NCBI GenBank assembly: GCA_002779605.1
Contig: PEWE01000030.1
Location: forward strand, 1 to 64,000
Source of the DNA: Zetaproteobacteria bacterium CG06_land_8_20_14_3_00_59_53
GTDB lineage: Bacteria; Pseudomonadota; Zetaproteobacteria; Mariprofundales; Mariprofundaceae
DNA length: 64,000 nt
Reading direction: 5' to 3'
Position numbers and translations under genes: made by a program. The notes below the pieces were generated by a model, which saw only the letters and a list, made by a program, of their open reading frames with translations, was not told the origin of the DNA and did not search any database. How positions within the stretch are numbered: position 1 is the first letter of the stretch; each line of letters starts with the position of its first letter. Shown one piece after another: positions 1 to 64,000 of the stretch.

Positions 1-66
1 CTGACACCTGCCGCCTATGCAAAGCAATTAGCTGCAAAATCGGCTACAGTGAGGTCCGGACTCTAA
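1..66 (+). mobile_element. C-terminal tail of an IS3-type transposase (OrfB), cut by window edge
   Basis: The first 21 codons are open from the window edge and read LTPAAYAKQLAAKSATVRSG followed by L and a TAA stop. This resembles the C-terminal end of IS3-family integrase-core transposases, where an LTPxxYA/LTPxxFA segment follows the last catalytic motif. The G-rich stretch just downstream (about 82-100) could be the right end of the element, but I cannot define the inverted repeat without the left end. The call rests on one short motif, so the family is inferred and the catalytic domain is not visible. Confidence 0.5.
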
Positions 67-242
67 ACGGGACTGCTACTCAAGATGGGGTGACGTCGGA
101 GCCATGGATGACCAAGTGCAAATGTTGCAGGACGATGGATCACATGCACTTCACTGCTTTTAAAATATGTTCCTGCCTGTGATATGCAAGTAGAGTGAGG
201 AATATCTGATCACCGGCAGGTAGAGCGAATCAATCCACAGTT

Positions 243-2408
243 ATGAAAGATGCAAAGCAACAGCAGAATATCACAGCGCAATACTCTGTCTCAGAGTATA
301 TCGACCTTCTCATTTCAAATTCAGCTCATCTGAACCATAGCTCCGCCTTGCTTGAAAAGGCATGTCAGTATGTGCGGCATGCGCAGAATGTCGATTCTCC
401 CATGCCGAGCAGTCTCGATGTCGCCATGTTGCTCAGTCGGTTAAGTGCTGATGAAACGACGATCATTGTATGCCTGCTCAGTGACAGCCGCCTGCGCTCC
501 CCCGAATTCTACAAGCGCATTCAACATGAGTTTCCTGACGAAGTGCTTCACATGGTTCACGGCCTGCAAAAACTGCATGGGTTCAAAGCAAGTCCATCCG
601 AGGGTCATGAGCAATCCGAGCGCCTGAGAAGAATGTTGTTAGCCATGGTTGATGACGTGCGCGTGGTGCTCATCAAGCTTGCATACAGGGTACAGCGGCT
701 CAGAGAGCTATCCAAAGCAGATGAAGAGACACAGCAAGCCATTGCCTCAGAATCACTTGAGATCTTTTCCCCCATTGCCAACCGCCTGGGTATCGGACAA
801 CTGAAATGGGAACTCGAAGATCTGTCATTCCGCTACCTGCAGCCTGACACCTATAAGCGCATTGCAACCATGCTGGAAGAAAAACGGGGCGGACGCGAGA
901 CCTACATCAAAAAGGTTGTCACTGAAATTGATACCCTGCTGAAAAGTTCCGGGGTCGACGCCAGAGTTTATGGCAGGCCGAAGCATATCTATAGTATCTG
1001 GTCGAAGATGACGCATAAAGACAAACAGTTCTCTGAATTGTTTGATGTCCAGGCCCTGAGAATCACGGTCAGCACCATCGCAGAGTGTTATACCGCACTG
1101 GGACTGATCCATGGGCGTTGGCATCATGTTCCCAAAGAGTTTGATGATTATATCGCCAACACAAAGCCGAATGGCTATCAAAGTCTGCATACAGCCGTTT
1201 ACGGGCCTGAGGGAAAACCGGTCGAGATCCAGATCAGAACCAAAGCCATGCACGAGTTTGCGGAATTCGGTGTGGCAGCGCACTGGCGTTATAAAGAACG
1301 CTCCAAACAGGACGATGTGCTGGAAAAAACGATTCATTCGATCCGCAAGTTGTTGGAAACAACCGGTAGTGATGATGAGGAGTTCCTGGACAGTTTTAAA
1401 ACAGAGCTGTTCTCCGACCGGGTATTCGTGTTGAGTCCTGACGGCAAGATCATTGACTTGCCGCAAGGTGCAACCCCTGTTGATTTTGCCTACGGCATCC
1501 ACACGGAAGTCGGGCACAGATGCCGGGGCGCAAAAGTGAACGGGCAGATCGTACCGCTGACCACGCCACTGCAAAATGGTGTCCAGGTGGAGATCTTAAC
1601 CACCAATCAGGCGGCTCCGAGCAGAGACTGGCTGAATCCGAATCTGGGTTACATCACCAGCAACAAGGCACGTGCGAAAATCAAAGCCTGGTTCCGGCAT
1701 CAGGATTATGAGCAACATGTGATGGATGGTAAGACCGCGATCGATCGCGAACTCAAACGCATGCACATTTCCAATCCTGATATCAAAAAAGCCCTCAACC
1801 ACTTTAGAGTGAACAGTGAAAAAGAGTGGCATGCCAGGGTCGGGCGCGGCGATATCACATCCGCTCATTTAACGCAGGGATTGAACCAGATTTATGCCAA
1901 CGAATCATTAAAGGCACTTCCCTTTAAGCCCAAACCCAAAAAAGCAGGCAGTGCGGACCCATCGATCAATGTTTGCGGCGCAGGCAAGCTGTTAACCTAT
2001 ATGGCCAACTGCTGTAAACCCGTTCCCGGTGATGAGATCATCGGCTTTATCACCCGGGGCCACGGGGTGTCGGTTCATCGCCCGGATTGCACAAACATAC
2101 TCAATCTGGAACATGATAAACAAAAGCGACTCGTTTCTGTCGAGTGGGCAGACCATGAGCAGCAGACATTCGAGATCAGCCTTGCCATACAGGCCATCGA
2201 TCGCACAGGGCTGTTAAAAGATATCACAAGCATCCTTTCCGACCTGAAGGTCAACGTACTGAGTATTCAGACCTTATCCAATAAAGATACGCATATGGCG
2301 GATATGCACATCTCGATGGAGATAAAAGACCTCGAACAACTGCAAAAGGCCACCGACAAAATCATGCAGTTACGGAATGTACTTCAGGTTTATCGGCAGC
2401 ACGCATAA
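243..2408 (+). CDS. relA: RelA, (p)ppGpp synthetase (monofunctional type)
   Basis: Ribosome-associated GTP/ATP pyrophosphotransferase of the stringent response, 721 aa (E. coli RelA is 744). The N-terminal hydrolase-like region has lost the HD metal site: Ser80-Asp81 stands where SpoT has His-Asp. The synthetase domain (about 235-355) carries the acidic EFDD motif at 299-302, typical of RelA rather than of bifunctional Rel/SpoT, then NGYQSLHTAV and VEIQIRT. A TGS domain follows (about 392-455), then a Cys-rich linker (CC near 585) and a C-terminal ACT domain (about 640-715). There is no clear Shine-Dalgarno before the ATG. The gene looks more A/T-rich than the downstream genes and directly follows an IS remnant, so its position may be recent. 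Confidence 0.95.
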   Translation: MKDAKQQQNITAQYSVSEYIDLLISNSAHLNHSSALLEKACQYVRHAQNVDSPMPSSLDVAMLLSRLSADETTIIVCLLSDSRLRSPEFYKRIQHEFPDEVLHMVHGLQKLHGFKASPSEGHEQSERLRRMLLAMVDDVRVVLIKLAYRVQRLRELSKADEETQQAIASESLEIFSPIANRLGIGQLKWELEDLSFRYLQPDTYKRIATMLEEKRGGRETYIKKVVTEIDTLLKSSGVDARVYGRPKHIYSIWSKMTHKDKQFSELFDVQALRITVSTIAECYTALGLIHGRWHHVPKEFDDYIANTKPNGYQSLHTAVYGPEGKPVEIQIRTKAMHEFAEFGVAAHWRYKERSKQDDVLEKTIHSIRKLLETTGSDDEEFLDSFKTELFSDRVFVLSPDGKIIDLPQGATPVDFAYGIHTEVGHRCRGAKVNGQIVPLTTPLQNGVQVEILTTNQAAPSRDWLNPNLGYITSNKARAKIKAWFRHQDYEQHVMDGKTAIDRELKRMHISNPDIKKALNHFRVNSEKEWHARVGRGDITSAHLTQGLNQIYANESLKALPFKPKPKKAGSADPSINVCGAGKLLTYMANCCKPVPGDEIIGFITRGHGVSVHRPDCTNILNLEHDKQKRLVSVEWADHEQQTFEISLAIQAIDRTGLLKDITSILSDLKVNVLSIQTLSNKDTHMADMHISMEIKDLEQLQKATDKIMQLRNVLQVYRQHA

Positions 2409-2497
2409 GCCTTCGGCCTGGAATAGAATTCACTGACCGTCGGGGCTCGGGCGGTAGCGGCCATTCGTCCGCGAGGCTCTCCGGCGAAGACCGGGGT

Positions 2498-3694
2498 TCA
2501 GTCAGCCAGATTGGTGCGATTGCGGCCATGCTGTTTGGCGGCATACAGCGCCTGATCGGCGCGTTTCAGGCAGGATTCGATGCTCTCGCCGGCCTGGCGC
2601 GTGGCGACTCCGGCGCTGGCGGTGACGGGAAGTTCGCCAGCGGCGGTGGCGATCGGCTTCGCGGACACGGCCAGCCTGATCTGCTCGGCGATCTTGCCGG
2701 CAGCGGCACCGCCTACACCTTTGAGCACCGTGACGAATTCCTCGCCGCCGATACGCGCCACGATATCGTCCCCGCGGATGGTGTTCGCCAGCCGCAGGCC
2801 GGTCTCCGTGAGCACCTCATCCCCCACATCATGCCCGTGGGTGTCGTTGATCTTCTTGAAGTGATCCAGATCCAGCATCAGCAGCGTGGCGGATTCATCG
2901 CCCAGCTTCGCAAAACAGGCCTCCAGTTCGCGGCGGTTGGATAATCCGGTCAGCGGGTCGCTTCTGGCCTCTCTCTCGGATTCACTCAGGCGGCTTCTCA
3001 GGCTGTCCACTTCCTGCACATGGCTCTTCATCTGCTCGGTCACGCTCTGCACCGCACTGTCCAGTTTACTCCCGGCGGACGTGAGGAATTCGCATGCCTT
3101 GCTCAACTGCTCGTAGGCCGTCTTCGGGTCTTCGGCCAATGGCTGGGAAAGGATGCTGCGGGCCTGATTCAACTCCGAATCCTCATCCCCGAGATGACTG
3201 GTCATCTCCTCCAGATGGCCGAGCGAATCTGCCAGGAACTGGCCCAGCACGGAAACCTCGACGCGCAGTTTCTCATCCATGATCAGGTGATGCCGCAGGA
3301 AATGCTGTAACTGCCTGAGGCCGTCTGTGAGATTATCCGCCTCGCTGTCGTGACCCAGAAGTTCGCACAGCCGCACAATCCCGGCGACCGATTCGCCAGC
3401 CGTTAAACCCTGTTCGAGCACCTTCCGCCGCTCCGCCACATGCCGCGCGAAGGCATTGTCGTCGCGCTGCCGCTTGTCGGGTCTGGCCAGCTCGACGGCA
3501 TGCTCATCGTCGAGAAAGCCGCACAGCCAGTCGCGGATGCTCCCGGCCAGCGGGTCGGGCCCGGCCGGCTTATCGCCGCCGCCCTTTTCCGCCTCCATGA
3601 TCAACAGCCGCAGCTTGCGTTGCGCCTCATCAAGATCACCGTTCTTCAGCAGTGCGCGCAGCTCGAACAATCCATCTACGAGGGGTGAACTCAT
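2498..3694 (-). CDS. Diguanylate cyclase with helical N-terminal sensor region
   Basis: Predicted cytoplasmic enzyme making cyclic di-GMP from two GTP, 398 aa. The C-terminal third (from about 225) is a GGDEF domain beginning DPLTGLSNRRELE, with LDLDHFKKINDTHGHDVGDEVL and the active-site loop GGEEF. An inhibitory RxxD I-site (RGDD) lies five residues before it, so product inhibition is likely. The N-terminal 220 residues are predicted helical without membrane segments and match no domain I can name. The start at 3694 is chosen because GGAG precedes it at good spacing; the open frame runs on to 3808 without a better site. It is convergent with relA and divergent from the hybrid kinase at 3894. 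Confidence 0.9.
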   Translation of the reverse strand: MSSPLVDGLFELRALLKNGDLDEAQRKLRLLIMEAEKGGGDKPAGPDPLAGSIRDWLCGFLDDEHAVELARPDKRQRDDNAFARHVAERRKVLEQGLTAGESVAGIVRLCELLGHDSEADNLTDGLRQLQHFLRHHLIMDEKLRVEVSVLGQFLADSLGHLEEMTSHLGDEDSELNQARSILSQPLAEDPKTAYEQLSKACEFLTSAGSKLDSAVQSVTEQMKSHVQEVDSLRSRLSESEREARSDPLTGLSNRRELEACFAKLGDESATLLMLDLDHFKKINDTHGHDVGDEVLTETGLRLANTIRGDDIVARIGGEEFVTVLKGVGGAAAGKIAEQIRLAVSAKPIATAAGELPVTASAGVATRQAGESIESCLKRADQALYAAKQHGRNRTNLAD

Positions 3695-3824
3695 CACTTG
3701 ATCTCCGCTCCTTCGCTCATGCAGTGCATTCAATGCATATCGGCACCGGCGGCACAAACTTGACCGCGCTAAACCATACCGCTCCAGCCGCGATATACCG
3801 TAGAACACAAGCGGAAAAACCCGT

Positions 3825-3853
3825 TTGAAGCATCGCGTTAAAAGGCGTATTGT
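3825..3853 (+). promoter_or_regulatory. Candidate sigma-70 promoter of the CHASE hybrid kinase
   Basis: TTGAAG at 3825-3830 and TATTGT at 3848-3853 are separated by 17 nt, in the intergenic region between the divergent diguanylate cyclase and the kinase whose start is 41 nt downstream. Both hexamers match the consensus at four of six positions. A short inverted repeat (TGCAT/ATGCA, about 3724-3736) lies nearer the cyclase. Confidence 0.4.
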
Positions 3854-3893
3854 GAAGACATGACAACGGCTATCAACGAATAAAGGAATTTAT

Positions 3894-6800
3894 TTGCCAA
3901 GCGACCCGTCGTTAAAAAATTCCGGTAATCAACTCGTTCTGGTTGCCACCCTGCTGCTGACCCTGCTGCTGGTCTCCGGGGTAATCATCTATCTGTGGAA
4001 TCTGCTGCATGAAATCGAGCAGCGGCAGCTGAACGAAGACTTCCAGATCGAGGTCACGGAACTCACCACCGCCATTGCCAGCCACATGGATGCCTATGAG
4101 CAGGTACTCAAAGGCGGCCGCAGCTTTTTCATGGCCTCGGAGCATGTATCGCGGGATGCATGGCATACCTACGTCGAGAACCTGCAACTGAACCTGAAAT
4201 ACCCCGGCATCCAGGGTGTCGGCTACGCCGCTCTGGTTCCAGCTGCGGAGCTGGCCGCACACGAGCAGCAGATCCGCAGCAAGGGCTTCCCCGATTACCG
4301 CATCTGGCCGGAAGGCAAACGCGACACATACACCGGCATCATCTTTCTGGAACCCTTCGACTGGCGCAATCAGCGCGCCTTCGGCTACGACATGTTCGCC
4401 GAGGCCACCCGCCACGAGGCCATGGCACGCGCCCGCGATACCGGCATTCCGGCCTTGAGCGGCAAGGTGCTGCTGGTGCAGGAAACCGACGAAGCACCGC
4501 AGGCCGGCACGCTGCTGTATGTTCCGTTCTACCGGAAAGGCGTGCCGCTCGACAGCGTCGTGCAGCGGCAACAGGCCCTGCTCGGCTGGGTGTACAGCCC
4601 CTACCGCATGAGCGACCTGTTGCAGGGCATGCTGAGGAATCGCGATCAGGGCTTACGACTGCGCATCTACGATCAGCAGAGGGCCGGTTCGCCCGGATCC
4701 GAGGATCCGGATGCCCTGCTCTACGACAGCCTGCCTACCGGCAGCGCAGACTCGCAGGAAGGACCTTATCTGGCCCATACCGACAAAATGCTTGTCATCG
4801 CCGGGCGTTCCTGGTTGCTGGATTTTGTAGCACTGCCCGGCTTTGCGAAACCTGCCGAAACCGCTTCGCTGAATCGTGAAATGGGCGGCATCGGCCTGAT
4901 CGGCCTGCTGCTGATCGTATTGATCTGGAGCCTGGTCAACACCCAGCGCCGGGCGGTAGAACTGGCCAATCATCTGACATCTTCGTTGCGCGAGAAGGAA
5001 GAAAAGTTCGAATCCCTGATCAGTAATATGAACGAGGGTCTGGCACTGCATGAAATGGTCTACGATGCGGAGGGCCGCGCGATCGATTACCGCATCCTTG
5101 ATATCAATGCCGCCTACGAGCACCACACAGGTCTTGTTGCCTCGCAAGTCGAAGGACAATTGGGCAGCAAGGTGTACGGCGTCACGCCCGCGCCCTATCT
5201 GGAAGAGTTCGGAGCTGTGGCCGAAAGCGGCGATCCTTACCATTTCGATACCTACTTCCCGCCGCTTGATCGCCACTTCGACATCTCGGTTTTCTCACCC
5301 GGACCGCATCAATTCGCCACTGTGTTCACCGACATCACCGAACGCAAACAGGCTGAAAAGGCCCTTCAGGAGAGCGAATCCACCTTCAGAGCTATGGCGG
5401 AAACCATACCTTTGGCCATTTATGTTTCCACGGGTCAGGAGCAAACCGCCGATTACCTGAACCCCACCTTCATCCGTTTGTTCGGCTATACCCTTGAGGA
5501 AATCCCATCGGTTTCTGAATGGTGGCCGAAGGCTTATCCCGACGAGGTCTATCGCAAGCAGCTTGAGACGGAATGGCAGGCCAGAGTCGAACTCGCGATT
5601 CAGACACAGAGCGAGATCGAACCCATGGAAACCGTGGTCACCTGCAAGGACGGCTCGAAGAAGAATATCCTATGGGGCTTCGTCACCCTCGGGGAAAAGA
5701 ACTACGCCTTCGGGCTCGATCTGACCGAACGCAAGCAGTCGGAAGAGGCATCCCGCAAGCTGGCGCAGGTGGTCGAGCAGGCCGGCGAATCCATCCTCAT
5801 CACCGACCGGGATGGCATCATCGAATATGTGAACCCCTCCTTCACCACCATCACCGGCTACAGCGCCGAAGAGGTGATCGGGAAAAACCCGAAGATACTC
5901 AACAGCGGTCAGCAATCCGCAGAGTTCTATGAAACGATGTGGTCCACCATATCAAGCGGCAGGGTCTGGCACGTGAAAATCATCGACCGCAGAAAAGATG
6001 GCTCCTTCTATCCAGCCATGATGACCATTTCACCGATCCGCAACGAATCGGGCGAGATCACCCATTTCGTCGGCCTGCAACAGGACTTGAGCGAGAATGA
6101 AGAGCTTGAGACCAAATTCTATCAGGCGCAGAAGATGGAAGCGCTCGGGACACTGGTCGGCGGTATCGCGCATGAATTCAACAATGCCCTGGCCGGCATG
6201 ACCGGCAACCTGTATCTGGCACGCTCGAAGGTCGCCGACATGCCTGAGGTCACGGCCAAACTGGATACCATCGAGAAGCTCGCCTTCAGATCTGCGGAAC
6301 TGATCAGGAACCTGCTTTCCTTCGCGCGCAAAGGCATCGTCCAGAAAACCTCCTTCGACCTGTCTGACCACACAAAAGAGTCCCTCAAAATGCACAAGAT
6401 CTCGCTGCCGGAGGACATCACCCTCGACGTGGAAATCGAAGAAACCACACTGCCGGTCAACTGGGATGCCAACCTTCTGCAACAGGTGGTGATGAACCTG
6501 CTCAACAATGCACGCGATGCCTGCCGCGATACACCGAATCCGACGATCACGGTGCGCCTGCATGGTTTTTCGCCGGATGCGGCATTCCTTGCCAGGCATC
6601 CCGAACTCGAAGCCGGCGAGTTCGCCTGCCTCGCCATCAATGATAACGGCATCGGCATCTCTGCTGAAAGGTTACCGCATGTTTTCGAACCCTTTTATAC
6701 CACCAAGGAGATCGGACAGGGAACAGGGCTCGGTCTGTCCATGGTGCTTGGTGCCGTACAAACTCATCAGGGCTGCATCGAGGTGGACAGCATCGAAGGC

Positions 6801-7253
6801 ATAGGCAGTGCCTTCCGGCTCTACCTGCCTCTTCAGAAACATGAGACAGCAGTATCCCAACAGCTTCAGGAAAGCCCGGAACATGGGAACGGGGAACTTA
6901 TCCTGCTCGCCGATGATGATGCACATATGCTGGATGTGGGCAGGCAAGTGCTTGAATCGCTGGGTTACAGGGTCATCTCGGCGCTGGACGGTCTGGAGGC
7001 GGTCGAGATGTTCAAGGCACACAGGGATGACATCTCCCTGGTGCTCTCCGATATCATGATGCCCCGCATGGGCGGTATGAAGGCGGTCGAGCGGATCAGG
7101 GAGATCCGTCCGGACATCAAAGTCATTTTCACCACCGGCTACAACAGGGAAGAGGAACGACTGGCCGATATGCAATCAGACGAAGCTGTACTGCATAAAC
7201 CTTACGGCATCGAAGAACTCAGCAGAACAATAAAAAACATCTTAAGCGCATAG
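3894..7253 (+). CDS. CHASE-PAS-PAS-PAS hybrid histidine kinase with C-terminal receiver
   Basis: Membrane sensor kinase of 1119 aa. A transmembrane helix at about 14-38 leads into a periplasmic CHASE ligand-binding domain (about 75-260, GIQGVGYAALVP...PFYRKG), then a second membrane helix near 330. Three PAS-like modules follow (about 365-480, 495-610 and 625-740, the last with ITDRDGIIEYVNPSF), then a HisKA box GGIAHEFNN with phospho-acceptor His760, an HATPase domain with GxGLGLS, and a receiver with Asp1053 in LSDIMMP. No output domain is present, so signalling probably passes through a separate phosphotransfer protein. The start is TTG, supported by AAAGGA six bases upstream; the next in-frame ATG would remove the first membrane helix. 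The signal is unknown. Confidence 0.92.
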   Translation: MPSDPSLKNSGNQLVLVATLLLTLLLVSGVIIYLWNLLHEIEQRQLNEDFQIEVTELTTAIASHMDAYEQVLKGGRSFFMASEHVSRDAWHTYVENLQLNLKYPGIQGVGYAALVPAAELAAHEQQIRSKGFPDYRIWPEGKRDTYTGIIFLEPFDWRNQRAFGYDMFAEATRHEAMARARDTGIPALSGKVLLVQETDEAPQAGTLLYVPFYRKGVPLDSVVQRQQALLGWVYSPYRMSDLLQGMLRNRDQGLRLRIYDQQRAGSPGSEDPDALLYDSLPTGSADSQEGPYLAHTDKMLVIAGRSWLLDFVALPGFAKPAETASLNREMGGIGLIGLLLIVLIWSLVNTQRRAVELANHLTSSLREKEEKFESLISNMNEGLALHEMVYDAEGRAIDYRILDINAAYEHHTGLVASQVEGQLGSKVYGVTPAPYLEEFGAVAESGDPYHFDTYFPPLDRHFDISVFSPGPHQFATVFTDITERKQAEKALQESESTFRAMAETIPLAIYVSTGQEQTADYLNPTFIRLFGYTLEEIPSVSEWWPKAYPDEVYRKQLETEWQARVELAIQTQSEIEPMETVVTCKDGSKKNILWGFVTLGEKNYAFGLDLTERKQSEEASRKLAQVVEQAGESILITDRDGIIEYVNPSFTTITGYSAEEVIGKNPKILNSGQQSAEFYETMWSTISSGRVWHVKIIDRRKDGSFYPAMMTISPIRNESGEITHFVGLQQDLSENEELETKFYQAQKMEALGTLVGGIAHEFNNALAGMTGNLYLARSKVADMPEVTAKLDTIEKLAFRSAELIRNLLSFARKGIVQKTSFDLSDHTKESLKMHKISLPEDITLDVEIEETTLPVNWDANLLQQVVMNLLNNARDACRDTPNPTITVRLHGFSPDAAFLARHPELEAGEFACLAINDNGIGISAERLPHVFEPFYTTKEIGQGTGLGLSMVLGAVQTHQGCIEVDSIEGIGSAFRLYLPLQKHETAVSQQLQESPEHGNGELILLADDDAHMLDVGRQVLESLGYRVISALDGLEAVEMFKAHRDDISLVLSDIMMPRMGGMKAVERIREIRPDIKVIFTTGYNREEERLADMQSDEAVLHKPYGIEELSRTIKNILSA

Positions 7254-7396
7254 CCTGAGCATCTGAACCGCCGCATGCAAAAGCGGCAGATATTGCCGCA
7301 GCAGGGGAGGAAAAACTTACCCCGGAGGGCGGCAACTTCTTCCCATTATGCCACCTTCATCAAGCTTAAGTCATTGATTTATATGACATAGTACAT

Positions 7397-7411
7397 TGGC
7401 CCGATTCGTGC
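7397..7411 (+). promoter_or_regulatory. Sigma-54 promoter of fliK-flgD-flgE
   Basis: TGG at 7397-7399, then exactly ten bases between GG and GC (7410-7411), matches the -24/-12 RpoN pattern. Counting from the -12 cytosine puts transcription start at about 7423, next to the fliK ATG at 7424. A TCAT/ATGA inverted repeat about 20 nt upstream could be an activator site, but this is weak. Two other flagellar operons in the window carry the same promoter type, which raises confidence. Confidence 0.65.
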
Positions 7412-7423
7412 AACAGGGTCGGC

Positions 7424-9028
7424 ATGTTAGAACAAATCCAATCCTCCACTGAGAGCGTCATGCTCACCGCCGCCAAGGGTAAGACCGGCAAACAGGATGT
7501 GTTTGCAAATCTGTTCAAGGCACTGGCCGGCAAAGGCATCGCAGGCGCAGCTCAGGTGAAAGCCGGCAAGTTCGGTGCGGCCTCCATCACTCATCCGCAG
7601 CTCATCAACCTGAAGGCCAAAGCCGCCGCCAATGCTCTCAAGGGACACAAGGGCGAGGGACTGGAAGATGAAGCCGCAGCACTGAAGGCTGCCTCCGGCA
7701 AGAAGACCGCCAAGGCCGATACTCAGACAACAACCCCGCAGGTTGTAGCTGTTGACGTTGCCACCCGCCCGCTGGCTGCACATGCCGACAAGCCTGCCGC
7801 CACGGGAGATGAAGACGGAGAACATCAGGAAGCATCGCGTCAGGGTAAGCTGTCGAGCGGCAATAACGGCCGGAAGAGCGCAGAAGAACCCCTGCAAATC
7901 GAGACCAGGAACATCAAAGGTCGGTCGCAAACGGCACAGACCAGGACTCCGGCGGAACACCTGAACGATTCGAATCCCCAGATCGGCATTGCCCGGACTC
8001 AGGCTGCAGCACCCAACAGCGTGCAGTCATCAGACCGGGCTGCCGACAAGACCCCGGATAGAATCAATCCTCTGGCCGCAGGGGAAAAAGCTGCAACGGT
8101 GAAGCAGGCGAATGACGGCAGCGAGCCTGTCCGCCCGGAATCCGGGGACACACAGTCTGCCGCACGCGCAACCACCCGCCGCGGCCCAGCTCAGCCGGTT
8201 GCTCAGGATCATCATACCAAAGCTGCAACGCAAACCACCGTCATTGACAATGAGACCCCGCAACTCGATGCCGATGCCATCCAGCGCATCCGCGACGAGC
8301 TTGCCGCTATAACCGACAAGTCAGCTCAGGACAACCATGCCAAACTCAACGGCAAGGATGCGAAGACCGCAGGACAGTTCACAGTGCAGACCCATCATGC
8401 ACAGACACAGCAAGGCAACAGCGCAGCAGCGACTCAAGGGGTCACAGCACAAGCCGCACAGACAGCCGCAGCGGTAGCTGCCGAAGCCGGCCAGCACAGC
8501 GGCGGGCAGGACGCCAGACACGATGCCCCCGACAACCGCCTGATGGCCGCCGCATCCAGCGACAGCAAGCCGCAGCAGGCCTTCGATCTGCAGCAGCAGA
8601 GTGCTGTACGCATGGCCCATCCGATGCGCCCGATGGAGGCCATGCAGAACATCGCCCTGTCGGCAGCCAACGGCACCACGAAACTCGAACTGCAACTGGA
8701 GCCGGCGCATCTGGGCAAGGTGCATATCTCGCTGCAAACCGATGCAGCCAAACATCTGCAGATGCATCTGACCGTGGAAAGCGCTGCTACCCGTCAGGTC
8801 ATCGAGCAGCACATGCCGCAGTTGCGTGCCGCACTCGAACAGCAGGGCCTGAACCTCGACAACTTCTCGCTGCACACCGGCTCTGAGGGACGGCATCAGC
8901 AACAGGGTTTTGAATATGCCGCACGCACCGACAGCGCCAACAACAATGACTGGGCCGGCAACACGGTCGAAGGCAATGCCCCCGATGCACCGGCCTTCGC
9001 CGGTTCACGGCTGAGCATCCACATCTAG
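7424..9028 (+). CDS. fliK: Flagellar hook-length control protein FliK
   Basis: Secreted molecular ruler that ends hook growth and switches export specificity through FlhB, 534 aa. The long N-terminal part (about 1-400) is Ala/Gln/Thr-rich and low complexity, as usual for FliK. The conserved C-terminal domain (about 415-490) has LELQLEPAHLGKVHISL, VESAATRQVIEQ and LRAALEQQGL. It is followed by flgD and flgE. The first ATG (7424) lies at the predicted transcription start of the sigma-54 promoter and has no good ribosome site; ATG 7460 (Met13) is preceded by GAGAG and may be the true start. Confidence 0.9.
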   Translation: MLEQIQSSTESVMLTAAKGKTGKQDVFANLFKALAGKGIAGAAQVKAGKFGAASITHPQLINLKAKAAANALKGHKGEGLEDEAAALKAASGKKTAKADTQTTTPQVVAVDVATRPLAAHADKPAATGDEDGEHQEASRQGKLSSGNNGRKSAEEPLQIETRNIKGRSQTAQTRTPAEHLNDSNPQIGIARTQAAAPNSVQSSDRAADKTPDRINPLAAGEKAATVKQANDGSEPVRPESGDTQSAARATTRRGPAQPVAQDHHTKAATQTTVIDNETPQLDADAIQRIRDELAAITDKSAQDNHAKLNGKDAKTAGQFTVQTHHAQTQQGNSAAATQGVTAQAAQTAAAVAAEAGQHSGGQDARHDAPDNRLMAAASSDSKPQQAFDLQQQSAVRMAHPMRPMEAMQNIALSAANGTTKLELQLEPAHLGKVHISLQTDAAKHLQMHLTVESAATRQVIEQHMPQLRAALEQQGLNLDNFSLHTGSEGRHQQQGFEYAARTDSANNNDWAGNTVEGNAPDAPAFAGSRLSIHI

Positions 9029-9043
9029 GCAAGGGAGACAGCG

Positions 9044-9718
9044 ATGGCCATTTCAGGTGTAAATCAGACTACGACAACTGCAACCACCGCTGCCAATCAG
9101 CAGGCTCGCACCGATCTCGGTCAGAAGGACATCTTCCTCAAGCTGCTGGTCGCACAGATGAAGTTCCAGGATCCGCTGAAGCCGCAGGACCCGACCCAGA
9201 TGGCCAGCCAGCTCGCCCAGTTCAATATGGTGGAACAACAGACCAGTACCAACACCCTGCTCAAGGAACTGGTTGCCAGGGGCGGCAGCACGGGCAGCAG
9301 CAATAATGATGTGAGCGCCACATGGCTCGGTCACACAGTCACCGTGAATCAGAGCAAGGTGCATTTCGACGGCGTCGCACCGCAGAGCTTCAACGTCAAC
9401 CTGCCGGCCGATGCAGGCATCGGCTTCCTGACGATCTCGGATGCCACCGGCAACCCGGTACGCACCGCACAGATCGGCGGCATGACGGCAGGCGTCAATC
9501 CGTTCAACTGGGATGGCTCGATGGACAACGGTGCCACAGCCCCGGCCGGCGATTACAGCATCACTGTGAGCGCCTCGGATATGTCCGGTACTCCGATGAC
9601 CCCGACAGTTTCGCGCAGCGGCATTGTGGAAGCCGTGCGCTTTACGACCACAGGCAACGAACTGGTGGTCGGCGGCATTGCCGCAGCCACAGCAGATATC
9701 ACGGAAATCCGCCCGTAA
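9044..9718 (+). CDS. flgD: Flagellar hook cap / assembly protein FlgD
   Basis: Hook-capping scaffold required for polymerisation of FlgE, 224 aa. The N-terminal signature KDIFLKLLVAQMKFQDPLKP, followed by DPTQMASQLAQFNMVEQ, is diagnostic of FlgD. The C-terminal half has the FlgD Ig-like/tudor region with NPFNWDGSMDNGATAPAGDY. It begins 15 nt after fliK with an AAGGGAGA ribosome site and precedes flgE, the standard gene order. Confidence 0.96.
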   Translation: MAISGVNQTTTTATTAANQQARTDLGQKDIFLKLLVAQMKFQDPLKPQDPTQMASQLAQFNMVEQQTSTNTLLKELVARGGSTGSSNNDVSATWLGHTVTVNQSKVHFDGVAPQSFNVNLPADAGIGFLTISDATGNPVRTAQIGGMTAGVNPFNWDGSMDNGATAPAGDYSITVSASDMSGTPMTPTVSRSGIVEAVRFTTTGNELVVGGIAAATADITEIRP

Positions 9719-9749
9719 GCGGACGAATGAATAGCAACAGGAGGCTATC

Positions 9750-11147
9750 ATGGGTATTTATAATGCATTGTTCACGGGCGCCAGCGGACTTTCATCCTTC
9801 GGTGAAGCGGTGCGCGTCATCGGCGACAATATCGCCAACGTCAATTCACTGGGTTTCAAGAGCCAGAACATCGTGTTCTCCGATGTGCTCTCTCAGACCC
9901 TCGGTGTGACGCGTTCCAATATCGCCAACCAGGTCGGTAACGGTGTGCGCATCGGCGCCATCACCCGCGACGGCGCGCAGGGCTCGGTGCAAAGCACCAC
10001 CAACCCGACCGATATGGCCATCAACGGCAACGGCCTGTTCGCGCTGCGCGACCCGGCCAGCAGCCAGCTGTCCTACACGCGTGCAGGCGCCTTCATCCTC
10101 GATAAGGATTCCAATCTGATCGACGGTCAGGGCAATGTGGTGCAGGGCTGGGCCACCGATCCGGTGACCGGCATCGCGGTCGGCAATGTCCGCGACATCA
10201 CCTTCGCCAATCTGGCCGCCCAGGCTCAGGCCACCACGACGGTGGATCCGAGTCTTTCTCTGGACTCCAACGCGGTACCGCTTGCCACGGGTACGGTATT
10301 TGATCCCGCCGACCCGGCCACCTATCACTACAAGGCCGAGGTGAACATCTTCGACTCGCTGGGCAAGACCCATGCGGTCAGTATCCAGATGACCAAGATG
10401 GGCCTGGATGCCACGGGCAACGCCGTGTGGGACTGGCACGCCACGGTGGACGGCGGTGATGTCACCGGCGGCACGGCAGGCACACCCAAGGAGATCGGCG
10501 TCGGCGCAGGCCAGACCCTGCCCACCGCATCCACGGTGAATGTATCCGGCGTGGTCACAGCGGTCGGCACACAATCGCTGGTCTTCGGCGCAAATGGTGA
10601 ACTGGTCACTGAGGCATCTCCCTCACTGACATTCCTTTGGACCAATGCCACGCCGAGCCTGGTCGCCATGAACTACGGTAATGCCACCACCACCGATGCG
10701 CAGGCAGTCACCGGCACCGGTCTGGACGGCACCGTGCAGATGGCCGGTAGCTTCGCCACCCGGCAGATGGTGCGCGACGGCTTCACCTCGGGCTTCCTGG
10801 ATAAACTGGAAACCGACTCCTCCGGCACCATCTTCGGTGTGTTCACCAACGGTCAGCGGCGTTCGCTGTATCAGGTGGCCCTCGCCAAGTTTCCCAACGA
10901 GGATGTGCTCAACCATGTCGGTAACAACCTGTTGCAGGAGACCATCGCATCCGGCACCCCGGTGCTGGAGAAGCCCGGCAACGGCGGCATGGGCACCATC
11001 GCCCCGTTCGGTCTTGAGCAGTCGAATGTTGATCTGGCCAACGAGTTCGTCAAACTCATCGTGGTTCAGCGTGGTTACGAGGCCAACTCCAAGACCATCC
11101 TGACCACCGACCAGATGTTGCAGTCGCTGATGCAAGTCAAGCGGTAA
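9750..11147 (+). CDS. flgE: Flagellar hook protein FlgE
   Basis: Structural subunit of the hook, 465 aa. The N-terminal rod/hook signature SFGEAVRVIGDNIANVNSLG and the C-terminal helix EFVKLIVVQRGYEANSKTI are the conserved axial coiled-coil segments. The middle part (DPATYHYKAEVNIFDSLG...) is the FlgE D2 region. An AGGAGG-type site precedes the ATG. It is the last gene of the fliK operon and is followed by a strong terminator. Confidence 0.97.
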   Translation: MGIYNALFTGASGLSSFGEAVRVIGDNIANVNSLGFKSQNIVFSDVLSQTLGVTRSNIANQVGNGVRIGAITRDGAQGSVQSTTNPTDMAINGNGLFALRDPASSQLSYTRAGAFILDKDSNLIDGQGNVVQGWATDPVTGIAVGNVRDITFANLAAQAQATTTVDPSLSLDSNAVPLATGTVFDPADPATYHYKAEVNIFDSLGKTHAVSIQMTKMGLDATGNAVWDWHATVDGGDVTGGTAGTPKEIGVGAGQTLPTASTVNVSGVVTAVGTQSLVFGANGELVTEASPSLTFLWTNATPSLVAMNYGNATTTDAQAVTGTGLDGTVQMAGSFATRQMVRDGFTSGFLDKLETDSSGTIFGVFTNGQRRSLYQVALAKFPNEDVLNHVGNNLLQETIASGTPVLEKPGNGGMGTIAPFGLEQSNVDLANEFVKLIVVQRGYEANSKTILTTDQMLQSLMQVKR

Positions 11148-11167
11148 GCCCTGGATAGGCACGCGCA

Positions 11168-11200
11168 GGGGGCGGATTCCTTCCCGCCCCCTTCTTTTTT
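11168..11200 (+). terminator. Rho-independent terminator after flgE
   Basis: GGGGGCGG (11168-11175) pairs perfectly with CCGCCCCC (11184-11191) across an eight-base loop and is followed by TTCTTTTTT (11192-11200). It lies 20 nt after the flgE stop and closes the fliK-flgD-flgE unit. Confidence 0.92.
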
Positions 11201-11226
11201 GACCTTCCCGTTTTTGCCTGCTCCAT

Positions 11227-11631
11227 CCTGCCTTTGAATCTGACCGTCATGTTTTGCCTACGGGCCCTGCCGTAGCGGTGCCGGTTCACTGGTTTGTTTT
11301 TCGGGAATTACGCAAAGAAAGCGGGCCTCACTCGCGATTTGCGACCGAAAAACAAGCCAGCGAACCGGAAATTCACCGCTGCTTGTGGGTGCCTTTTCTT
11401 GCTTCTTCTTTGGGCAAGCAAAGAAGAAGGAAAGAACGGCTCATCTGACCTATGAACCCGGTCGGTGAATTGCAGAAACTCTGCCCAAACCCTTCTTCTT
11501 TCTTGAGTGGCCAAGAAAGAAGCAAAGAAGCAAAGAAGCAAAGAAGGCCACCCACGGGTTTCTGTGAACTTCCGGTCCGGCACAGCTACAAGTGGGCCCC
11601 GAGAGTCAAAAGCGGACATAACAGGCAAAGA
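11227..11631. repeat. Intergenic composite hairpin element, copy A
   Basis: Non-coding element between flgE and motA, similar in plan to 30210-30658. It has inverted ends with a CTTTGCCTGT...GGGCCC signature and a large hairpin with 24-nt arms at 11281-11304 and 11345-11368 (22 Watson-Crick pairs, 40-nt loop). Two smaller hairpins have 11-bp stems, at 11402-11412/11419-11429 (loop GGCAAG) and 11495-11505/11512-11522. Conserved GGAAxTTCAC and GTGGGTGCC blocks lie between them in mirrored order. An (AAAGAAGC) octamer is repeated about three times after 11515. Short open frames inside it look like chance products of the purine/pyrimidine runs. Confidence 0.75.
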
Positions 11632-11797
11632 CGGGAAGATATTGAGCCGCGAATCAAATCTGAGTGGTGCAATTGCAAGTGAAACATATCCTCAAAACAT
11701 GCTTTCCGGCTTGCAGGCCAAATTAGCACGCTTCTTGCTTGATGGTGGTCGGACCCGGCCCGATGGCTGAGCCACATTGCGACAAGGAGACGGATCT

Positions 11798-12556
11798 GTG
11801 GATATCGCAACCCTCATCGGCATTCTATTGGCCTTCGGTCTGGTGGGCTTCGCCATCGGCGGCGGACTGCCAAGCTTCATCGACCCTCCCTCCATCATGA
11901 TCGTCATCGGCGGCACCATCGGCGTGGTGCTGGTCAGCTATCCGCTGGCCGATGTGCTGAAACTCATCGGCGTGACCCTGAAAACCTTCATGTACAAGAT
12001 GAACAGCCCGAGCGAGACCATCACCGAGCTGGTCGAGCTTTCCCAGGTGGTGCGCAAGGAAGGCATCCTCGCGCTGGAAAGCAAGATGGGCGACATCTCC
12101 AACCAGTTCATGGCCAAGGGCCTGCAAATGGCCATTGACGGTCAGGAGCCCGGCGAGATAGAAGAAATTCTCTACATGGAGATGGACAAGCTCAGTGCCC
12201 GCCATGCCAAGGGTGCGGACATCATGGCACAGGTAGGCACCATGGCCCCGGCCATGGGCATGATCGGCACACTGGTCGGTCTGGTGCTGATGCTGCAGAA
12301 CATGTCCGACCCGTCATCCATCGGTCCGTCGATGTCCATCGCCCTGCTGACCACATTCTACGGTGCGCTGATCGCCAACATCATCGCCCTGCCGATGTCC
12401 GCCAAGCTCAAGAGCCGCAGCAAGGATGAGGTGATGCTGCACGAGATCATCCTGACCGGTATTCAATCACTGGTAGCAGGCGAGAACCCTCGCGTTATGG
12501 AACAGAAACTGCTTGGCTATCTGCCGCCGAAAGATCGTAAGTCGGCATTCGATTAA
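11798..12556 (+). CDS. motA: Flagellar motor stator protein MotA/PomA
   Basis: Inner-membrane stator subunit that forms the ion channel with MotB and transmits torque to FliG, 252 aa. Four membrane helices are visible (about 1-22, 29-50, 145-170 and 178-200), with the MotA/TolQ motif AKGADIMAQVGTMAPAMGMIGTLVGL before helix 3 and a cytoplasmic charged loop (about 55-140). Length and charge pattern are closer to PomA than to E. coli MotA. The GTG start at 11798 is preceded by AAGGAG eight bases upstream, which decides it over the upstream TTG at 11777. It heads the motA-fliP operon; I see no promoter matching sigma-54 or sigma-28 upstream. Confidence 0.94.
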   Translation: MDIATLIGILLAFGLVGFAIGGGLPSFIDPPSIMIVIGGTIGVVLVSYPLADVLKLIGVTLKTFMYKMNSPSETITELVELSQVVRKEGILALESKMGDISNQFMAKGLQMAIDGQEPGEIEEILYMEMDKLSARHAKGADIMAQVGTMAPAMGMIGTLVGLVLMLQNMSDPSSIGPSMSIALLTTFYGALIANIIALPMSAKLKSRSKDEVMLHEIILTGIQSLVAGENPRVMEQKLLGYLPPKDRKSAFD

Positions 12557-12579
12557 GCCGCCCGCCCGCGAATCCCGAT

Positions 12580-13353
12580 ATGGCACGCGAAAAGCGCCCC
12601 GAACCTATCCCGGCACCGAAAGACCCGGGCGCGGCTCTGTTTCTGGAATTGATGATGCAAATGCTGGCCTTTTTCATTCTGCTTACCTCGATGGCTGTGA
12701 TTGTCGACGAGAAGCGCCTGGCTGCACTCGGTTCTCTGGCCGGCACCTTCAGCCCTCTGCCCAGAGGTGCCAACCTCAGCGAAGGCGAAGGGCCAAGCAT
12801 GCCCAGCCGGGACATTGTCGATGGCAAGCATGCACCCAAGCGAACCGCCAAAGCATTGACAGATGTGGCCAAGGCCCTTGGCGCCAGCGATGCCATCAAC
12901 GTTTTGCAGCTCGATCAGGAGAATGTGCAGGTGCGGCTTACACAGGCCATCGCCTTCGAGCCCGGCAAGGTGACGTTGTCGCCGGCTGCCATTCCGTTGA
13001 TGGATGAACTGGCCATACTGTTCAGCAGACCGGAGGTCATTGAAATCATGATTCAGGGGCATACCGATGAAACGCCGACGCGCGGCTCGCTGTACGCCTC
13101 CAACTGGGAGCTTTCCGCAGCTCGTGCCATGGCCATTTTCACAGAACTTTCCCGCCGCGGTGTAGCTAACGGACGAATGGTGGTAGCCGGTATGGGCGAC
13201 CAGCATCCGCTAATCCTGAACGGCAAAGATTTGAGCCGCCGCGTGGAAATCGCCCTGAAATTCAGACCGGTGACCGATGAACAACAGGACACCATCACCG
13301 ACAAGAACTTCAAGCCGTTTTCGCGCCCCGCTGTCGCGCCGAAAGGACTATAA
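12580..13353 (+). CDS. motB: MotB-like stator protein 1, with Glu at the ion-carrying position
   Basis: OmpA-type peptidoglycan-anchored stator subunit, 257 aa. The single membrane helix (about 20-42) reads FLELMMQMLAFFILL. Glu23 sits where MotB/PomB normally have the essential ion-carrying Asp (E. coli D32, Vibrio D24). A plug/linker region (about 43-125) precedes an OmpA domain with IQGHTDETP and SNWELSAARAMAI, so peptidoglycan binding looks intact. It lies between motA and a second MotB with the normal Asp. I infer either a specialised or weakly conducting partner in a mixed stator, or a gene drifting out of use; the intact OmpA motifs argue against decay. Confidence 0.88.
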   Translation: MAREKRPEPIPAPKDPGAALFLELMMQMLAFFILLTSMAVIVDEKRLAALGSLAGTFSPLPRGANLSEGEGPSMPSRDIVDGKHAPKRTAKALTDVAKALGASDAINVLQLDQENVQVRLTQAIAFEPGKVTLSPAAIPLMDELAILFSRPEVIEIMIQGHTDETPTRGSLYASNWELSAARAMAIFTELSRRGVANGRMVVAGMGDQHPLILNGKDLSRRVEIALKFRPVTDEQQDTITDKNFKPFSRPAVAPKGL

Positions 13354-13356
13354 GCC

Positions 13357-14106
13357 ATGGCCCGCAAGAAGAAACAGGAACCGGAAGTATTGCCGAATCC
13401 GGAATCGTGGATGGGCACCTTCGCCGACCTGGTCAGCCTGATGCTGACTTTCTTCATTCTTCTGGTGTCGATGTCCACATTGGATAAGACCGGCCTGTCG
13501 GATATATCCACCTACTTCAAGCGTGCAGTCTCGGTACTCAATGCCGGCGAGAAAACCGAGATGCAGATGATCAGTCCCTTTGAAATGCAGCGCATCGTCA
13601 AGCCGCGCGAATTGATGCTCGCCATGCGGCAGAACTCCCGCAAGGTGCTGCAGAACAGCACGCTGGAACACAAGGTGAATGCCATCATCCTGAACGACCA
13701 GCTGATTTTGCGCATGAGCGATGCTGTGCTCTTCGAACCCGGCCGGGCCGATCTGAATGCGGCGCATGATGAAGCATTGAAGCGACTGGCTCGCATGCTC
13801 TCCGCATCGCCGGGCATGATCCGCGTGGAAGGCCATAGCGACACAGGAAAATTACCCGACGACAGCCCGTATCCGGATGCCTGGAGCCTGTCACTGGCAA
13901 GAGCGGCATCAGTCTTGCGTGTGCTTGAGCGCGAGGGCGTGAATACCTACCGCCTGTCGCTGGCGGGATACGGCTCTTCACGACCGGTATCCACCGAGGC
14001 AACACCCTATGGGCGTGCCAAGAACAGACGCGTGGATATTGTCCTCTACAGCGAAGAGAACAGAAACAGCGGAAACACGGAGGTGGACGATGGCCAAGGA
14101 CGATAA
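13357..14106 (+). CDS. motB: MotB-like stator protein 2, with canonical Asp
   Basis: Second MotB/PomB-type protein, 249 aa, starting three nucleotides after the first. The membrane helix holds TFADLVSLMLTFFILL with the ion-binding Asp24, at the same position as in Vibrio PomB. The C-terminal OmpA domain reads VEGHSDTG...DAWSLSLARAASVL, in which the first Asn of the usual NWELSxxRA motif is replaced. By sequence this is the probable working partner of MotA. The 3' end overlaps fliL by 17 nt. Confidence 0.93.
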   Translation: MARKKKQEPEVLPNPESWMGTFADLVSLMLTFFILLVSMSTLDKTGLSDISTYFKRAVSVLNAGEKTEMQMISPFEMQRIVKPRELMLAMRQNSRKVLQNSTLEHKVNAIILNDQLILRMSDAVLFEPGRADLNAAHDEALKRLARMLSASPGMIRVEGHSDTGKLPDDSPYPDAWSLSLARAASVLRVLEREGVNTYRLSLAGYGSSRPVSTEATPYGRAKNRRVDIVLYSEENRNSGNTEVDDGQGR

Positions 14107-14605
14107 GAAAGAAGGCGAGGAAAGCGGCGGGAAATCCGGAGGAGGCGGCCTGCTGCCGCTCATCAATCTGGTGTTGCTCGTACTACTGCTCGGTATCGGC
14201 GGTTTCAATACCTGGACGCTGATGCAGATGGATAAACCCGCCCCCACCGAAGCAGTCAAACCGACTGCCGACACACTGATTCCGGAAGCCGTTGATCCGG
14301 GTGATGGTCCGGCAGTGGAGATGGAGCTGGATGATGTCACCGTCAATCTGGCTGATGCGAATCGCTACCTGAAGGTGACCATCAAGCTTTCGCTGCGTAA
14401 CGAAGAAGCCAAGATAAAGATCGAGGAGAAAAAATCCGAGATCAATGACCTGCTGATTACGCTCATGTCCGGCAAACACTACGATGACATCAGCACACCG
14501 CTGGGCAAATACGAGCTGAAAGAAGAGCTGGTGCATCGCATCAACAAGGCGGTCGGCGGCAATCCTGTGCGCAAACTTTTCTTCACGGACTTCGTGTCAC
14601 AATGA
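14090..14605 (+). CDS. fliL: Flagellar basal body-associated protein FliL
   Basis: Inner-membrane protein around the stator that supports torque and ion flow, 171 aa. A short Lys/Gly-rich cytoplasmic tail precedes one membrane helix (about 22-42, LLPLINLVLLVLLLGIGG) and a periplasmic stomatin-like domain (about 75-171) containing VNLADANRYLKVTIKLSL and LRNEEAKIKI. The ATG at 14090 is set by GGAGG six bases upstream, inside the 3' end of the second motB. Its stop overlaps the fliM start (ATGA). Location beside the two MotB genes fits its stator role. Confidence 0.93.
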   Translation: MAKDDKKEGEESGGKSGGGGLLPLINLVLLVLLLGIGGFNTWTLMQMDKPAPTEAVKPTADTLIPEAVDPGDGPAVEMELDDVTVNLADANRYLKVTIKLSLRNEEAKIKIEEKKSEINDLLITLMSGKHYDDISTPLGKYELKEELVHRINKAVGGNPVRKLFFTDFVSQ

Positions 14606-15606
14606 GTGAGAACCCTCGTCAGCCCGTTCTGGAGCCGGAAGAGATTGCGGCACTGATGGAGAAGATTGCGCCGAACGAACAGGCGCAGGCGATCTTCGCC
14701 ACCCTTCCCCCCATCCCCCAGCCGGAGCATGTCGAGGCGTTCAGCTACGAAAGCGAAGGGCCGGAAGGGCCGGAGCGTTATCCGCTGTATGCGGTGATCC
14801 AGCAGCATCTTTGCGAACACCTGCGCGAACACATGAACGACACCTTCCAGCGCACCATCACGCTGGATCTCGATGGTATGACGCAAGCACCCTACGAAGA
14901 GCTGATCACTTCCGAGGATTCCCGTGTATATCTGGTGTTCGACTGCGAAGGCTTCGGCCTGATGCTGGTGATCGTGGATACCCGTCTGGTGGTCACCTAT
15001 GTGGATGCGCTGCTGGGCGGCAATGGCGAGGCGCATAACGGCATGGATGAGCTGTCTCCGGTCGAAGAAAGGCTTGCCGTGCGTTTCGCCAATGCCCTGA
15101 AAGGCATGCTGGAAGAAGCCTGGAAACCTATCCACCCGATCAAATTCAAGCTCATCAAGGTGGAAACCGATGTGGACTTCCTCGGCGTGGCATCGGTCAG
15201 GGAGTCCTGTTTCAAGACCACCTACCAGATCAAACTGTGCAAGGATGTGCAGGGAAATCTGAACATCTGCTACCCGCGCACCTACCTCGAACCGATTCTC
15301 AATGAGTTGCGCAACAGTGCGCAGGAGGCACCGGCCAGCATGGACGAGGCGTGGAGCCGCGATCTGCTGAACTGTCTGCAGGATGCACCTGTGGAGCTCC
15401 GCCTTGAGATGGGCACGGTTCCGATGCTGGTGCGCGACTTCCTCACCCTCAAGCCCGGCGATCATCTGCCCATCTACAAACGGGAAATAGACCCGGTGAC
15501 GCTGTGGGTCGAGTCCGAACCGATGTTTCAGGTCATGGCCGGACAGCGCGACGGCTCGCTGGCGGCCGAGATCGTCGCAATCAAGAAAACCGGAGGCAAA
15601 TCATGA
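14602..15606 (+). CDS. fliM: Flagellar motor switch protein FliM
   Basis: C-ring protein that binds phospho-CheY and FliG, 334 aa. The middle domain carries YVDALLGGNGEAHNGMDELSPVEERLA, the GGxG...SPxE signature, and the C-terminal SPOA (surface presentation of antigens) domain ends with DFLTLKPGDHLPI. The N-terminal CheY-binding peptide, usually LSQEEIDALL, reads VLEPEEIAALMEKI here, with the central Asp replaced by Ala. Start and stop both overlap their neighbours by four bases, so translation is probably coupled along fliL-fliM-fliN. Confidence 0.95.
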   Translation: MSENPRQPVLEPEEIAALMEKIAPNEQAQAIFATLPPIPQPEHVEAFSYESEGPEGPERYPLYAVIQQHLCEHLREHMNDTFQRTITLDLDGMTQAPYEELITSEDSRVYLVFDCEGFGLMLVIVDTRLVVTYVDALLGGNGEAHNGMDELSPVEERLAVRFANALKGMLEEAWKPIHPIKFKLIKVETDVDFLGVASVRESCFKTTYQIKLCKDVQGNLNICYPRTYLEPILNELRNSAQEAPASMDEAWSRDLLNCLQDAPVELRLEMGTVPMLVRDFLTLKPGDHLPIYKREIDPVTLWVESEPMFQVMAGQRDGSLAAEIVAIKKTGGKS

Positions 15607-15917
15607 GTTCCGAACAAGACACTGCTGCGAAAAACGGGCCGGTCGATGATGGGGCATCCCCCAATCTCGAAAGCATCATGCATATTCCGCTGCAGGTCAG
15701 CGTGGAGCTGGGTCGCATCAATATGCCGCTGCACATGGTGGCGCGTCTGGCGCGCGGCACCGTGGTGGATATGCAAAAGGAAGCAGGCGCCAGTGTGGAT
15801 ATCTGCGCCAACGGCAAGGTGTTCGCCAAGGGTGAGGTAGTATCGGCCGACGGCAAGCTCGGCGTACGTATCCTCGAGGTGACCTCCACGGGTGATCGCA
15901 TCCGTTCGCTCGGATAA
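15603..15917 (+). CDS. fliN: Flagellar motor switch protein FliN
   Basis: C-ring SPOA-domain protein, 104 aa. After an approximately 25-residue acidic tail it has IPLQVSVELGRINMPLHMVARLARG and the conserved VDICANGKVFAKGEVV...GVRILEV pattern. The usual Asp-Pro-Val-Asp (EPVD) around the lysine-rich turn is replaced by GASVD. The ATG overlaps the fliM stop (ATGA). Confidence 0.94.
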   Translation: MSSEQDTAAKNGPVDDGASPNLESIMHIPLQVSVELGRINMPLHMVARLARGTVVDMQKEAGASVDICANGKVFAKGEVVSADGKLGVRILEVTSTGDRIRSLG

Positions 15918-15930
15918 CCGGCCCCTCGTC

Positions 15931-16257
15931 ATGCAAGACAGTTTATTGACGCTGATGCTGCAATCCGTCGCCGGACTGGCCGTCGTACTCGCCCTGTTCG
16001 GCCTGCTGGTGTGGATAATGAAGCGCCTGCAGCAACAGCGCCATGCACAGGGAGGCGCAGGCTCGATGCGCATCGTGCAGCGCTTCGGCATCGATGCCAA
16101 ACACAGCGTGATCGAGCTGGCACACGGCGGGAAGAGCTATCTGATCGGCCTGTCCCCCGGCGGCATGACCACCATCGCCAGCCTTGGCGAAGAGAAAAGC
16201 ACCGCGCAAGTCCGGTCCATCCGTCAATGGCGCAAGAAATCCGGAGACGGGACATGA
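15931..16257 (+). CDS. fliO: Flagellar biosynthesis protein FliO
   Basis: Small membrane chaperone for assembly of the FliP ring of the export gate, 108 aa. One membrane helix (about 6-28) is followed by a cytoplasmic FliO domain with MRIVQRFGIDAKHSVIELAHGGKSYLIGLSPGG. The start at 15931 lies 13 nt after fliN; an ATG at 15892 in the same frame would overlap fliN and is less likely. No strong ribosome site is visible. The stop overlaps the fliP ATG. Confidence 0.9.
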   Translation: MQDSLLTLMLQSVAGLAVVLALFGLLVWIMKRLQQQRHAQGGAGSMRIVQRFGIDAKHSVIELAHGGKSYLIGLSPGGMTTIASLGEEKSTAQVRSIRQWRKKSGDGT

Positions 16258-17018
16258 AACCCCTGACAAACCGTCTGTCCGCCTGGCTATTCGTACTGCC
16301 TGTAGCGGCGCTGCTGCTGGCTTCCCCGGCTCATGCAGCCGATATCCCCACCTTCTCCATCGGTCTGGATGGTGCCGACAATCCGCAGGATTGGTTCAAC
16401 GGCATCAAGATCCTCGCCGTGCTCACCGTGCTGGCGCTGGCCCCGTCCATCCTGATCATGACCACCTCGTTCACACGCATCCTGGTGGTGTTCGCCTTCC
16501 TCAGACAGGCCATGGGCACCCAGCAGACCCCGCCCAATCAGATACTGGTCGGCCTTGCTCTGTTCATGACCATGTTCATCATGATGCCGGTATGGCAGAA
16601 AATTGACGATACCGCCCTCACCCCCTACCTGAACGAGCAGATCACCCAGCAGGTGGCACTGGAACGGGCCACGGCTCCGTTGCGCGACTTCATGCTCAAG
16701 CAGACCCGCGAGGACGACCTGCTGCTCTTCCTGCATGCCGCCAAGTCCGAGAAGCCGGTGAATGCCGAGGACACCCCGCTGACAGTGCTGATTCCCTCCT
16801 TCGTGATCAGCGAGTTGCGCACCGCTTTCGAGATCGGCTTTCTGATCTACATCCCCTTCGTGGTGCTCGATCTGGTGGTGGCCAGCGTGCTGATGAGCAT
16901 GGGTATGATGATGCTGCCGCCGGTGATGATCTCGCTGCCGCTGAAACTGATCCTGTTCGTACTGGTCGATGGCTGGCACCTGATCACCGCCTCGCTGCTA
17001 CAGAGCTTCGCCTTCTAG
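16254..17018 (+). CDS. fliP: Flagellar export gate protein FliP
   Basis: Core pore subunit of the flagellar type III export gate, 254 aa. A cleavable signal peptide (about 1-28, ending AHA) is followed by the FliP signatures LAPSILIMTTSFTRILVVFAFLRQAMGTQQTPPNQIL and the C-terminal block PVMISLPLKLILFVLVDGW. In most bacteria fliQ follows at once; here an MHYT kinase follows and fliQ is 13.7 kb away. Confidence 0.97.
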   Translation: MKPLTNRLSAWLFVLPVAALLLASPAHAADIPTFSIGLDGADNPQDWFNGIKILAVLTVLALAPSILIMTTSFTRILVVFAFLRQAMGTQQTPPNQILVGLALFMTMFIMMPVWQKIDDTALTPYLNEQITQQVALERATAPLRDFMLKQTREDDLLLFLHAAKSEKPVNAEDTPLTVLIPSFVISELRTAFEIGFLIYIPFVVLDLVVASVLMSMGMMMLPPVMISLPLKLILFVLVDGWHLITASLLQSFAF

Positions 17019-17042
17019 GATGAATGCAGCGCAACAAGGGGG

Positions 17043-19679
17043 ATGATGGAAGTTACAGGTGAATACAATCTGATACTGGTTGCCATTTCCATTCTGGCTG
17101 CCTGCGGCGCCGCCTTCGTGGCGGTGTCCACCGTCCCGCGTATCTATTTCTCCACCGGCAGACGCGCGGCCAACCTGTGGTCGCTGGGTTTCGGGCTGAG
17201 TCTCGGCAGCGGCATATGGTGCATGCACTTCATCGCCATGCTTGCGCTGCGTTTGCCTCTTCAGGTGCACTACGACATCCCGCTGAGCGCCCTGTCCCTG
17301 ATCATCGCCATCGCGTTCTCCACGCTCGGCATCCTTCCCTTCCGTATGCGTGGCAGCCTTTCCGGCGTCAGGCTGGCACTCACCGGCACGTACATGGGGC
17401 TCGGTATTGCCGGCATGCACTACAGCGGCATGATGGCCATGCACATGCCCGCCGGCATGGTTTACAACCTCTGGCTGGTCGCGCTCTCCCTGCTCATTGC
17501 CATCGCCGCTTCGACCGCAGCCCTGTGGATCGCCAACCGGCTGCGGGCGATCCCTATCCTGGAGCGGACCCGGTTGAAGATCGGCGTATCCGCATTCATG
17601 GGTATCGCCGTCTCCGGCATGCACTACATGGGCATGGCCGCGACCACGTTCGTGAGCAACAGCAACGCGGTTGATCTCAAATCAGGGATGTCCATCACCC
17701 TGCTGATCGGCGCACTGGTCACAGCAGGCGCGCTGCTGCAGACGGGAATTCTATTCCTCGCCGAGCGCGCTGAAGCCCGACAGGCATGGAAAAAATCACA
17801 GGACAACGAAACCAACCTGCTCAACCTGCTGAACATCCTGCCCGATGGCATCGTGGTGCTTGTCGATGATGTGATCGTATTCGCCAACCCTGCCGCACAG
17901 GATCTGATGTGCCAGAGTTGCCCGACGCTGCTCGAAAGCCGGATGTCGCAGTTCTTCCCGCCGCAAAAGAGAGAGGGTATCCGGCAGTGGATGGATGAAG
18001 TCCTGCAATCGGGGTATGCCTCGCCGATCAGCAAGGAACGCCTGCTCCGACCCGACGGCAGCAGCTTCGATGCCCGCCTGGGTGCCGTACCGGTGCGATG
18101 GAACGGCAGGCCTGCGATTCAGGTGATCATGCACGATCTGACCGGCGAAAAACGCCGCATGAGCGAACTGGCAAGGCTTATCACAGCAGTGAATCATGCC
18201 AGCGACATCATCTTCAGCCTTGATGCAGAGGGCCGGGTGCAAACCGTCAATCGCACGGGACTGGAGTTTATCGGCCTTCCCATGGAAGACATCCAGGGTC
18301 ACCTGTTCAAGGAATTCCTGCCGCCTGAATCACTCGCCGTGGCGCTGGAGATGTTCGGGAAGAAGGTGCGCGGCGAGGCCAAGCAAACCCATTACGAGAT
18401 CATGATGCGCGATCATGCCGGCAAGGCGCACGACATGGAGGTGCGCACCCGCGGCATGTTCGAAGACGGCCAGTTCTCCGGCGTGGTCGCCGTGGCGCGC
18501 GATGTGACGATGGAGCGCGAACAGCAGGCCAAAATGGAGCACACGCAGCGGCTGGAAAGCCTCGGCGTACTGGCCGGCGGCATCGCGCATGATTTCAACA
18601 ATCTGCTGACCGCTATCCTCGGCAATGCCGCACTGGCCGAACGCAAGCTGCTCAAGCGACCGGAGGAGGTCGGTCAGCATCTGGTCAATATCGTCACCTC
18701 CAGTGAAACCGCCGCCGACCTGTGCCGCCAGATGCTGGCCTACTCCGGCAAGGGAAGGTTCGTGGTGCGGCATATCAACCTGTCGCATATGGTCGAGGAG
18801 ATCGGCAACCTGCTGCATGTTTCCATCGCCAAGAATGTGACACTGCACTTCCGGCTGACGGATCACCTTCCCGATGTGCAGGTCGATCTGGCACAGATGC
18901 AGCAGGTCATCATGAATCTGCTGATCAATGCCAGCGATGCCATCGGCGAAAGAAACGGCGACATCACCATCAGCACCGGCCTGACCGAAGCGGATGCCAA
19001 TGAGCTGCGCAGCGCGCACGCGGCCGATGATGTGCAGCCGGGAGAGTTCGTCTATCTCGAGGTCACGGATAACGGCAGCGGCATGGATAAAAGCGTGCAG
19101 GAGAAGCTGTTCGATCCGTTCTTCACCACCAAATTCACCGGCAGAGGGCTGGGCATGAGTGCCGTACTCGGCATTGTGCGCGGCCATCACGGCGCCATCC
19201 GCCTGATCTCCGAGCCGGGTAAGGGCTCGACATTCCGCGTGCTGCTGCCGGCCAGCGCGGGCGATGGCGAGGCTGAAACAGCCCCCGCGGCAGCGGAGTC
19301 CCTTTCACCCGCCTGCGGCATGGTGCTGATCGTCGATGACGAGCTCCCGGTGCGCGAAACCGCACGCCTGATGCTGGAGGACTTCGGCTTTACCACCATG
19401 ACCGCCGCGGATGGTGTGGAGGGTGTGGCCGCCTACCGCGAACACCAGGCGGAGATCGTCGCCGTGCTGCTGGATATGACCATGCCGAACATGGACGGGC
19501 GGACCTGCTTTGCCGAGCTCAAGCGCATCAACCCGGATGTAAAGGTGCTGCTATCCTCCGGCTACAACGAACAGGAGACCACCACCCGGTTCACCGGTCA
19601 GGGCCTGTCCGGCTTCCTGCAGAAGCCCTACACCCCCGAAGCCCTGCGCTCCAAGATCCGCGAAGTCCTCGACAGCTGA
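17043..19679 (+). CDS. MHYT-domain hybrid histidine kinase with C-terminal receiver
   Basis: Membrane sensor kinase, 878 aa. The N-terminal MHYT domain has about seven membrane helices with the Met/His motifs WCMHFIAM (near 59), GMHYSGMMAM and GMHYMGMAAT. MHYT is proposed to bind copper and sense O2, CO or NO. Two PAS modules follow (about 250-490), then HisKA with GGIAHDFNN (His516), HATPase and a receiver with Asp811 (LLDMTMP). No DNA-binding output is present. It starts 24 nt after fliP with no terminator between, so it is probably co-transcribed with the motor genes. ATG 17046 is an equally plausible start, because the AAGGGGG site almost touches ATG 17043. Confidence 0.9.
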   Translation: MMEVTGEYNLILVAISILAACGAAFVAVSTVPRIYFSTGRRAANLWSLGFGLSLGSGIWCMHFIAMLALRLPLQVHYDIPLSALSLIIAIAFSTLGILPFRMRGSLSGVRLALTGTYMGLGIAGMHYSGMMAMHMPAGMVYNLWLVALSLLIAIAASTAALWIANRLRAIPILERTRLKIGVSAFMGIAVSGMHYMGMAATTFVSNSNAVDLKSGMSITLLIGALVTAGALLQTGILFLAERAEARQAWKKSQDNETNLLNLLNILPDGIVVLVDDVIVFANPAAQDLMCQSCPTLLESRMSQFFPPQKREGIRQWMDEVLQSGYASPISKERLLRPDGSSFDARLGAVPVRWNGRPAIQVIMHDLTGEKRRMSELARLITAVNHASDIIFSLDAEGRVQTVNRTGLEFIGLPMEDIQGHLFKEFLPPESLAVALEMFGKKVRGEAKQTHYEIMMRDHAGKAHDMEVRTRGMFEDGQFSGVVAVARDVTMEREQQAKMEHTQRLESLGVLAGGIAHDFNNLLTAILGNAALAERKLLKRPEEVGQHLVNIVTSSETAADLCRQMLAYSGKGRFVVRHINLSHMVEEIGNLLHVSIAKNVTLHFRLTDHLPDVQVDLAQMQQVIMNLLINASDAIGERNGDITISTGLTEADANELRSAHAADDVQPGEFVYLEVTDNGSGMDKSVQEKLFDPFFTTKFTGRGLGMSAVLGIVRGHHGAIRLISEPGKGSTFRVLLPASAGDGEAETAPAAAESLSPACGMVLIVDDELPVRETARLMLEDFGFTTMTAADGVEGVAAYREHQAEIVAVLLDMTMPNMDGRTCFAELKRINPDVKVLLSSGYNEQETTTRFTGQGLSGFLQKPYTPEALRSKIREVLDS

Positions 19680-19789
19680 CCCCGCGAACAACGGACATTC
19701 AAAAAGGGTAGCGTCCCCTTTCGATCTCGTCCTGTCAGAAACATCACCGAGATCTGGCGAACAGCGGCGCGCCGGCATTTGTCGTTTGC

Positions 19790-20197
19790 ATGTTCCCGTC
19801 CATAGTCGGATGGTCGGGAAGATCGACAGCAGGAAAGAACGTTCGAAATTTATCGTGCATGCGAGGGGGATGCGAGGACAGAGAGCGAGTATTCCATGCC
19901 CTGTTTTCCACGATGAGCAGCGGCTCTCCGAAGCCGGAAAAGCTCGTTGAATATGCCAGAGACCGGCATGGCTATGGTATCGATGACTATTATGGCGTGA
20001 CCTACGCTTCCGACATCGACAATTACATGAGGGAACAGGAAGGCATCGATATTACCGAAGGCTTTGTGGACATCGATTACTGGGATGGCAGCCCGGAAGC
20101 GCTCCGGGTTTCCGAAACAAGATACCTAGAGGCCCTGAAGGAACATTTGATCAAGGAAGGATTTGAGGCGCTGGCTTCGCAGCTCGATGGCCTGTAA
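19790..20197 (+). CDS. Hypothetical small acidic protein
   Basis: I do not recognise this protein. The most protein-like part is the last 94 residues, from ATG 19913 (MSSGSPKPEKLVEYARDRHG onwards), which are acidic and rich in Asp and Tyr. No start (19790, 19859 or 19913) has a convincing ribosome site, so the 5' end is uncertain and the first 41 residues may not be translated. Base composition is more A/T-rich than the flagellar genes, hinting at acquired DNA. It lies between the MHYT kinase and another unknown small gene. Confidence 0.45.
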   Translation: MFPSIVGWSGRSTAGKNVRNLSCMRGGCEDRERVFHALFSTMSSGSPKPEKLVEYARDRHGYGIDDYYGVTYASDIDNYMREQEGIDITEGFVDIDYWDGSPEALRVSETRYLEALKEHLIKEGFEALASQLDGL

Positions 20198-20275
20198 ATC
20201 CAGCCACGATGGATCCGGTTCCCCGGTGGTCTCATTCATGGTTTCGCCATGCAGGTGACGTCGCTCGAAATCGGC

Positions 20276-20554
20276 TTACCCTTCGATTCTGAGATGCAAT
20301 ATGCCGATATCAGAACTTTTCAGGCAGCGGATGATCCGGACGAGTCCGGCCTTTGCAGATTCGCCGAGCCCGACTGAACCGCTTGAAAACCAGACGTCCA
20401 CCTCCGGCTTCCCGAAGCCGATAGTGAGCTTTTGATCTTCGGATGCCAACTCGTTCACAAGCTCCATAAAGTCATCATAATCTCTGACGATTTCAGCCGC
20501 ATCCTCATCGCCCACAAGTGACAGGACTTCATGCGCGTTGCATGCTTGATGCAT
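20276..20554 (-). CDS. Hypothetical protein, 92 aa
   Basis: I do not recognise the family. The frame reads as real protein (EIVRDYDDFMELVNELASED, then LTIGFGKPEVDVWF), with a helical acidic first half and beta-like second half, no signal peptide and no membrane segment. The start at 20554 has no clear ribosome site, and an internal Met (about residue 30) is possible. It is divergent from the hydrolase gene only 21 nt away. Confidence 0.5.
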   Translation of the reverse strand: MHQACNAHEVLSLVGDEDAAEIVRDYDDFMELVNELASEDQKLTIGFGKPEVDVWFSSGSVGLGESAKAGLVRIIRCLKSSDIGILHLRIEG

Positions 20555-20575
20555 GAATCGGGGTAAGGGTTACTG

Positions 20576-21307
20576 ATGGCGAAGCCGACGATTGTGCTGC
20601 TGCGCGGCATGTTCGGGGTGGCGCGGTTCTTGTGGTGGGAGTATTTCCACGGAGCACCGAAGATGCTGCAGGACATGGGCTTTACGGTGCTCATTCCGGC
20701 ATTACCGTGGGGGGAGCCGGTGGCTGTGCGCGGCGCGTTTCTGGCGGGGTACCTGAAAGACATTCCTGGGCCGCTGCATCTGGTAGCGCATTCGATGGGC
20801 GGAATCGATGCGCGGCGCTATATCACGCATCTGGGCGGGCATGAAAAGGTTGTCTCGCTGACCACGCTTTCCAGCCCGCATCGCGGCTCCATCCTTGCAG
20901 CTCAGGCCATGGCCTCGCCTTTTTCGCCGTGGCGGCATATCCACTCGGTGGCCGACCTCACCCCTGCCGCCATGGATCGTTTCAATGCAGCCACGCCGGA
21001 TATGCCGGGGGTGATCTACCGCAGCTATTCGGCGGCAAGACCGCTTTGCGACCAGCCTTGGTGGGTGCGCCCGTACGGCCGGCAGCTCACGGCGGCGGAG
21101 GGGGCGAACGATTCGCAGGTATCCGTGACGTCTGCGGTATGGGGCGAGCATGTCGCCAGTCTCTCCGCCGATCATTACGAACTGATCGGCAGCCATTTCT
21201 GGCTCAATCCGTTCAGGCGCAGACCTCCCTTCGATCACCTGCAACTGTTCCGTGACATCGGCCTGTGGATTCAGCAGGAGGCCGGCAAAGCCCCGACCGG
21301 GACATGA
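20576..21307 (+). CDS. Alpha/beta-hydrolase, triacylglycerol lipase-like
   Basis: Predicted serine hydrolase of 243 aa. The oxyanion-side start PTIVLLRGMFGV resembles the HGxxG strand of bacterial lipases with His replaced by Arg. The nucleophile elbow is AHSMGG (Ser near 71), followed by LSSPHRGS, which is typical of family I lipases. A late His (DHYELIGS, near 203) can complete the triad. No signal peptide is visible, so it is cytoplasmic or exported by an unusual route. AAGGG precedes the ATG. It sits just upstream of exeA-gspB, but a link to secretion is only positional. Confidence 0.75.
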   Translation: MAKPTIVLLRGMFGVARFLWWEYFHGAPKMLQDMGFTVLIPALPWGEPVAVRGAFLAGYLKDIPGPLHLVAHSMGGIDARRYITHLGGHEKVVSLTTLSSPHRGSILAAQAMASPFSPWRHIHSVADLTPAAMDRFNAATPDMPGVIYRSYSAARPLCDQPWWVRPYGRQLTAAEGANDSQVSVTSAVWGEHVASLSADHYELIGSHFWLNPFRRRPPFDHLQLFRDIGLWIQQEAGKAPTGT

Positions 21308-21341
21308 CATACAGGGGCTTTTGCCTCATGCTGGCGACCCT

Positions 21342-23189
21342 ATGAGCACCTTGTATGCCCGGCATTTCAGACTGAAGGAAGCGCCCTTCTCGATTGCGCC
21401 GAATCCGCGTTTTCTGTTCATGAGCGATCAGCACCGCGAGGCGCTGGCGCATCTGCTCTACGGCATCGGGCACGACGGCGGCTTTGTGCTGCTCACCGGC
21501 GAGGTGGGCACGGGCAAAACCACGCTGTGCCGCTGCCTGCTGGAGAAGGTGCCGGGCGATACGGACGTGGCCTTCATCATCAATCCGCGCCTCTCCGTGG
21601 TCGATCTGCTGGCCAACATCTGCGACGAGCTGGGTATTTCTTATGACGCGGAGAAGCTGAACAACCGCCTGCTGGTGGATGCCATCAACCACTATCTGCT
21701 GGAGCGGCATGCGGCGGGCCGGCACACGGTGCTGGTGATCGACGAGGCGCAGAATCTGGACACAGATGTTCTGGAACAGCTGCGCCTGCTGACCAATCTG
21801 GAAACCGACGAGAAAAAGCTGTTGCAGATCATCCTGCTGGGACAGCCCGAACTGCAGGACAAGCTGAACACGCCCGAACTGCGTCAGCTTTCGCAACGAG
21901 TCACCGCGCGCTACCACCTGCAGGCGCTGAACTATGCCGACATGCAGGCCTACATCCGCCACCGGCTTTCCGTCGCCGGTAGCGATCAGGCCATCTTCGC
22001 ACCTTCCGCGCTGCGTTTTCTGCATCGCCAGAGCAAGGGTATCCCGCGCCTGATCAACCTGATCTGCGACCGCGCCATGCTCGGCGCCTTTGCACAGGGT
22101 GTCGCGCGCATCGAGCGCAGCATGATCCGGCAGGCTGCCCGCGAGGTGCTCGGCGAACAAACAGCGACAAGCAGCCCCGGCTTCAGGCCGGGCATGGCCT
22201 GGGCCGTGGCCGGCATGCTGCTGCTGGCCGTCGCTTCATGGTCGTTCGGTCGCTGGATGACACCGCAGGCCGACCCGATCGCCCCGCTTGCAACCAGCGC
22301 CCCATCAGCGAACGAAGCGGCAGACGTGCCGGTCGCAACCCGCGACACAAGCCTGCCCGAACGTCAGGCCGCTGAACCCGTGACGCAGCCCGGCACGGTC
22401 ACGGTCGTTGCATCCCTGCAAGAGCCGCCAGCCCCGGCAACAGCCGATGACGGCGCGGCAACAACGGAGGCTCTCCCCGCCGCATCCGAGGCGGCACAGG
22501 CGGAGGCGGCAGCTCCTGCTGAACCCGTCGCCCCCATCTCTGTTCCGCAAACACCGACCGGTGCCCCGCCCGCTCCGGTCGAAGGCGGTTTCCTGCACGA
22601 CTACCATGGCGCATTCCGCGATCTTTTTTCCACCTGGGATATACGCCTTCCGGATGATATCGAACCCTGCGACTTCGCATCCTCAAAGGGGCTGGCCTGC
22701 CAGCGCATCTCCGGCGATCTGGGCAGGCTGCGTTTGCTGGACCGCCCGGCGGTGATCGACTGGCACCGCGACGATGGCGGCATGTCTTATATCACGGTGA
22801 TCGCGCTGGACGGGGATTCGGTGCGGGTCGTAGCTGGAGAAAAAACCTTCGACCTGCCTTTAACACAATTCCGCCAGCACTGGCTGGATCGCTTCACCAT
22901 CCTGTGGCGCACACCGCCGGCTTATCGCAGCGACATCGTGCCCGGCACCGCCGGCCCTTCGGCCAAATGGCTGAACCAGCGTCTGGCCAGACTGGATGGC
23001 AGCGCAGAAAGCGATATCTCCGGTATCTACGACGGGACATGGGTGCCGCGCCTGCGTCGTTTCCAGCGCGATGCCGGCCTGCTGGCCGATGGCGTGGCCG
23101 GTGCGCAGACCCTGATCCGGCTGAATACCGAGCTGAACGAACCGGGGCCCCGACTGATCCGGGCATCGCAGACGGCGGCGGTGCGCTGA
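21342..23189 (+). CDS. gspA: ExeA/GspA-type AAA ATPase with peptidoglycan-binding domain
   Basis: Membrane ATPase of the type II secretion accessory pair ExeA-ExeB, which helps insert the secretin through peptidoglycan; 615 aa. The N-terminal AAA domain (about 1-265) has YFGLKEAPFSIAPNP-like FRLKEAPFSIAPNPRFLF, Walker A GEVGTGKTT and Walker B VLVIDEAQ. One membrane helix (about 282-300) is followed by a Pro/Ala-rich periplasmic linker, then a C-terminal peptidoglycan-binding module with LRRFQRDAGLLADGVAGAQTL. The stop overlaps the gspB start. No other type II secretion genes lie in the window, so the partner machinery (T2SS or type IV pili) is unknown. Confidence 0.9.
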   Translation: MSTLYARHFRLKEAPFSIAPNPRFLFMSDQHREALAHLLYGIGHDGGFVLLTGEVGTGKTTLCRCLLEKVPGDTDVAFIINPRLSVVDLLANICDELGISYDAEKLNNRLLVDAINHYLLERHAAGRHTVLVIDEAQNLDTDVLEQLRLLTNLETDEKKLLQIILLGQPELQDKLNTPELRQLSQRVTARYHLQALNYADMQAYIRHRLSVAGSDQAIFAPSALRFLHRQSKGIPRLINLICDRAMLGAFAQGVARIERSMIRQAAREVLGEQTATSSPGFRPGMAWAVAGMLLLAVASWSFGRWMTPQADPIAPLATSAPSANEAADVPVATRDTSLPERQAAEPVTQPGTVTVVASLQEPPAPATADDGAATTEALPAASEAAQAEAAAPAEPVAPISVPQTPTGAPPAPVEGGFLHDYHGAFRDLFSTWDIRLPDDIEPCDFASSKGLACQRISGDLGRLRLLDRPAVIDWHRDDGGMSYITVIALDGDSVRVVAGEKTFDLPLTQFRQHWLDRFTILWRTPPAYRSDIVPGTAGPSAKWLNQRLARLDGSAESDISGIYDGTWVPRLRRFQRDAGLLADGVAGAQTLIRLNTELNEPGPRLIRASQTAAVR

Positions 23190-24001
23190 TGTCCTACATC
23201 CTCGATGCCCTGAAGAAATCCGAGATGCAGGCCCGGCAGGGCGAATTACCCGACATCCACAGCAGCCATGTGCTGGGCAGCACGCAGACGCATCGTCCCG
23301 GCTGGCAGTACGCGCTGTTCGGCGGTGCCGCTGCCGCCGTGCTGTTCGGGGGCTTCTATCTGCTGATGCCCGCCGATCCGGCCAGCTCACAGCATGCAGG
23401 CGCGCCGCTTACAGACACGCAACCGGCAGCTACGCAAACCACCGCAATGCCGATGCCAACGCCGAATCCGGTTCCGGCACCCGCACCGGCCACGATGCTT
23501 CCCGGACCGCCTGTGACATCTCCGCCGCAAGCTGCACAGTCACAGGCCGCTGCAATCCCTGTGCCGGCTGCGCAACCAGCCTCCACGGCAACGCCGGAAC
23601 CCGTGAGCGCAACTGCAACCGAAGCCCCGCAGCCCGCCTCCCCACCTGCCCTCGAACCACCTGCCAACCAACAACCTGCACCGACAGGTAGCGCAGGCGC
23701 CATCCCCATGCCCGACATACGACCCGCGCCGAATGCGGAGGCCACGCTGCCACCGCTGCTCAGCAAGCTTCCCGTGGCTGTGCAGGAATCGCTTCCTCCT
23801 ATCGATATCTCGGGGCATATCTATGATGCAAGGCCTGCCTCGCGCATGGTGTTTATCAACGGTCACATCCAGCGCGAGGGCGATATGCTGCCGCAGGGCC
23901 TGAATCTGCTGTCCATCACCCCCAACGGGGTGACCCTCTCCTTCCGCGGCACGGATTTCCGTATCGAGCTGTTTCCCATGCCGGCACATACGGGAAAATA
24001 A
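23189..24001 (+). CDS. gspB: GspB/ExeB-type general secretion protein
   Basis: Partner of ExeA, 270 aa. It starts MSYILDALKKSE, the hallmark of GspB proteins, with one membrane helix at about 34-54. A long Pro/Ala-rich periplasmic linker (about 60-190) precedes the conserved C-terminal domain (about 205-268: ISGHIYDARPASRMVFING and EGDMLPQGLNLLSITPNGV). Its ATG overlaps the exeA stop. Confidence 0.92.
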   Translation: MSYILDALKKSEMQARQGELPDIHSSHVLGSTQTHRPGWQYALFGGAAAAVLFGGFYLLMPADPASSQHAGAPLTDTQPAATQTTAMPMPTPNPVPAPAPATMLPGPPVTSPPQAAQSQAAAIPVPAAQPASTATPEPVSATATEAPQPASPPALEPPANQQPAPTGSAGAIPMPDIRPAPNAEATLPPLLSKLPVAVQESLPPIDISGHIYDARPASRMVFINGHIQREGDMLPQGLNLLSITPNGVTLSFRGTDFRIELFPMPAHTGK

Positions 24002-24103
24002 CGCGGGCTTAAAATATCCTCTCCGGTTTACATAATCAGGCGATTGCATGCATGATTACGCCTGCCCGGCATGCATCACAGTGCGGGCATCACGGGAGAG
24101 GAC

Positions 24104-24145
24104 ATGAACGATTCGCGGTTGTCCGGAACATGCGCGCTGGACTGA
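24104..24145 (+). other. Possible 13-residue leader peptide overlapping the cyclase start
   Basis: ATG 24104 has the best ribosome site in the region (GGGAGAGGAC directly upstream). It opens a 13-codon frame (MNDSRLSGTCALD) that stops at 24145, 13 nt beyond the cyclase ATG at 24130. The arrangement would allow translational coupling. The tiny frame could also be accidental or reflect a frameshift between this start and the cyclase. Confidence 0.3.
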
Positions 24146-25188
24146 TCTTCACCCTGCTGGGACTGGTGCCCGCAGTCATGGCCGCCTCCATCCTTATCCT
24201 GAATGGCGTATCCCCCGAACCGACCACCCTTGCACTGGCTGGTGCCGCCGCGATCTGCATCCTGGCCGGCCTGTTTCTGCTGCTCGGACAGGGAAAACAC
24301 GGCCGCCAACTGGCCGACATCACCGGCCTGATCGCCTCGGGCAAACGCCGCGAAGCCGGAGAGCTGGACAAGTCCGCCCCCGAAGAACTGCATCAGATCG
24401 AGCAGCATGTACGAAGCCTGGCCGCCGAGGTGGACAAGGGGAAACGCAACTTCGCCGAACTGGTCAGCCGGGTACGTCAGCACACCGCCAAGATGGATGC
24501 ACTGAAGGAAAAACTGAAACGCGAAGGCGTGGTGCGCGCCTATCTGGCGCGATATGTCGGCAACGATGTCATCGAACAGATGATCCTTTCGCAACAGGAA
24601 GACCCGCTGAAGAACGAGCGTTGCGAGGCCACCCTGCTGTTCGCCGATATCCGTTCCTTCACCTCGATGTCCGAGAACATGACGCCGGAAGAGATCATCG
24701 CCATGCTCAACGAATACTTCGATGCCATGGTCGGCATCATCTTCAAGCACGGCGGCATCCTGGATAAATTTGTCGGCGATGAACTGATGGCCGTATTCTC
24801 CCCGCAGGCGGATAAAACCGCCGCCCCGCTGGCCGCGGTGCGCACCGGCATCGAGATGCAGCAGTATCTCGGCAAGCTGATGCAGGAGCGCAATGCACGC
24901 GGCCTGCCGGTGTTCCAGGTCGGCATCGGCATCAACACCGGCAGTGTGGTGGTGGGCAACGTCGGTGCGAAGAACCGCATGGACTACACCGTCATCGGCG
25001 ACACGGTGAACGTGGCAGCCCGACTGGAACAGATGGCCGAAGGTCAGGAGGTGATCGTCGGCGAGCAGACCCATGCCTACACCAAGCATGCCATCCTGAT
25101 GCGCGAAAAAGGCAGCATCAAAGTCAAAAACCGCGACGAACCCGTGAAATGCTACGAGGTCGTCATCAAATCCGGCAACTTCGCCTGA
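24130..25188 (+). CDS. Class III adenylate cyclase, membrane-bound
   Basis: Predicted cAMP synthase, 352 aa. Two N-terminal membrane helices (about 5-25 and 32-52) lead through a helical HAMP-like stretch and a short coiled coil to the catalytic domain (about 165-345). Metal-binding Asp173 (LLFADIRSFTSMSE) and Asp217 (KFVGDELMAVF) are present. Lys213 and Asp285 (MDYTVIGD) are the adenine-selecting pair, and Asn294 and Arg298 (VNVAARLE) stabilise the transition state, so ATP is the likely substrate. The start at Met 24130 is a choice: the frame is open to ATG 24052, but neither has a good ribosome site. Convergent with the methyltransferase at 25346. Confidence 0.9.
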   Translation: MRAGLIFTLLGLVPAVMAASILILNGVSPEPTTLALAGAAAICILAGLFLLLGQGKHGRQLADITGLIASGKRREAGELDKSAPEELHQIEQHVRSLAAEVDKGKRNFAELVSRVRQHTAKMDALKEKLKREGVVRAYLARYVGNDVIEQMILSQQEDPLKNERCEATLLFADIRSFTSMSENMTPEEIIAMLNEYFDAMVGIIFKHGGILDKFVGDELMAVFSPQADKTAAPLAAVRTGIEMQQYLGKLMQERNARGLPVFQVGIGINTGSVVVGNVGAKNRMDYTVIGDTVNVAARLEQMAEGQEVIVGEQTHAYTKHAILMREKGSIKVKNRDEPVKCYEVVIKSGNFA

Positions 25189-25190
25189 GG

Positions 25191-25338
25191 CAATAATCAA
25201 CACCTTTTCACCGCAGAGTACGCAGAGTTTCGCAAAGGAAAATCAGAACAGGCAAGCAACCAAGCTGAATGATTGCAGCATTCAGTCCATCATCTTTACT
25301 TTGCGAAACTCTGCGTACTCTGCGGTTCAAGATTATTG
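25191..25338. repeat. 28-bp perfect inverted repeat between convergent genes
   Basis: The arms at 25210-25237 and 25299-25326 are perfect reverse complements over 28 bp with a 61-bp spacer. Each contains two copies of the CGCAGAG heptamer. An outer 8-bp pair (CAATAATC at 25191-25198, GATTATTG at 25331-25338) flanks them. It fills the gap between the convergent cyclase and methyltransferase genes and could end transcription from both sides. Similar CGCAGAG-rich repeats occur in many environmental bacteria, which also fits a small mobile palindrome. Confidence 0.8.
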
Positions 25339-25345
25339 TTTGTAA

Positions 25346-26413
25346 TCAACCTGAAACCCCGTCGCAGCGGATGATTTTATAACCCTCACCCTCAAATAGC
25401 GGGAGTACCGATTCGAAGGTGTCATAGAGCAGAAACTCATAGGGAAGATGGCGGTTGGCAACGAGAAACAGGCTGCCTTGCGGCTGCATACTGCGCGCAG
25501 CTGCTTCGATCATGGACTGCCCGAGCGACACAAGATCGGCCTTGTCCTTGTGGAACGGTGGATTGAGCAACACCACATCCATATTCCCCGGCATCTTCTC
25601 GCGCGTGGCGTCCAGCCAGTGGGTCTGCACATGCACCCCCTTAGCAAGGGACAGCGCAGCCAGATTCTGCTGCGCGCATTCCACGGCCACGGCATCCACA
25701 TCCACCGCATGCCATTCACGGAACCCGGTATATGAGCTCAGCACATGCATCGAGAGGTAGCCATTGCCACAGCCGAGATCCATGCCGCGCCCGGCAAGGT
25801 CTCCGGGCAGATGCTCCAGCAGCAGTCTTGAACCCGTATCCGCACGATCCCAGCTGAACACGCCGGGGCAGGAAATCATTCCACCCTCAAGCCTTCGCGG
25901 TTCGGCAGCCTCACGCCATGCATCAAGGCATCCGGGATGAGCAACAGACTCGCCGTGCAACATGGATATGCGACACTTGGATTTGCTGCTCACGCAGATC
26001 TCGCCCAGCTCTGCAAGCCGCCGCTCATAGCCCTTCGCACCCATATCATTGGCCGCGCAGAACAGCAGCGTTCCGCCATGAGGCGCGGAACTGCCGGCCA
26101 GTAAGCGTGCCGCAGCCGCCAGCCAGCCCATGGTCTGCTCGCGTTGCTTGCCGCCGAGCACCAGCACCAGATCGAACCCTGTTTCGGTAATCTCGCGGCG
26201 GATGGTGTGCCCGGCACGCTGCAGATCAAGGCATGTGTCGCGCCGGTGCTGCTGCACGACCAATTCCTCTGCGAGTTCCGCCAGAGTCTTCAAACGCGCA
26301 TGCACCATCCCGTTGATCACCGCGACACGCGGTTTGCGCCCTTGTTGGGTAACGACACGGGCGAGCAGTTCCTCACCGCGTTCATAAAGGAGAGAGGCAG
26401 CTGTATGGATCAC
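25346..26413 (-). CDS. RsmC/RlmG-type class I methyltransferase (rRNA guanine-N2)
   Basis: SAM-dependent methyltransferase of 355 aa with the two-domain build of RsmC/RlmG: a degenerate N-terminal copy (about 1-180) and a catalytic C-terminal copy (about 190-345). SAM motif I is MDLGCGNGYLSM (near 220) and the catalytic motif IV is VLLNPPFH, typical of N2-guanine methylation in 16S G1207 or 23S G1835. I cannot decide between the two targets. The start is GTG with only a weak ribosome site. It lies 12 nt after the Rrf2 gene on the same strand. Confidence 0.82.
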   Translation of the reverse strand: MIHTAASLLYERGEELLARVVTQQGRKPRVAVINGMVHARLKTLAELAEELVVQQHRRDTCLDLQRAGHTIRREITETGFDLVLVLGGKQREQTMGWLAAAARLLAGSSAPHGGTLLFCAANDMGAKGYERRLAELGEICVSSKSKCRISMLHGESVAHPGCLDAWREAAEPRRLEGGMISCPGVFSWDRADTGSRLLLEHLPGDLAGRGMDLGCGNGYLSMHVLSSYTGFREWHAVDVDAVAVECAQQNLAALSLAKGVHVQTHWLDATREKMPGNMDVVLLNPPFHKDKADLVSLGQSMIEAAARSMQPQGSLFLVANRHLPYEFLLYDTFESVLPLFEGEGYKIIRCDGVSG

Positions 26414-26425
26414 GTATATGCCGGA

Positions 26426-26872
26426 TTAAATGGAAAAGTTGACAGGCAGTTCCAGCCCGCGCAGCAGGCCTTCGCGCTCCGCCTGTTGCAGAAACGAGGC
26501 AAGCGTCCAGGCGGACAATGCCTTCCTGCATCCGTCAGCGGCCTGACCCAGCAGCGGAATCACCACCGAGGCATGCAAGCGGCAAACCTCCTCTTCGGTT
26601 TCGGGGGGTACTGCTTCATCAAGACAGTCAAGGATATCCAGCAGCGTGATGCGCGCGGCAGCCCTGCCCAGCGTATAGCCGCCGCCTGCACCGCGCCGGG
26701 AGAGCAGCACCCCGCCTGCGACCAGCGACTGCATATCCGGCTCCAGATATCGCGCCGGGCATTGCAGCATGGCCGCCAGTGTCTTGCCCGATACGGGCTT
26801 CGCAGATGCCGCGATGCGCAGCAGCGCGGTCAGCAGATAGCGCAGACGTCTGGAATCAAGCAGTGCAAGCAT
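26426..26872 (-). CDS. Rrf2-family transcriptional regulator
   Basis: Small winged-helix regulator, 148 aa. RLRYLLTALLRIAAS, KTLAAMLQCPARYLEPDMQSLV and SRRGAGGGYTLGR are the Rrf2 helix-turn-helix and wing. The Cys spacing (about residues 38, 83, 97 and 115) does not match the C-x5-C-x5-C cluster of IscR, so an IscR-type Fe-S site is doubtful. The start at 26872 begins the fold correctly and avoids overlap with dut; the frame is open to 26938. It sits in a minus-strand run with dut, coaBC and bcp. Targets are unknown. Confidence 0.82.
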   Translation of the reverse strand: MLALLDSRRLRYLLTALLRIAASAKPVSGKTLAAMLQCPARYLEPDMQSLVAGGVLLSRRGAGGGYTLGRAAARITLLDILDCLDEAVPPETEEEVCRLHASVVIPLLGQAADGCRKALSAWTLASFLQQAEREGLLRGLELPVNFSI

Positions 26873-26888
26873 ATGCGTCCGATCGGCC

Positions 26889-27347
26889 CTACTTCCTGCC
26901 CGAACTGCCGAAACCGCCGCTGCCGCGCTCGGTATCATCCAGCGAATCCACTTCGACGAAACTCACCGCCGGCAGTGCGGCGATCACCATCTGCGCGATG
27001 CGATCGCCGCGCAGGATATGAAAATCGCTGTCGCCGTGATTGATCAGGATCACCCCGACCTCGCCGCGATAATCGGCATCGATGGTGCCGGGCGTGTTGA
27101 GCACCGTGATGCCGTGCTTCAAGGCCAGCCCGGAGCGCGGACGTATCTGCGCCTCGAAACCGGCCGGCAGGGCCATCGCGAAACCGCTGGGAATCAGTTT
27201 TCTTTCTCCCGGATGCAGCACCACCTCGCCGTGCACCGCCGCGCGGATATCCGCACCGGCAGCCAGTGCGCTGGCAAAATGCGGCAAATCGATGCCCTCA
27301 CCATGCGACAACCTGCAGATACCGATGTTCACTACCTGTTCACCCAT
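26889..27347 (-). CDS. dut: dUTP diphosphatase (dUTPase)
   Basis: Homotrimeric enzyme converting dUTP to dUMP and PPi, 152 aa. All five motifs are visible: [18 protein letters not shown], the catalytic [29 protein letters not shown] and the C-terminal [10 protein letters not shown]. It lies just downstream of coaBC (12-nt gap), the common dfp-dut arrangement of proteobacteria. Confidence 0.97.
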
Positions 27348-27358
27348 CTTTCAACCCC

Positions 27359-28558
27359 TTACTGTTTACCCGACTGCATATCGATCACGCGTTGCACGAT
27401 CCATGCTGCCAGCTCCGCCTTGCCCATCTCACCGGACTTGCACTCACTATCAGCGGTAAGCCACCAGCCGCCGCCACGCGACCCGCCCATCCGGCTGATA
27501 TCGTTAGCGAAGATCGCATCCACACCCTTGGCGCGCAGCTTGCCGCGCGCATTCTCCAGATGATCCGTCGCCTCGGCGGCAAAGGCCACGACCGTTTCAG
27601 GCCGGTTATCCATGCCGGCGATGGTTGCCACGATGTCGGTATTCTCCAGCAACTGCACGGTTAATCCGTTCCCGTCATTAGCCGCACCACGCTTGAGCTT
27701 GCCATTGATCGGTTCGGCAAAGCGGTAGTCGCTGACTGCTGCACTGGCAATGAACAGGTCCGCACCGACTGCCGCGCGAACGCAGGCCGCCAGCATATCC
27801 TCTGCCGATTCAACATCCCGGCGCTGCTGCACTCCGGGCGTGGCCGGCGTTCCGGGCCCTGCGATCAACTGCACCACCGCTCCCCGCATCGTCGCTTCTT
27901 CGGCGATCAGCGAGCCGAGCAGCCCGCTGGCGCGGTTGCTCAGCGTGCGCACATCATCCCACGCTTCACGCGTAGGTCCCGCATTGATCACCCAGCGCTG
28001 CCCGGCAAGGCTCTGATCGAGCAGCAGCCCATACACGCCGGCGACGATATCCATGGGCTCGCTCATGCGACCGGCACCTGTCTCTCCGCAGGCCAGATCA
28101 CCCACAGCAGGGCCGACGATATGCACGCCATCCTGTTGCAATGCCTGCACATTGCGTTGTGTTGCCGGTGCCTGCCACATCACGGTATTCATCGCAGGGG
28201 CCAGCAGCACAGGCCCGCGCCTCGCCTGATACAGTGTGCTCAGCAGATTGTCGCAGATGCCATGCGCGAAACGCGCCATGATGTCCGCCGTGGCTGGTGC
28301 CACGACCAGCACATCCGCCCAGCGTGCCAGATTGATGTGCCCCATTTCGCGCTCTCGCGTCAGATCAAACAGCTCGCTATGCACCTGCTGCCCGGTCAGC
28401 GCCTCAAGGGTGAGCGGGGTGATGAATTCGCAAGCCCCCTGCGTCATCACGCAGCGTACCTCGGCCCCCTGCCTGATCATCAGGCGGGCCAGTTCGGCCG
28501 CACGGTAGGCGGCGATGCCGCCGCTGATGCCGAGCAGGATGCGCATACCCTTGAGCAT
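27359..28558 (-). CDS. coaBC: Bifunctional phosphopantothenoylcysteine decarboxylase / synthetase CoaBC
   Basis: Coenzyme A biosynthesis flavoprotein, 399 aa. The CoaC half begins LLGISGGIAAYRAAELARLM and holds the active His in GHINLARWAD, the PAMNTVMW loop and a catalytic Cys in GDLACGETGAGRMSEP (near 158). The CoaB half has VINAGPTREAWDDVRTLSN and DAIFANDISRMGG. ATG 28558 follows AAGGGG at good spacing; ATG 28546 also has an AAGG site. It is upstream of dut. Confidence 0.96.
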   Translation of the reverse strand: MLKGMRILLGISGGIAAYRAAELARLMIRQGAEVRCVMTQGACEFITPLTLEALTGQQVHSELFDLTREREMGHINLARWADVLVVAPATADIMARFAHGICDNLLSTLYQARRGPVLLAPAMNTVMWQAPATQRNVQALQQDGVHIVGPAVGDLACGETGAGRMSEPMDIVAGVYGLLLDQSLAGQRWVINAGPTREAWDDVRTLSNRASGLLGSLIAEEATMRGAVVQLIAGPGTPATPGVQQRRDVESAEDMLAACVRAAVGADLFIASAAVSDYRFAEPINGKLKRGAANDGNGLTVQLLENTDIVATIAGMDNRPETVVAFAAEATDHLENARGKLRAKGVDAIFANDISRMGGSRGGGWWLTADSECKSGEMGKAELAAWIVQRVIDMQSGKQ

Positions 28559-28568
28559 ATCCGGCCCC

Positions 28569-29045
28569 TTAGCCGCGCAGTTCCTTCAGACGCGCCAGCA
28601 CGGCATCCACATGGCCGTCCACCTTGACCTTGCGCCATGCCTCGCGGATCACGCCATCCGGCCCGATCAGGAAGGTGGAGCGCTCCACACCGAGATATTC
28701 CTTGCCGTAGTTCATCTTTTTCTGGATGACATCGAAGGCCCTGCACAGCATCTCATCGCCATCGGAGATCAGCGGGAAGTTCAGTGACTGAGCTTCATAA
28801 AACTTTCGGTGCGAAGCGACAGAATCGCGGCTTACACCGACGATGGATGCATCCACGCCGGAGAAGTCGGCCTCGGCATCGCGGAAACCACATGATTCGG
28901 TGGTGCATCCCGAAGTGCTATCCTTGGGATAGAAATACAGTACCACCCAGCGGCCGCGCAGATCGGAGAGCTTCATCTGTCCCAGGGGCCAGACAGGCAA
29001 TTCAATATCGGGGGCGGAATCGCCCGGATTGATGCTGTAGGACAT
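28569..29045 (-). CDS. bcp: Thioredoxin-dependent peroxiredoxin, Bcp/PrxQ type
   Basis: Thiol peroxidase, 158 aa. The peroxidatic Cys is in FYPKDSTSGCTTESCGFRD; the usual TPGC is TSGC, and the resolving Cys lies five residues later, as in PrxQ. The C-terminal ERSTFLIGPDGVI is conserved. The start at 29045 is set by GAGGAG upstream. It lies 10 nt from coaBC and is divergent from ispH. Confidence 0.94.
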   Translation of the reverse strand: MSYSINPGDSAPDIELPVWPLGQMKLSDLRGRWVVLYFYPKDSTSGCTTESCGFRDAEADFSGVDASIVGVSRDSVASHRKFYEAQSLNFPLISDGDEMLCRAFDVIQKKMNYGKEYLGVERSTFLIGPDGVIREAWRKVKVDGHVDAVLARLKELRG

Positions 29046-29205
29046 GAGAGTCTCCTCGTTCAAAGTCTGCCGCAGCCTTGTTTGCGGTCCATGCGGCCGG
29101 GCATGATAGGGCCTGTTCAGGTGAAATGCGAGCCGGCCGCCGTACTCGCAATTCTCGCAAGCACCCCCTATTGTTCGATGAGATCGCTATTATTGGAGTG
29201 CAGCC

Positions 29206-30153
29206 ATGACGGGTGACGCAACTATGCGGGTAATCCTGGCCGAACCGCGCGGCTTCTGCGCCGGTGTGGACCGGGCCATTGCGGTGGTCGAGCAGGCCAT
29301 CGAGCGCTTCGGTGCGCCGGTGTATGTGCGCCATGAGATCGTGCACAACAAATACGTCGTCGAGAATCTGCGCAACAAGGGTGCGGTGTTCATCAACGAG
29401 GTGGAGGATGCTCCGGACGGCGCGCTGCTGATCTTCTCGGCGCATGGCGTGAGCAAGGCCGTGCAGCAGGCGGCGAAACAGCGCGATGTGCAGGTGATTG
29501 ACGCGACCTGCCCGCTGGTCACCAAGGTACACATGGAACTGATCCGGCATTATCGCGCCGGCGATCAGGTGATCCTCATCGGCCATGCCGGGCATCCCGA
29601 GGTGGAGGGCACGATGGGTCAGGCCCCGGAAGGTGCCGTGCTGCTGGTCGCCACCCCTGCCGATGTCGATACGCTGGTCGTGCAGGATGAATCCAAACTC
29701 GCCTATGTCACGCAGACCACGCTGTCGGTGGACGATACCCGCGATGTCGTGGCCGCCCTGCAGAAGCGATTCGCGTCCATCCAGGGGCCGAAGCGCGACG
29801 ATATCTGCTATGCCACCACCAACCGGCAGGAGGCCGTGAAGGCCATGTCGGAGAAGTGCGATGTGGTGCTGGTGATCGGCTCGAAAAATTCATCGAACAG
29901 CAACCGCCTGCGTGAAGTCGCCGAACGCCAGGGCGCGCGCGCCTATCTGGTGGATACAGCCGATGATATCGATGAAGCATGGCTCGATGGAGCCAGGTGT
30001 ATCGGTGTCACCGCCGGCGCATCAGCACCGGAAGAGCTGGTGCAGGGCCTGCTGGCCCGCCTGCACGAACTGGGGGCCGACACAAATATTGAGCGCCTGA
30101 GAACCGCCGAGGAAAACGTCATCTTCATCCTCCCCGAGGTGCTGCGCTCCTGA
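29206..30153 (+). CDS. ispH: 4-hydroxy-3-methylbut-2-enyl diphosphate reductase IspH
   Basis: Last enzyme of the MEP isoprenoid pathway, an Fe-S reductase of HMBPP, 315 aa. The three cluster Cys are in GFCAGV (Cys18), DATCPLV and [11 protein letters not shown]. The catalytic E of [14 protein letters not shown] is present, and the SNSNRL and TAGASAPE substrate motifs are intact. ATG 29206 has GGAG seven bases upstream; ATG 29224 is a second option. Monocistronic, followed by a repeat element. Confidence 0.97.
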
Positions 30154-30209
30154 AGCGAAGATGTTGACAGGCCAAAGTCGGCCAGTTTCAGACATCCATT
30201 GGATTTTGA

Positions 30210-30658
30210 CCCTGCCTGTTATGTTCGATTCTGACTTACGGGGTCCCGCCGTGACAGTGCCGTGCCGGGTGCCTGTTCATCGGGACATGGCGGGTAAAGG
30301 CGTTTTGTCTGCCGGCCCGCCTCCGATGAACAGGTGCGCGGCACGGAAGTTCCACTGTCGCTTGCGGGGGCCTTTCTTTGCTTCTTTCTTGGGCAAGCAA
30401 GAAAGAAGGGTTATCGGGCAGGCTGTGTACCGTGGAACCGGCGGTTCTTGTTGCAGTGCCTGAGATTAAAGTCCTTCTTCTTTGCATGCCCAAAGAAGAA
30501 GCAAGAAAGGGCACCCACAGTGATCTGTGAACTTCCGTCCCGGACACTCGCCCGGCGGAGGCGGCCGGCAGCCTCCACCCGCCTCATTCCCGCCGACCAA
30601 GCGCCCGGGACGGCACAGATCAGGCGGGGCCCGGTAAAGCAAACATGACAGGCAAAGG
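30210..30658. repeat. Intergenic composite hairpin element, copy B
   Basis: Second copy of the element seen at 11227-11631, between ispH and fliQ. The ends carry the same CCTGCCTGTTATGT...GGGTCCC type signature, inverted at the right (GGGCCC...ACATGACAGGCAAAGG). The large left hairpin has 24-nt arms at 30260-30283 and 30323-30346 (21 Watson-Crick pairs plus two G-T, 39-nt loop). Its arm sequence differs from copy A at 11 of 24 positions, yet pairing is kept. The small hairpins are at 30381-30391/30398-30408 and 30474-30484/30491-30501. Unlike copy A, a large right hairpin is also present (arms 30535-30543 and 30605-30613). No coding function is supported. Confidence 0.75.
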
Positions 30659-30729
30659 CGAATGACCGCTTCTGGCCGCAATCTGTCGGTCGGGCATCCG
30701 GATAAATATTTGGGCTGAATATCCGCTTT

Positions 30730-30743
30730 GGCCCGTGGTTTGC
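30730..30743 (+). promoter_or_regulatory. Sigma-54 promoter of the fliQ operon
   Basis: GG at 30730-30731 and GC at 30742-30743 are exactly ten bases apart within TTGGCCCGTGGTTTGCT, a good RpoN -24/-12 match. The expected start of transcription is 30755, the A of the fliQ ATG. A CGGATA/TATCCG inverted repeat (30699-30704, 30720-30725) lies just upstream and could bind a regulator; this is speculative. Confidence 0.75.
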
Positions 30744-30754
30744 TCTACAGGGCC

Positions 30755-31024
30755 ATGAACCCGGATACTGTTATTCATATCGGCACCGACGCACTGCGTA
30801 TGGTGCTGCTGCTTTCCCTTCCCATGCTGCTGGTGGCGCTGGTGGTCGGCGTGGCCATCTCGCTGTTTCAGGCGGTCACGCAGATTCAGGAAATGACCCT
30901 GACCTTCGTGCCGAAGATCATCGCCGTGTTCGGCAGCATGGTGCTGGCGGCCCCCTGGCTGACCAAGACCATGGTCGAATTCACCCGCAACCTGATCGAA
31001 AGTATCCCCGGGCTGTTGAGGTAG
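30755..31024 (+). CDS. fliQ: Flagellar export gate protein FliQ
   Basis: Two-helix export gate subunit, 89 aa, identical in length to E. coli FliQ. It begins MNPDTVIHIGTDALRMVLLL and has AISLFQAVTQIQEMTLTFVPKI. The start is fixed by this alignment; an upstream in-frame start at 30728 would lie inside the promoter. First gene of the fliQ-fliR-flhB-flhA-flhF-flhG operon. Confidence 0.96.
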   Translation: MNPDTVIHIGTDALRMVLLLSLPMLLVALVVGVAISLFQAVTQIQEMTLTFVPKIIAVFGSMVLAAPWLTKTMVEFTRNLIESIPGLLR

Positions 31025-31030
31025 CACAGC

Positions 31031-31816
31031 GTGCTGCTGCCTCCGGTTCCGGCTGAAGCGGATATCGTCGCCGGGCTGCTGGTATTGCTGCGCGTTTCCA
31101 GCATGGTGTTGTTTCTGCCCGTGCTCGGCCACCAGCTGGTGCCCACGCAGGCCAAGATCGGCATGATCTCCATCCTTACTCTGCTGATGTTTCCGATGGT
31201 GCGCGGCACCCTGCCGGAGATGGATATGAGCCCGCTTCTGCTCGGCCTGATGGCCGGTCAGGAACTGCTCATCGGCGGCATGATCGCGCTGCTCGCGCAA
31301 TTGATGTTCGGCGCCATCCAGATGGCCGGTCAGGTGATGAGCTACCAGATGGGTATGGCCATCGCCAATGTGTTCGACCCTTCGACCAGCGCGCAGATCG
31401 CCATCGTCGGGCAGATCGCCGTGGTGCTCGCCATGCTGCTGTGGCTGGCGGTGGGCGCACATCATGCGATGATCCTTTCGCTGGCGGATTCCTTCACGCT
31501 GTTCCCGATGGGGCATGCATGGTCCATCCACGGCTGGGATACACTGAACGCCGCTGCCGCCAACCTGTTCAGCCTGTCCATCCGGCTGAGCGCACCGATC
31601 CTGCTGCTGATGATGCTCACCTATGCCGCGCTCGGCCTGCTGTCTCGCGCCGTGCCGCAGATCCAGATATTTTTTGTCAGCTTCCCGCTGACCATCTCGC
31701 TCGGGCTGATCGTTTTCGCGCTGTCGCTGCCTGCCTTCATCTCGCTGATCGGCGATAACTTCAAAACCTTCGCCACGCAGATACCGCTGTTCCTGCACGC
31801 GCTGGCCGGAGGCTGA
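31031..31816 (+). CDS. fliR: Flagellar export gate protein FliR
   Basis: Membrane subunit of the FliPQR export gate, 261 aa, with about six hydrophobic segments. Typical FliR blocks are VLLRVSSMVLFLPVLGHQLVPTQAKIG, GQVMSYQMGMAIANVFDPSTSAQ and LLSRAVPQIQIFFVSFPL. The start is GTG, seven nucleotides after the fliQ stop. Confidence 0.96.
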   Translation: MLLPPVPAEADIVAGLLVLLRVSSMVLFLPVLGHQLVPTQAKIGMISILTLLMFPMVRGTLPEMDMSPLLLGLMAGQELLIGGMIALLAQLMFGAIQMAGQVMSYQMGMAIANVFDPSTSAQIAIVGQIAVVLAMLLWLAVGAHHAMILSLADSFTLFPMGHAWSIHGWDTLNAAAANLFSLSIRLSAPILLLMMLTYAALGLLSRAVPQIQIFFVSFPLTISLGLIVFALSLPAFISLIGDNFKTFATQIPLFLHALAGG

Positions 31817-31819
31817 ACC

Positions 31820-32896
31820 ATGGCCGAAGAACAGGACAAATCCCAACAAACAGAGGACGCGAGTCCCAAGCGCATCGAGGATGCGCGCAAGAAGGGTCAG
31901 GTTCCAATCAGCAGGGAGCCATCCACAGCCATCGCGTTCTTAGTGTTTTCCGGTATCGGTATCACCGGCGTGGCCGCCTTCACCGGCGATCGCATGCTGC
32001 AGATGACACAACATTATCTCTCGGCCACCCCGTCGATGCTGCGCGCCGACGGTCCCGGCGTGCAGAGCCTGCTGGCCGACATCTGTGTGGACATGGCGGC
32101 ACTCATCCTGCCGATCATCGTGCCGATGCTGATTCTGGGAGTGATCGCCACCTATGTGATCACCGGCCCGGTGTTCACCTTCGAAACCCTGAAGCCCAAA
32201 TTCTCCAAGGTGAATCCGATGAGCGGCCTCAAGCGCATGTTCTCCACCAAGGGGCTGGCCGAGTTCCTCAAATCGCTCATCAAGCTTTGCGTCATTTCGC
32301 TGACATGCTGGCTGGTGATGAGCGACATCCTGCCGCATTTTATCGGAGCGGGACGCCTGCAGGTGGAGGAGATCACCCTGCTCGGCATCAACAGTGTATT
32401 GCATCTGTCAGCACTCACCGCGCTGGTGTTCTTCTTCATCGCCATGGCCGATGTGCTCTACCAGCGATGGGAGCATGCCAAGGGCCTGCGCATGTCGAAG
32501 AAAGAGTTGCGCGACGAGAACAAGGACACCGAAGGCGACCCGTTCATCAAGGCCAAGATCCGCCAGCTGCAACAGGAAATGGCCCGCCGCCGCATGATGT
32601 CCGATGTGCCCAAGGCCGATGTGGTGATCACCAACCCGACGCACTTCGCCGTGGCCCTGAAATACGAGCCGGGGGGCCTCGGCGCACCCCGCGTGCTGGC
32701 CAAGGGCAAGGGGGTGATCGCCCAGAAGATCAAGGAGATCGCCCGCGAGAACGGCATCCCGATGCGCGAGAACCGGCCTTTGGCAAGGTCCTTGTATAAG
32801 AGTGTCAAGATCGGCCACGAGATCCCTGAAGATCTGTACGAAGCGGTCGCCGTGATCCTCGCGGAGATCTTCAGGATGAAAGCCGCTCACTACTGA
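31820..32896 (+). CDS. flhB: Flagellar export switch protein FlhB
   Basis: Export apparatus protein that changes substrate class when the hook is finished, 358 aa. The N-terminal EEQDKSQQTEDASPKRIEDARKKGQ and four membrane helices (about 30-215) precede a cytoplasmic domain with the autocleavage site NPTH at 272-275. A second, C-terminal-only FlhB paralogue is encoded at 39392. Confidence 0.97.
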   Translation: MAEEQDKSQQTEDASPKRIEDARKKGQVPISREPSTAIAFLVFSGIGITGVAAFTGDRMLQMTQHYLSATPSMLRADGPGVQSLLADICVDMAALILPIIVPMLILGVIATYVITGPVFTFETLKPKFSKVNPMSGLKRMFSTKGLAEFLKSLIKLCVISLTCWLVMSDILPHFIGAGRLQVEEITLLGINSVLHLSALTALVFFFIAMADVLYQRWEHAKGLRMSKKELRDENKDTEGDPFIKAKIRQLQQEMARRRMMSDVPKADVVITNPTHFAVALKYEPGGLGAPRVLAKGKGVIAQKIKEIARENGIPMRENRPLARSLYKSVKIGHEIPEDLYEAVAVILAEIFRMKAAHY

Positions 32897-32926
32897 ATGA
32901 CGGATTCATAGGATACGGGAGAAGCC

Positions 32927-34993
32927 ATGCAGGCAACCGCAGTACTCGCTTTCCAGCGCATGGGCCGCAATGCGGACGTGGTGCTGGCTATCGGCGTGCT
33001 GGGCGTATTGCTCATCATGATGGTGCCGATGCCGACCTGGCTGATGGATGTCATGCTGGCGGCTAACATCACCCTCGGTATCGTCATACTTCTGACATCC
33101 ATCTATGTACTCAAGCCGATGGACTTCTCGGTGTTTCCTTCCCTGCTGCTGCTCACCACCCTGTTCCGGCTGGCCCTGAATGTGGCCTCCACCCGGCTGA
33201 TCCTGCTGCACGGTCAGGAAGGCCCGAGTGCCGCAGGACACGTCATCGAGGGCTTCGGTCAGTTCGTGGTCGGCGGCAACACCGTGGTCGGTCTGATCCT
33301 GTTCCTGATCCTGGTACTGATCAATTTCATCGTGATCACCAAGGGTTCCACGCGTATCGCCGAGGTGGCCGCCCGCTTCACACTGGATGCCATGCCCGGC
33401 AAGCAGATGGCCATTGATGCCGACCTGAACTCCGGCCTCATCGACGATTCCGAGGCACGTTCCAGACGCGAGAACGTGGCCCGCGAGGCCGAGTTCTACG
33501 GTGCCATGGACGGCGCCTCGAAATTCGTGCGCGGCGATGCCATCGCAGGCCTGATCATCACCGCCATCAATATCTTCGCAGGCCTGATCATCGGCACCAT
33601 GCAGCAGGGCATGCAGATGGCCGATGCGGTGAACGTGTTCAGTATCCTGACCGTCGGCGACGGTCTGGTCTCGCAGATCCCCGCGCTGGTCATCTCCACC
33701 GCCGCAGGCATCATCATCACCCGCGCAGGCGGCTCGGCCACTCTGCCTTCGGATCTGGGGGAGCAGTTCACCCAGAATCCGCGCGTGCACATGGTCGCCG
33801 CCGGTGCCCTGCTGCTGATGGCCATGGTGCCCGGTCTGCCCTTCTTCCCCTTCCTGCTGCTCTCCGCAGCCCTCGGATTCACTGCCTGGTATCTGCATAC
33901 CGGGGCAGGCAAGGAAGAGGTGATCGAGGAAACCGGCATCAAACCGGCCGAGACCAGGACCGAGACACCGCTTTCCGACCTGCTGGTGCTCGATCCGATC
34001 CGTCTCGAGGTGGGCTACGGTCTGATCGATCTGGTGGAATCGGGCCGCGACGGCAACCTGCTCGACCGCCTGCAGGCGGTGCGCCGGCAGATCGCCCGCG
34101 ATATCGGCTTCGTGCTGCCGCCGGTGCATATCAAGGACAATCTGCAACTCGGCGTGGGCGAATACCGCGTGCTGATCCGCGGTGCCGAAGTCGGCCGCTG
34201 CGAGATCCGTCCGCGCAACCTGCTGGCTCTGAAGGGCCAGCATTCCGGCCCGGAGATCCAGGGTATCGCCACGCAGGAACCGGCCTTCGGCCTGCCGGCA
34301 TTATGGATCGGCAACGATATGCGCCAGCAGGCCGAGCTTTCCGGATACACGGTGGTCGATCCGGCCACGGTGATCGTCACGCATATCACCGAGATCCTGC
34401 GCCAGAACGCCCATGAGATCCTGGATAGGGCACAGGTGCGCGAGATGCTCGACCAGCTCTCCACGCGCCATCCCAAGGTGGTCGAGGACATGGTTCCCTC
34501 GCAGGTATCGCTCGGCCTGCTGCAGAATGTGTTGCAGCGCCTGCTGGCCGAATGGGTTCCGGTGCGCGATCTGATGGCCATTCTGGAAACCCTGTCCGAC
34601 GGCGGCAGCGCCAATGCAAGCCTCGATGCCGTGGTGGAGCGCGTGCGCACCCGGCTGGGCCGCTCCATCGTGCAGCAGCATTTAAGCCAGCAGGGCGAAC
34701 TGAAGGTGTTCACCATCGACCCGCATCTGGAGCAAACGATGAGCGAGCGCGTCGGTGATCAGAGCGGCTTCTCGCTGCCCATGGATATCCACCAGTGGCA
34801 GCGGTTCGCCACGCAGATCACCAACACCGTCGCGCGCCACGATGTGGATATCCCGGTGATCCTCACCAATCCGCAACTGCGCTCCTCGCTGGCCCGCTCA
34901 CTGGGCCGCATCATGCCGCGCATCGCCGTGCTTTCGATTGCCGAAGTGCCTTCCAATATCACCGTCAATCCGCTCGATCAAATAGGCCTGTAA
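32927..34993 (+). CDS. flhA: Flagellar export gate protein FlhA
   Basis: Nonameric export gate and ion channel with a cytoplasmic docking ring, 688 aa. About eight membrane helices occupy residues 18-325, with the FHIPEP-type loop seen as FVVGGNTVVG...FIVITKGSTRIAEVAARFTLDAMPGKQMAID. The cytoplasmic domain (about 340-688) contains NLLALKGQHSGPEIQG and ends near LSIAEVPSNITV. ATG 32927 is preceded by a GGGAGA site. Confidence 0.97.
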   Translation: MQATAVLAFQRMGRNADVVLAIGVLGVLLIMMVPMPTWLMDVMLAANITLGIVILLTSIYVLKPMDFSVFPSLLLLTTLFRLALNVASTRLILLHGQEGPSAAGHVIEGFGQFVVGGNTVVGLILFLILVLINFIVITKGSTRIAEVAARFTLDAMPGKQMAIDADLNSGLIDDSEARSRRENVAREAEFYGAMDGASKFVRGDAIAGLIITAINIFAGLIIGTMQQGMQMADAVNVFSILTVGDGLVSQIPALVISTAAGIIITRAGGSATLPSDLGEQFTQNPRVHMVAAGALLLMAMVPGLPFFPFLLLSAALGFTAWYLHTGAGKEEVIEETGIKPAETRTETPLSDLLVLDPIRLEVGYGLIDLVESGRDGNLLDRLQAVRRQIARDIGFVLPPVHIKDNLQLGVGEYRVLIRGAEVGRCEIRPRNLLALKGQHSGPEIQGIATQEPAFGLPALWIGNDMRQQAELSGYTVVDPATVIVTHITEILRQNAHEILDRAQVREMLDQLSTRHPKVVEDMVPSQVSLGLLQNVLQRLLAEWVPVRDLMAILETLSDGGSANASLDAVVERVRTRLGRSIVQQHLSQQGELKVFTIDPHLEQTMSERVGDQSGFSLPMDIHQWQRFATQITNTVARHDVDIPVILTNPQLRSSLARSLGRIMPRIAVLSIAEVPSNITVNPLDQIGL

Positions 34994-34994
34994 C

Positions 34995-36053
34995 ATGCAG
35001 ATACGCACCTTCTCCGCCCCCAAGCTGCATCTGGCCCTGTCCAAGGTACGCAAGGAATTCGGTCCCGAGGCCATGATCCTGGACCGAAACCGCGGGCATG
35101 ACGACGAGGGCAATGCCATCTGGCAGGTGCGCGCCGCACGCGACGGGGAATCAGGTTCACAAGCAAAAAAAGAGATGAAACCGGCCGCACAGCCAAGCGC
35201 GCATCCCGATCTGGATCACCGCCTGCAACATTCGATGCAGCATCTGGAGCGCATCGTCAGCGGACTCGGCCGCATGGAGACCGACACGCTGCGCAACAGC
35301 CTGCATGACGAGAACGAACGTCGGGCCTTTGACACTTTATTAAGCTGCGCTGTCGCTCCCACCCATGCGCACGACCTCGCCCCGGCCATGGCTGCAACGG
35401 GCGAGGCCCGCGCACGCTGCCTGCGCTGGGGCAAGCGTCTGCAACCGCAGAAACAGCGCGAAACGGTACTCGTCACCGGCCCCTGCGGCGGCGGGAAAAC
35501 CACCATGATCGCCAATCTTGCCACGCATTTTCATATGCAGGGCATCGAGGTCGCGCTAGTCAGCACGGATACCGAACGCATGGGCGGACTGGAGGGATTA
35601 GCGGCCTACGCATCGGTGCTGGGCATCGAGCTGCATGCCCTGCGCCGCAGCGAAGACGCAGCCGGAATCCTGCAAAAAACAGAATCGGCACGCTTGCTGC
35701 TAATCGATAGCGAAGGATGGTCGCAGGCGAATCGCAAGAGCTGCCGGCGACAAGGCCCGCCGTGGCAGGCACTGGCCCCGACCAGACGCATGCTGCTGCT
35801 GCCGGCGAATCTGGATGAGGCCGATGGCATGGCCACACTGGAGGTCGCCGCAGGTCTGTATCTCACCGATCTCTTGCCCGGCAAGCTCGATGAGACGGCA
35901 ACGGCGGGCAAGGTGGTGAACTGGGCCGCGCGCTCGGGTCTGCCGCTGTCCTACTGCAGCTTCGGATCATCTGTTCCCGATCAGATGGGATGGCTGAATC
36001 CGAAGACCCTGGCCACGCTGTTGCAGCGAAACCATCGAAAGGAGTCGACATGA
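34995..36053 (+). CDS. flhF: FlhF, SRP-family GTPase for flagellar placement (divergent)
   Basis: Signal-recognition-type GTPase that sets position and number of polar flagella, 352 aa. The start MQIRTFSAPKLHLALSKVRKEFGPEAMIL is the FlhF basic domain. The G1 loop is GPCGGGKTT. Later motifs depart from the family: the DTxG of G3 is DSEG (LLIDSEGWSQ), the TKLDE of G4 is GKLDE, and the G5 region reads GSSVPD. It starts one base after flhA and overlaps flhG. GTP hydrolysis may be altered, but the fold and location support the name. Confidence 0.9.
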   Translation: MQIRTFSAPKLHLALSKVRKEFGPEAMILDRNRGHDDEGNAIWQVRAARDGESGSQAKKEMKPAAQPSAHPDLDHRLQHSMQHLERIVSGLGRMETDTLRNSLHDENERRAFDTLLSCAVAPTHAHDLAPAMAATGEARARCLRWGKRLQPQKQRETVLVTGPCGGGKTTMIANLATHFHMQGIEVALVSTDTERMGGLEGLAAYASVLGIELHALRRSEDAAGILQKTESARLLLIDSEGWSQANRKSCRRQGPPWQALAPTRRMLLLPANLDEADGMATLEVAAGLYLTDLLPGKLDETATAGKVVNWAARSGLPLSYCSFGSSVPDQMGWLNPKTLATLLQRNHRKEST

Positions 36054-36922
36054 GTCTTGATACAGACAGCACAGCTGACCGGACACAGACGGCACCGCAG
36101 GTGATCGCTGTGGCCAGCGGCAAGGGCGGCGTAGGCAAAACCTTCTTCTCCCTGCAACTGGCTGCACGTGCCGCTGCGCGCGGCAAGCGCGTGCTGCTGA
36201 TGGATGCCGACCTCGGCCTGGCCAACGCCGATGTCATGCTGGGGCTTTCCGCGCCGCACAGCATCGATGATGTGTTGCAGGGATCATGCGGCCTGCAGGA
36301 TATCGTGCTTCCCTCCGGCCGGGGCTTCGACATCCTGCCCGGCGGTTCCGGTCTGCACGAACTGACCACGCTGGGGACGACCCAACAGCAATTGATCCTC
36401 GATGAGATGTCCTCGCTGGGCAGGGCTTACGATATGGTGGTGATCGATACGGGTGCAGGTATCGGCGACAATGTGCTGTATTTCGCTTCCGCCTCCGAAT
36501 CCGTGCTGATCGTGCTCACCCCGGACCCGACCTCGCTGACCGATGCCTATGCCCTGATCAAGGTGCTCTCCAGACAGCGCGATATCGATCGCTTCATGGT
36601 GGTCATCAATCAGGCCGACGAGGTGGAGAGCCAGATCGTGTTCCGTCGTCTGCTCTCCGTCGCCGACCGTTATCTGGATGTGTATCTGGACTTCATGGGT
36701 CATCTGGACAATTCCCCCGTCGTGCGCCGGGCCATCCAGTCGCAGTCGATCTTCTCCAGCCCCGACAAGCTTCCTCCCGGCCTGTTCAATGCACTGGATC
36801 GCATCATTGACAGGCCGCGCGACAATTCGCGAAACGGGGGCCTGCGCTTCTTCTGGGAGCACAGCCTGCACGCGGCGCTCGACAGTGAGCTGCAAGCCGC
36901 ACAACAGGGAGGAACGCGCTGA
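36050..36922 (+). CDS. flhG: FlhG (FleN/YlxH), MinD-like flagellar number regulator
   Basis: MinD/ParA ATPase limiting flagellar number, 290 aa. The deviant Walker A is SGKGGVGKTF, followed by LMDADLGLANADVMLGL and VVIDTGAGIGDNVL. Its N-terminal tail (MSLDTDSTADRTQTAPQ) lacks the DQAxxLR helix that stimulates FlhF GTPase in other species. AAAGGAG precedes the ATG, which overlaps the flhF stop. The C-terminal region ends amphipathic (LRFFWEHSLHAALDSEL) and could bind membrane. Confidence 0.93.
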   Translation: MSLDTDSTADRTQTAPQVIAVASGKGGVGKTFFSLQLAARAAARGKRVLLMDADLGLANADVMLGLSAPHSIDDVLQGSCGLQDIVLPSGRGFDILPGGSGLHELTTLGTTQQQLILDEMSSLGRAYDMVVIDTGAGIGDNVLYFASASESVLIVLTPDPTSLTDAYALIKVLSRQRDIDRFMVVINQADEVESQIVFRRLLSVADRYLDVYLDFMGHLDNSPVVRRAIQSQSIFSSPDKLPPGLFNALDRIIDRPRDNSRNGGLRFFWEHSLHAALDSELQAAQQGGTR

Positions 36923-37143
36923 TGCCCATGCACCTTGCCAGCCTGTATGGCGCGTGCCTCGGACTTCTGGCCGGCGTCGTCATCACCCTGCTGTTCAATC
37001 TTGAGATGGCCGACTCGGTATACCGCACCGGCCTGCTGACGGTGTGCGGCGCATGGATGGGGCTGCTGCTGGCCTGGCTCAACACCCTGCTGTCCGCTGC
37101 ACAGAAGAAAGGCGCAGAACAGAACAAAAGGCCGTCGTCATGA
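36922..37143 (+). CDS. Small two-helix membrane protein in the flhG-fliA junction
   Basis: 73 aa, family not recognised. Two hydrophobic helices (about 9-28 and 36-58, with GLLAGVVITLLFNLEMA and CGAWMGLLLAWLNTLL) are followed by a basic tail (KKGAEQNKRPSS), suggesting a hairpin with cytoplasmic ends. Its start overlaps the flhG stop by one base and its stop overlaps the fliA start, so it is translated within the flagellar regulatory core. A role near FlhG or sigma-28 is positional inference only. Confidence 0.75.
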   Translation: MPMHLASLYGACLGLLAGVVITLLFNLEMADSVYRTGLLTVCGAWMGLLLAWLNTLLSAAQKKGAEQNKRPSS

Positions 37144-37901
37144 CCACCGCGACCGCCTATGCAACCGCAAGGGAAGACGGCAGTCGGACACCCGAGCAGT
37201 TGCTCGAGGAATACCTGCCGATGATCCGCTATCACGCCGGCCAGCTGATCCGCCGGGTGCCGAACTCGGTGGAGATGGACGATCTGATCGATGCCGGCGT
37301 GCTCGGCCTGCTGGACAGCGCACAACGTTTCGACCATACGCGAGATATCCAGTTCAAGACCTTCGCGGCCTACCGGGTGCGCGGCGCGATGATCGACTAC
37401 ATCCGCGAATTCGACTGGCTGCCGCGCGGCCTGCGCGATACCTCCAAACAGTTGCAGCACGCCATGATGGAACTGGAACACAACCACGGTCGTCCGGCAG
37501 AGGAGGCCGAGATCGCCCAGCATCTCGGCATCGGCGTCGAGGAATACCGCAACCGCCTGCAACAGGTCCGCGGCATGGCTGTGGTGTATTTCGACGACAT
37601 GCCGGTGTTCAGCGAGGACGACGACAGTCTGGACATCATGGAGTCGCTGGAAGGCTCAGCCGACGACATGCCGGAGCATCAGGCCGCCATGCGTCAATTT
37701 GCCGACAGGCTGGCCGATTGCATCGAGTCGCTGCCGCCGCGCGAGCGCGTCCTGCTGACTCTCTACTACTACGAGGAACTAAATATGAAGGAGATCGCTC
37801 TGGTGCTCGATCTCACCGAATCGCGCGTCTCGCAGATCCATTCGCAGATGGTGCTGCGCATGCGCAGCCTGCTCGGACTTGAACTTCCGGGGAGCAGGTG
37901 A
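37140..37901 (+). CDS. fliA: Flagellar sigma factor FliA (sigma-28)
   Basis: RNA polymerase sigma factor for late flagellar genes, 253 aa. Region 2 has MIRYHAGQLIRRVP...EMDDLIDAGVLGLLDSAQRF and FKTFAAYRVRGAMIDYIREFDWLPR. Region 4 has LPPRERVLLTLYYYEELNMKEIA and LTESRVSQIHSQMVLRM. The ATG overlaps the preceding small gene. Its anti-sigma factor FlgM is encoded at 44482. Confidence 0.96.
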   Translation: MTTATAYATAREDGSRTPEQLLEEYLPMIRYHAGQLIRRVPNSVEMDDLIDAGVLGLLDSAQRFDHTRDIQFKTFAAYRVRGAMIDYIREFDWLPRGLRDTSKQLQHAMMELEHNHGRPAEEAEIAQHLGIGVEEYRNRLQQVRGMAVVYFDDMPVFSEDDDSLDIMESLEGSADDMPEHQAAMRQFADRLADCIESLPPRERVLLTLYYYEELNMKEIALVLDLTESRVSQIHSQMVLRMRSLLGLELPGSR

Positions 37902-37903
37902 GC

Positions 37904-38536
37904 ATGAGCGAACTCATCTCCAGCCTGAGCGCCGACCCGGCCGGCCTGTTCGGCATGCTGTTCAATCTGCTGATCATCGCCGCCGTTGGCGGATTGTGGC
38001 TGATGTGGGCGCGCAGCATGAATCGTCAAAAAAATGTCGAAGATATGCTGGCCGCCACCTCCGGGCAGCTGGAAGAGGCGACACGGCATCTGGAAAACGC
38101 CCTGCAGGAGATCAGGCGGCTGCAGCGGAGCAAGCCGGTGCAGGAAGACGGACGCAGGGAACACAAAAGCACAGCCCCATCCGCTGACAACAAAACCGTC
38201 GAATCCGCTGTGCCAGCCCCGCAAGGTCTGTCGCATCCGATGCATGCTGCCTACCGCCAGGCACAGACCACGCCCGCAGGCCCGGTCGGGGAAGCTGCCA
38301 TTGCACAGGCAGCCTCAGCTGAACCGCTGCTTGCAGCTGAACAGCCCGTAGCGACGGCTGCCGCGGCAACAGATAGCAGAGAAGACGGGCAGAGCGATGT
38401 GCAGCGCATCATCCATCTGCATAGCCTCGGTCAACCCGCCGAACAGATCGCATCACAATTGGATATGCCTCTGGCCCGTATCAACCTTCTGCTGCGTCTG
38501 CACGAACAGCGTTCCGGCGAAAGGGATAGCAGGTAG
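37904..38536 (+). CDS. DUF2802-like membrane-anchored coiled-coil protein
   Basis: 210 aa. An N-terminal membrane helix (about 17-36) leads to a coiled coil (about 45-80), an Ala/Pro-rich linker and a C-terminal helix-turn-helix-like segment (IIHLHSLGQPAEQIASQLDMPLARINLLL, about 168-200). That C-terminal segment is what defines DUF2802 proteins found in flagellar operons of other proteobacteria. Function is unknown. ATG 37904 is chosen because GGAG lies nine bases upstream; GTG 37898 is too close to it. Confidence 0.7.
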   Translation: MSELISSLSADPAGLFGMLFNLLIIAAVGGLWLMWARSMNRQKNVEDMLAATSGQLEEATRHLENALQEIRRLQRSKPVQEDGRREHKSTAPSADNKTVESAVPAPQGLSHPMHAAYRQAQTTPAGPVGEAAIAQAASAEPLLAAEQPVATAAAATDSREDGQSDVQRIIHLHSLGQPAEQIASQLDMPLARINLLLRLHEQRSGERDSR

Positions 38537-38542
38537 AAAGCG

Positions 38543-39382
38543 TTGTTCCCCATCATCACGCCCGTGATGCTGAATATGCCCGATCTGGTGCAGGCCGGTT
38601 CGCAGACCCGTCTGCCATGGCCCGACGGCAGTGTCATCACCGCCAGGCTCGTGCCCACCGATGCTCCGGGAACCGCGCTGCTCATGCTGGGAAGCTACCG
38701 GCTGCTTGCACAGGTTCCCCCTGCCACGCCGATGGGCGAGGTCTGGCTGATGCTGGTCAACCGGCAGATGCCGGCGCGCTTCGCCCTGCTCACCGATGTG
38801 CAGGTGCTGCAGATGCTGGCGGGGATGCTGGAAGCCGAGCAGAACCAGCCTGTGAAAGGCGCCGCCACGCGGCATGCGAAAGCGGGGCATGGCGGAACTG
38901 CGGCTGCACTGCTGGCCGGCGCTGCCTCCGAGTGGCCGAATCTTGCCACCGCGCAGCGCGGCGACGGCAGGCAGGGTCTGCCATGGAATGCCGAGGCCGC
39001 CGCCGACGGCAACACCCTGCTGTGGTACGACGATCAGGACGAACAGCCGCGCGGCATGCTGCACCGCAAGGTCGACGAGCAATCCTTCAGCCTTTCCGGG
39101 CGGGTCGATCTTGATCATCTGGGCGGGATCACCTTCACCCTGAAGGGCACGATCGATCAGCAGCCCGAGCAGGCCATGGCGCCGGAACAAGCACAGCAGG
39201 TTTCCACCAGAGGCTGGAATCTCAACCTGCACACCGTGGCGGACACCGGCCTGAATGAATTGCGCCGGGATTTCGCCGACTGGCTCGCGGAGCACCGCGC
39301 CGGATTTCCGGGCATGCAGGCCGAGATCAACTCCGGTCTGCCGGATTCCGGACCCGGTGGCCTGACCGAGCGCACGGTGTAG
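38543..39382 (+). CDS. FliK-like protein adjacent to an FlhB paralogue
   Basis: 279 aa, no signal peptide. The assignment is mainly by context: a FliK-like protein next to a free FlhB C-terminal domain recurs in other bacteria (ylqG-ylqH in Bacillus). The C-terminal part (about 215-265, LNLHTVADTGLNELRRDFADWL and MQAEINSG) is helical and could match the FliK C-terminal fold, but identity is low. The open frame begins with TTG 38543; ATG 38567 is an alternative. It probably acts in export-switch control. Confidence 0.55.
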   Translation: MFPIITPVMLNMPDLVQAGSQTRLPWPDGSVITARLVPTDAPGTALLMLGSYRLLAQVPPATPMGEVWLMLVNRQMPARFALLTDVQVLQMLAGMLEAEQNQPVKGAATRHAKAGHGGTAAALLAGAASEWPNLATAQRGDGRQGLPWNAEAAADGNTLLWYDDQDEQPRGMLHRKVDEQSFSLSGRVDLDHLGGITFTLKGTIDQQPEQAMAPEQAQQVSTRGWNLNLHTVADTGLNELRRDFADWLAEHRAGFPGMQAEINSGLPDSGPGGLTERTV

Positions 39383-39391
39383 CCAAGAGCC

Positions 39392-39748
39392 ATGGCCGAC
39401 AAAACCGAACCCACTGAGGGCAACAAGCCGGCCGGCCGGCCGGCGGCAGTCGCCATCAGCTACGAGCCGGAAAAAGCCGGCGCTCCGAAGGTGCTGGCAG
39501 CCGGCATCGGTGAAATGGCCCGCCGCATCCTCGAACTGGCCCGCCGCGAGCATATCTACATCCATCAGGACACCACGCTGGCCGGCCTGCTGGCCCGCGT
39601 ACCCAACGGCTCATCCATCCCCCACTACGCCTACCAGTTGATCGCCGAACTACTGGTGTTTCTCTATGCCACCGACCGGCGACTGGAGGAAAAACTGGCA
39701 GCCGCGAAGCGGCAACATTTGCCGCCCGGCTACGGTGGCGGGAATTGA
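39392..39748 (+). CDS. FlhB C-terminal-domain paralogue (FhlB/YlqH type)
   Basis: 118 aa, soluble. AVAISYEPEKAGAPKVLAAGIGEMARRILELARREHIYIHQD matches the cytoplasmic domain of FlhB just after the cleavage site, and LARVPNGSSIPHYAYQLIAELLVFLY matches its end. It lacks the membrane part and the NPTH autocleavage motif. In some bacteria such proteins can partly replace the cleaved FlhB fragment. It follows the FliK-like gene by nine nucleotides, which supports a joint role. Confidence 0.88.
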   Translation: MADKTEPTEGNKPAGRPAAVAISYEPEKAGAPKVLAAGIGEMARRILELARREHIYIHQDTTLAGLLARVPNGSSIPHYAYQLIAELLVFLYATDRRLEEKLAAAKRQHLPPGYGGGN

Positions 39749-39785
39749 ATCCCTTATTTTCCCTAGCTCCTGTGCCATTTCACGC

Positions 39786-39802
39786 TTGGCACCTGTCTTG
39801 CG
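39786..39802 (+). promoter_or_regulatory. Sigma-54 promoter of the flgF operon
   Basis: TTGGCACCTGTCTTGCG is a near-perfect RpoN -24/-12 element, with GG (39788-39789) and GC (39800-39801) ten bases apart. Transcription should start near 39813, leaving a 30-nt leader with a GGGAG ribosome site before flgF ATG 39843. Confidence 0.88.
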
Positions 39803-39842
39803 TAAGGATATTGACCAAACCGGTATAGCAGGGAGTTGAACC

Positions 39843-40586
39843 ATGAGCAGCGGTTTCTTCGTAGCAGGCGTCAGCGGCCAGATGGCACAACAGAAGATGG
39901 ACGATATCAGCCACAACCTCGCCAACGTCAACACGGTCGGCTTCCTCGGCAGCCGCACCTCGTTTGAAACCGTGTTCACCAGCAAGGCCTCCCCGACCGG
40001 CAACCCGGACACCGCCCCCGCCGCCTTCCAGTCCATGGGCAGTCAGTTCGTCGATACCAGTTCCGGCAATATCGAGCAGACCGGCAGCGATTTCGATTTC
40101 GCCATCCTCGGCAAGGCATGGTTCCGCGTGGAAGCCGCGCCCGGCGAAGAGGCCTATACACGCGCCGGCAATTTCACGCAGGACGCCGAAGGCAATCTGC
40201 TCACCCAGGACGGCAAGCATGTGCTGGATGCCGGCGGCACCCCGATCCAGCTGCCCGCCGGACGTCTGCAGGCCACCGATCAGGGCGAACTGATAGTCAA
40301 CGGAAGCGTGGTCGCGCAGCTCGGACTGGTGAGCATCACCGACCCCGCCGGCATCGAGCGCATCGGCAATGCGCTGATCAGGACACCCGTGACAAACACC
40401 GCACCGGCGACCGATGTCACGGTGCGCCAAGGCGCGCTGGAGAGCTCGAATGTGAACAGCGTACTCGCCATGGCGGAGATGATCGCCACGCTGCGCAGCT
40501 ATGAAGCCACGGTCAAAATGATCGAGGAATACAACCGCCAGTCCTCCCAGCTCACCCAGCAGGTCGGACAGGTGCAGGGTATGTGA
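39843..40586 (+). CDS. flgF: Flagellar proximal rod protein FlgF
   Basis: Rod subunit, 247 aa. The N-terminal axial helix QMAQQKMDDISHNLANVNTVGFL and the C-terminal LESSNVNSVLAMAEMIATLRSYEATVKMIEEYN are diagnostic of the rod/hook family. Order before flgG and shorter length identify FlgF. First gene of the sigma-54 operon. Confidence 0.95.
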   Translation: MSSGFFVAGVSGQMAQQKMDDISHNLANVNTVGFLGSRTSFETVFTSKASPTGNPDTAPAAFQSMGSQFVDTSSGNIEQTGSDFDFAILGKAWFRVEAAPGEEAYTRAGNFTQDAEGNLLTQDGKHVLDAGGTPIQLPAGRLQATDQGELIVNGSVVAQLGLVSITDPAGIERIGNALIRTPVTNTAPATDVTVRQGALESSNVNSVLAMAEMIATLRSYEATVKMIEEYNRQSSQLTQQVGQVQGM

Positions 40587-40629
40587 TGAGAGATTCAACG
40601 AACGAATACGGTAGTACAGGAGAACGGAT

Positions 40630-41415
40630 ATGATGCGATCACTTTGGACAGCGGCCACCGGCATGACGGCACAGGCACTGAATGTGGATGTGATTTCCAA
40701 TAACCTCGCCAACGTCAACACCGCCGGCTTCAAACGCGGCCGGGCGAATTTTCAGGATCTGATGTATCAGCAGATCACTTCACCGGGCAGCCAGAACAGC
40801 GCCGGCAATCAGGTGCCGACCGGCGTGCAGGTGGGCCTGGGTGTGCGTACCGCAGGCATCTCCCGCATCTTCTCCGAAGGCAGCTTCCAGCAGACCGGCA
40901 ACCCGCTGGATATGGCGGTCGAAGGGCGCGGCTTCTTTCAGGTACAGCTGCCGGACGGCTCTCTGGCCTACACCCGCACAGGCTCGTTCAGCGTGGACAG
41001 CCAGGGCCAGATGGTCACTCCGGACGGCTACATCGTGCAACCGGCCATGACCATTCCGGCGGACGCACTGTCCATCAATATCGCACAGGACGGCTCGCTG
41101 TCCGTGGTGCAGCCCGGCAATGTGCAGACCACCATCGGGCAGATGCAACTGGCCGACTTCGCCAATCCCGACGGTCTGACCGCCATCGGCCACAGCCTTT
41201 TTCAGGAAAGCCAGGCCAGTGGCTCACCCACCACTGGAACCCCCGGCCTCTCCGGACTGGGCTCGGTGGCACAGGGCACGCTGGAGATGTCCAATGTCAA
41301 CACCGTCGAAGAGATGGTCAACATGATCGCCGCCCAGCGCGCCTATGAAATGAACTCCAAGTCCATTCAGGCCGCCAACGAGATGCTGCAGATGGTCAGC
41401 AACATCAAGCGGTAA
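40630..41415 (+). CDS. flgG: Flagellar distal rod protein FlgG
   Basis: Distal rod subunit, 261 aa. It starts [20 protein letters not shown] with [26 protein letters not shown], the FlgG-specific extension of the family, and ends [24 protein letters not shown] 40630 or 40633 is used; AGGAGA lies upstream. Confidence 0.97.
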
Positions 41416-41419
41416 TGCG

Positions 41420-42115
41420 ATGAACACTCTGCGTCTCCGGACCCTGCCCCTGCTGCTCGCACTGCTGCTGTGCAGCCCCCCGGCACATGCCGTCGATCAG
41501 GCGATGCAGGACTCGTTGAACGCCTTTTTCGCCGGCGGCATCGTGCATCAGGGAGCCAGAGCCGAACTGCAGAGCGTGACCCGCTGGCCGGACACCACCG
41601 GACGCATCACGTGGCGTCTGCCTCATATCGCCAACTATCCTGCCAATCTGTCGCTGATCGCCGAACAGGGTAACGGAGCCAAAACCCGCCGCTGGTATGT
41701 GCCGGTGCGCGTGCACTGGTGGACTCAGGCCATGGTGGCCGGTCGTGATATCCCTGCGCATGCCCGCATCGAACCATCCATGCTGAAACGCAGCCGCAGC
41801 GATCTGGCCGGTATCAACGGTACATGGTGGAGCCGTGCCGATGCCCTGCTGGGTACGAAAACCACGCGTCCGCTGCGTGCAGGTCAGGTGCTGCTCTCCA
41901 CCAACACCATGCGCCCCGCGCTGCTCAAGTCCGGCGACCAGATCACACTGATCCGCCAGATCGGCGGCATCCGGGTCACGGCCACCGGCAAGATGCTCAG
42001 GAACGCCGGCATCGGCGACCGGGTGCGGGTGCAGAACATGAGCAGCAAAGAGGTCATCCAGGCCACCATCCTTGATGCCAATACCGCACGCGTCGAATCA
42101 GGAGGCGCATCATGA
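41420..42115 (+). CDS. flgA: Flagellar P-ring assembly chaperone FlgA
   Basis: Periplasmic chaperone for FlgI, 231 aa. A signal peptide (about 1-24, ending AHA) precedes the SAF domain. Conserved parts are VPVRVHWWTQAMVAGRDIPAHARI, TTRPLRAGQVLLSTN and the C-terminal RVRVQNMSSKEVIQATI. Its stop overlaps flgH by four bases. Confidence 0.93.
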   Translation: MNTLRLRTLPLLLALLLCSPPAHAVDQAMQDSLNAFFAGGIVHQGARAELQSVTRWPDTTGRITWRLPHIANYPANLSLIAEQGNGAKTRRWYVPVRVHWWTQAMVAGRDIPAHARIEPSMLKRSRSDLAGINGTWWSRADALLGTKTTRPLRAGQVLLSTNTMRPALLKSGDQITLIRQIGGIRVTATGKMLRNAGIGDRVRVQNMSSKEVIQATILDANTARVESGGAS

Positions 42116-42819
42116 ATGCACCATCGAAAACCGCCCTGCATCTCTGCCTGCTGCTGGGCTCCGGCATGCTGGCCGCCTGCATGCCGACCGCCTACAGCGT
42201 CACCCACGACAAACATGCCGGCGAGGTGGAGCAGGCACTGAACGAAGAACTGCCCGATGCCAGCAAGACCGGCTCACTATGGAGCGGCAATCGCGGCCTG
42301 TTCACCGACGCCAAGGCCGGTCAGGTGGGCGACCTGCTGACCATTCTGGTTTCCGAATCCACCAACGCCACGCGCTCACTGGGCACCAAGAAGAGCCGCG
42401 CCTCCGCACAGACCACACAGGTCAATGCCCTGCTCGGCTATGAAACCTCGCTGTCCAACAAAAACGTCAACTTCAATCCCGGCGCAGCACTCGATGTGGC
42501 CAACAACAAGACCTTCGACGGCTCCGGCAGCACTAATAATTCCGACACCCTGACCGCCAGCGTCACCGCCGTGGTCACCAAGGTGTATCCGAACGGCAAT
42601 ATCAGGGTGCGTGGCAGGCGGCAGGTGACCATCAACCAGCAACCGCAGGAACTGACCTTCGAGGGTGTGGTCCGTCCGAACGATATCGCCCCGGACAACA
42701 CGATTTCCTCGTCCAAGGTGGCGCAGGCCGTCATCAGCTACGGCGGCGGCGGCGAACTGGCCAGCGTGGCGCATGAAGGCTGGGCCGGGCGCACGCTCGA
42801 CCAGATCTGGCCCTTCTAG
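42112..42819 (+). CDS. flgH: Flagellar L-ring lipoprotein FlgH
   Basis: Outer-membrane L-ring subunit, 235 aa. The lipobox LAAC puts the lipidated Cys at 23. Conserved blocks are GSLWSGNRGLFTDAKAGQVGDLLTILVSE, GNIRVRGRRQVTINQQPQELTFEGVVRPNDI and the end AGRTLDQIWPF. Its presence shows a Gram-negative L/P-ring flagellum. Confidence 0.97.
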   Translation: MNAPSKTALHLCLLLGSGMLAACMPTAYSVTHDKHAGEVEQALNEELPDASKTGSLWSGNRGLFTDAKAGQVGDLLTILVSESTNATRSLGTKKSRASAQTTQVNALLGYETSLSNKNVNFNPGAALDVANNKTFDGSGSTNNSDTLTASVTAVVTKVYPNGNIRVRGRRQVTINQQPQELTFEGVVRPNDIAPDNTISSSKVAQAVISYGGGGELASVAHEGWAGRTLDQIWPF

Positions 42820-42840
42820 GCGAGCACAGAGGAGCATGAC

Positions 42841-43959
42841 ATGAACAACATCCCGCTTCCGAAGATCTTCAGCATCCTGATGCTTGCGGTGCTGCTGCTA
42901 CCCTGCACGGCACAAGCCGAGCGCATCAAGGATGTCGCCGATGTCGAAGGCATCCGCAGCAACGCGCTGATCGGCTACGGCATCGTGGTCGGCCTGAACG
43001 GCACCGGCGATTCGGCCACCGCGGCCCCGTTCTCGGTGTACAGCATCATGTCCATGCTGGAACGTATGGGTGTTTCCCTGCGCGACAAGGTCAGCGTGGC
43101 CAGCCTGAAGCCGAAGAACATCGCTGCGGTCATGGTCACCGCCGAACTTCTTCCCTTCGCGCGCCCCGGTCAGGAACTGGATGTGAACATCTCCAGTATC
43201 GGTGATTCCAAGAGCCTGCGCGGCGGCACCCTGTTGATCACCCCGTTGCTCGGCGGCGACGGCAGGATCTACGCCTACGCGCAGGGCTCGATGTCCGTCG
43301 GCGGATTTTCGGCCAGCGGCAAGGGCAAGGATGTGGTCAAGAACCATCCCACCTCCGGACGCATCCCCAACGGCGCACGCATCGAGATCGCGGCCCCCAA
43401 CACCCTGCAGATGAACCAGCCGAAGATCGTGCTGAACCTGCGCCAGCCTGACTTCACCACGGCCGGACGCATGGCTGCTTCGATCAACAGCGTGCTCGGC
43501 GATGGTTCTGCGCGCGCTCTGAATTCGGGCTCGGTGGAAGTGAACAATCCCTCCGGCGATGCCGTCGGCCTGATCTCCATGCTCGAAGCCATCGAAGTGA
43601 CCACCGACCATCCGGCCGTGGTGGTCATGGATGAAAAGACCGGCACCATCGTCATGGGTAGCGAGGTGCGCATCGACACCGTCGCCGTGGCGCACGGCAA
43701 TATCAGTGTGTCGGTCACCGAAAGCCCGCAGGTATCGCAGCCCAAGGCCTTTGCCGCCGGCTCCACCACCACCGTGGACCGCACCGATGTGAAGGTGAAT
43801 GAAGAGGATGCGCAACTGGTCGTGCTGCCCAAGAAGGTATCGCTGAGCGATCTGGTCGCGGCCCTGAACTCGGTGGGAGCCACGCCGAGCGATCTGATCG
43901 CCGTGCTGCAGGCCATCAAGGCGGCCGGCGCACTGCATGCCGAATTGAGAGTGCTGTGA
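42841..43959 (+). CDS. flgI: Flagellar P-ring protein FlgI
   Basis: Periplasmic P-ring subunit, 372 aa. The signal peptide is cleaved after about residue 26 (AQA). RIKDVADVEGIRSNALIGYGIVVGLNGTGDS is the family hallmark, and LSDLVAALNSVGATPSDLIAVLQAIKAAGALHAEL ends the protein. The stop overlaps flgJ. Confidence 0.98.
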   Translation: MNNIPLPKIFSILMLAVLLLPCTAQAERIKDVADVEGIRSNALIGYGIVVGLNGTGDSATAAPFSVYSIMSMLERMGVSLRDKVSVASLKPKNIAAVMVTAELLPFARPGQELDVNISSIGDSKSLRGGTLLITPLLGGDGRIYAYAQGSMSVGGFSASGKGKDVVKNHPTSGRIPNGARIEIAAPNTLQMNQPKIVLNLRQPDFTTAGRMAASINSVLGDGSARALNSGSVEVNNPSGDAVGLISMLEAIEVTTDHPAVVVMDEKTGTIVMGSEVRIDTVAVAHGNISVSVTESPQVSQPKAFAAGSTTTVDRTDVKVNEEDAQLVVLPKKVSLSDLVAALNSVGATPSDLIAVLQAIKAAGALHAELRVL

Positions 43960-44495
43960 AAGATCTTGTCGAGACCGTCATCGGTCAGGTGATGCGGCAG
44001 GACACCGCCTATGCGGGAAAGTCCGCATCGTCGCCCGCCCGCATGGATGCGCCCGCACGACGCGTGCATCAGCTGAATCCGGCTGGCGGCAATCGCGGGG
44101 CCATGCCGCCGGATAACGATCCCCTGTGGAAGACCAGCCGGCAGTTCGAGGCCCTGTTCGTCGAGCAGATGCTCAGCTCCATGCGCAAGGCCATCCCCGA
44201 TTCCGGTCTGCTGAAGAAAGGCTTCGCCGAGGATGTTTCGACCAGCATGATGGATCAGGCGATCGCCGACTCGATCGGCAAGCAGGGCCGCATGGGTATC
44301 GCCACCAGCCTGTATCGCCAGCTGAGCAGCATCTATCCCGCCGCTCGGCAGGTCGCAGGAGAACAAACTCAAGCGATCGCGCAAAACGGCGATAAGCAGG
44401 GAATCTCCCTGAACGGAAGTCGGGTAAAGGTCGAAGACCCGTTAAAGGTTGAAGCACAGATAGCCATCGAAGGAGGCCAGCATGGTACGCATTAA
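43956..44495 (+). CDS. flgJ: FlgJ rod-binding domain protein (no muramidase domain)
   Basis: Rod cap protein, 179 aa. The rod-binding domain (about 48-130) reads WKTSRQFEALFVEQMLSSMRKAIPDSGLL and DQAIADSIGKQGRMGIATSLYRQL. The C-terminal glucosaminidase domain of enterobacterial FlgJ (about 313 aa) is absent, so another enzyme must open the wall. The start is GTG overlapping the flgI stop. Confidence 0.93.
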   Translation: MKDLVETVIGQVMRQDTAYAGKSASSPARMDAPARRVHQLNPAGGNRGAMPPDNDPLWKTSRQFEALFVEQMLSSMRKAIPDSGLLKKGFAEDVSTSMMDQAIADSIGKQGRMGIATSLYRQLSSIYPAARQVAGEQTQAIAQNGDKQGISLNGSRVKVEDPLKVEAQIAIEGGQHGTH

Positions 44496-44775
44496 CGGAG
44501 CGGACCGGGCCGGACGTATCGCAACGGCCAAGTCCACGGGTAAAAAGTCGCGTTCCTCCGCCTCGTCCTCAGCGGATTCGGCCGGCACTGTACAGGTGGC
44601 CGATGCCGCAGCCCTGCGTGAAAAAGCCAGGGTGATGCTGGCCGATATGCCGGAGGTGCGCATGGAGCGCATCGAGGAGATCCGATCCTCCATCGAAAAG
44701 GGTACCTACAAAGCCGACTCCGCCAAGGTGGCGGCGCATATCATCGTCAATGCGCTGTCGGAAAGGTCATGGTGA
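44482..44775 (+). CDS. flgM: Anti-sigma-28 factor FlgM
   Basis: Secreted inhibitor of FliA, 97 aa. It has a disordered Ser/Lys-rich first half and a conserved C-terminal sigma-binding region (about 50-97: LREKARVMLADMPEVRMERIEEIRSSIEKGTYKADSAKVAAHII). AAGGAGG precedes the ATG, which lies inside the end of flgJ. Confidence 0.94.
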   Translation: MVRINGADRAGRIATAKSTGKKSRSSASSSADSAGTVQVADAAALREKARVMLADMPEVRMERIEEIRSSIEKGTYKADSAKVAAHIIVNALSERSW

Positions 44776-44782
44776 ACTGCTG

Positions 44783-45244
44783 ATGAAAATGCAACCCGAA
44801 CATGCCGCTGAACTGTGCAGCCTGCTGCGTAATATGGATGCCTGCGCACGCAATCTCGAACAGATCGGCGAACGCGAACTGCTTGCCGCCCGGCATCTGG
44901 ATGCCGACACCCTTTCCCAACTGGCCGACCTGCGCGCCCGCTCGCATCAGGCGATGCAGGCCATGGAGGCCCAGACGCGCAAACTGCTGGCACGCTGCGG
45001 TGCTCCGCCGGAGATGAGCCTGTCCACCTTCATCGACCTGCATACCCCGGAAGATGCCGATAACGACACGATCAACGAATTGCAGGCGCTGCGTCGTAAT
45101 CTGTATCAGCGCATGCTCAGCGTGCATGCATCCGGCAACGAATCCCGCCTGTATCTGAAAGCGGCGCACGATGTGGCGGTAGGTGTACTGCAGCATATCG
45201 GCGCGATCGAAACCAAACAGACCTACGGACCAAGACGGCCATGA
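44783..45244 (+). CDS. flgN: Export chaperone FlgN
   Basis: Chaperone for hook-filament junction proteins FlgK and FlgL, 153 aa, all-helical. AELCSLLRNMDACARNLEQIGERELLAARHLD matches the start of FlgN-family proteins, though identity is low; position between flgM and flgK is decisive. The stop overlaps flgK (ATGA). Confidence 0.85.
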   Translation: MKMQPEHAAELCSLLRNMDACARNLEQIGERELLAARHLDADTLSQLADLRARSHQAMQAMEAQTRKLLARCGAPPEMSLSTFIDLHTPEDADNDTINELQALRRNLYQRMLSVHASGNESRLYLKAAHDVAVGVLQHIGAIETKQTYGPRRP

Positions 45245-46962
45245 TCAGTGCAGCCCTGAACGTCGCAGCCAGCTCGCTGAAAGCGCAGCAGCAGGCCATC
45301 GATGTCATCTCGCATAATATCGCCAACGTCAACACGCCCGGCTATTCCAGGCAGACGGCCACACTGGCCAGTGCCCTGCCGGAATCGCAGGGTGCCTTCC
45401 ATCTGGGCCGCGGCGTACAGCTGGCAGATATACAGCGGGCGGTTGATCCCTTCCTGAATCAGGCACTGGATACCAACAGCAGCTACCTGTCCTATTCGCA
45501 GACACTGGAGCAGGGACTGGTCTCGGTGGAGAACATCTTCGGCAGTCTGGATGCGCCGGGCCTTGCCTCCAGCCTCGACGACTTCTTTCAGGCCTATCAG
45601 TTCCTGGCCAACAATCCACAGGATGCCGCCCAGCGCAACAATGTGCGCGCCTTCGGCACGGACATCGCCAATCAGCTCGGCAGCATGCGCAGCCAGCTGG
45701 TATTGGCACAGACCAGTGCGGATGAGTCCATCGACAACAGCATCATCAAGGTCAACCAGGCACTCGATTCGATCGCCTCGCTGAATACCCAGATAGCCGC
45801 CCGCGAGAACAGTACCGGCAATCTGGCCAACGATCTGCGCGACCAGCGGGATCTGGCCATACGTACCCTCTCCGGCCTGATTCCGGTGCAGATCGTCAAC
45901 GGCAGCGGCGACCAGATTCTGGTGCAGAGCATGGGCGGCGACCTGCTGGTGCAGGACAGTGACGCCCGCCATCTGGCGCGCGGCGGCACAGCCGGCGCAG
46001 GCTTCACCGGCGTAGTGATCGAGGGCTCTACCGCCCAGCTTTCGGGACTCGATACGGGTGGCGAGATCGGCGGCTTCATCACGCTGCGCGACAACCGTCT
46101 GGGCACCTACATCACCCAGCTGGACAGCCTGGCCGCGAATCTGAGCTTCGGTGTGAACCAGCTGCATGCCAGCGGCGCGGGACTCACCCTGCCGGGCATC
46201 GTCACCTCCGAGATGGCGGCCAGCGTACCAGCCAGCGCCGTGGATGCCGCAGGACAGAATGTTCCGTTCGCCAGCCAGATCGTCAGCGGCGGCTTTCAGG
46301 TGCATGTGTACGATGCCGCAGGCACGCCGCAACCGGCCGGCGGGACGACCATCAGCATCACCGCCGGCGTCACCACCGTGAACCAGCTGGTGACGGACCT
46401 GAACGCCGTGGCCGGCATCACCGCCACCCTCGATGCGACCAATCATATCGTGATCGATGCGGGGACCGGCAGCGTCGGATTTTCCAATGACACGAGCAAT
46501 GTGCTCGCCGCCTACGAGATCGGCACCTTCTTTCACGGCGACAATGCCGCCAATCTTGATATCTCGGCGAGCATCAAGGCCGATGCCAATCACATCGCGG
46601 CCGGAGCCATCGATGCGACCACCTCGGTGAACAATCCCGGCGGCAACAGCGTTGCCCTGCAGATCATCGCCTTCCAGAATACCTCGCTTTCGGTCGACGG
46701 CACCACCGCCGCCACCGTGCAGGAACGCAGCACCACGGTCTCCATGGATTATGCCGGCCATGTGCAGGCGGCCACCCAGCAGCGCATCTTCCGCGATGCC
46801 GAATCGCAGTCGCTCGGTGCGCAACTGATGGCCTTTTCCGGGGTCAACACCGATGAAGAACTGGTCAATATGATTAAATTCCAGCGGGCATACGAGGCGG
46901 CAGCCAAGGTCATCACCACCAGCAATTCGATGCTGGACTCGCTGCTCTCGCTGGTAAGGTAG
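45241..46962 (+). CDS. flgK: Hook-filament junction protein FlgK (HAP1)
   Basis: First hook-associated protein, 573 aa. The N-terminal SSLKAQQQAIDVISHNIANVNTPGYSRQTATLA and the C-terminal FSGVNTDEELVNMIKFQRAYEAAAKVITTSNSMLDSLL are typical. The variable central region carries the usual beta-rich insertion. Confidence 0.97.
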   Translation: MISAALNVAASSLKAQQQAIDVISHNIANVNTPGYSRQTATLASALPESQGAFHLGRGVQLADIQRAVDPFLNQALDTNSSYLSYSQTLEQGLVSVENIFGSLDAPGLASSLDDFFQAYQFLANNPQDAAQRNNVRAFGTDIANQLGSMRSQLVLAQTSADESIDNSIIKVNQALDSIASLNTQIAARENSTGNLANDLRDQRDLAIRTLSGLIPVQIVNGSGDQILVQSMGGDLLVQDSDARHLARGGTAGAGFTGVVIEGSTAQLSGLDTGGEIGGFITLRDNRLGTYITQLDSLAANLSFGVNQLHASGAGLTLPGIVTSEMAASVPASAVDAAGQNVPFASQIVSGGFQVHVYDAAGTPQPAGGTTISITAGVTTVNQLVTDLNAVAGITATLDATNHIVIDAGTGSVGFSNDTSNVLAAYEIGTFFHGDNAANLDISASIKADANHIAAGAIDATTSVNNPGGNSVALQIIAFQNTSLSVDGTTAATVQERSTTVSMDYAGHVQAATQQRIFRDAESQSLGAQLMAFSGVNTDEELVNMIKFQRAYEAAAKVITTSNSMLDSLLSLVR

Positions 46963-46968
46963 GCGAGG

Positions 46969-47850
46969 ATGATAGTCAATATCCAGCAAAGTTATGACGG
47001 GCTGCTAGCCGGCATCAAGCATCAGCTTGAGCTGCAGAATCAGGGTAATGCCCAGATATCCTCGGGCAAACGCTTCACCCGTCCCGCCGAGGCGGCGCTG
47101 GATTACAAGACCTCGCTGGATCTGCGCCGCGGACAGAAGGGCGTGGCCAGCAGCCAGCAGGCCATCAATACGGCAAGCGCCCGGCTGAATAACTCCATGT
47201 CCATGCTCAACAGCATGCAGCAGATACTCGTGCGCGCGCAGACTCTGGCCGTACAGCAGGCCTCGGGACAGATATCCACCAACGACAGGCAGGGGGCGCT
47301 GGCCGAGATCGTGCATCTGCAGGATTCACTGTTCACCTATGCCAATCAGCGGCTGGACGGGCAATCGCTGTTCTCCGGCACGGCAACGGCCAACGATGCC
47401 TTCGTCAAGGATGTGGACGGCAATATTGTTTACAACGGCAATGCAGAGGACCGTACCGTCGCCATCACCACCACGCAGACGGTGAGCAGCAATGTCCGAG
47501 GCGACAACACCGCCTTCACCCGGATGTTCGCAGCCATGAAGAGTTTTGAGAACGCCCTGCGCGCCGATAACCAGACGGGCATCCAGACAGCGCTCGGAGA
47601 CCTCAACACGGCCGGTGGCAGTATCATCGACATCATTGCCGAGGTGGGTGCGCGCGTGCGCTCGATGGATCTGCAACAGCAGCTGTATGCCGATATCGGC
47701 CTGTCGCTGGATACCCGACTGACGGATCACGAGGGCATCGATATCGCATCCACTGTGGCCAGACTTCAGCAAAGCAGCATCGCATTGCAGGCATCCTATT
47801 CCCAGGTCGCGACACTGCGCAGCCTGAGCCTAGTGAACTTCCTGAAATGA
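46969..47850 (+). CDS. flgL: Hook-filament junction protein FlgL (HAP3)
   Basis: Flagellin-like junction protein, 293 aa. The N-terminal helix region SGKRFTRPAEAALDYKTSLDLRRGQKG...SARLNNSMSMLNSMQQIL and the C-terminal LTDHEGIDIASTVARLQQSSIALQASYSQVATLRSLSLVNFL match FlgL. The stop overlaps csrA by four bases. Confidence 0.95.
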   Translation: MIVNIQQSYDGLLAGIKHQLELQNQGNAQISSGKRFTRPAEAALDYKTSLDLRRGQKGVASSQQAINTASARLNNSMSMLNSMQQILVRAQTLAVQQASGQISTNDRQGALAEIVHLQDSLFTYANQRLDGQSLFSGTATANDAFVKDVDGNIVYNGNAEDRTVAITTTQTVSSNVRGDNTAFTRMFAAMKSFENALRADNQTGIQTALGDLNTAGGSIIDIIAEVGARVRSMDLQQQLYADIGLSLDTRLTDHEGIDIASTVARLQQSSIALQASYSQVATLRSLSLVNFLK

Positions 47851-48068
47851 TGGTCATCCGCCGCAAGTGCGGCCAATCCTTCCACATCGGCGATCACGTG
47901 CGCATCACCGTGCTGGAGGTGCAGCAGGGCTCGCATGTGCGCTTCGGCATCGAGGCGCCGGTGGAGATACCGGTACACAGGCTGGAAATCTATCAACGCA
48001 TTCAGGCGGAGAACCGCTCGTCGAGCAGCGGCGATGCGCTCTGCTGGCTCAAAGGGGTCGAATCATGA
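47847..48068 (+). CDS. csrA: Carbon storage / translation regulator CsrA
   Basis: RNA-binding dimer that blocks ribosome access to GGA-containing leaders, 73 aa. MMVIRRKCGQSFHIGDHVRITVLEVQQGSHVRFGIEAP and VHRLEIYQRIQAEN align with CsrA, keeping the RNA-contacting Arg (R44 in E. coli). A 15-residue C-terminal extension is unusual. Overlap with flgL and fliW suggests it is made with the hook-filament genes, where FliW and flagellin usually control it. Confidence 0.92.
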   Translation: MMVIRRKCGQSFHIGDHVRITVLEVQQGSHVRFGIEAPVEIPVHRLEIYQRIQAENRSSSSGDALCWLKGVES

Positions 48069-48517
48069 AAAAACATCTGCATAAGGTTTCCAGTGAAACC
48101 GACGCCAACAACGAAGATAAAGCCGGTAAATCCTTCCATTTCCCGCAGGGTATGGCCGGCTTTCCCGGCGAAACCCGTTTCGCCTTTCTCTACGACGGGC
48201 ACGGCGACATCATCTGCATGCAGTCGCTGGATTGCCCGGAGATCGCCTTCCTGCTGACCCCGTGGGATGAAGAGCGCCTCGGCCCGCCGCCCGCCATCAG
48301 CCAGGAGCGTCGCGAATGCCTGCAACTGACCGGCGATGAGCCGCCCTTCTGGATGCTGGTGCTCAATCCGTTTGCCGACAAGCAATGGGTCACCGCTAAC
48401 CTGCAGGCCCCGGTGGCCCTGAATGTGGAAGCCCGCCTCGGCATGCAATGCATCCGCGTCGAGGAAGATCAGCCCATCCGCTATCAATGGATGCCCCAAC
48501 CCCGTCAGGCGGCCTGA
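48065..48517 (+). CDS. fliW: Flagellar assembly factor FliW
   Basis: CsrA antagonist and flagellin-binding protein, 150 aa. FHFPQGMAGFPGETRFAFLY and LVLNPFADKQWVTANLQAPVALNVEARLGMQ are FliW signatures. The ATG overlaps the csrA stop, so the FliW:CsrA ratio is probably set by coupled translation. An 18-residue N-terminal tail is longer than usual. Last gene of the flgF operon. Confidence 0.93.
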   Translation: MKKHLHKVSSETDANNEDKAGKSFHFPQGMAGFPGETRFAFLYDGHGDIICMQSLDCPEIAFLLTPWDEERLGPPPAISQERRECLQLTGDEPPFWMLVLNPFADKQWVTANLQAPVALNVEARLGMQCIRVEEDQPIRYQWMPQPRQAA

Positions 48518-48589
48518 ATCTCCAACCAACCCGGCCAATTCGGCGCGTGCAGAGTATTTGAACGCTGACTGACACTCGGGCAGAGTTCG

Positions 48590-50239
48590 ATGATGCTGCC
48601 ATCCGCCGACCGACTTCCGCCCCGCATCATGTGGGCGCTGCTTCTCGGCTGGGGCATTCTGACGCTGGCGACCATCGGCATGGCGCCGCTGTTCGACTAC
48701 GACGAAACGATCTATGCGCAGACCGCCATCGACATGATGCATCACAACGAATGGATCGTGCCGACGGCCAACGGCCTGCAGTTCTTCGAAAAGCCGCCTT
48801 TCACCTACTACATGATGGACCTGTGCTTCTCCATCTTCGGCGACAATGCCTTTGCCGCGCGCCTGCCCTCGGCCCTGTTCAGCTTCGCCACCGCACTCCT
48901 ATTGCTGCATTTCGGCACCCGACTGCACAGCCGTCGCATGGGCTTTGCCGCCGCTGGCATCTTCCTGAGCATGCTGGAGGTCGGGTTTCTGGCACATGCC
49001 GCCATCCTCGATGCGGTGCTCAACTTCTTCATCGCAGCCTGCCTGCTGAATTTCGCATTGTGGGTGACCGGCGGGGAACGCAGGCACGCGCTGTGGTGCG
49101 CAGCCATGATGGGTGCTGCGGTGAGTATCAAGGGGCCGGTCGGCGTGGTCGTACCGCTGCTCATCATCCTCGCCGAGCGGCTGCTCTCCGGAAACCTGCT
49201 GAAACTGCTCAGGGATATCCCGTGGCTCAGCGCGATACCCATCTTCCTGCTGGCGGCGACACCGTGGTATCTGATGATCCTCGCCATGCACGGCCCGGCC
49301 TTCCTGTATGAATTCATCTGGGTGCAGAACATCGGGCGCGCGATGAATCCGATGCAGGGGCACGGTGGCCGCTGGCATTACTACCTGCTGGTGTTCGTCA
49401 TCTCGGTGCTGCCGTGGCTGGCGACCCTGCCTTGGGTGTTCTCGCGCGCCTGGGACATGCGGCGCGGCAACGACGGGGCAGCGCTGATCGCCCGTCTCGG
49501 CATCCTGTGGACGCTGCTGGTCATCATCCTGTTCAGCTTCGCGCAGACCAAACTGCCGCACTACATCTCCTGCATCTATCCGGGCGTGGCCATGCTGATC
49601 GCCGCCGTGTGGATGCAAGCAAGCCCCGAACCCTGGCGCGCAAGAAACATGATTCGCGCAACCCTGCTGGTACTGCTGCCGGTGGCTGTGCTGCTGCTTG
49701 CCTTTCCGCTGCTCTATCCATGGCTGGAAGGCTTCACCCATCACCCGCGGGCACTGGCTATCCTGAGCCAGGGCATCACCCCGCCCTACACCATCTCCAT
49801 TTTCGGCGCCCTGCTGCTGGGTGTGTTGATCTGGCTGATGTCCAGCCGCCACCACTCGCGACTGATCATCGCCCTGACAGTGACCGGCATGGTGATGCAG
49901 TTTTCCCTGCTTTCCGGACTGGGCACCTTTGCCAGCCGCCTGATGCAGGCGCCGACCATGAAGATCGCCGGAGTCGTGGCCAGCCTGCCGGCGGAGATGC
50001 CCTTCTACAGCTATAACCTGAACGCGCCGTCGGCATCCTTCTATGCGGGACGCAACTACAAGCTTGTACTCAACCAGCCGGGCTCCGCACAACTGGCCGC
50101 CACCCCGCGCCCGTTCGCCCTGATGCTGCGCAGCGAATCCCTGCCCGAGCTGCCATGGCTGGCCGGAATTCAACCGCAGATCGATCAGGGCGGCTATCTG
50201 CTGTTCATACTGCAAAATGAGGTATCATCGGCACCATGA
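48590..50239 (+). CDS. ArnT/PMT-family integral membrane glycosyltransferase
   Basis: 549 aa with about a dozen membrane helices. The first periplasmic loop has FDYDETIYAQTA and NEWIVPTANGLQFFEKPPFTYYM, the catalytic Asp-Glu signature of ArnT/PMT (GT83-type) enzymes that use polyprenyl-phosphate sugars. The C-terminal 100 residues are periplasmic. The next gene encodes a polyprenyl-phosphate sugar synthase-like GT2, so the two could add a sugar to lipid A or another envelope target. The sugar is unknown. ATG 48590 or 48593, with a weak ribosome site. Confidence 0.85.
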   Translation: MMLPSADRLPPRIMWALLLGWGILTLATIGMAPLFDYDETIYAQTAIDMMHHNEWIVPTANGLQFFEKPPFTYYMMDLCFSIFGDNAFAARLPSALFSFATALLLLHFGTRLHSRRMGFAAAGIFLSMLEVGFLAHAAILDAVLNFFIAACLLNFALWVTGGERRHALWCAAMMGAAVSIKGPVGVVVPLLIILAERLLSGNLLKLLRDIPWLSAIPIFLLAATPWYLMILAMHGPAFLYEFIWVQNIGRAMNPMQGHGGRWHYYLLVFVISVLPWLATLPWVFSRAWDMRRGNDGAALIARLGILWTLLVIILFSFAQTKLPHYISCIYPGVAMLIAAVWMQASPEPWRARNMIRATLLVLLPVAVLLLAFPLLYPWLEGFTHHPRALAILSQGITPPYTISIFGALLLGVLIWLMSSRHHSRLIIALTVTGMVMQFSLLSGLGTFASRLMQAPTMKIAGVVASLPAEMPFYSYNLNAPSASFYAGRNYKLVLNQPGSAQLAATPRPFALMLRSESLPELPWLAGIQPQIDQGGYLLFILQNEVSSAP

Positions 50240-50955
50240 AGCTCTCCATCATCATCCCGGCCTTCAATGAGGCCGAGCGCCTGCCGGCCACTCTGCAGGA
50301 TGCGCGTGCCTGGCTGAAGGCGCATGCAGGAGGCTCATTTGAGATCCTCGTGGTGGACGACGGCAGCACCGATGCCACCTGTGATGAAGTGTTGATCCTG
50401 CAGGCGGCCATGCCCGAACTGAAACTGCTGCGCCAGCCGGAGAATCGCGGCAAGGGCGCTGCTGTTCGCCGCGGCATGCTGGAGGCGGAGGGCGGTCTTC
50501 GCGTGTTTCTCGATGCCGACCATTCCACGCATGTCAGCGAGGTGGCAAAGGTATGGCCGGCCATCCATGCCGGTGCCGATGTGGTGGCAGCGTCCCGTCA
50601 GCATCCGGAATCCGATATCAGCCAGCATCAGTCGTGGCTGCGCGAACATATGGGCAAGACCTTTAATCTTTTGATGCGCAGCATGGTGGGACTCGACATG
50701 CAGGACACGCAATGCGGCTTCAAGGCCTTCACTGCCAAAGCGGCACAGGCGGTGTTCAGCCGGCAGAAGCTGGAAGGCTTCAGCTTCGATGTGGAGATTC
50801 TGTTTCTGGCACACAAGCTGGGCTTCACCACCGTGGAGATCCCTGTGCGCTGGGTGAACGAGCCGAATTCCAAGGTGCGCATGCTGCTCGATCCGATGAA
50901 GATGTTCGTCGATCTGCTGCGCATCCGCCGCATGCATGCCGCCGATGACCGGTAA
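50236..50955 (+). CDS. GT2 glycosyltransferase, polyprenyl-phosphate sugar synthase type
   Basis: 239 aa. SIIIPAFNEAERLPATLQDA, LVVDDGSTDAT and ENRGKGAAVRRGML place it with dolichyl-phosphate glucose/mannose synthases. The DxD site reads FLDADHST. No C-terminal membrane helices are present. The start overlaps the ArnT-like gene by four bases, supporting supply of its lipid-linked sugar donor. Confidence 0.87.
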   Translation: MKLSIIIPAFNEAERLPATLQDARAWLKAHAGGSFEILVVDDGSTDATCDEVLILQAAMPELKLLRQPENRGKGAAVRRGMLEAEGGLRVFLDADHSTHVSEVAKVWPAIHAGADVVAASRQHPESDISQHQSWLREHMGKTFNLLMRSMVGLDMQDTQCGFKAFTAKAAQAVFSRQKLEGFSFDVEILFLAHKLGFTTVEIPVRWVNEPNSKVRMLLDPMKMFVDLLRIRRMHAADDR

Positions 50956-52162
50956 TGATCTGAACATACCCTCCCGCTGGCGACAGCACCTCACCCTTGA
51001 CCTGCCAGAGAGCAAAGCGGCGCGCCCGATCTGGGTGCATGCCTGTTCGGTCGGCGAGGTGTCGTCTGTCGCACCACTGATCGAAGGTCTGCTGGATATG
51101 GGGCATACAGTGCATCTTACGATGGTCACCGACACCGGTTTTGCACATGCACAACGCCTGTTCGGCGGGACTGTCAGCCTTGCTTATCTCCCTTGGGATT
51201 TCCCCGGCCTGATGCGGCGCATGATCGCCCACCTGAAACCCGGCCTGCTGCTGCTCTGCGAAACCGAGTTCTGGCCCGGCATGCTGCGCAGCTGCCGCAG
51301 ATTCAATATTCCTGTGGTCGGCATCAATACGCGTATCTCGGACCGTTCTTTTCCTCGCTACCGTGCCACCCGCTGGCTGTGGCGGCACTGGCTGAAGGGT
51401 GTGAAACTGTTTCTGGCACAGAGCGATATCGATGCCGAACGCCTGAAAAGCATGGGTGTGAAGAAGAAGCGCATCCGTTGTGTCGGCCATCTGAAATACG
51501 CCGTGCGCCCGCCGCTGGTGGACAGCGAGGCCCTGCGCCTGAAAGTGGATGCGAGCGGAAAGCGCCCGCTGCTGCTGGCCGGCAGCACGCACGACAACGA
51601 GGAAGAGACCCTGTGCCGCATGTTCGCGGCATGGAAACAGGCCGCCCCGAACCTGCTGCTGGTGTTGGTGCCACGCCACCCGCAGCGTTTCACCCCGGTG
51701 ATCGACAGCATGACGGCAACAGGACTGCGTACCGCACGCTGGTCGCAAGGCGCGGCAGGCAGGAATCATGATGCCATCGTCATCGACGAGATGGGTGTGC
51801 TGGGCGGCATGTACAGCATCGCCGATATCGTGTTCATCGGCGGCAGCCTGATCCCGCACGGCGGGCAGAATCCGCTGGAAGCGGCGGTTTGTGGAAGGGG
51901 TGTGATCACCGGACCGCACATGCACAACTTCACGGCCATCATGCAGGACATGCGTCATGCAGGTGCCGCCGTGCAGTGCGCCGATGCCGCAGAGGTGGAA
52001 GCCAGCGTGCAGCGCTTCATCTCGCACCCGGACGAATTGCGTCAGTTGCACGCGCATGCTGCTGTCTTCATGCAGGACAGAGCGGATGTCACCCGCAAGA
52101 TGCTCAAGGCCATCAAACCATGGCTGGAAAACACATCGCTGACTGCAGAGGTGGAGCCTTGA
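50936..52162 (+). CDS. waaA: Kdo transferase WaaA (KdtA), short N-terminus
   Basis: Transfers Kdo from CMP-Kdo to lipid IVA, 408 aa. The active-site block is PIWVHACSVGEVSS (catalytic Glu41); CETEFWPGMLRSC, VGINTRISDRSF and FIGGSLIPHGGQNPLEAA (CMP-Kdo site) follow. The N-terminus is only about 32 residues before this block and lacks the hydrophobic anchor that E. coli WaaA carries. No ribosome site favours 50936 over ATG 50945; both overlap the upstream gene. Confidence 0.93.
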   Translation: MPPMTGNDLNIPSRWRQHLTLDLPESKAARPIWVHACSVGEVSSVAPLIEGLLDMGHTVHLTMVTDTGFAHAQRLFGGTVSLAYLPWDFPGLMRRMIAHLKPGLLLLCETEFWPGMLRSCRRFNIPVVGINTRISDRSFPRYRATRWLWRHWLKGVKLFLAQSDIDAERLKSMGVKKKRIRCVGHLKYAVRPPLVDSEALRLKVDASGKRPLLLAGSTHDNEEETLCRMFAAWKQAAPNLLLVLVPRHPQRFTPVIDSMTATGLRTARWSQGAAGRNHDAIVIDEMGVLGGMYSIADIVFIGGSLIPHGGQNPLEAAVCGRGVITGPHMHNFTAIMQDMRHAGAAVQCADAAEVEASVQRFISHPDELRQLHAHAAVFMQDRADVTRKMLKAIKPWLENTSLTAEVEP

Positions 52163-52203
52163 CGCAAACGCCTGCAAGGCGAGGCTTTTTCAGAGAAACA
52201 GCC

Positions 52204-53175
52204 ATGCGCGTCGAAGCCATGTGGTGGCGTGACACGCCGCCTCCGCTGCTGTTGCGCTGGGCAAGCCGCATCTATGCCATCATCAACCGGCGCAATCTGG
52301 CGCGGCGGGCAAGCGCCGCCACCCGGCCCGCCATCCCGCTGATCTCGGTCGGCAATATAACGGTCGGCGGATCCGGCAAAACCCCGTTCGTCATCTGGCT
52401 GTGTGAAGAATTGACCCGGCGCGGCTATCGCCCCGTGGTACTCAGCCGTGGCGATGGCGGCAATCTGCAAAACCCCAGACGCATCCTTCCGGGCGACGCT
52501 GCCGGACAGGTCGGCGATGAAGCCCTGCTGCTGGCACTGCGCTGCCACGCTCCGGTGATTGCCGGCAGGGACCGGGTAGCCGGATGCAGGCTGGCGGAGA
52601 AGCTGGGTGATGTGATCGTGCTCGATGACGGCTTCCAGTACCGCCAGCTCGGGCGCAGCTGCGATATCGTGCTGATTCCCGACGAGGGTGCAGGGAACGG
52701 CCACCTGCTGCCTGCGGGCCCGCTGCGCGAAACACCCGCAGCGCTGGCACGCGCCGATCTGCTGGTGCGCACCGGCAGCCGGCAGGCCGAACCCTTGAGC
52801 AGCAAACACGAATGGCGCTGGCAGGCCGAAGCGCAGCCGATCCGCCCGTTCAGTGGCGGCGAGCTCCCGGATACCGATTCCTGGCTGGTTGTGGCCGGTA
52901 TCGCGCGCGCCGGACGTTTTTTCTCGGCAGCTGCAAAGCAGGTGCCTGTGAGCAGCACGATGCATTTTCCCGATCATCACCGCTACACGGCAGGCGATGT
53001 AGCACACCTTCTGGCCCCCGGTCTCCCCGTGCTGACCACGGAAAAAGATGCGGTCAAACTTCTCCCCTTGTGGCCGAAAGACAAACCTTTATTCGTACTG
53101 CCGCTCGCCGGACGCGGGGACGAAGGCTTGCCGGAGGCCATCATCGGGACCATGCTTAGCCACCGAAAAAAATAA
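52204..53175 (+). CDS. lpxK: Tetraacyldisaccharide 4'-kinase LpxK
   Basis: Inner-membrane P-loop kinase making lipid IVA, 323 aa. SVGNITVGGSGKTPFVIWLCEEL is the LpxK Walker A, with VLSRGDGG, VGDEALLLA, VIVLDDGFQYRQL and TTEKDAVKL following. The N-terminal helix LLLRWASRIYAIINRRNLARR is the membrane anchor. ATG 52204 fits family starts; an in-frame TTG at 52159 overlapping the waaA stop has a better ribosome site and is a real alternative. Confidence 0.94.
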   Translation: MRVEAMWWRDTPPPLLLRWASRIYAIINRRNLARRASAATRPAIPLISVGNITVGGSGKTPFVIWLCEELTRRGYRPVVLSRGDGGNLQNPRRILPGDAAGQVGDEALLLALRCHAPVIAGRDRVAGCRLAEKLGDVIVLDDGFQYRQLGRSCDIVLIPDEGAGNGHLLPAGPLRETPAALARADLLVRTGSRQAEPLSSKHEWRWQAEAQPIRPFSGGELPDTDSWLVVAGIARAGRFFSAAAKQVPVSSTMHFPDHHRYTAGDVAHLLAPGLPVLTTEKDAVKLLPLWPKDKPLFVLPLAGRGDEGLPEAIIGTMLSHRKK

Positions 53176-53205
53176 CAGGCGACGTATCCCCGTCGCGGAG
53201 CAACC

Positions 53206-53376
53206 ATGCTGGACAAAGAACTGATGAATATCCTCGCCTGTCCCCAATGCAAGGGCAAGGTGGACTACAACAAGGCCAAGGACGGCCTGGTCTGCGCCAA
53301 GTGCAGCCTTGAATATCCGATCCGCGACGACATCCCGGTCATGCTGATCGACGAGGCCAAGTCTCTGGCCGCTTGA
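53206..53376 (+). CDS. Trm112/YcaR-like zinc-ribbon protein
   Basis: 56 aa. MLDKELMNILACPQCKGKVD followed by CAKC and YPIRDDIPVMLIDEA is the Trm112-like (UPF0434) fold; Cys12, Cys15, Cys30 and Cys33 form the metal site. It lies between lpxK and an acyltransferase; in E. coli the homologue ycaR also follows lpxK. A GCGGAG site precedes the ATG. Proteins of this type activate methyltransferases in other systems, and a class I methyltransferase is encoded two genes downstream. Confidence 0.9.
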   Translation: MLDKELMNILACPQCKGKVDYNKAKDGLVCAKCSLEYPIRDDIPVMLIDEAKSLAA

Positions 53377-54287
53377 TGGACGCCCTGAAGGCCGCGCTGC
53401 TGCGCGGCGCTTTCCGGCTGGCCAGCCTGCTGCCGGTGCGACTGCTCGGTGGTCTGGGAGCAGGCCTCGGCCGGCTTGCCTTCTATCTGGATGCCAGACA
53501 CCGGCGCATCAGCATCCGCAACCTCACCCGTGTGTATCCGGACCGTTCGCGCGCCTGGCGCACCCGCACCGCGCGCGAATCCTTCGCCGAGCTCGGCCGC
53601 ACCATGCTGGAGCTGCCGCATGTGTTCATGAAGAGCCGGGAATACCTGCTTGCCCATGTCAGCGTCGAAGGTGAAGACCATATGCGCGCAGCGCTGGCCG
53701 AAAACAAAGGGGTGTTTCTTGCCGCCTGCCACCACGGCAACTGGGAACTGGGCGCCCTGATGTTTTCGCTGCTCGGTTTCGATATCGAGTTCTTCTATCG
53801 CCCGCTGCGCCAGCCGGTCGCCGAGGCCTTTGTACGCGAGCGCCGCGAGCGCTTCGGCGCCACCCTGCATGCCCGGCAGGATCCGCTGCGCTGGCTGGTG
53901 CGCGCCCTGAAGGGACGCACCCTGATCGGTCTGATGATCGACCAGCACATCGGTGACGGCATGCCCGTTCCCTTCCTCGGACATATGGCCAACACCCTCA
54001 CCCTGCCCGCCGCCATGGTGCGCAAATACGATGCGCCACTGGTCGGCGTGGCACTGCACCGCATCGGCAGGGGCTTCAAGTTCCGCCTCGACATCTGGAC
54101 CATCGAACGCCCCGATATGGCACTCAGCGAGCAGGCCTTTGTCTACAAGCTGACCCGCGATATCGGCAAGAGCTTCGAGCCGGCCATCAACCTGCGGCCG
54201 GAGATGTGGCTGTGGAGCCATCAGCGCTGGAAACTGCTGGAAGAGCACAATAAAGACATCACCGGGGTGGTTTATGGCACGCCATAA
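53376..54287 (+). CDS. lpxL: Lipid A late acyltransferase (LpxL/HtrB family)
   Basis: Adds a secondary acyl chain to Kdo2-lipid IVA, 303 aa. The catalytic HxxxxE motif is in AACHHGNWELG (near 121-126). FYRPLRQP, GLMIDQHIGDGMPVPFLGH and the C-terminal INLRPEMWLWSHQRWK are family blocks. The N-terminal helix is the membrane anchor. The ATG overlaps the stop of the Trm112-like gene (TGATG). Confidence 0.9.
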   Translation: MDALKAALLRGAFRLASLLPVRLLGGLGAGLGRLAFYLDARHRRISIRNLTRVYPDRSRAWRTRTARESFAELGRTMLELPHVFMKSREYLLAHVSVEGEDHMRAALAENKGVFLAACHHGNWELGALMFSLLGFDIEFFYRPLRQPVAEAFVRERRERFGATLHARQDPLRWLVRALKGRTLIGLMIDQHIGDGMPVPFLGHMANTLTLPAAMVRKYDAPLVGVALHRIGRGFKFRLDIWTIERPDMALSEQAFVYKLTRDIGKSFEPAINLRPEMWLWSHQRWKLLEEHNKDITGVVYGTP

Positions 54288-54987
54288 GGGCGTAAGCAAG
54301 GCGCGCTGGCTGGATTCCCAGAAGCTGCTCAGCGAGCTCTGGCAGCAGGAGGACCTGCTGGCTATCGAGCTGGAGCGCATGAAGCGTTGTTATCTTCCCC
54401 TGCTTGACGGGCACCGTCCCCAGATCGATGCAAAAACCCGCATCCTGGATCTGTGCTGCGGCGCGGTTTGCACAGCACGGCTGATCGACAAAGGCGAAAA
54501 GAACTATCTGGATCCGATGCTGGATGCCTACCGGCGCATGTACCCGGGCAAGCTTCCCAAGGGAAGACATATGGCACTGGCCGCCGAAAAGGTGCCGGAG
54601 GATTCAGCGAGCTTCGACATCATCCTGTGCATCAACGGGCTGGATCATGTGCTCAATCCCGAACTGGCGCTCAACGAAATGGAGCGTCTGCTGAAGCCAT
54701 CCGGCACACTGATCATCGGCATCGCGGTGTTTCCGAAGCCCATCGCCCGTTTGCGTTATTTTTTCGAAAACTATTTCAGCCCGTTGCGAGATGAGACCCA
54801 CCCCTATTCCTATTCCCTGTCCGCTATCGAGCGCTCTATCGCCAGACATTTCGACATCGAGAAGTCCATGGAACTCGACGAGGTATGCAGCGCGGAAACA
54901 CGCAGCATGGCCAGAGAATATGCCTTGGTGTGCCGCAGGAAAAAGCAGGATGCAGAGACTCAAGCGGAAACAAACGCAGCACCATGA
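54274..54987 (+). CDS. Class I SAM-dependent methyltransferase
   Basis: 237 aa. The Rossmann methyltransferase fold is seen in ILDLCCGAVCTARLIDKGE (motif I), DIILCINGLDHVLNPELALNEMERLLKPSGTLIIG (motifs IV-VI). The motif I Gly-x-Gly is altered to CCGAVC, which may weaken or change cofactor binding. The substrate is unknown; location among LPS genes suggests an envelope role, and a Trm112-like partner lies two genes upstream. It overlaps lpxL by 14 nt and waaF by 4 nt. Confidence 0.8.
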   Translation: MARHKGVSKARWLDSQKLLSELWQQEDLLAIELERMKRCYLPLLDGHRPQIDAKTRILDLCCGAVCTARLIDKGEKNYLDPMLDAYRRMYPGKLPKGRHMALAAEKVPEDSASFDIILCINGLDHVLNPELALNEMERLLKPSGTLIIGIAVFPKPIARLRYFFENYFSPLRDETHPYSYSLSAIERSIARHFDIEKSMELDEVCSAETRSMAREYALVCRRKKQDAETQAETNAAP

Positions 54988-55970
54988 ACAAGGGCACAGG
55001 CAATCATCCGGGCCTGAGGTGCGACCATCTGGTCCTGCACGCCCCCAACTGGCTGGGCGATGTGATCATGGCACAGCCGGCCATGCATGCCTTCGCCAGC
55101 GGAGCACAGGCAGAGAAGATTCAGCTGACCGGCAAGCCATGGCTGGCCGATATCCTGCCCTGGCTGAACCTGCCGGGCGCTGAGTACATCCCCGAAGGCA
55201 GCCACGGTGGCGATGCCTTCGTCGTCTTCCCCAACAGCTTCCGTTCGGCCGTTCGCGCCGTGCAAAGCGGGGCAAAGCGCCGTATCGGCTATCGTGGGCA
55301 ATGGCGCAGCCTGCTGCTCAGCGATGCGCTGACGCCGCGCATCGACATGCTCACCGGCCACCACCGCACCTACTTCAACGATCTGGCCATCTTCTGCGGC
55401 ATCGAGGTCAAGCAACCGGAAGTACACCTTGCCTGCCCCGATGCACACATTCAGGCGGGCCGGCAATGGATGCAGCAGAACGGGCTGGATGCCGGTAATA
55501 CGGTCTGCATCGCCCCCGGCGCCCAGTTCGGCGGAGCCAAACGCTACCCTGCCGAACGCTGGGCGAAGGTGGCACAGCTGCTCTCCGGGCGCGGCCTGCA
55601 CATACTGGCTCTCGGCACCCCCGCCGAACGGGAGATCGCCGCTCAGGTACTGTCCAGCATTCAGGGACCTTGCATGAACAGCGCCGGCAGCACCACGCTG
55701 GCGCAATGCCTGCAACTGCTGAGTGCCTCGCGCGGACTGCTGTGCAACGATTCCGGCCTGATGCATGTGGCCGCCGGCATGGGTAAACAGGTGGTCACCG
55801 TATTCGGCGCAACCGATCCGGTGCGCACCGCACCATCCGGGCCGCATGTACACCTGATCTATCATCCTGCGGCATGCAGTCCGTGCCTGAAGCGCGAATG
55901 CGTTGTTGCAGGACAACCATGCATGGCCAATATCGCTCCGGAAGAAGTCGCCGCGGCGTTTTCCGAATGA
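54984..55970 (+). CDS. waaF: ADP-heptose:LPS heptosyltransferase II (WaaF)
   Basis: GT9 enzyme adding the second core heptose, 328 aa. HAPNWLGDVIMAQPAMHAF is the WaaF start block. GAQFGGAKRYPAERWAKVA and LCNDSGLMHVAAGMGKQVVTVFGATDPVRTAP form the ADP-heptose site. ATG overlaps the methyltransferase stop. Confidence 0.94.
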   Translation: MNKGTGNHPGLRCDHLVLHAPNWLGDVIMAQPAMHAFASGAQAEKIQLTGKPWLADILPWLNLPGAEYIPEGSHGGDAFVVFPNSFRSAVRAVQSGAKRRIGYRGQWRSLLLSDALTPRIDMLTGHHRTYFNDLAIFCGIEVKQPEVHLACPDAHIQAGRQWMQQNGLDAGNTVCIAPGAQFGGAKRYPAERWAKVAQLLSGRGLHILALGTPAEREIAAQVLSSIQGPCMNSAGSTTLAQCLQLLSASRGLLCNDSGLMHVAAGMGKQVVTVFGATDPVRTAPSGPHVHLIYHPAACSPCLKRECVVAGQPCMANIAPEEVAAAFSE

Positions 55971-56980
55971 AAATACTTATCGTCAAACTCTCCGCCTTCG
56001 GCGACATCATCCATTCCCTGCCCGCGCTGCACGACCTGCTGGCACGACCGGATGTGCAGGAGGTGCACTGGCTGGTGGATGCGCGCTACGGGTTCGTCAC
56101 GGATATCTTCCCGCCGCAGGTGAAGGTGCATAAGGTGGAACTGCGCGGTAAGTCTCCCGTACGAAGCGCATGGCGGGCGGTCCGTGCTTTAAGGAACGAA
56201 CATTTCAACGCCGTGCTGGATCTGCAGGGCCTCGGCAAGTCGGCCATTCTGGCAGCCCTTGCCGGCTCCCCCGTGTACGGCATGGACGAGAAGCATCTGC
56301 GCGAGAAGGTATCGCGTCTGTTTCTCCGTCCGGTTCCTTTCCATGCCGATGAACGGCATGTCGTGCAGCAGTATCGCCGGGTCGCCGCAGCACCATTCGG
56401 GGACAGCGCGGCAGCCATGCTTTACAGCCCGCCGCAGGCCATACCCAGCGAGCTGATGCTGAAAACCGGCGAGGCATTGCTGCAGCATTGGAAGATCGCC
56501 GGCAAGCCTCATATCTGGCTGCACACCGGCGGCGGCTGGGAAACCAAGCAACTGCCGGTAAGCACATGGCAGCAACTCGCCGGCAAACTGCTGGATGAGG
56601 GGTTTATTCCTGTTCTCGGCTGGGGCAGCACGGCGGATAAGGCAGTGGCCCTCAGCATCAGAAAAGAAGTGCCGGACGCGCTTATTCCGGAACACCGGCT
56701 GAGCATGGATGCGCTGTGCGGTGTGCTGAGCCGGGCCTCGGCTGTGGTCGGTCCGGACACCGGCGTGGTGCATCTGGCGGCGGCGCTGGGCACCCCGACG
56801 GTCAGCTTCTGGGGCCCGTCCGCCTCCTGGCGCTCGGCGCCACTGGGTGAAAGCCACCTGCATATCGAATCCAATCCGGCCTGCGGCCCCTGCTTCAAGC
56901 GCCAGTGCGGGGCATTTATCTGCATGGATATGATCCGCGCCGACGCTATCATCGCGGCCATCCATGAAATCACGTCTTAA
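55967..56980 (+). CDS. waaC: ADP-heptose:LPS heptosyltransferase I (WaaC)
   Basis: GT9 enzyme adding the first heptose to Kdo, 337 aa. MKILIVKLSAFGDIIHSLPALHDL and VDARYGFVTDIFP are WaaC-like. LHTGGGWETKQLPVSTWQQLA and VGPDTGVVHLAAALGTPTVSFWGPS follow. The start overlaps the waaF stop by four bases. Confidence 0.93.
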   Translation: MKILIVKLSAFGDIIHSLPALHDLLARPDVQEVHWLVDARYGFVTDIFPPQVKVHKVELRGKSPVRSAWRAVRALRNEHFNAVLDLQGLGKSAILAALAGSPVYGMDEKHLREKVSRLFLRPVPFHADERHVVQQYRRVAAAPFGDSAAAMLYSPPQAIPSELMLKTGEALLQHWKIAGKPHIWLHTGGGWETKQLPVSTWQQLAGKLLDEGFIPVLGWGSTADKAVALSIRKEVPDALIPEHRLSMDALCGVLSRASAVVGPDTGVVHLAAALGTPTVSFWGPSASWRSAPLGESHLHIESNPACGPCFKRQCGAFICMDMIRADAIIAAIHEITS

Positions 56981-56987
56981 GGTTCCC

Positions 56988-57719
56988 ATGCGCCCGATCA
57001 TTTCCGCTTTGCTTTTCCTGGTGATGTTTCCGGGCATGGCACAGGCTCAATGCCTGCCGTTCAACGGCGAAAGCATGCAGTTCTCCGTCGGCTGGGAATT
57101 CGTCAAGGCCGGTACCGCCGACATGAGCATCGCGTCCGACGATGCGGGCTACCGCATCACCTCGCGCGGCACCAGCAACAGCTTCCTCGATGTGTTCCAC
57201 AAGGTGCGCGACACCATCATCTCTGCAGGCGACTGCCGCGAGGACAAGCTGCAAAGCACACTGTTCGATGTGGTGCAGAACGAAGGAAAATATCATTCCA
57301 CCAAGCGGGTGGACTTTTTGTGGCGGGAAAATCGGGTGACCCACACACAGAGCGGAACGACCGATAGCTATGATGTGCCGGCAGGCCACCTCAATGCCAT
57401 CGATGCCTTCTTCACGGTACGTAAAATGAAGCTTGAACCCGGCATGCAGATCCGCATTCCGATCTTCGATTCACGCAAGCAGTACGAGGTGGTCGTGGAT
57501 GTGCTGAAGCGGGAAAAGATGTTCGCGCCCTGGGGCGAGACCGTTGATGTGCTGGTCATCATTCCGCGTCTGAAAACCGAGGGCATCTTCTCCAGCATGG
57601 GTACGGTCAAGCTGTGGCTCACCGACGATGCGCGCCACATTCCTCTGAAAATGACTGCCAAGGTGAAAATCGGCCGCATCGTGGCCGATCTGGAGCAATA
57701 CACCCCGGTGAGCCGGTGA
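56988..57719 (+). CDS. DUF3108 periplasmic protein
   Basis: 243 aa with a signal peptide (cleavage near AQA, residue 20). The mature part is beta-rich: ESMQFSVGWEFVKAGTADMSI, SRGTSNSFLDVFHKVRDTI and WLTDDARHIPLKMTAKVKIGRIVADL match the DUF3108 pattern of envelope proteins of unknown function. ATG 56988 is chosen because AAGG lies just upstream; ATG 56964 would overlap waaC and put charged residues before the signal peptide. Confidence 0.85.
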   Translation: MRPIISALLFLVMFPGMAQAQCLPFNGESMQFSVGWEFVKAGTADMSIASDDAGYRITSRGTSNSFLDVFHKVRDTIISAGDCREDKLQSTLFDVVQNEGKYHSTKRVDFLWRENRVTHTQSGTTDSYDVPAGHLNAIDAFFTVRKMKLEPGMQIRIPIFDSRKQYEVVVDVLKREKMFAPWGETVDVLVIIPRLKTEGIFSSMGTVKLWLTDDARHIPLKMTAKVKIGRIVADLEQYTPVSR

Positions 57720-57768
57720 ATCCACCCCGACCTCTGACTTTTCGCGCATACCGCGCTAAGCTGCCTCA

Positions 57769-58701
57769 ATGAAAGTACTCGTGCTCGGAGGATGCGGCTT
57801 TATCGGCTCGCATCTGGTGGATGCCCTGCTGAAAGCCGGGCATCAGGTTCGCGTGCTGGATCATTCCCGTGAGAAATTCAGGAAGCCGCTGAACGGAGTC
57901 GAATACCGTATTGCGGAACTCTCCGATTCAGTAGCGCTCGGATCAGCGGTTCTGGGCATGGATATCGTGTTCCACACCGTCAGCACCAGCGTGCCTGAAA
58001 CATCGAATCGCGATCCTGAGGCCGATATCCGCGGCAACCTGATCAACATGCTGCATCTGCTGGACCATATGCGGACACACGAGGTCAAAAGAATCGTCTA
58101 TCTTTCCTCCGGAGGCACCGTGTACGGCAACACGGATGTGACCCCTACGCCCGAGACACAGCTGTTGAACCCGGTGTGCTCCTACGGCATCGTGAAACTC
58201 GCCATCGAGAAATACCTGTTCATGTACCAGCAACTCTACGGCCTGCAGCCAGTGGTCATCCGTCCAGCCAACCCCTACGGCCCGCGACAGAATCCGACAG
58301 GCATCCAGGGCGCCATTTCCAGCTTCATGTCGCGCATCATGCATCACCAACCCGTACAGATATGGGGCGACGGCAGCATTGTCCGCGATTTTTTCCATGT
58401 CGAGGATCTGGCCCGGCTTTGCTTGCTGGCAGGGGAAAGCACACATACCGGCATCTTCAATGCCGGCAGCGGCACAGGTTGTTCGATACGCAGCCTGCTC
58501 GACATCATCGCGACGGTCAGTGGTCTGACCCCACAGATCGAATTTCAGCCGGCTCGCAGCTTTGATGTGCGCAAGGTCGTGCTCGATATCCACAAGGCCG
58601 AAGCCACGTTCGGCTGGCAACCGCAAATCACCATGCAGGATGGCATCAGGGGCTACTGGCAATGGTTGACGGAACTGCAAACCGGCGCGGAACAACGATG
58701 A
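57769..58701 (+). CDS. NAD-dependent sugar epimerase/dehydratase (GalE-like)
   Basis: Extended short-chain dehydrogenase, 310 aa. The NAD site is VLVLGGCGFIGSHLVDALL, and the catalytic YxxxK is YGIVK (near 143-147) with Ser in YLSSGGTVYG. VIRPANPYGPRQNP and FFHVEDLARL fit UDP-hexose 4-epimerases. It probably makes a nucleotide sugar for the two downstream transferases; the exact sugar is not determinable. Confidence 0.88.
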   Translation: MKVLVLGGCGFIGSHLVDALLKAGHQVRVLDHSREKFRKPLNGVEYRIAELSDSVALGSAVLGMDIVFHTVSTSVPETSNRDPEADIRGNLINMLHLLDHMRTHEVKRIVYLSSGGTVYGNTDVTPTPETQLLNPVCSYGIVKLAIEKYLFMYQQLYGLQPVVIRPANPYGPRQNPTGIQGAISSFMSRIMHHQPVQIWGDGSIVRDFFHVEDLARLCLLAGESTHTGIFNAGSGTGCSIRSLLDIIATVSGLTPQIEFQPARSFDVRKVVLDIHKAEATFGWQPQITMQDGIRGYWQWLTELQTGAEQR

Positions 58702-59528
58702 GCCGGACCGTACCCGACCGCATCGCGATCATCGTTTCTACCTACAACGCCGCCCCCTTTCTTACCATGACGCTGGAAGGATATGCCCGGCAGAGCGACC
58801 GGGCTTTCAGCATCTACATCGCCGATGACGGTTCAGGGCCGGAGGTGGCCGCCGTGATCGAGGCCTTCCGTGCACGCCACGACATCGCCATCCGTCACCT
58901 TTGGCACGAGGACAAGGGATATCGCCGTGCTCTGGCATTGAACCGCGCCATCAACGTGGTGGAAGAACCGTACATCGTGCTGACCGATGCCGACTGCGTA
59001 CCCTTGCCCGATATGGTGGCCACGCATAAATCCATCGCCGAACAGGGCATCCTCATCCGCGGCAGCCGCGTGCTGATCTCCGAAGACAAGACCGCCGCGC
59101 TTGGCAAAGCCGCCACGCTTGGCAAAGACACAGCATGGAATCCGGATCAATCCCTCATGCGATGGCTGCAATGGCGCATGCGTGGACATATCAACCGTCT
59201 GTTCCCGATCCTGATGCCGGCGTTCACCTCGGCGGAAAGTGAAAAACTACCCGGCATCCGCGGCTGTCATTTCGCCTTCTGGACGTCCGATGCCAGACAG
59301 GTGAACGGCTTCGACAGCTCCTATGAAGGCTGGGGACGCGAAGATTCGGATTTCGCCGCACGGCTTTTCCATGCCGGAGTGAAGCGCAAGAACCTGTATG
59401 GCATGCCGGTGCTGCACCTGTGGCACAAAGAGGCCTCGCGCGACCGCCTGGGAGAGAACAACGACATCCTGAGCCGCTGCCTTGCCGAGAAACGCATCCG
59501 CGCCATTCAAGGGCTCGACGAACTATGA
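58698..59528 (+). CDS. GT2 family glycosyltransferase with C-terminal galactosyltransferase-like domain
   Basis: 276 aa. The GT-A core shows IAIIVSTYNAAPFLTMTLEGY, IADDGSG and LTDADC (DxD). GIRGCHFAFWTSDARQVNGFDSSYEGWGREDSDFAARLFHAG is the C-terminal block of this subfamily. An 18-nt imperfect tandem duplication (59091-59126) yields AALGKAATLGK. The start overlaps the epimerase stop (ATGA). It likely extends the LPS core. Confidence 0.87.
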   Translation: MSRTVPDRIAIIVSTYNAAPFLTMTLEGYARQSDRAFSIYIADDGSGPEVAAVIEAFRARHDIAIRHLWHEDKGYRRALALNRAINVVEEPYIVLTDADCVPLPDMVATHKSIAEQGILIRGSRVLISEDKTAALGKAATLGKDTAWNPDQSLMRWLQWRMRGHINRLFPILMPAFTSAESEKLPGIRGCHFAFWTSDARQVNGFDSSYEGWGREDSDFAARLFHAGVKRKNLYGMPVLHLWHKEASRDRLGENNDILSRCLAEKRIRAIQGLDEL

Positions 59529-60322
59529 GCAGTACAAAACCGGTAAAACTTCACCCTGTTTCCGTGTTCATCCCGGTACTTAACGAGGCGGACAAGATAG
59601 CGGCTGCCGTACAAAGCGTGGCGTGGGCGGATGAGATCGTGGTCATCGACACCGGTTGCACCGACGACACCGTTGCCATCGCCCGCGAACTCGGTTGCCG
59701 CATCGAGACGCTCACATTCGAAGGTTTCGGGAAGCTGCGCAATGATGCGGTTGCGCTGTGCACCCACGACTGGGTGCTGAGTATCGATGCAGACGAGCGC
59801 TGCACGCCCGCACTGCAGACCGAGATCCTTGCCGCGCTTGAAGGGGGGCCGGAGTTCGACCTGTATTACATCCCGCGGCGCAACTACTTCATGGGTAGGG
59901 AGATCCGCCACTGCGGCTGGTATCCGGATTACTGCCAGCCCAAGCTGTTCAAAAAGGGTGCGCTGATCTATCGCGACGACATGGTGCACGAAGGCTTCGA
60001 CATCCATGGTCGCCTGGGCTACCTGAAATCGGATGTACTGCACTTCTCGTTCCGCGATCTGGATCAGATCATCCATAAAATGAACCGCTATTCGACCCTC
60101 GGCATGCAGAAGATGCTGCAGCAGGGCAAAACATCGGGCATGGGCAAGGCGCTGCTGCGCGGCCTGTGGGCCTTCTTCCGTATCTATGTGCTCAAACTCG
60201 GCTTCCTCGACGGATGGCCCGGCTTTGTCATCGCGCTGGGCAATTTCGAGGGTACCTACTACCGCTACGCCAAGCTGGCCCTCGCCGCCGGACAGGCCGG
60301 AGCAAGGGAAAAAGCCCGGTGA
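59525..60322 (+). CDS. waaE: WaaE/KdtX-like GT2 glycosyltransferase
   Basis: 265 aa. VSVFIPVLNEADKIAAAVQSVAWADEIVVIDTGCTDDTVAIARELG and LSIDADERCTPALQTEI are typical of WaaE, a beta-1,4-glucosyltransferase acting on core heptose I. The C-terminal part (YHRDDMVHEG-like YRDDMVHEGFDIHG, HFSFRDLDQIIHKMNRYS) agrees. The precise sugar is uncertain. Overlaps the previous gene by four bases. Confidence 0.85.
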   Translation: MSSTKPVKLHPVSVFIPVLNEADKIAAAVQSVAWADEIVVIDTGCTDDTVAIARELGCRIETLTFEGFGKLRNDAVALCTHDWVLSIDADERCTPALQTEILAALEGGPEFDLYYIPRRNYFMGREIRHCGWYPDYCQPKLFKKGALIYRDDMVHEGFDIHGRLGYLKSDVLHFSFRDLDQIIHKMNRYSTLGMQKMLQQGKTSGMGKALLRGLWAFFRIYVLKLGFLDGWPGFVIALGNFEGTYYRYAKLALAAGQAGAREKAR

Positions 60323-60399
60323 TGGAGCAACAAGCGTCATAAACAAGACACAAACCCTGTACTGCGTGTAACATGCGGCTTTTGAAAGATGGAGGAACT

Positions 60400-60960
60400 G
60401 TGATTCCGGATTGGTACAATAAACTTGAAGCATGGTTCGCCAGCCACCGTATCGTGGCCACCGCCCCCGTCGCCATTCTGCTGATCGTCATGGCAAGACC
60501 GACCCCGATGCTGCTGCTGATCGGCGGCCTGCTGGTCGTACTCGGCGAAGCCGGACGCATGTGGTCGAGCGGCCACATCGACAAGAATGCCGAGCTGGCC
60601 ACGGCCGGCCCCTATGCCCATACCCGCAATCCGTTATACGTAGCCAACCTGCTTCTGATGATCGGTTTCTGTGTGATGTGCGGCAATCTCTGGGTGGGCG
60701 TGCTTGCTCTGCTGGCCTTTGCCATGATCTACCGCCCCGTCATCCGCGAAGAAGCCGCACATATGGATAAACTGTTCGGCGAGGACTACCGCCGCTGGTC
60801 GCAGGAGGTGCCGCTGTTTTTCCCGCGTCTGACCCCTGCACCGCACCCCAAAGGCTCCTTCTCATGGGCGCTGGTGATCCAGCACCGCGAGCATAAGAAT
60901 GCAGCGGCCTTCATTCCCGGCATCCTGCTTTTCGCCCTGATCTATTACGTGAGGCTGTAA
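60400..60960 (+). CDS. Isoprenylcysteine methyltransferase-like integral membrane protein
   Basis: 186 aa, four to five membrane helices. GPYAHTRNPLYVANLLLMIG and EEAAHMDKLFGEDYRRWSQEVPLFFP are the SAM-binding signature of the ICMT/PEMT superfamily. Bacterial members methylate lipids or unknown hydrophobic substrates. The GTG at 60400 follows GGAGG; ATG 60373 has no ribosome site. Placed in the LPS operon, so a lipid substrate is a reasonable guess. Confidence 0.82.
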   Translation: MIPDWYNKLEAWFASHRIVATAPVAILLIVMARPTPMLLLIGGLLVVLGEAGRMWSSGHIDKNAELATAGPYAHTRNPLYVANLLLMIGFCVMCGNLWVGVLALLAFAMIYRPVIREEAAHMDKLFGEDYRRWSQEVPLFFPRLTPAPHPKGSFSWALVIQHREHKNAAAFIPGILLFALIYYVRL

Positions 60961-60976
60961 GATTCGCGCCCTGCTG

Positions 60977-62032
60977 GTGGTCTGCCGGTATCTCGGCGAT
61001 GTCCTGCTGGCAACACCGCTGGCCGGATCGCTGAAGCAGGCCGGATACGATGTGGACTGGGTGGTTGCCGGCGGAACCGAATCCATCCTTGAAGCACAGT
61101 CCTGCGCCGACCGTGTCTATACCATCCGGGCCGGCACCCCGTGGCGTGAACAGCTCGCTCTGGGCAGGCAGCTGTTGCGCCAATACGACATAGCCTTCGC
61201 CCTCCCCTCCACCGACCGCTCGATGCTGCTATCGCTTGCCGCATCGCGCCGCACGCATGCGCTGATCGCCGCCGACCGCCCGCAGGAGGCATGGAAGCGG
61301 GCCGTCTCACGTGTCTGGTCGGATTACACACCGGGCTCGCATATGGTTGCTCTGGCCTGCGATCTGGCAGCGGCAAGCGGCCTGCCTGCCTGCCGCGATG
61401 TGCAGATGGACTGGTCCGATGCAGATGCGAACGGGGTGTTCGCCGCCCTTCCATGGACGCGCGACGAAGCCTTCATCCATCTTCACCCCTTCGCCCGCTG
61501 GCCGTATAAATGGTGGAGAAAGGCAGCCTGGAGAGAAATCATCGATGCAGCAGTACAAAACGGCCTGCGCGTGGTGATCAGCGGCTCCCCGAGCGAAGCG
61601 GCAACGGCACATGAACTGATTGAAGGTTTTTCTGAAAGCCATGCATATGTCGCAGCCGGTCGCTTCAACTGGCGACAGCTTGCCTGCCTGTCGCATCATG
61701 CCGAAGCCTATATCGGCATGGATACCGCCAACACACATCTGGCCGCAGCAGGCAACGCCAATGTCATTGCCCTGTTCGGTCCGACCGACCCGCGCATCTG
61801 GGGCCCCTGGCCGAACGGCTTTGCGGGCGATTCACCGTGGCAAGCATCCTCGCCCGACGGTATTCAGCGGCAGGGCCATATATCCCTGTTGCAGGGACGG
61901 CAGGGCTGTGTCCCGTGTCAGCTGGAGGGTTGCGAGCAGCGTCAGGACAGCGTCAGCCTGTGCCTGAAGGAGATGCAGGCCGAATGGGTCTGGCGCGAGT
62001 TTGAAGAACGCCTGCGCATGGCAAGGATTTAA
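60977..62032 (+). CDS. GT9 heptosyltransferase, WaaQ/RfaQ-like
   Basis: At least 351 aa. CRYLGDVLLATPLAGSLKQAGYDVDWVV is the N-terminal GT9 block of WaaQ-like enzymes; FIHLHPFARWPYKWW and YIGMDTANTHLAAAGNANVIALFGPTDPRIWGPWP form the donor site. The first standard start codon is GTG 60977, which removes most of the first beta-strand. The frame is open upstream to 60953 and RALLVVCRYLGD fits the family if AUU 60962 is the start, with GAGG seven bases before it. A four-Cys segment (GCVPCQLEGCEQ, near 313) is a family feature. Confidence 0.88.
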   Translation: MVCRYLGDVLLATPLAGSLKQAGYDVDWVVAGGTESILEAQSCADRVYTIRAGTPWREQLALGRQLLRQYDIAFALPSTDRSMLLSLAASRRTHALIAADRPQEAWKRAVSRVWSDYTPGSHMVALACDLAAASGLPACRDVQMDWSDADANGVFAALPWTRDEAFIHLHPFARWPYKWWRKAAWREIIDAAVQNGLRVVISGSPSEAATAHELIEGFSESHAYVAAGRFNWRQLACLSHHAEAYIGMDTANTHLAAAGNANVIALFGPTDPRIWGPWPNGFAGDSPWQASSPDGIQRQGHISLLQGRQGCVPCQLEGCEQRQDSVSLCLKEMQAEWVWREFEERLRMARI

Positions 62033-62076
62033 GCGGCATGTGATGCGCCCGGGATGTCCGGGACAAAGGAAAACAC

Positions 62077-63234
62077 TCAGCTCTTGCCCAGTCGGTGAGC
62101 CACCCAGTGCATGAAACGCTGGTGCATCAGATAAAACATCTCGCCGCCCTGAACCAACCACATCGGCAAAGCCCCCTGCTCGGCTCGACGCCAGAGTAAC
62201 AGACCCAGCACAAGAAAACCGATCTGCCCGGCCCACATCGCCCAGCCGGAAAGCGAGCCCATGCTCACCTGCCGGTGCAGCACGAGCTGCACATTGTACA
62301 GCAGGATCAGCAAACCGATGCCGAGCAGGAAGGAACCTGTGCGCCCCGAGCGCTTCGGGGCAAGCGACAAGGGCAGGGCAAAGGCGCACAGCACCAGAAT
62401 GGTGGTGGGAAGGATCAACCGGCGCTGCCATTCGGCAACCGCTTCCGGCGCATGGGTCTGCTGGATGTCGTCCCATAACTGAGTCGGCGTCATCATGATC
62501 ACATGATCGCCGGAACGGGAATATTTCACTGCCCCGAGGCTGTCGATGGGGATATCCACATCGTAATTGGAGAAGGCCAGCATGCGCTGGCTATCACCCT
62601 CGCCTTCCAGCCGCGTCCCCTGATGCATATGCATGCGCAGACCGCTGTTGGTGGAAACAAGTTCCGCACTCTCGGAGACATAAAACACCGGACCGCCGGG
62701 CCGCCCGTCTTCCAGCAGCACGCCGTGGTACCGTCCCTCGGCATCCCTGCCGTCCACATAGAAGGTGATGTCCTCGACATCGCGCGAGAAACGCTGCGGC
62801 GTGAACTCGGGCGACCCCTTCAGGCTGTAGATCTCGCGCAGCACATTGTTGAATGCCAGCTGCCCCTGCGGCAGCACAAACATCGAGAGATAGAACAACA
62901 ACAGATACAGGGCACCCGCCATCACGATCACCGGCCGGCAGATGCGCATATACGACATGCCGGATGATCGCATCACATCGATCTCGCTGCCCTGCTGCAG
63001 TCCGGCGATCAGATTCTGCATGGAAAGGAAAAAGGCGATGGGCACGGTGAGCAGGATGAAATAAGGCATCACGAAAACCATCAGCTCGGCCAGCAGGCCC
63101 CATGGTGCGCCGCTATCGGTCACCAGCGCGAGCAGTTTCAGCGCCCGGCCGAAAAGCAGCACGCCGGTCGCAAGGATCAACCCGGCGGCAAACGGCGCGA
63201 ACCACAGGCGGAGCACATAGCGGTCCAGAATCAT
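62077..63234 (-). CDS. lptF: LptF/LptG-family LPS export permease (LptF-like)
   Basis: Inner-membrane subunit of the LptB2FGC complex that extracts LPS, 385 aa. Three N-terminal helices (about 12-115, with RALKLLALVTDSGAPW and GSEIDVMRSSGMSYMRI), a periplasmic beta-jellyroll (about 130-270) and three C-terminal helices match the family. Only one such gene is present; the partner is outside the window or elsewhere. The start overlaps the nagZ stop. Confidence 0.9.
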   Translation of the reverse strand: MILDRYVLRLWFAPFAAGLILATGVLLFGRALKLLALVTDSGAPWGLLAELMVFVMPYFILLTVPIAFFLSMQNLIAGLQQGSEIDVMRSSGMSYMRICRPVIVMAGALYLLLFYLSMFVLPQGQLAFNNVLREIYSLKGSPEFTPQRFSRDVEDITFYVDGRDAEGRYHGVLLEDGRPGGPVFYVSESAELVSTNSGLRMHMHQGTRLEGEGDSQRMLAFSNYDVDIPIDSLGAVKYSRSGDHVIMMTPTQLWDDIQQTHAPEAVAEWQRRLILPTTILVLCAFALPLSLAPKRSGRTGSFLLGIGLLILLYNVQLVLHRQVSMGSLSGWAMWAGQIGFLVLGLLLWRRAEQGALPMWLVQGGEMFYLMHQRFMHWVAHRLGKS

Positions 63235-64000
63235 GTGCTCGATCCTATCACGCCTTCACTCAAATCCTGATATACCTGTCGCACGCCTTCCGGCTGACAG
63301 ACCGGCAGCACATCGCATCCCGCAACCAGCGCAGCCCGGGCCGCTGCGGGCACATCATCACCCGCGCCCTTCATACTCAGATCGTCGCTCCAGATCTGAC
63401 CTGTGAATCCGAAGCGTCCACGCAGCACCTCGCGAAGCCAGAACGGGGAAAGAGTGGCAATGCGTTCATCCGCCTGCGAATAAATCACATGCGCGGTCAT
63501 CACATGCTGCAACCCCGCCTGAATCAAACGGGCAAAGGACTGCGCCTCGGCCAGCAAGACATCCAGCGACGCCTCCACCTGCGGCACGGCCACATGTGAA
63601 TCGGCATTGGCCCGGCCATGCCCGGGGAAATGCTTGCCGACAGCTTCAATGCCCGCGTCGCGCAGACCGAGCATACTGGCACGGGCCAGGGTTGCGACCG
63701 TATCAACATCCGGACCGTAGGCTCGTTCCCCGATGATGCCGTGACCCTCGGGATGGAACAGATCGAGTACCGGGGCGCAGTTGTGGGTGAAACCGAGTTG
63801 CTGCAAGGCCCTGCCAGCGTACAGATTATCATCGTACACGGCCCGGATCGCCGCATTGCGGTCCTGCATCCGGCCGTAGTCGCAGGCAGGCCTTCTCGGA
63901 TGGAACGGCGCCCACGGCATGCGGTGCACCCTGCCCCCCTCTTCATCGATCGCCGCCCAGCTTGCCTCGCCTGTGCATTGCCGCACGCTATCCAGCAGCG
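63231..64000 (-). CDS. nagZ: Beta-N-acetylhexosaminidase NagZ, 5' end beyond window
   Basis: GH3 enzyme of peptidoglycan recycling; 256 codons are visible and the frame is open at the edge. IDEEGGRVHRM, APVLDLF, the NagZ loop KHFPGHGRANADSHVAVP with the catalytic Asp-His pair, and the nucleophile Asp in WSDDLSMKGAG are all present. About 80-90 N-terminal residues should lie outside. Confidence 0.94.
   Translation of the reverse strand, partial: LLDSVRQCTGEASWAAIDEEGGRVHRMPWAPFHPRRPACDYGRMQDRNAAIRAVYDDNLYAGRALQQLGFTHNCAPVLDLFHPEGHGIIGERAYGPDVDTVATLARASMLGLRDAGIEAVGKHFPGHGRANADSHVAVPQVEASLDVLLAEAQSFARLIQAGLQHVMTAHVIYSQADERIATLSPFWLREVLRGRFGFTGQIWSDDLSMKGAGDDVPAAARAALVAGCDVLPVCQPEGVRQVYQDLSEGVIGSST

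Follow-up and report, generated by a model that had tools for sequence, protein, structure and literature searches.

The Asp in the transmembrane (TM) helix of MotB has been taken as indispensable, and the rotary model of the MotA5B2 stator assumes two equivalent ion sites. In canonical PomAB and MotAB stators the two B chains are identical and each carries the Asp. In Aquifex aeolicus a single operon, motA-motB1-motB2, encodes one MotA and two MotBs. Its MotB1 and MotB2 are 97% identical in their TM/N-terminal regions, and each MotB, as a chimera in its periplasmic part, worked with the A. aeolicus MotA in E. coli (PMC4525482). The Myxococcus gliding motor AglR-AglQ-AglS is also a 5:2-type motor system with one MotA and two MotB homologues. 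AglQ and AglS are both reported with the Asp, and heterodimer formation is stated as unknown (PMC9389320). For neither system is an Asp-less partner reported, and we found no description of such a MotB partner, or of zetaproteobacterial stators, in the openly licensed papers searched.

Like A. aeolicus, the zetaproteobacterium analyzed here, of an iron-oxidizer type, encodes two MotB-type proteins behind a single MotA. In the window, a 64,000-nucleotide stretch of contig PEWE01000030.1, motA (11798..12556, + strand; a GTG start was taken, TTG at 11777 being a possible alternative) is followed by the genes for P1, an Asp-less MotB-like protein of 257 amino acids (12580..13353, +), and P2, an Asp-bearing MotB of 249 amino acids (13357..14106, +). 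The gap between P1 and P2 is 3 nt. P2 overlaps fliL (14090..14605, +; Pfam FliL 3.3e-22), its downstream operon neighbor, by 17 nt, and fliM, named from sequence (14602-15606), comes next. The same flagellar gene run includes fliK (7424-9028) and flgD (9044-9718), with a hook-protein-like gene, called flgE from its sequence (9750-11147), upstream of motA. The original prediction of two MotB-type reading frames back to back was correct, with Pfam matches to OmpA and MotB_plug in both P1 (1.2e-15 and 3.6e-05) and P2 (5.5e-19 and 6.9e-17). Between the hook gene and motA (11250-11600) is a dispersed repeat that contains nested inverted arms as well as runs of AAAGAAGC. It matches at 27 places in this genome and at up to 43 in a related genome of the genus.

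The motA product, a PomA/MotA-type pentamer subunit, matches Pfam MotA_ExbB (2.8e-31). Its best solved relatives are MotA (8ucs/6ysf, 5e-61) and Vibrio PomA (8bri, 1e-56), and the best NCBIfam model is PomA with a score below the cut-off. Given this closeness to PomA and the invariant threonines T158, T185, and T186, the stator is likely Na+ coupled. This motA is the sole MotA-like gene at E<=1e-4 in a genome that is 99.95% complete, in agreement with the proposal that one MotA serves both MotBs. The relatives G001, G003, G009, and G010 likewise have one MotA match each at E<=1e-4. A search of the genome for a further flagellar stator found none, and no match to MotA was obtained for the remaining MotA_ExbB genes. 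A third MotB_plug match, on contig C32, was rejected as a flagellar stator; it is a MotB-type TM segment on a VWA-like protein beside a MotA-like gene. At that locus (L003 835-2622, near 40.7-41.4 kb of C32 in G000), the MotA/ExbB-like protein and, after it, the protein that joins a MotB-type TM helix to a VWA-like domain may form a 5:2 motor of a non-flagellar kind. Some relatives, mainly of a Mariprofundus-type genus (g9), encode an additional Asp-bearing MotB (L143-L150, L154). As this MotB has its own MotA, these bacteria have two stator types.

As in canonical MotA5B2 stators, MotA here is PomA/MotA-like and P2 is a normal MotB; unlike in those stators, the two B chains differ and P1 has no Asp. 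A gap-free alignment of FLELMMQMLAFFILL (P1) with FADLVSLMLTFFILL (P2) places Glu23 of P1 (12646..12648, +) opposite the ion-carrying Asp24 of P2 (13426..13428, +), which bears out the predicted correspondence. Among 54 distinct P1 sequences from the class, position 23 is Glu in 51, Gln in three, and Asp in none, ruling out chance or a sequencing error behind Glu23. Position 24 is Asp in all 53 distinct P2 sequences. The framing of P1 as a conservative D-to-E variant is too narrow because three P1 lineages have Gln and the apparent counterparts in another class have Ser, Gly, or Ala; P1 is more aptly called a MotB partner that lacks the Asp. The A. aeolicus MotBs are near-identical in the TM and both functional as chimeras, whereas the overall identity of P1 to P2 is about 30%, their TM segments are unlike each other, and that of P1 lacks the Asp, which AglQ and AglS are both reported to have. 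An Aquifex-like arrangement occurs in two other Pseudomonadota (G048, G057), where one MotA gene is followed by tandem genes for two MotBs with the Asp (L136 2064-3645, +; L137 with MotB frames at 2433 and 3249, reverse strand).

P1 has the architecture of MotB and PomB: a single N-terminal TM helix (residues 20-42, 12637..12705, +; residues 16-40 in the model), a plug-like helix region (residues 43-65, 12706..12774, +; conserved ...KRLAALGSLAGTFSP..GAN, pairwise identity 0.78), and an OmpA-like peptidoglycan-binding periplasmic domain (12940..13263, +). The AFFILL core of MotB is also found in P1. The invariant TM Asp of the MotB/PomB family is present in P2 and absent from P1. Against Pfam MotB_plug P1 scores 23.7 bits, with a cut-off of 24, and 26.4 bits, above the cut-off, in a six-frame search; it scores far below the cut-offs of all NCBIfam MotB/MotD/MotS models. 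Single-chain models of P1 and P2 each have a TM helix and an OmpA-like domain, at a mean pLDDT of 65 for P1 and 71 for P2, a modest confidence. The best fold matches of the P1 model are PomB/MotB periplasmic domains. Such domains are also among the best PDB matches of the P2 model, in which the OmpA-like fold is present, and PDB matches of P2 to MotB/PomB reach 2e-27.

To determine how widespread the pair is, we surveyed 78 genomes of the class, 54 of which encode MotB_plug proteins and were counted as flagellated. P1 is encoded in all 54. The relatives with P1 that carry a name are Mariprofundus, Ghiorsea, and other Mariprofundales, which places this genome in the Zetaproteobacteria. P2 is encoded in the identical 54 genomes and neither protein occurs without the other, so an Asp-less paralogue is indeed kept beside a normal MotB in related genomes, as the original prediction had asked, and a strain-specific change is rejected. 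In a P1 profile search the matches within the class had E <= 1.4e-28 and the best match outside it 1.3e-7. The order motA-P1-P2-fliL is kept in the 73 loci examined, wherever the contig is long enough. Over 49 loci, the mean pairwise identity of the P1 TM helix (0.93) is like that of the P2 TM helix (0.92) and of MotA TM3 (0.90) and TM4 (0.88), with lower values for MotA TM1 (0.78) and TM2 (0.73) and for the FliL TM helix (0.75). Because the MotA pentamer encloses the B dimer in MotA5B2 (PMC9093738), this pattern fits, indirectly, a place for the P1 helix inside the MotA ring.

It had been proposed that both OmpA domains are intact. The fold is present in both, and the full peptidoglycan-binding signature (GHTDxxP..SNWELSAARA) only in P1, where Asp163 (54/54), Asn175 (54/54), and Arg182 (53/53) are invariant. 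The OmpA-like domain of P2 (13693..14049, +) retains Asp162 and has Ala175 in place of the Asn. Its orthologues have Asp (27), Asn (19), Ser (5), or Gly (1) at position 162, the Asp being absent from 25 of the 52 with a residue there, and Pro (41), Ala (5), Leu (5), or Ser (1) but never Asn at position 175. Arg182 is retained in 52/52. Among 21 Asp-bearing MotBs of other Pseudomonadota used as a control, all have the ion Asp and 10 lack the peptidoglycan Asp. This weakens the idea that P2 needs a partner since it has lost peptidoglycan binding, and for the same reason the contrast between P1 and P2, while real, falls short of proving a dependence of P2 on P1. In a group of single MotBs with an intact ion Asp (L119-L122, L128, L129, L134, L135, L152), the peptidoglycan Asp is replaced by Gly, Ser, or Glu-adjacent variants and the Arg is usually missing, which suggests another mode of anchoring in these proteins.

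The P1 profile also weakly matched MotB-like proteins in which Ala or Ser replaces the Asp and whose genes lie directly upstream of one for an Asp-bearing MotB. They belong to a second class of the Pseudomonadota, judged from gene neighborhood to be probably the Alphaproteobacteria. At E <= 1e-4, a profile of these Asp-less proteins matched 112 genomes out of the 385 in that class; ordinary MotBs account for some of the weaker matches. The best 30 of the 112 were read, and the Asp-less/Asp tandem is found in 30/30. In 34 distinct Asp-less partners the residue is Ser (18), Gly (12), or Ala (4), and the neighboring MotB has Asp in 34/34. When plasmids were searched for a named example of the second-class Asp-less protein, none matched. 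Like P1-P2, these tandems (L117, L118, L123-L125, L127, L130, L131, L157-L186) have the Asp-less gene directly upstream of the Asp-bearing MotB, and the Asp-less protein has a similar LxxLLAFFILLN core. Unlike P1, it has Ser, Gly, or Ala rather than Glu or Gln; MotA is encoded elsewhere; and the anchor motif is mostly on the Asp-bearing protein, whereas in the zetaproteobacterial pair it is on the Asp-less one. One genome (G663) encodes one MotA and only that MotB pair. In the tree each set forms a clade, with P1 beside the second-class Asp-less set (89/74) and P2 beside the Asp-bearing partners (87/84), on long branches. As the branches are very long and a single clade of P1 and P2, which would reflect a lineage-specific duplication, is not rejected (p-AU 0.118), the tree fits either one ancient pair or two independent origins.

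We favor, with some confidence, a heteromeric stator in which MotA5 surrounds P1 and P2, with P2 as the ion carrier and P1 as its anchoring, Asp-less partner. One PomA/MotA-type pentamer would enclose two unlike MotB helices, and the driving ion would load on Asp24 of P2. Glu23 or Gln23 of P1 would fill the second central site, perhaps with weak or no conduction, and would not be the main carrier. P1 would serve as the canonical peptidoglycan anchor, a role largely lost by P2. That P1 and P2 form a physical dimer within one MotA ring is what we infer from comparing the sequences. Consistent with it are the occurrence of the pair in exactly the same genomes, in a kept gene order with a single MotA; the fixed contrast at the ion site, together with anchor residues intact in P1 and degraded in P2; purifying selection on P1, with a TM helix as conserved as those of P2 and MotA TM3 and TM4 and not like that of FliL; and the recurrence in the second class of an Asp-less gene followed by an Asp-bearing one, in G663 with a single MotA. 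On the other side, the structural models are of single chains and of modest confidence, and with Glu in 51 of the 54 P1 sequences, Glu23 may still carry ions.

P1 might instead be an accessory anchor or assembly factor. It would then attach to peptidoglycan and contact the stator from beyond the MotA ring, in the manner of MotY or FliL, and working stators would be MotA5-P2(2). P2 alone has all that is needed inside the membrane, and P1 combines a strong OmpA anchor with a partial MotB_plug match and no Asp. The second-class Asp-less proteins lack the Asp as well as the anchor motif, which would also suit such a role. However, conservation of the P1 helix and plug region follows the pattern of helices enclosed in the pore and not that of FliL, P1 has the MotB core, and its gene is never found apart from motA and P2. 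We consider a place outside the ring unlikely.

A heterodimer does not follow from the presence of two motB genes, since the A. aeolicus MotA works with either MotB as a chimera (PMC4525482). P1 and P2 could form separate homodimers that share MotA, giving Asp-based and slower Glu-based stators swapped with load or ion supply. A Glu at this site is partly functional in other MotBs: Borrelia, E. coli, and Salmonella with D-to-E changes were still motile to a lesser degree, and the Borrelia stators still assembled in part, with about 62% occupancy (PMC6663468). Glu23 could therefore contribute to ion transfer, and P1 has kept both the anchor and the plug. Against this stand the three lineages with Gln, two of which (G001, G009) encode no other MotA or MotB, the Ser, Gly, or Ala of the second-class counterparts, and the strict one-to-one co-occurrence of P1 and P2. 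If G001 and G009 swim, the P1 carboxylate is not needed there, and given such Gln lineages Glu23 need not contribute. Interchangeable homodimers appear improbable, slightly more so than the accessory role.

Although P1 has lost a residue held essential, a redundant or decaying paralogue is refuted as far as sequence allows and can be set aside as highly implausible, given class-wide retention, invariant TM and peptidoglycan residues, and pairwise dN/dS values of 0.05-0.18 (pairs with usable dS), near those of P2 and FliL. A pseudogene or relaxed selection is rejected on these grounds, as the original prediction had anticipated in judging P1 not to be decaying, and the outcome it named as a possible refutation, a Glu23 confined to one strain under relaxed selection, is excluded. 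With class-wide co-occurrence, a kept gene order, a near-invariant Glu, and low dN/dS, P1 is by its sequence record an old, constrained component.

The MotB pair is real and more widespread than the original prediction held, and the interpretation given there is supported in part. If the two proteins do pair, they would make up an unequal form of the flagellar stator. More tentatively, MotA5-P1-P2 may be a naturally asymmetric stator in which each unit has a single ion-carrying Asp rather than two, ions pass along P2, and P1 holds the unit to the wall. Many members of the class may have no other motor. Such a stator would pass about 5 instead of 10 ions per turn, moving in 72-degree or limping steps, and the second class would have an analogous Asp-less/Asp pair. 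As a natural experiment, the pair would address the number of acids required in a stator, the number of ions spent on each turn, and whether one subunit can anchor while another transfers ions. The pair is also relevant to AglR/Q/S, for which the possibility of a heterodimeric axle in 5:2 motors is stated to be open (PMC9389320).
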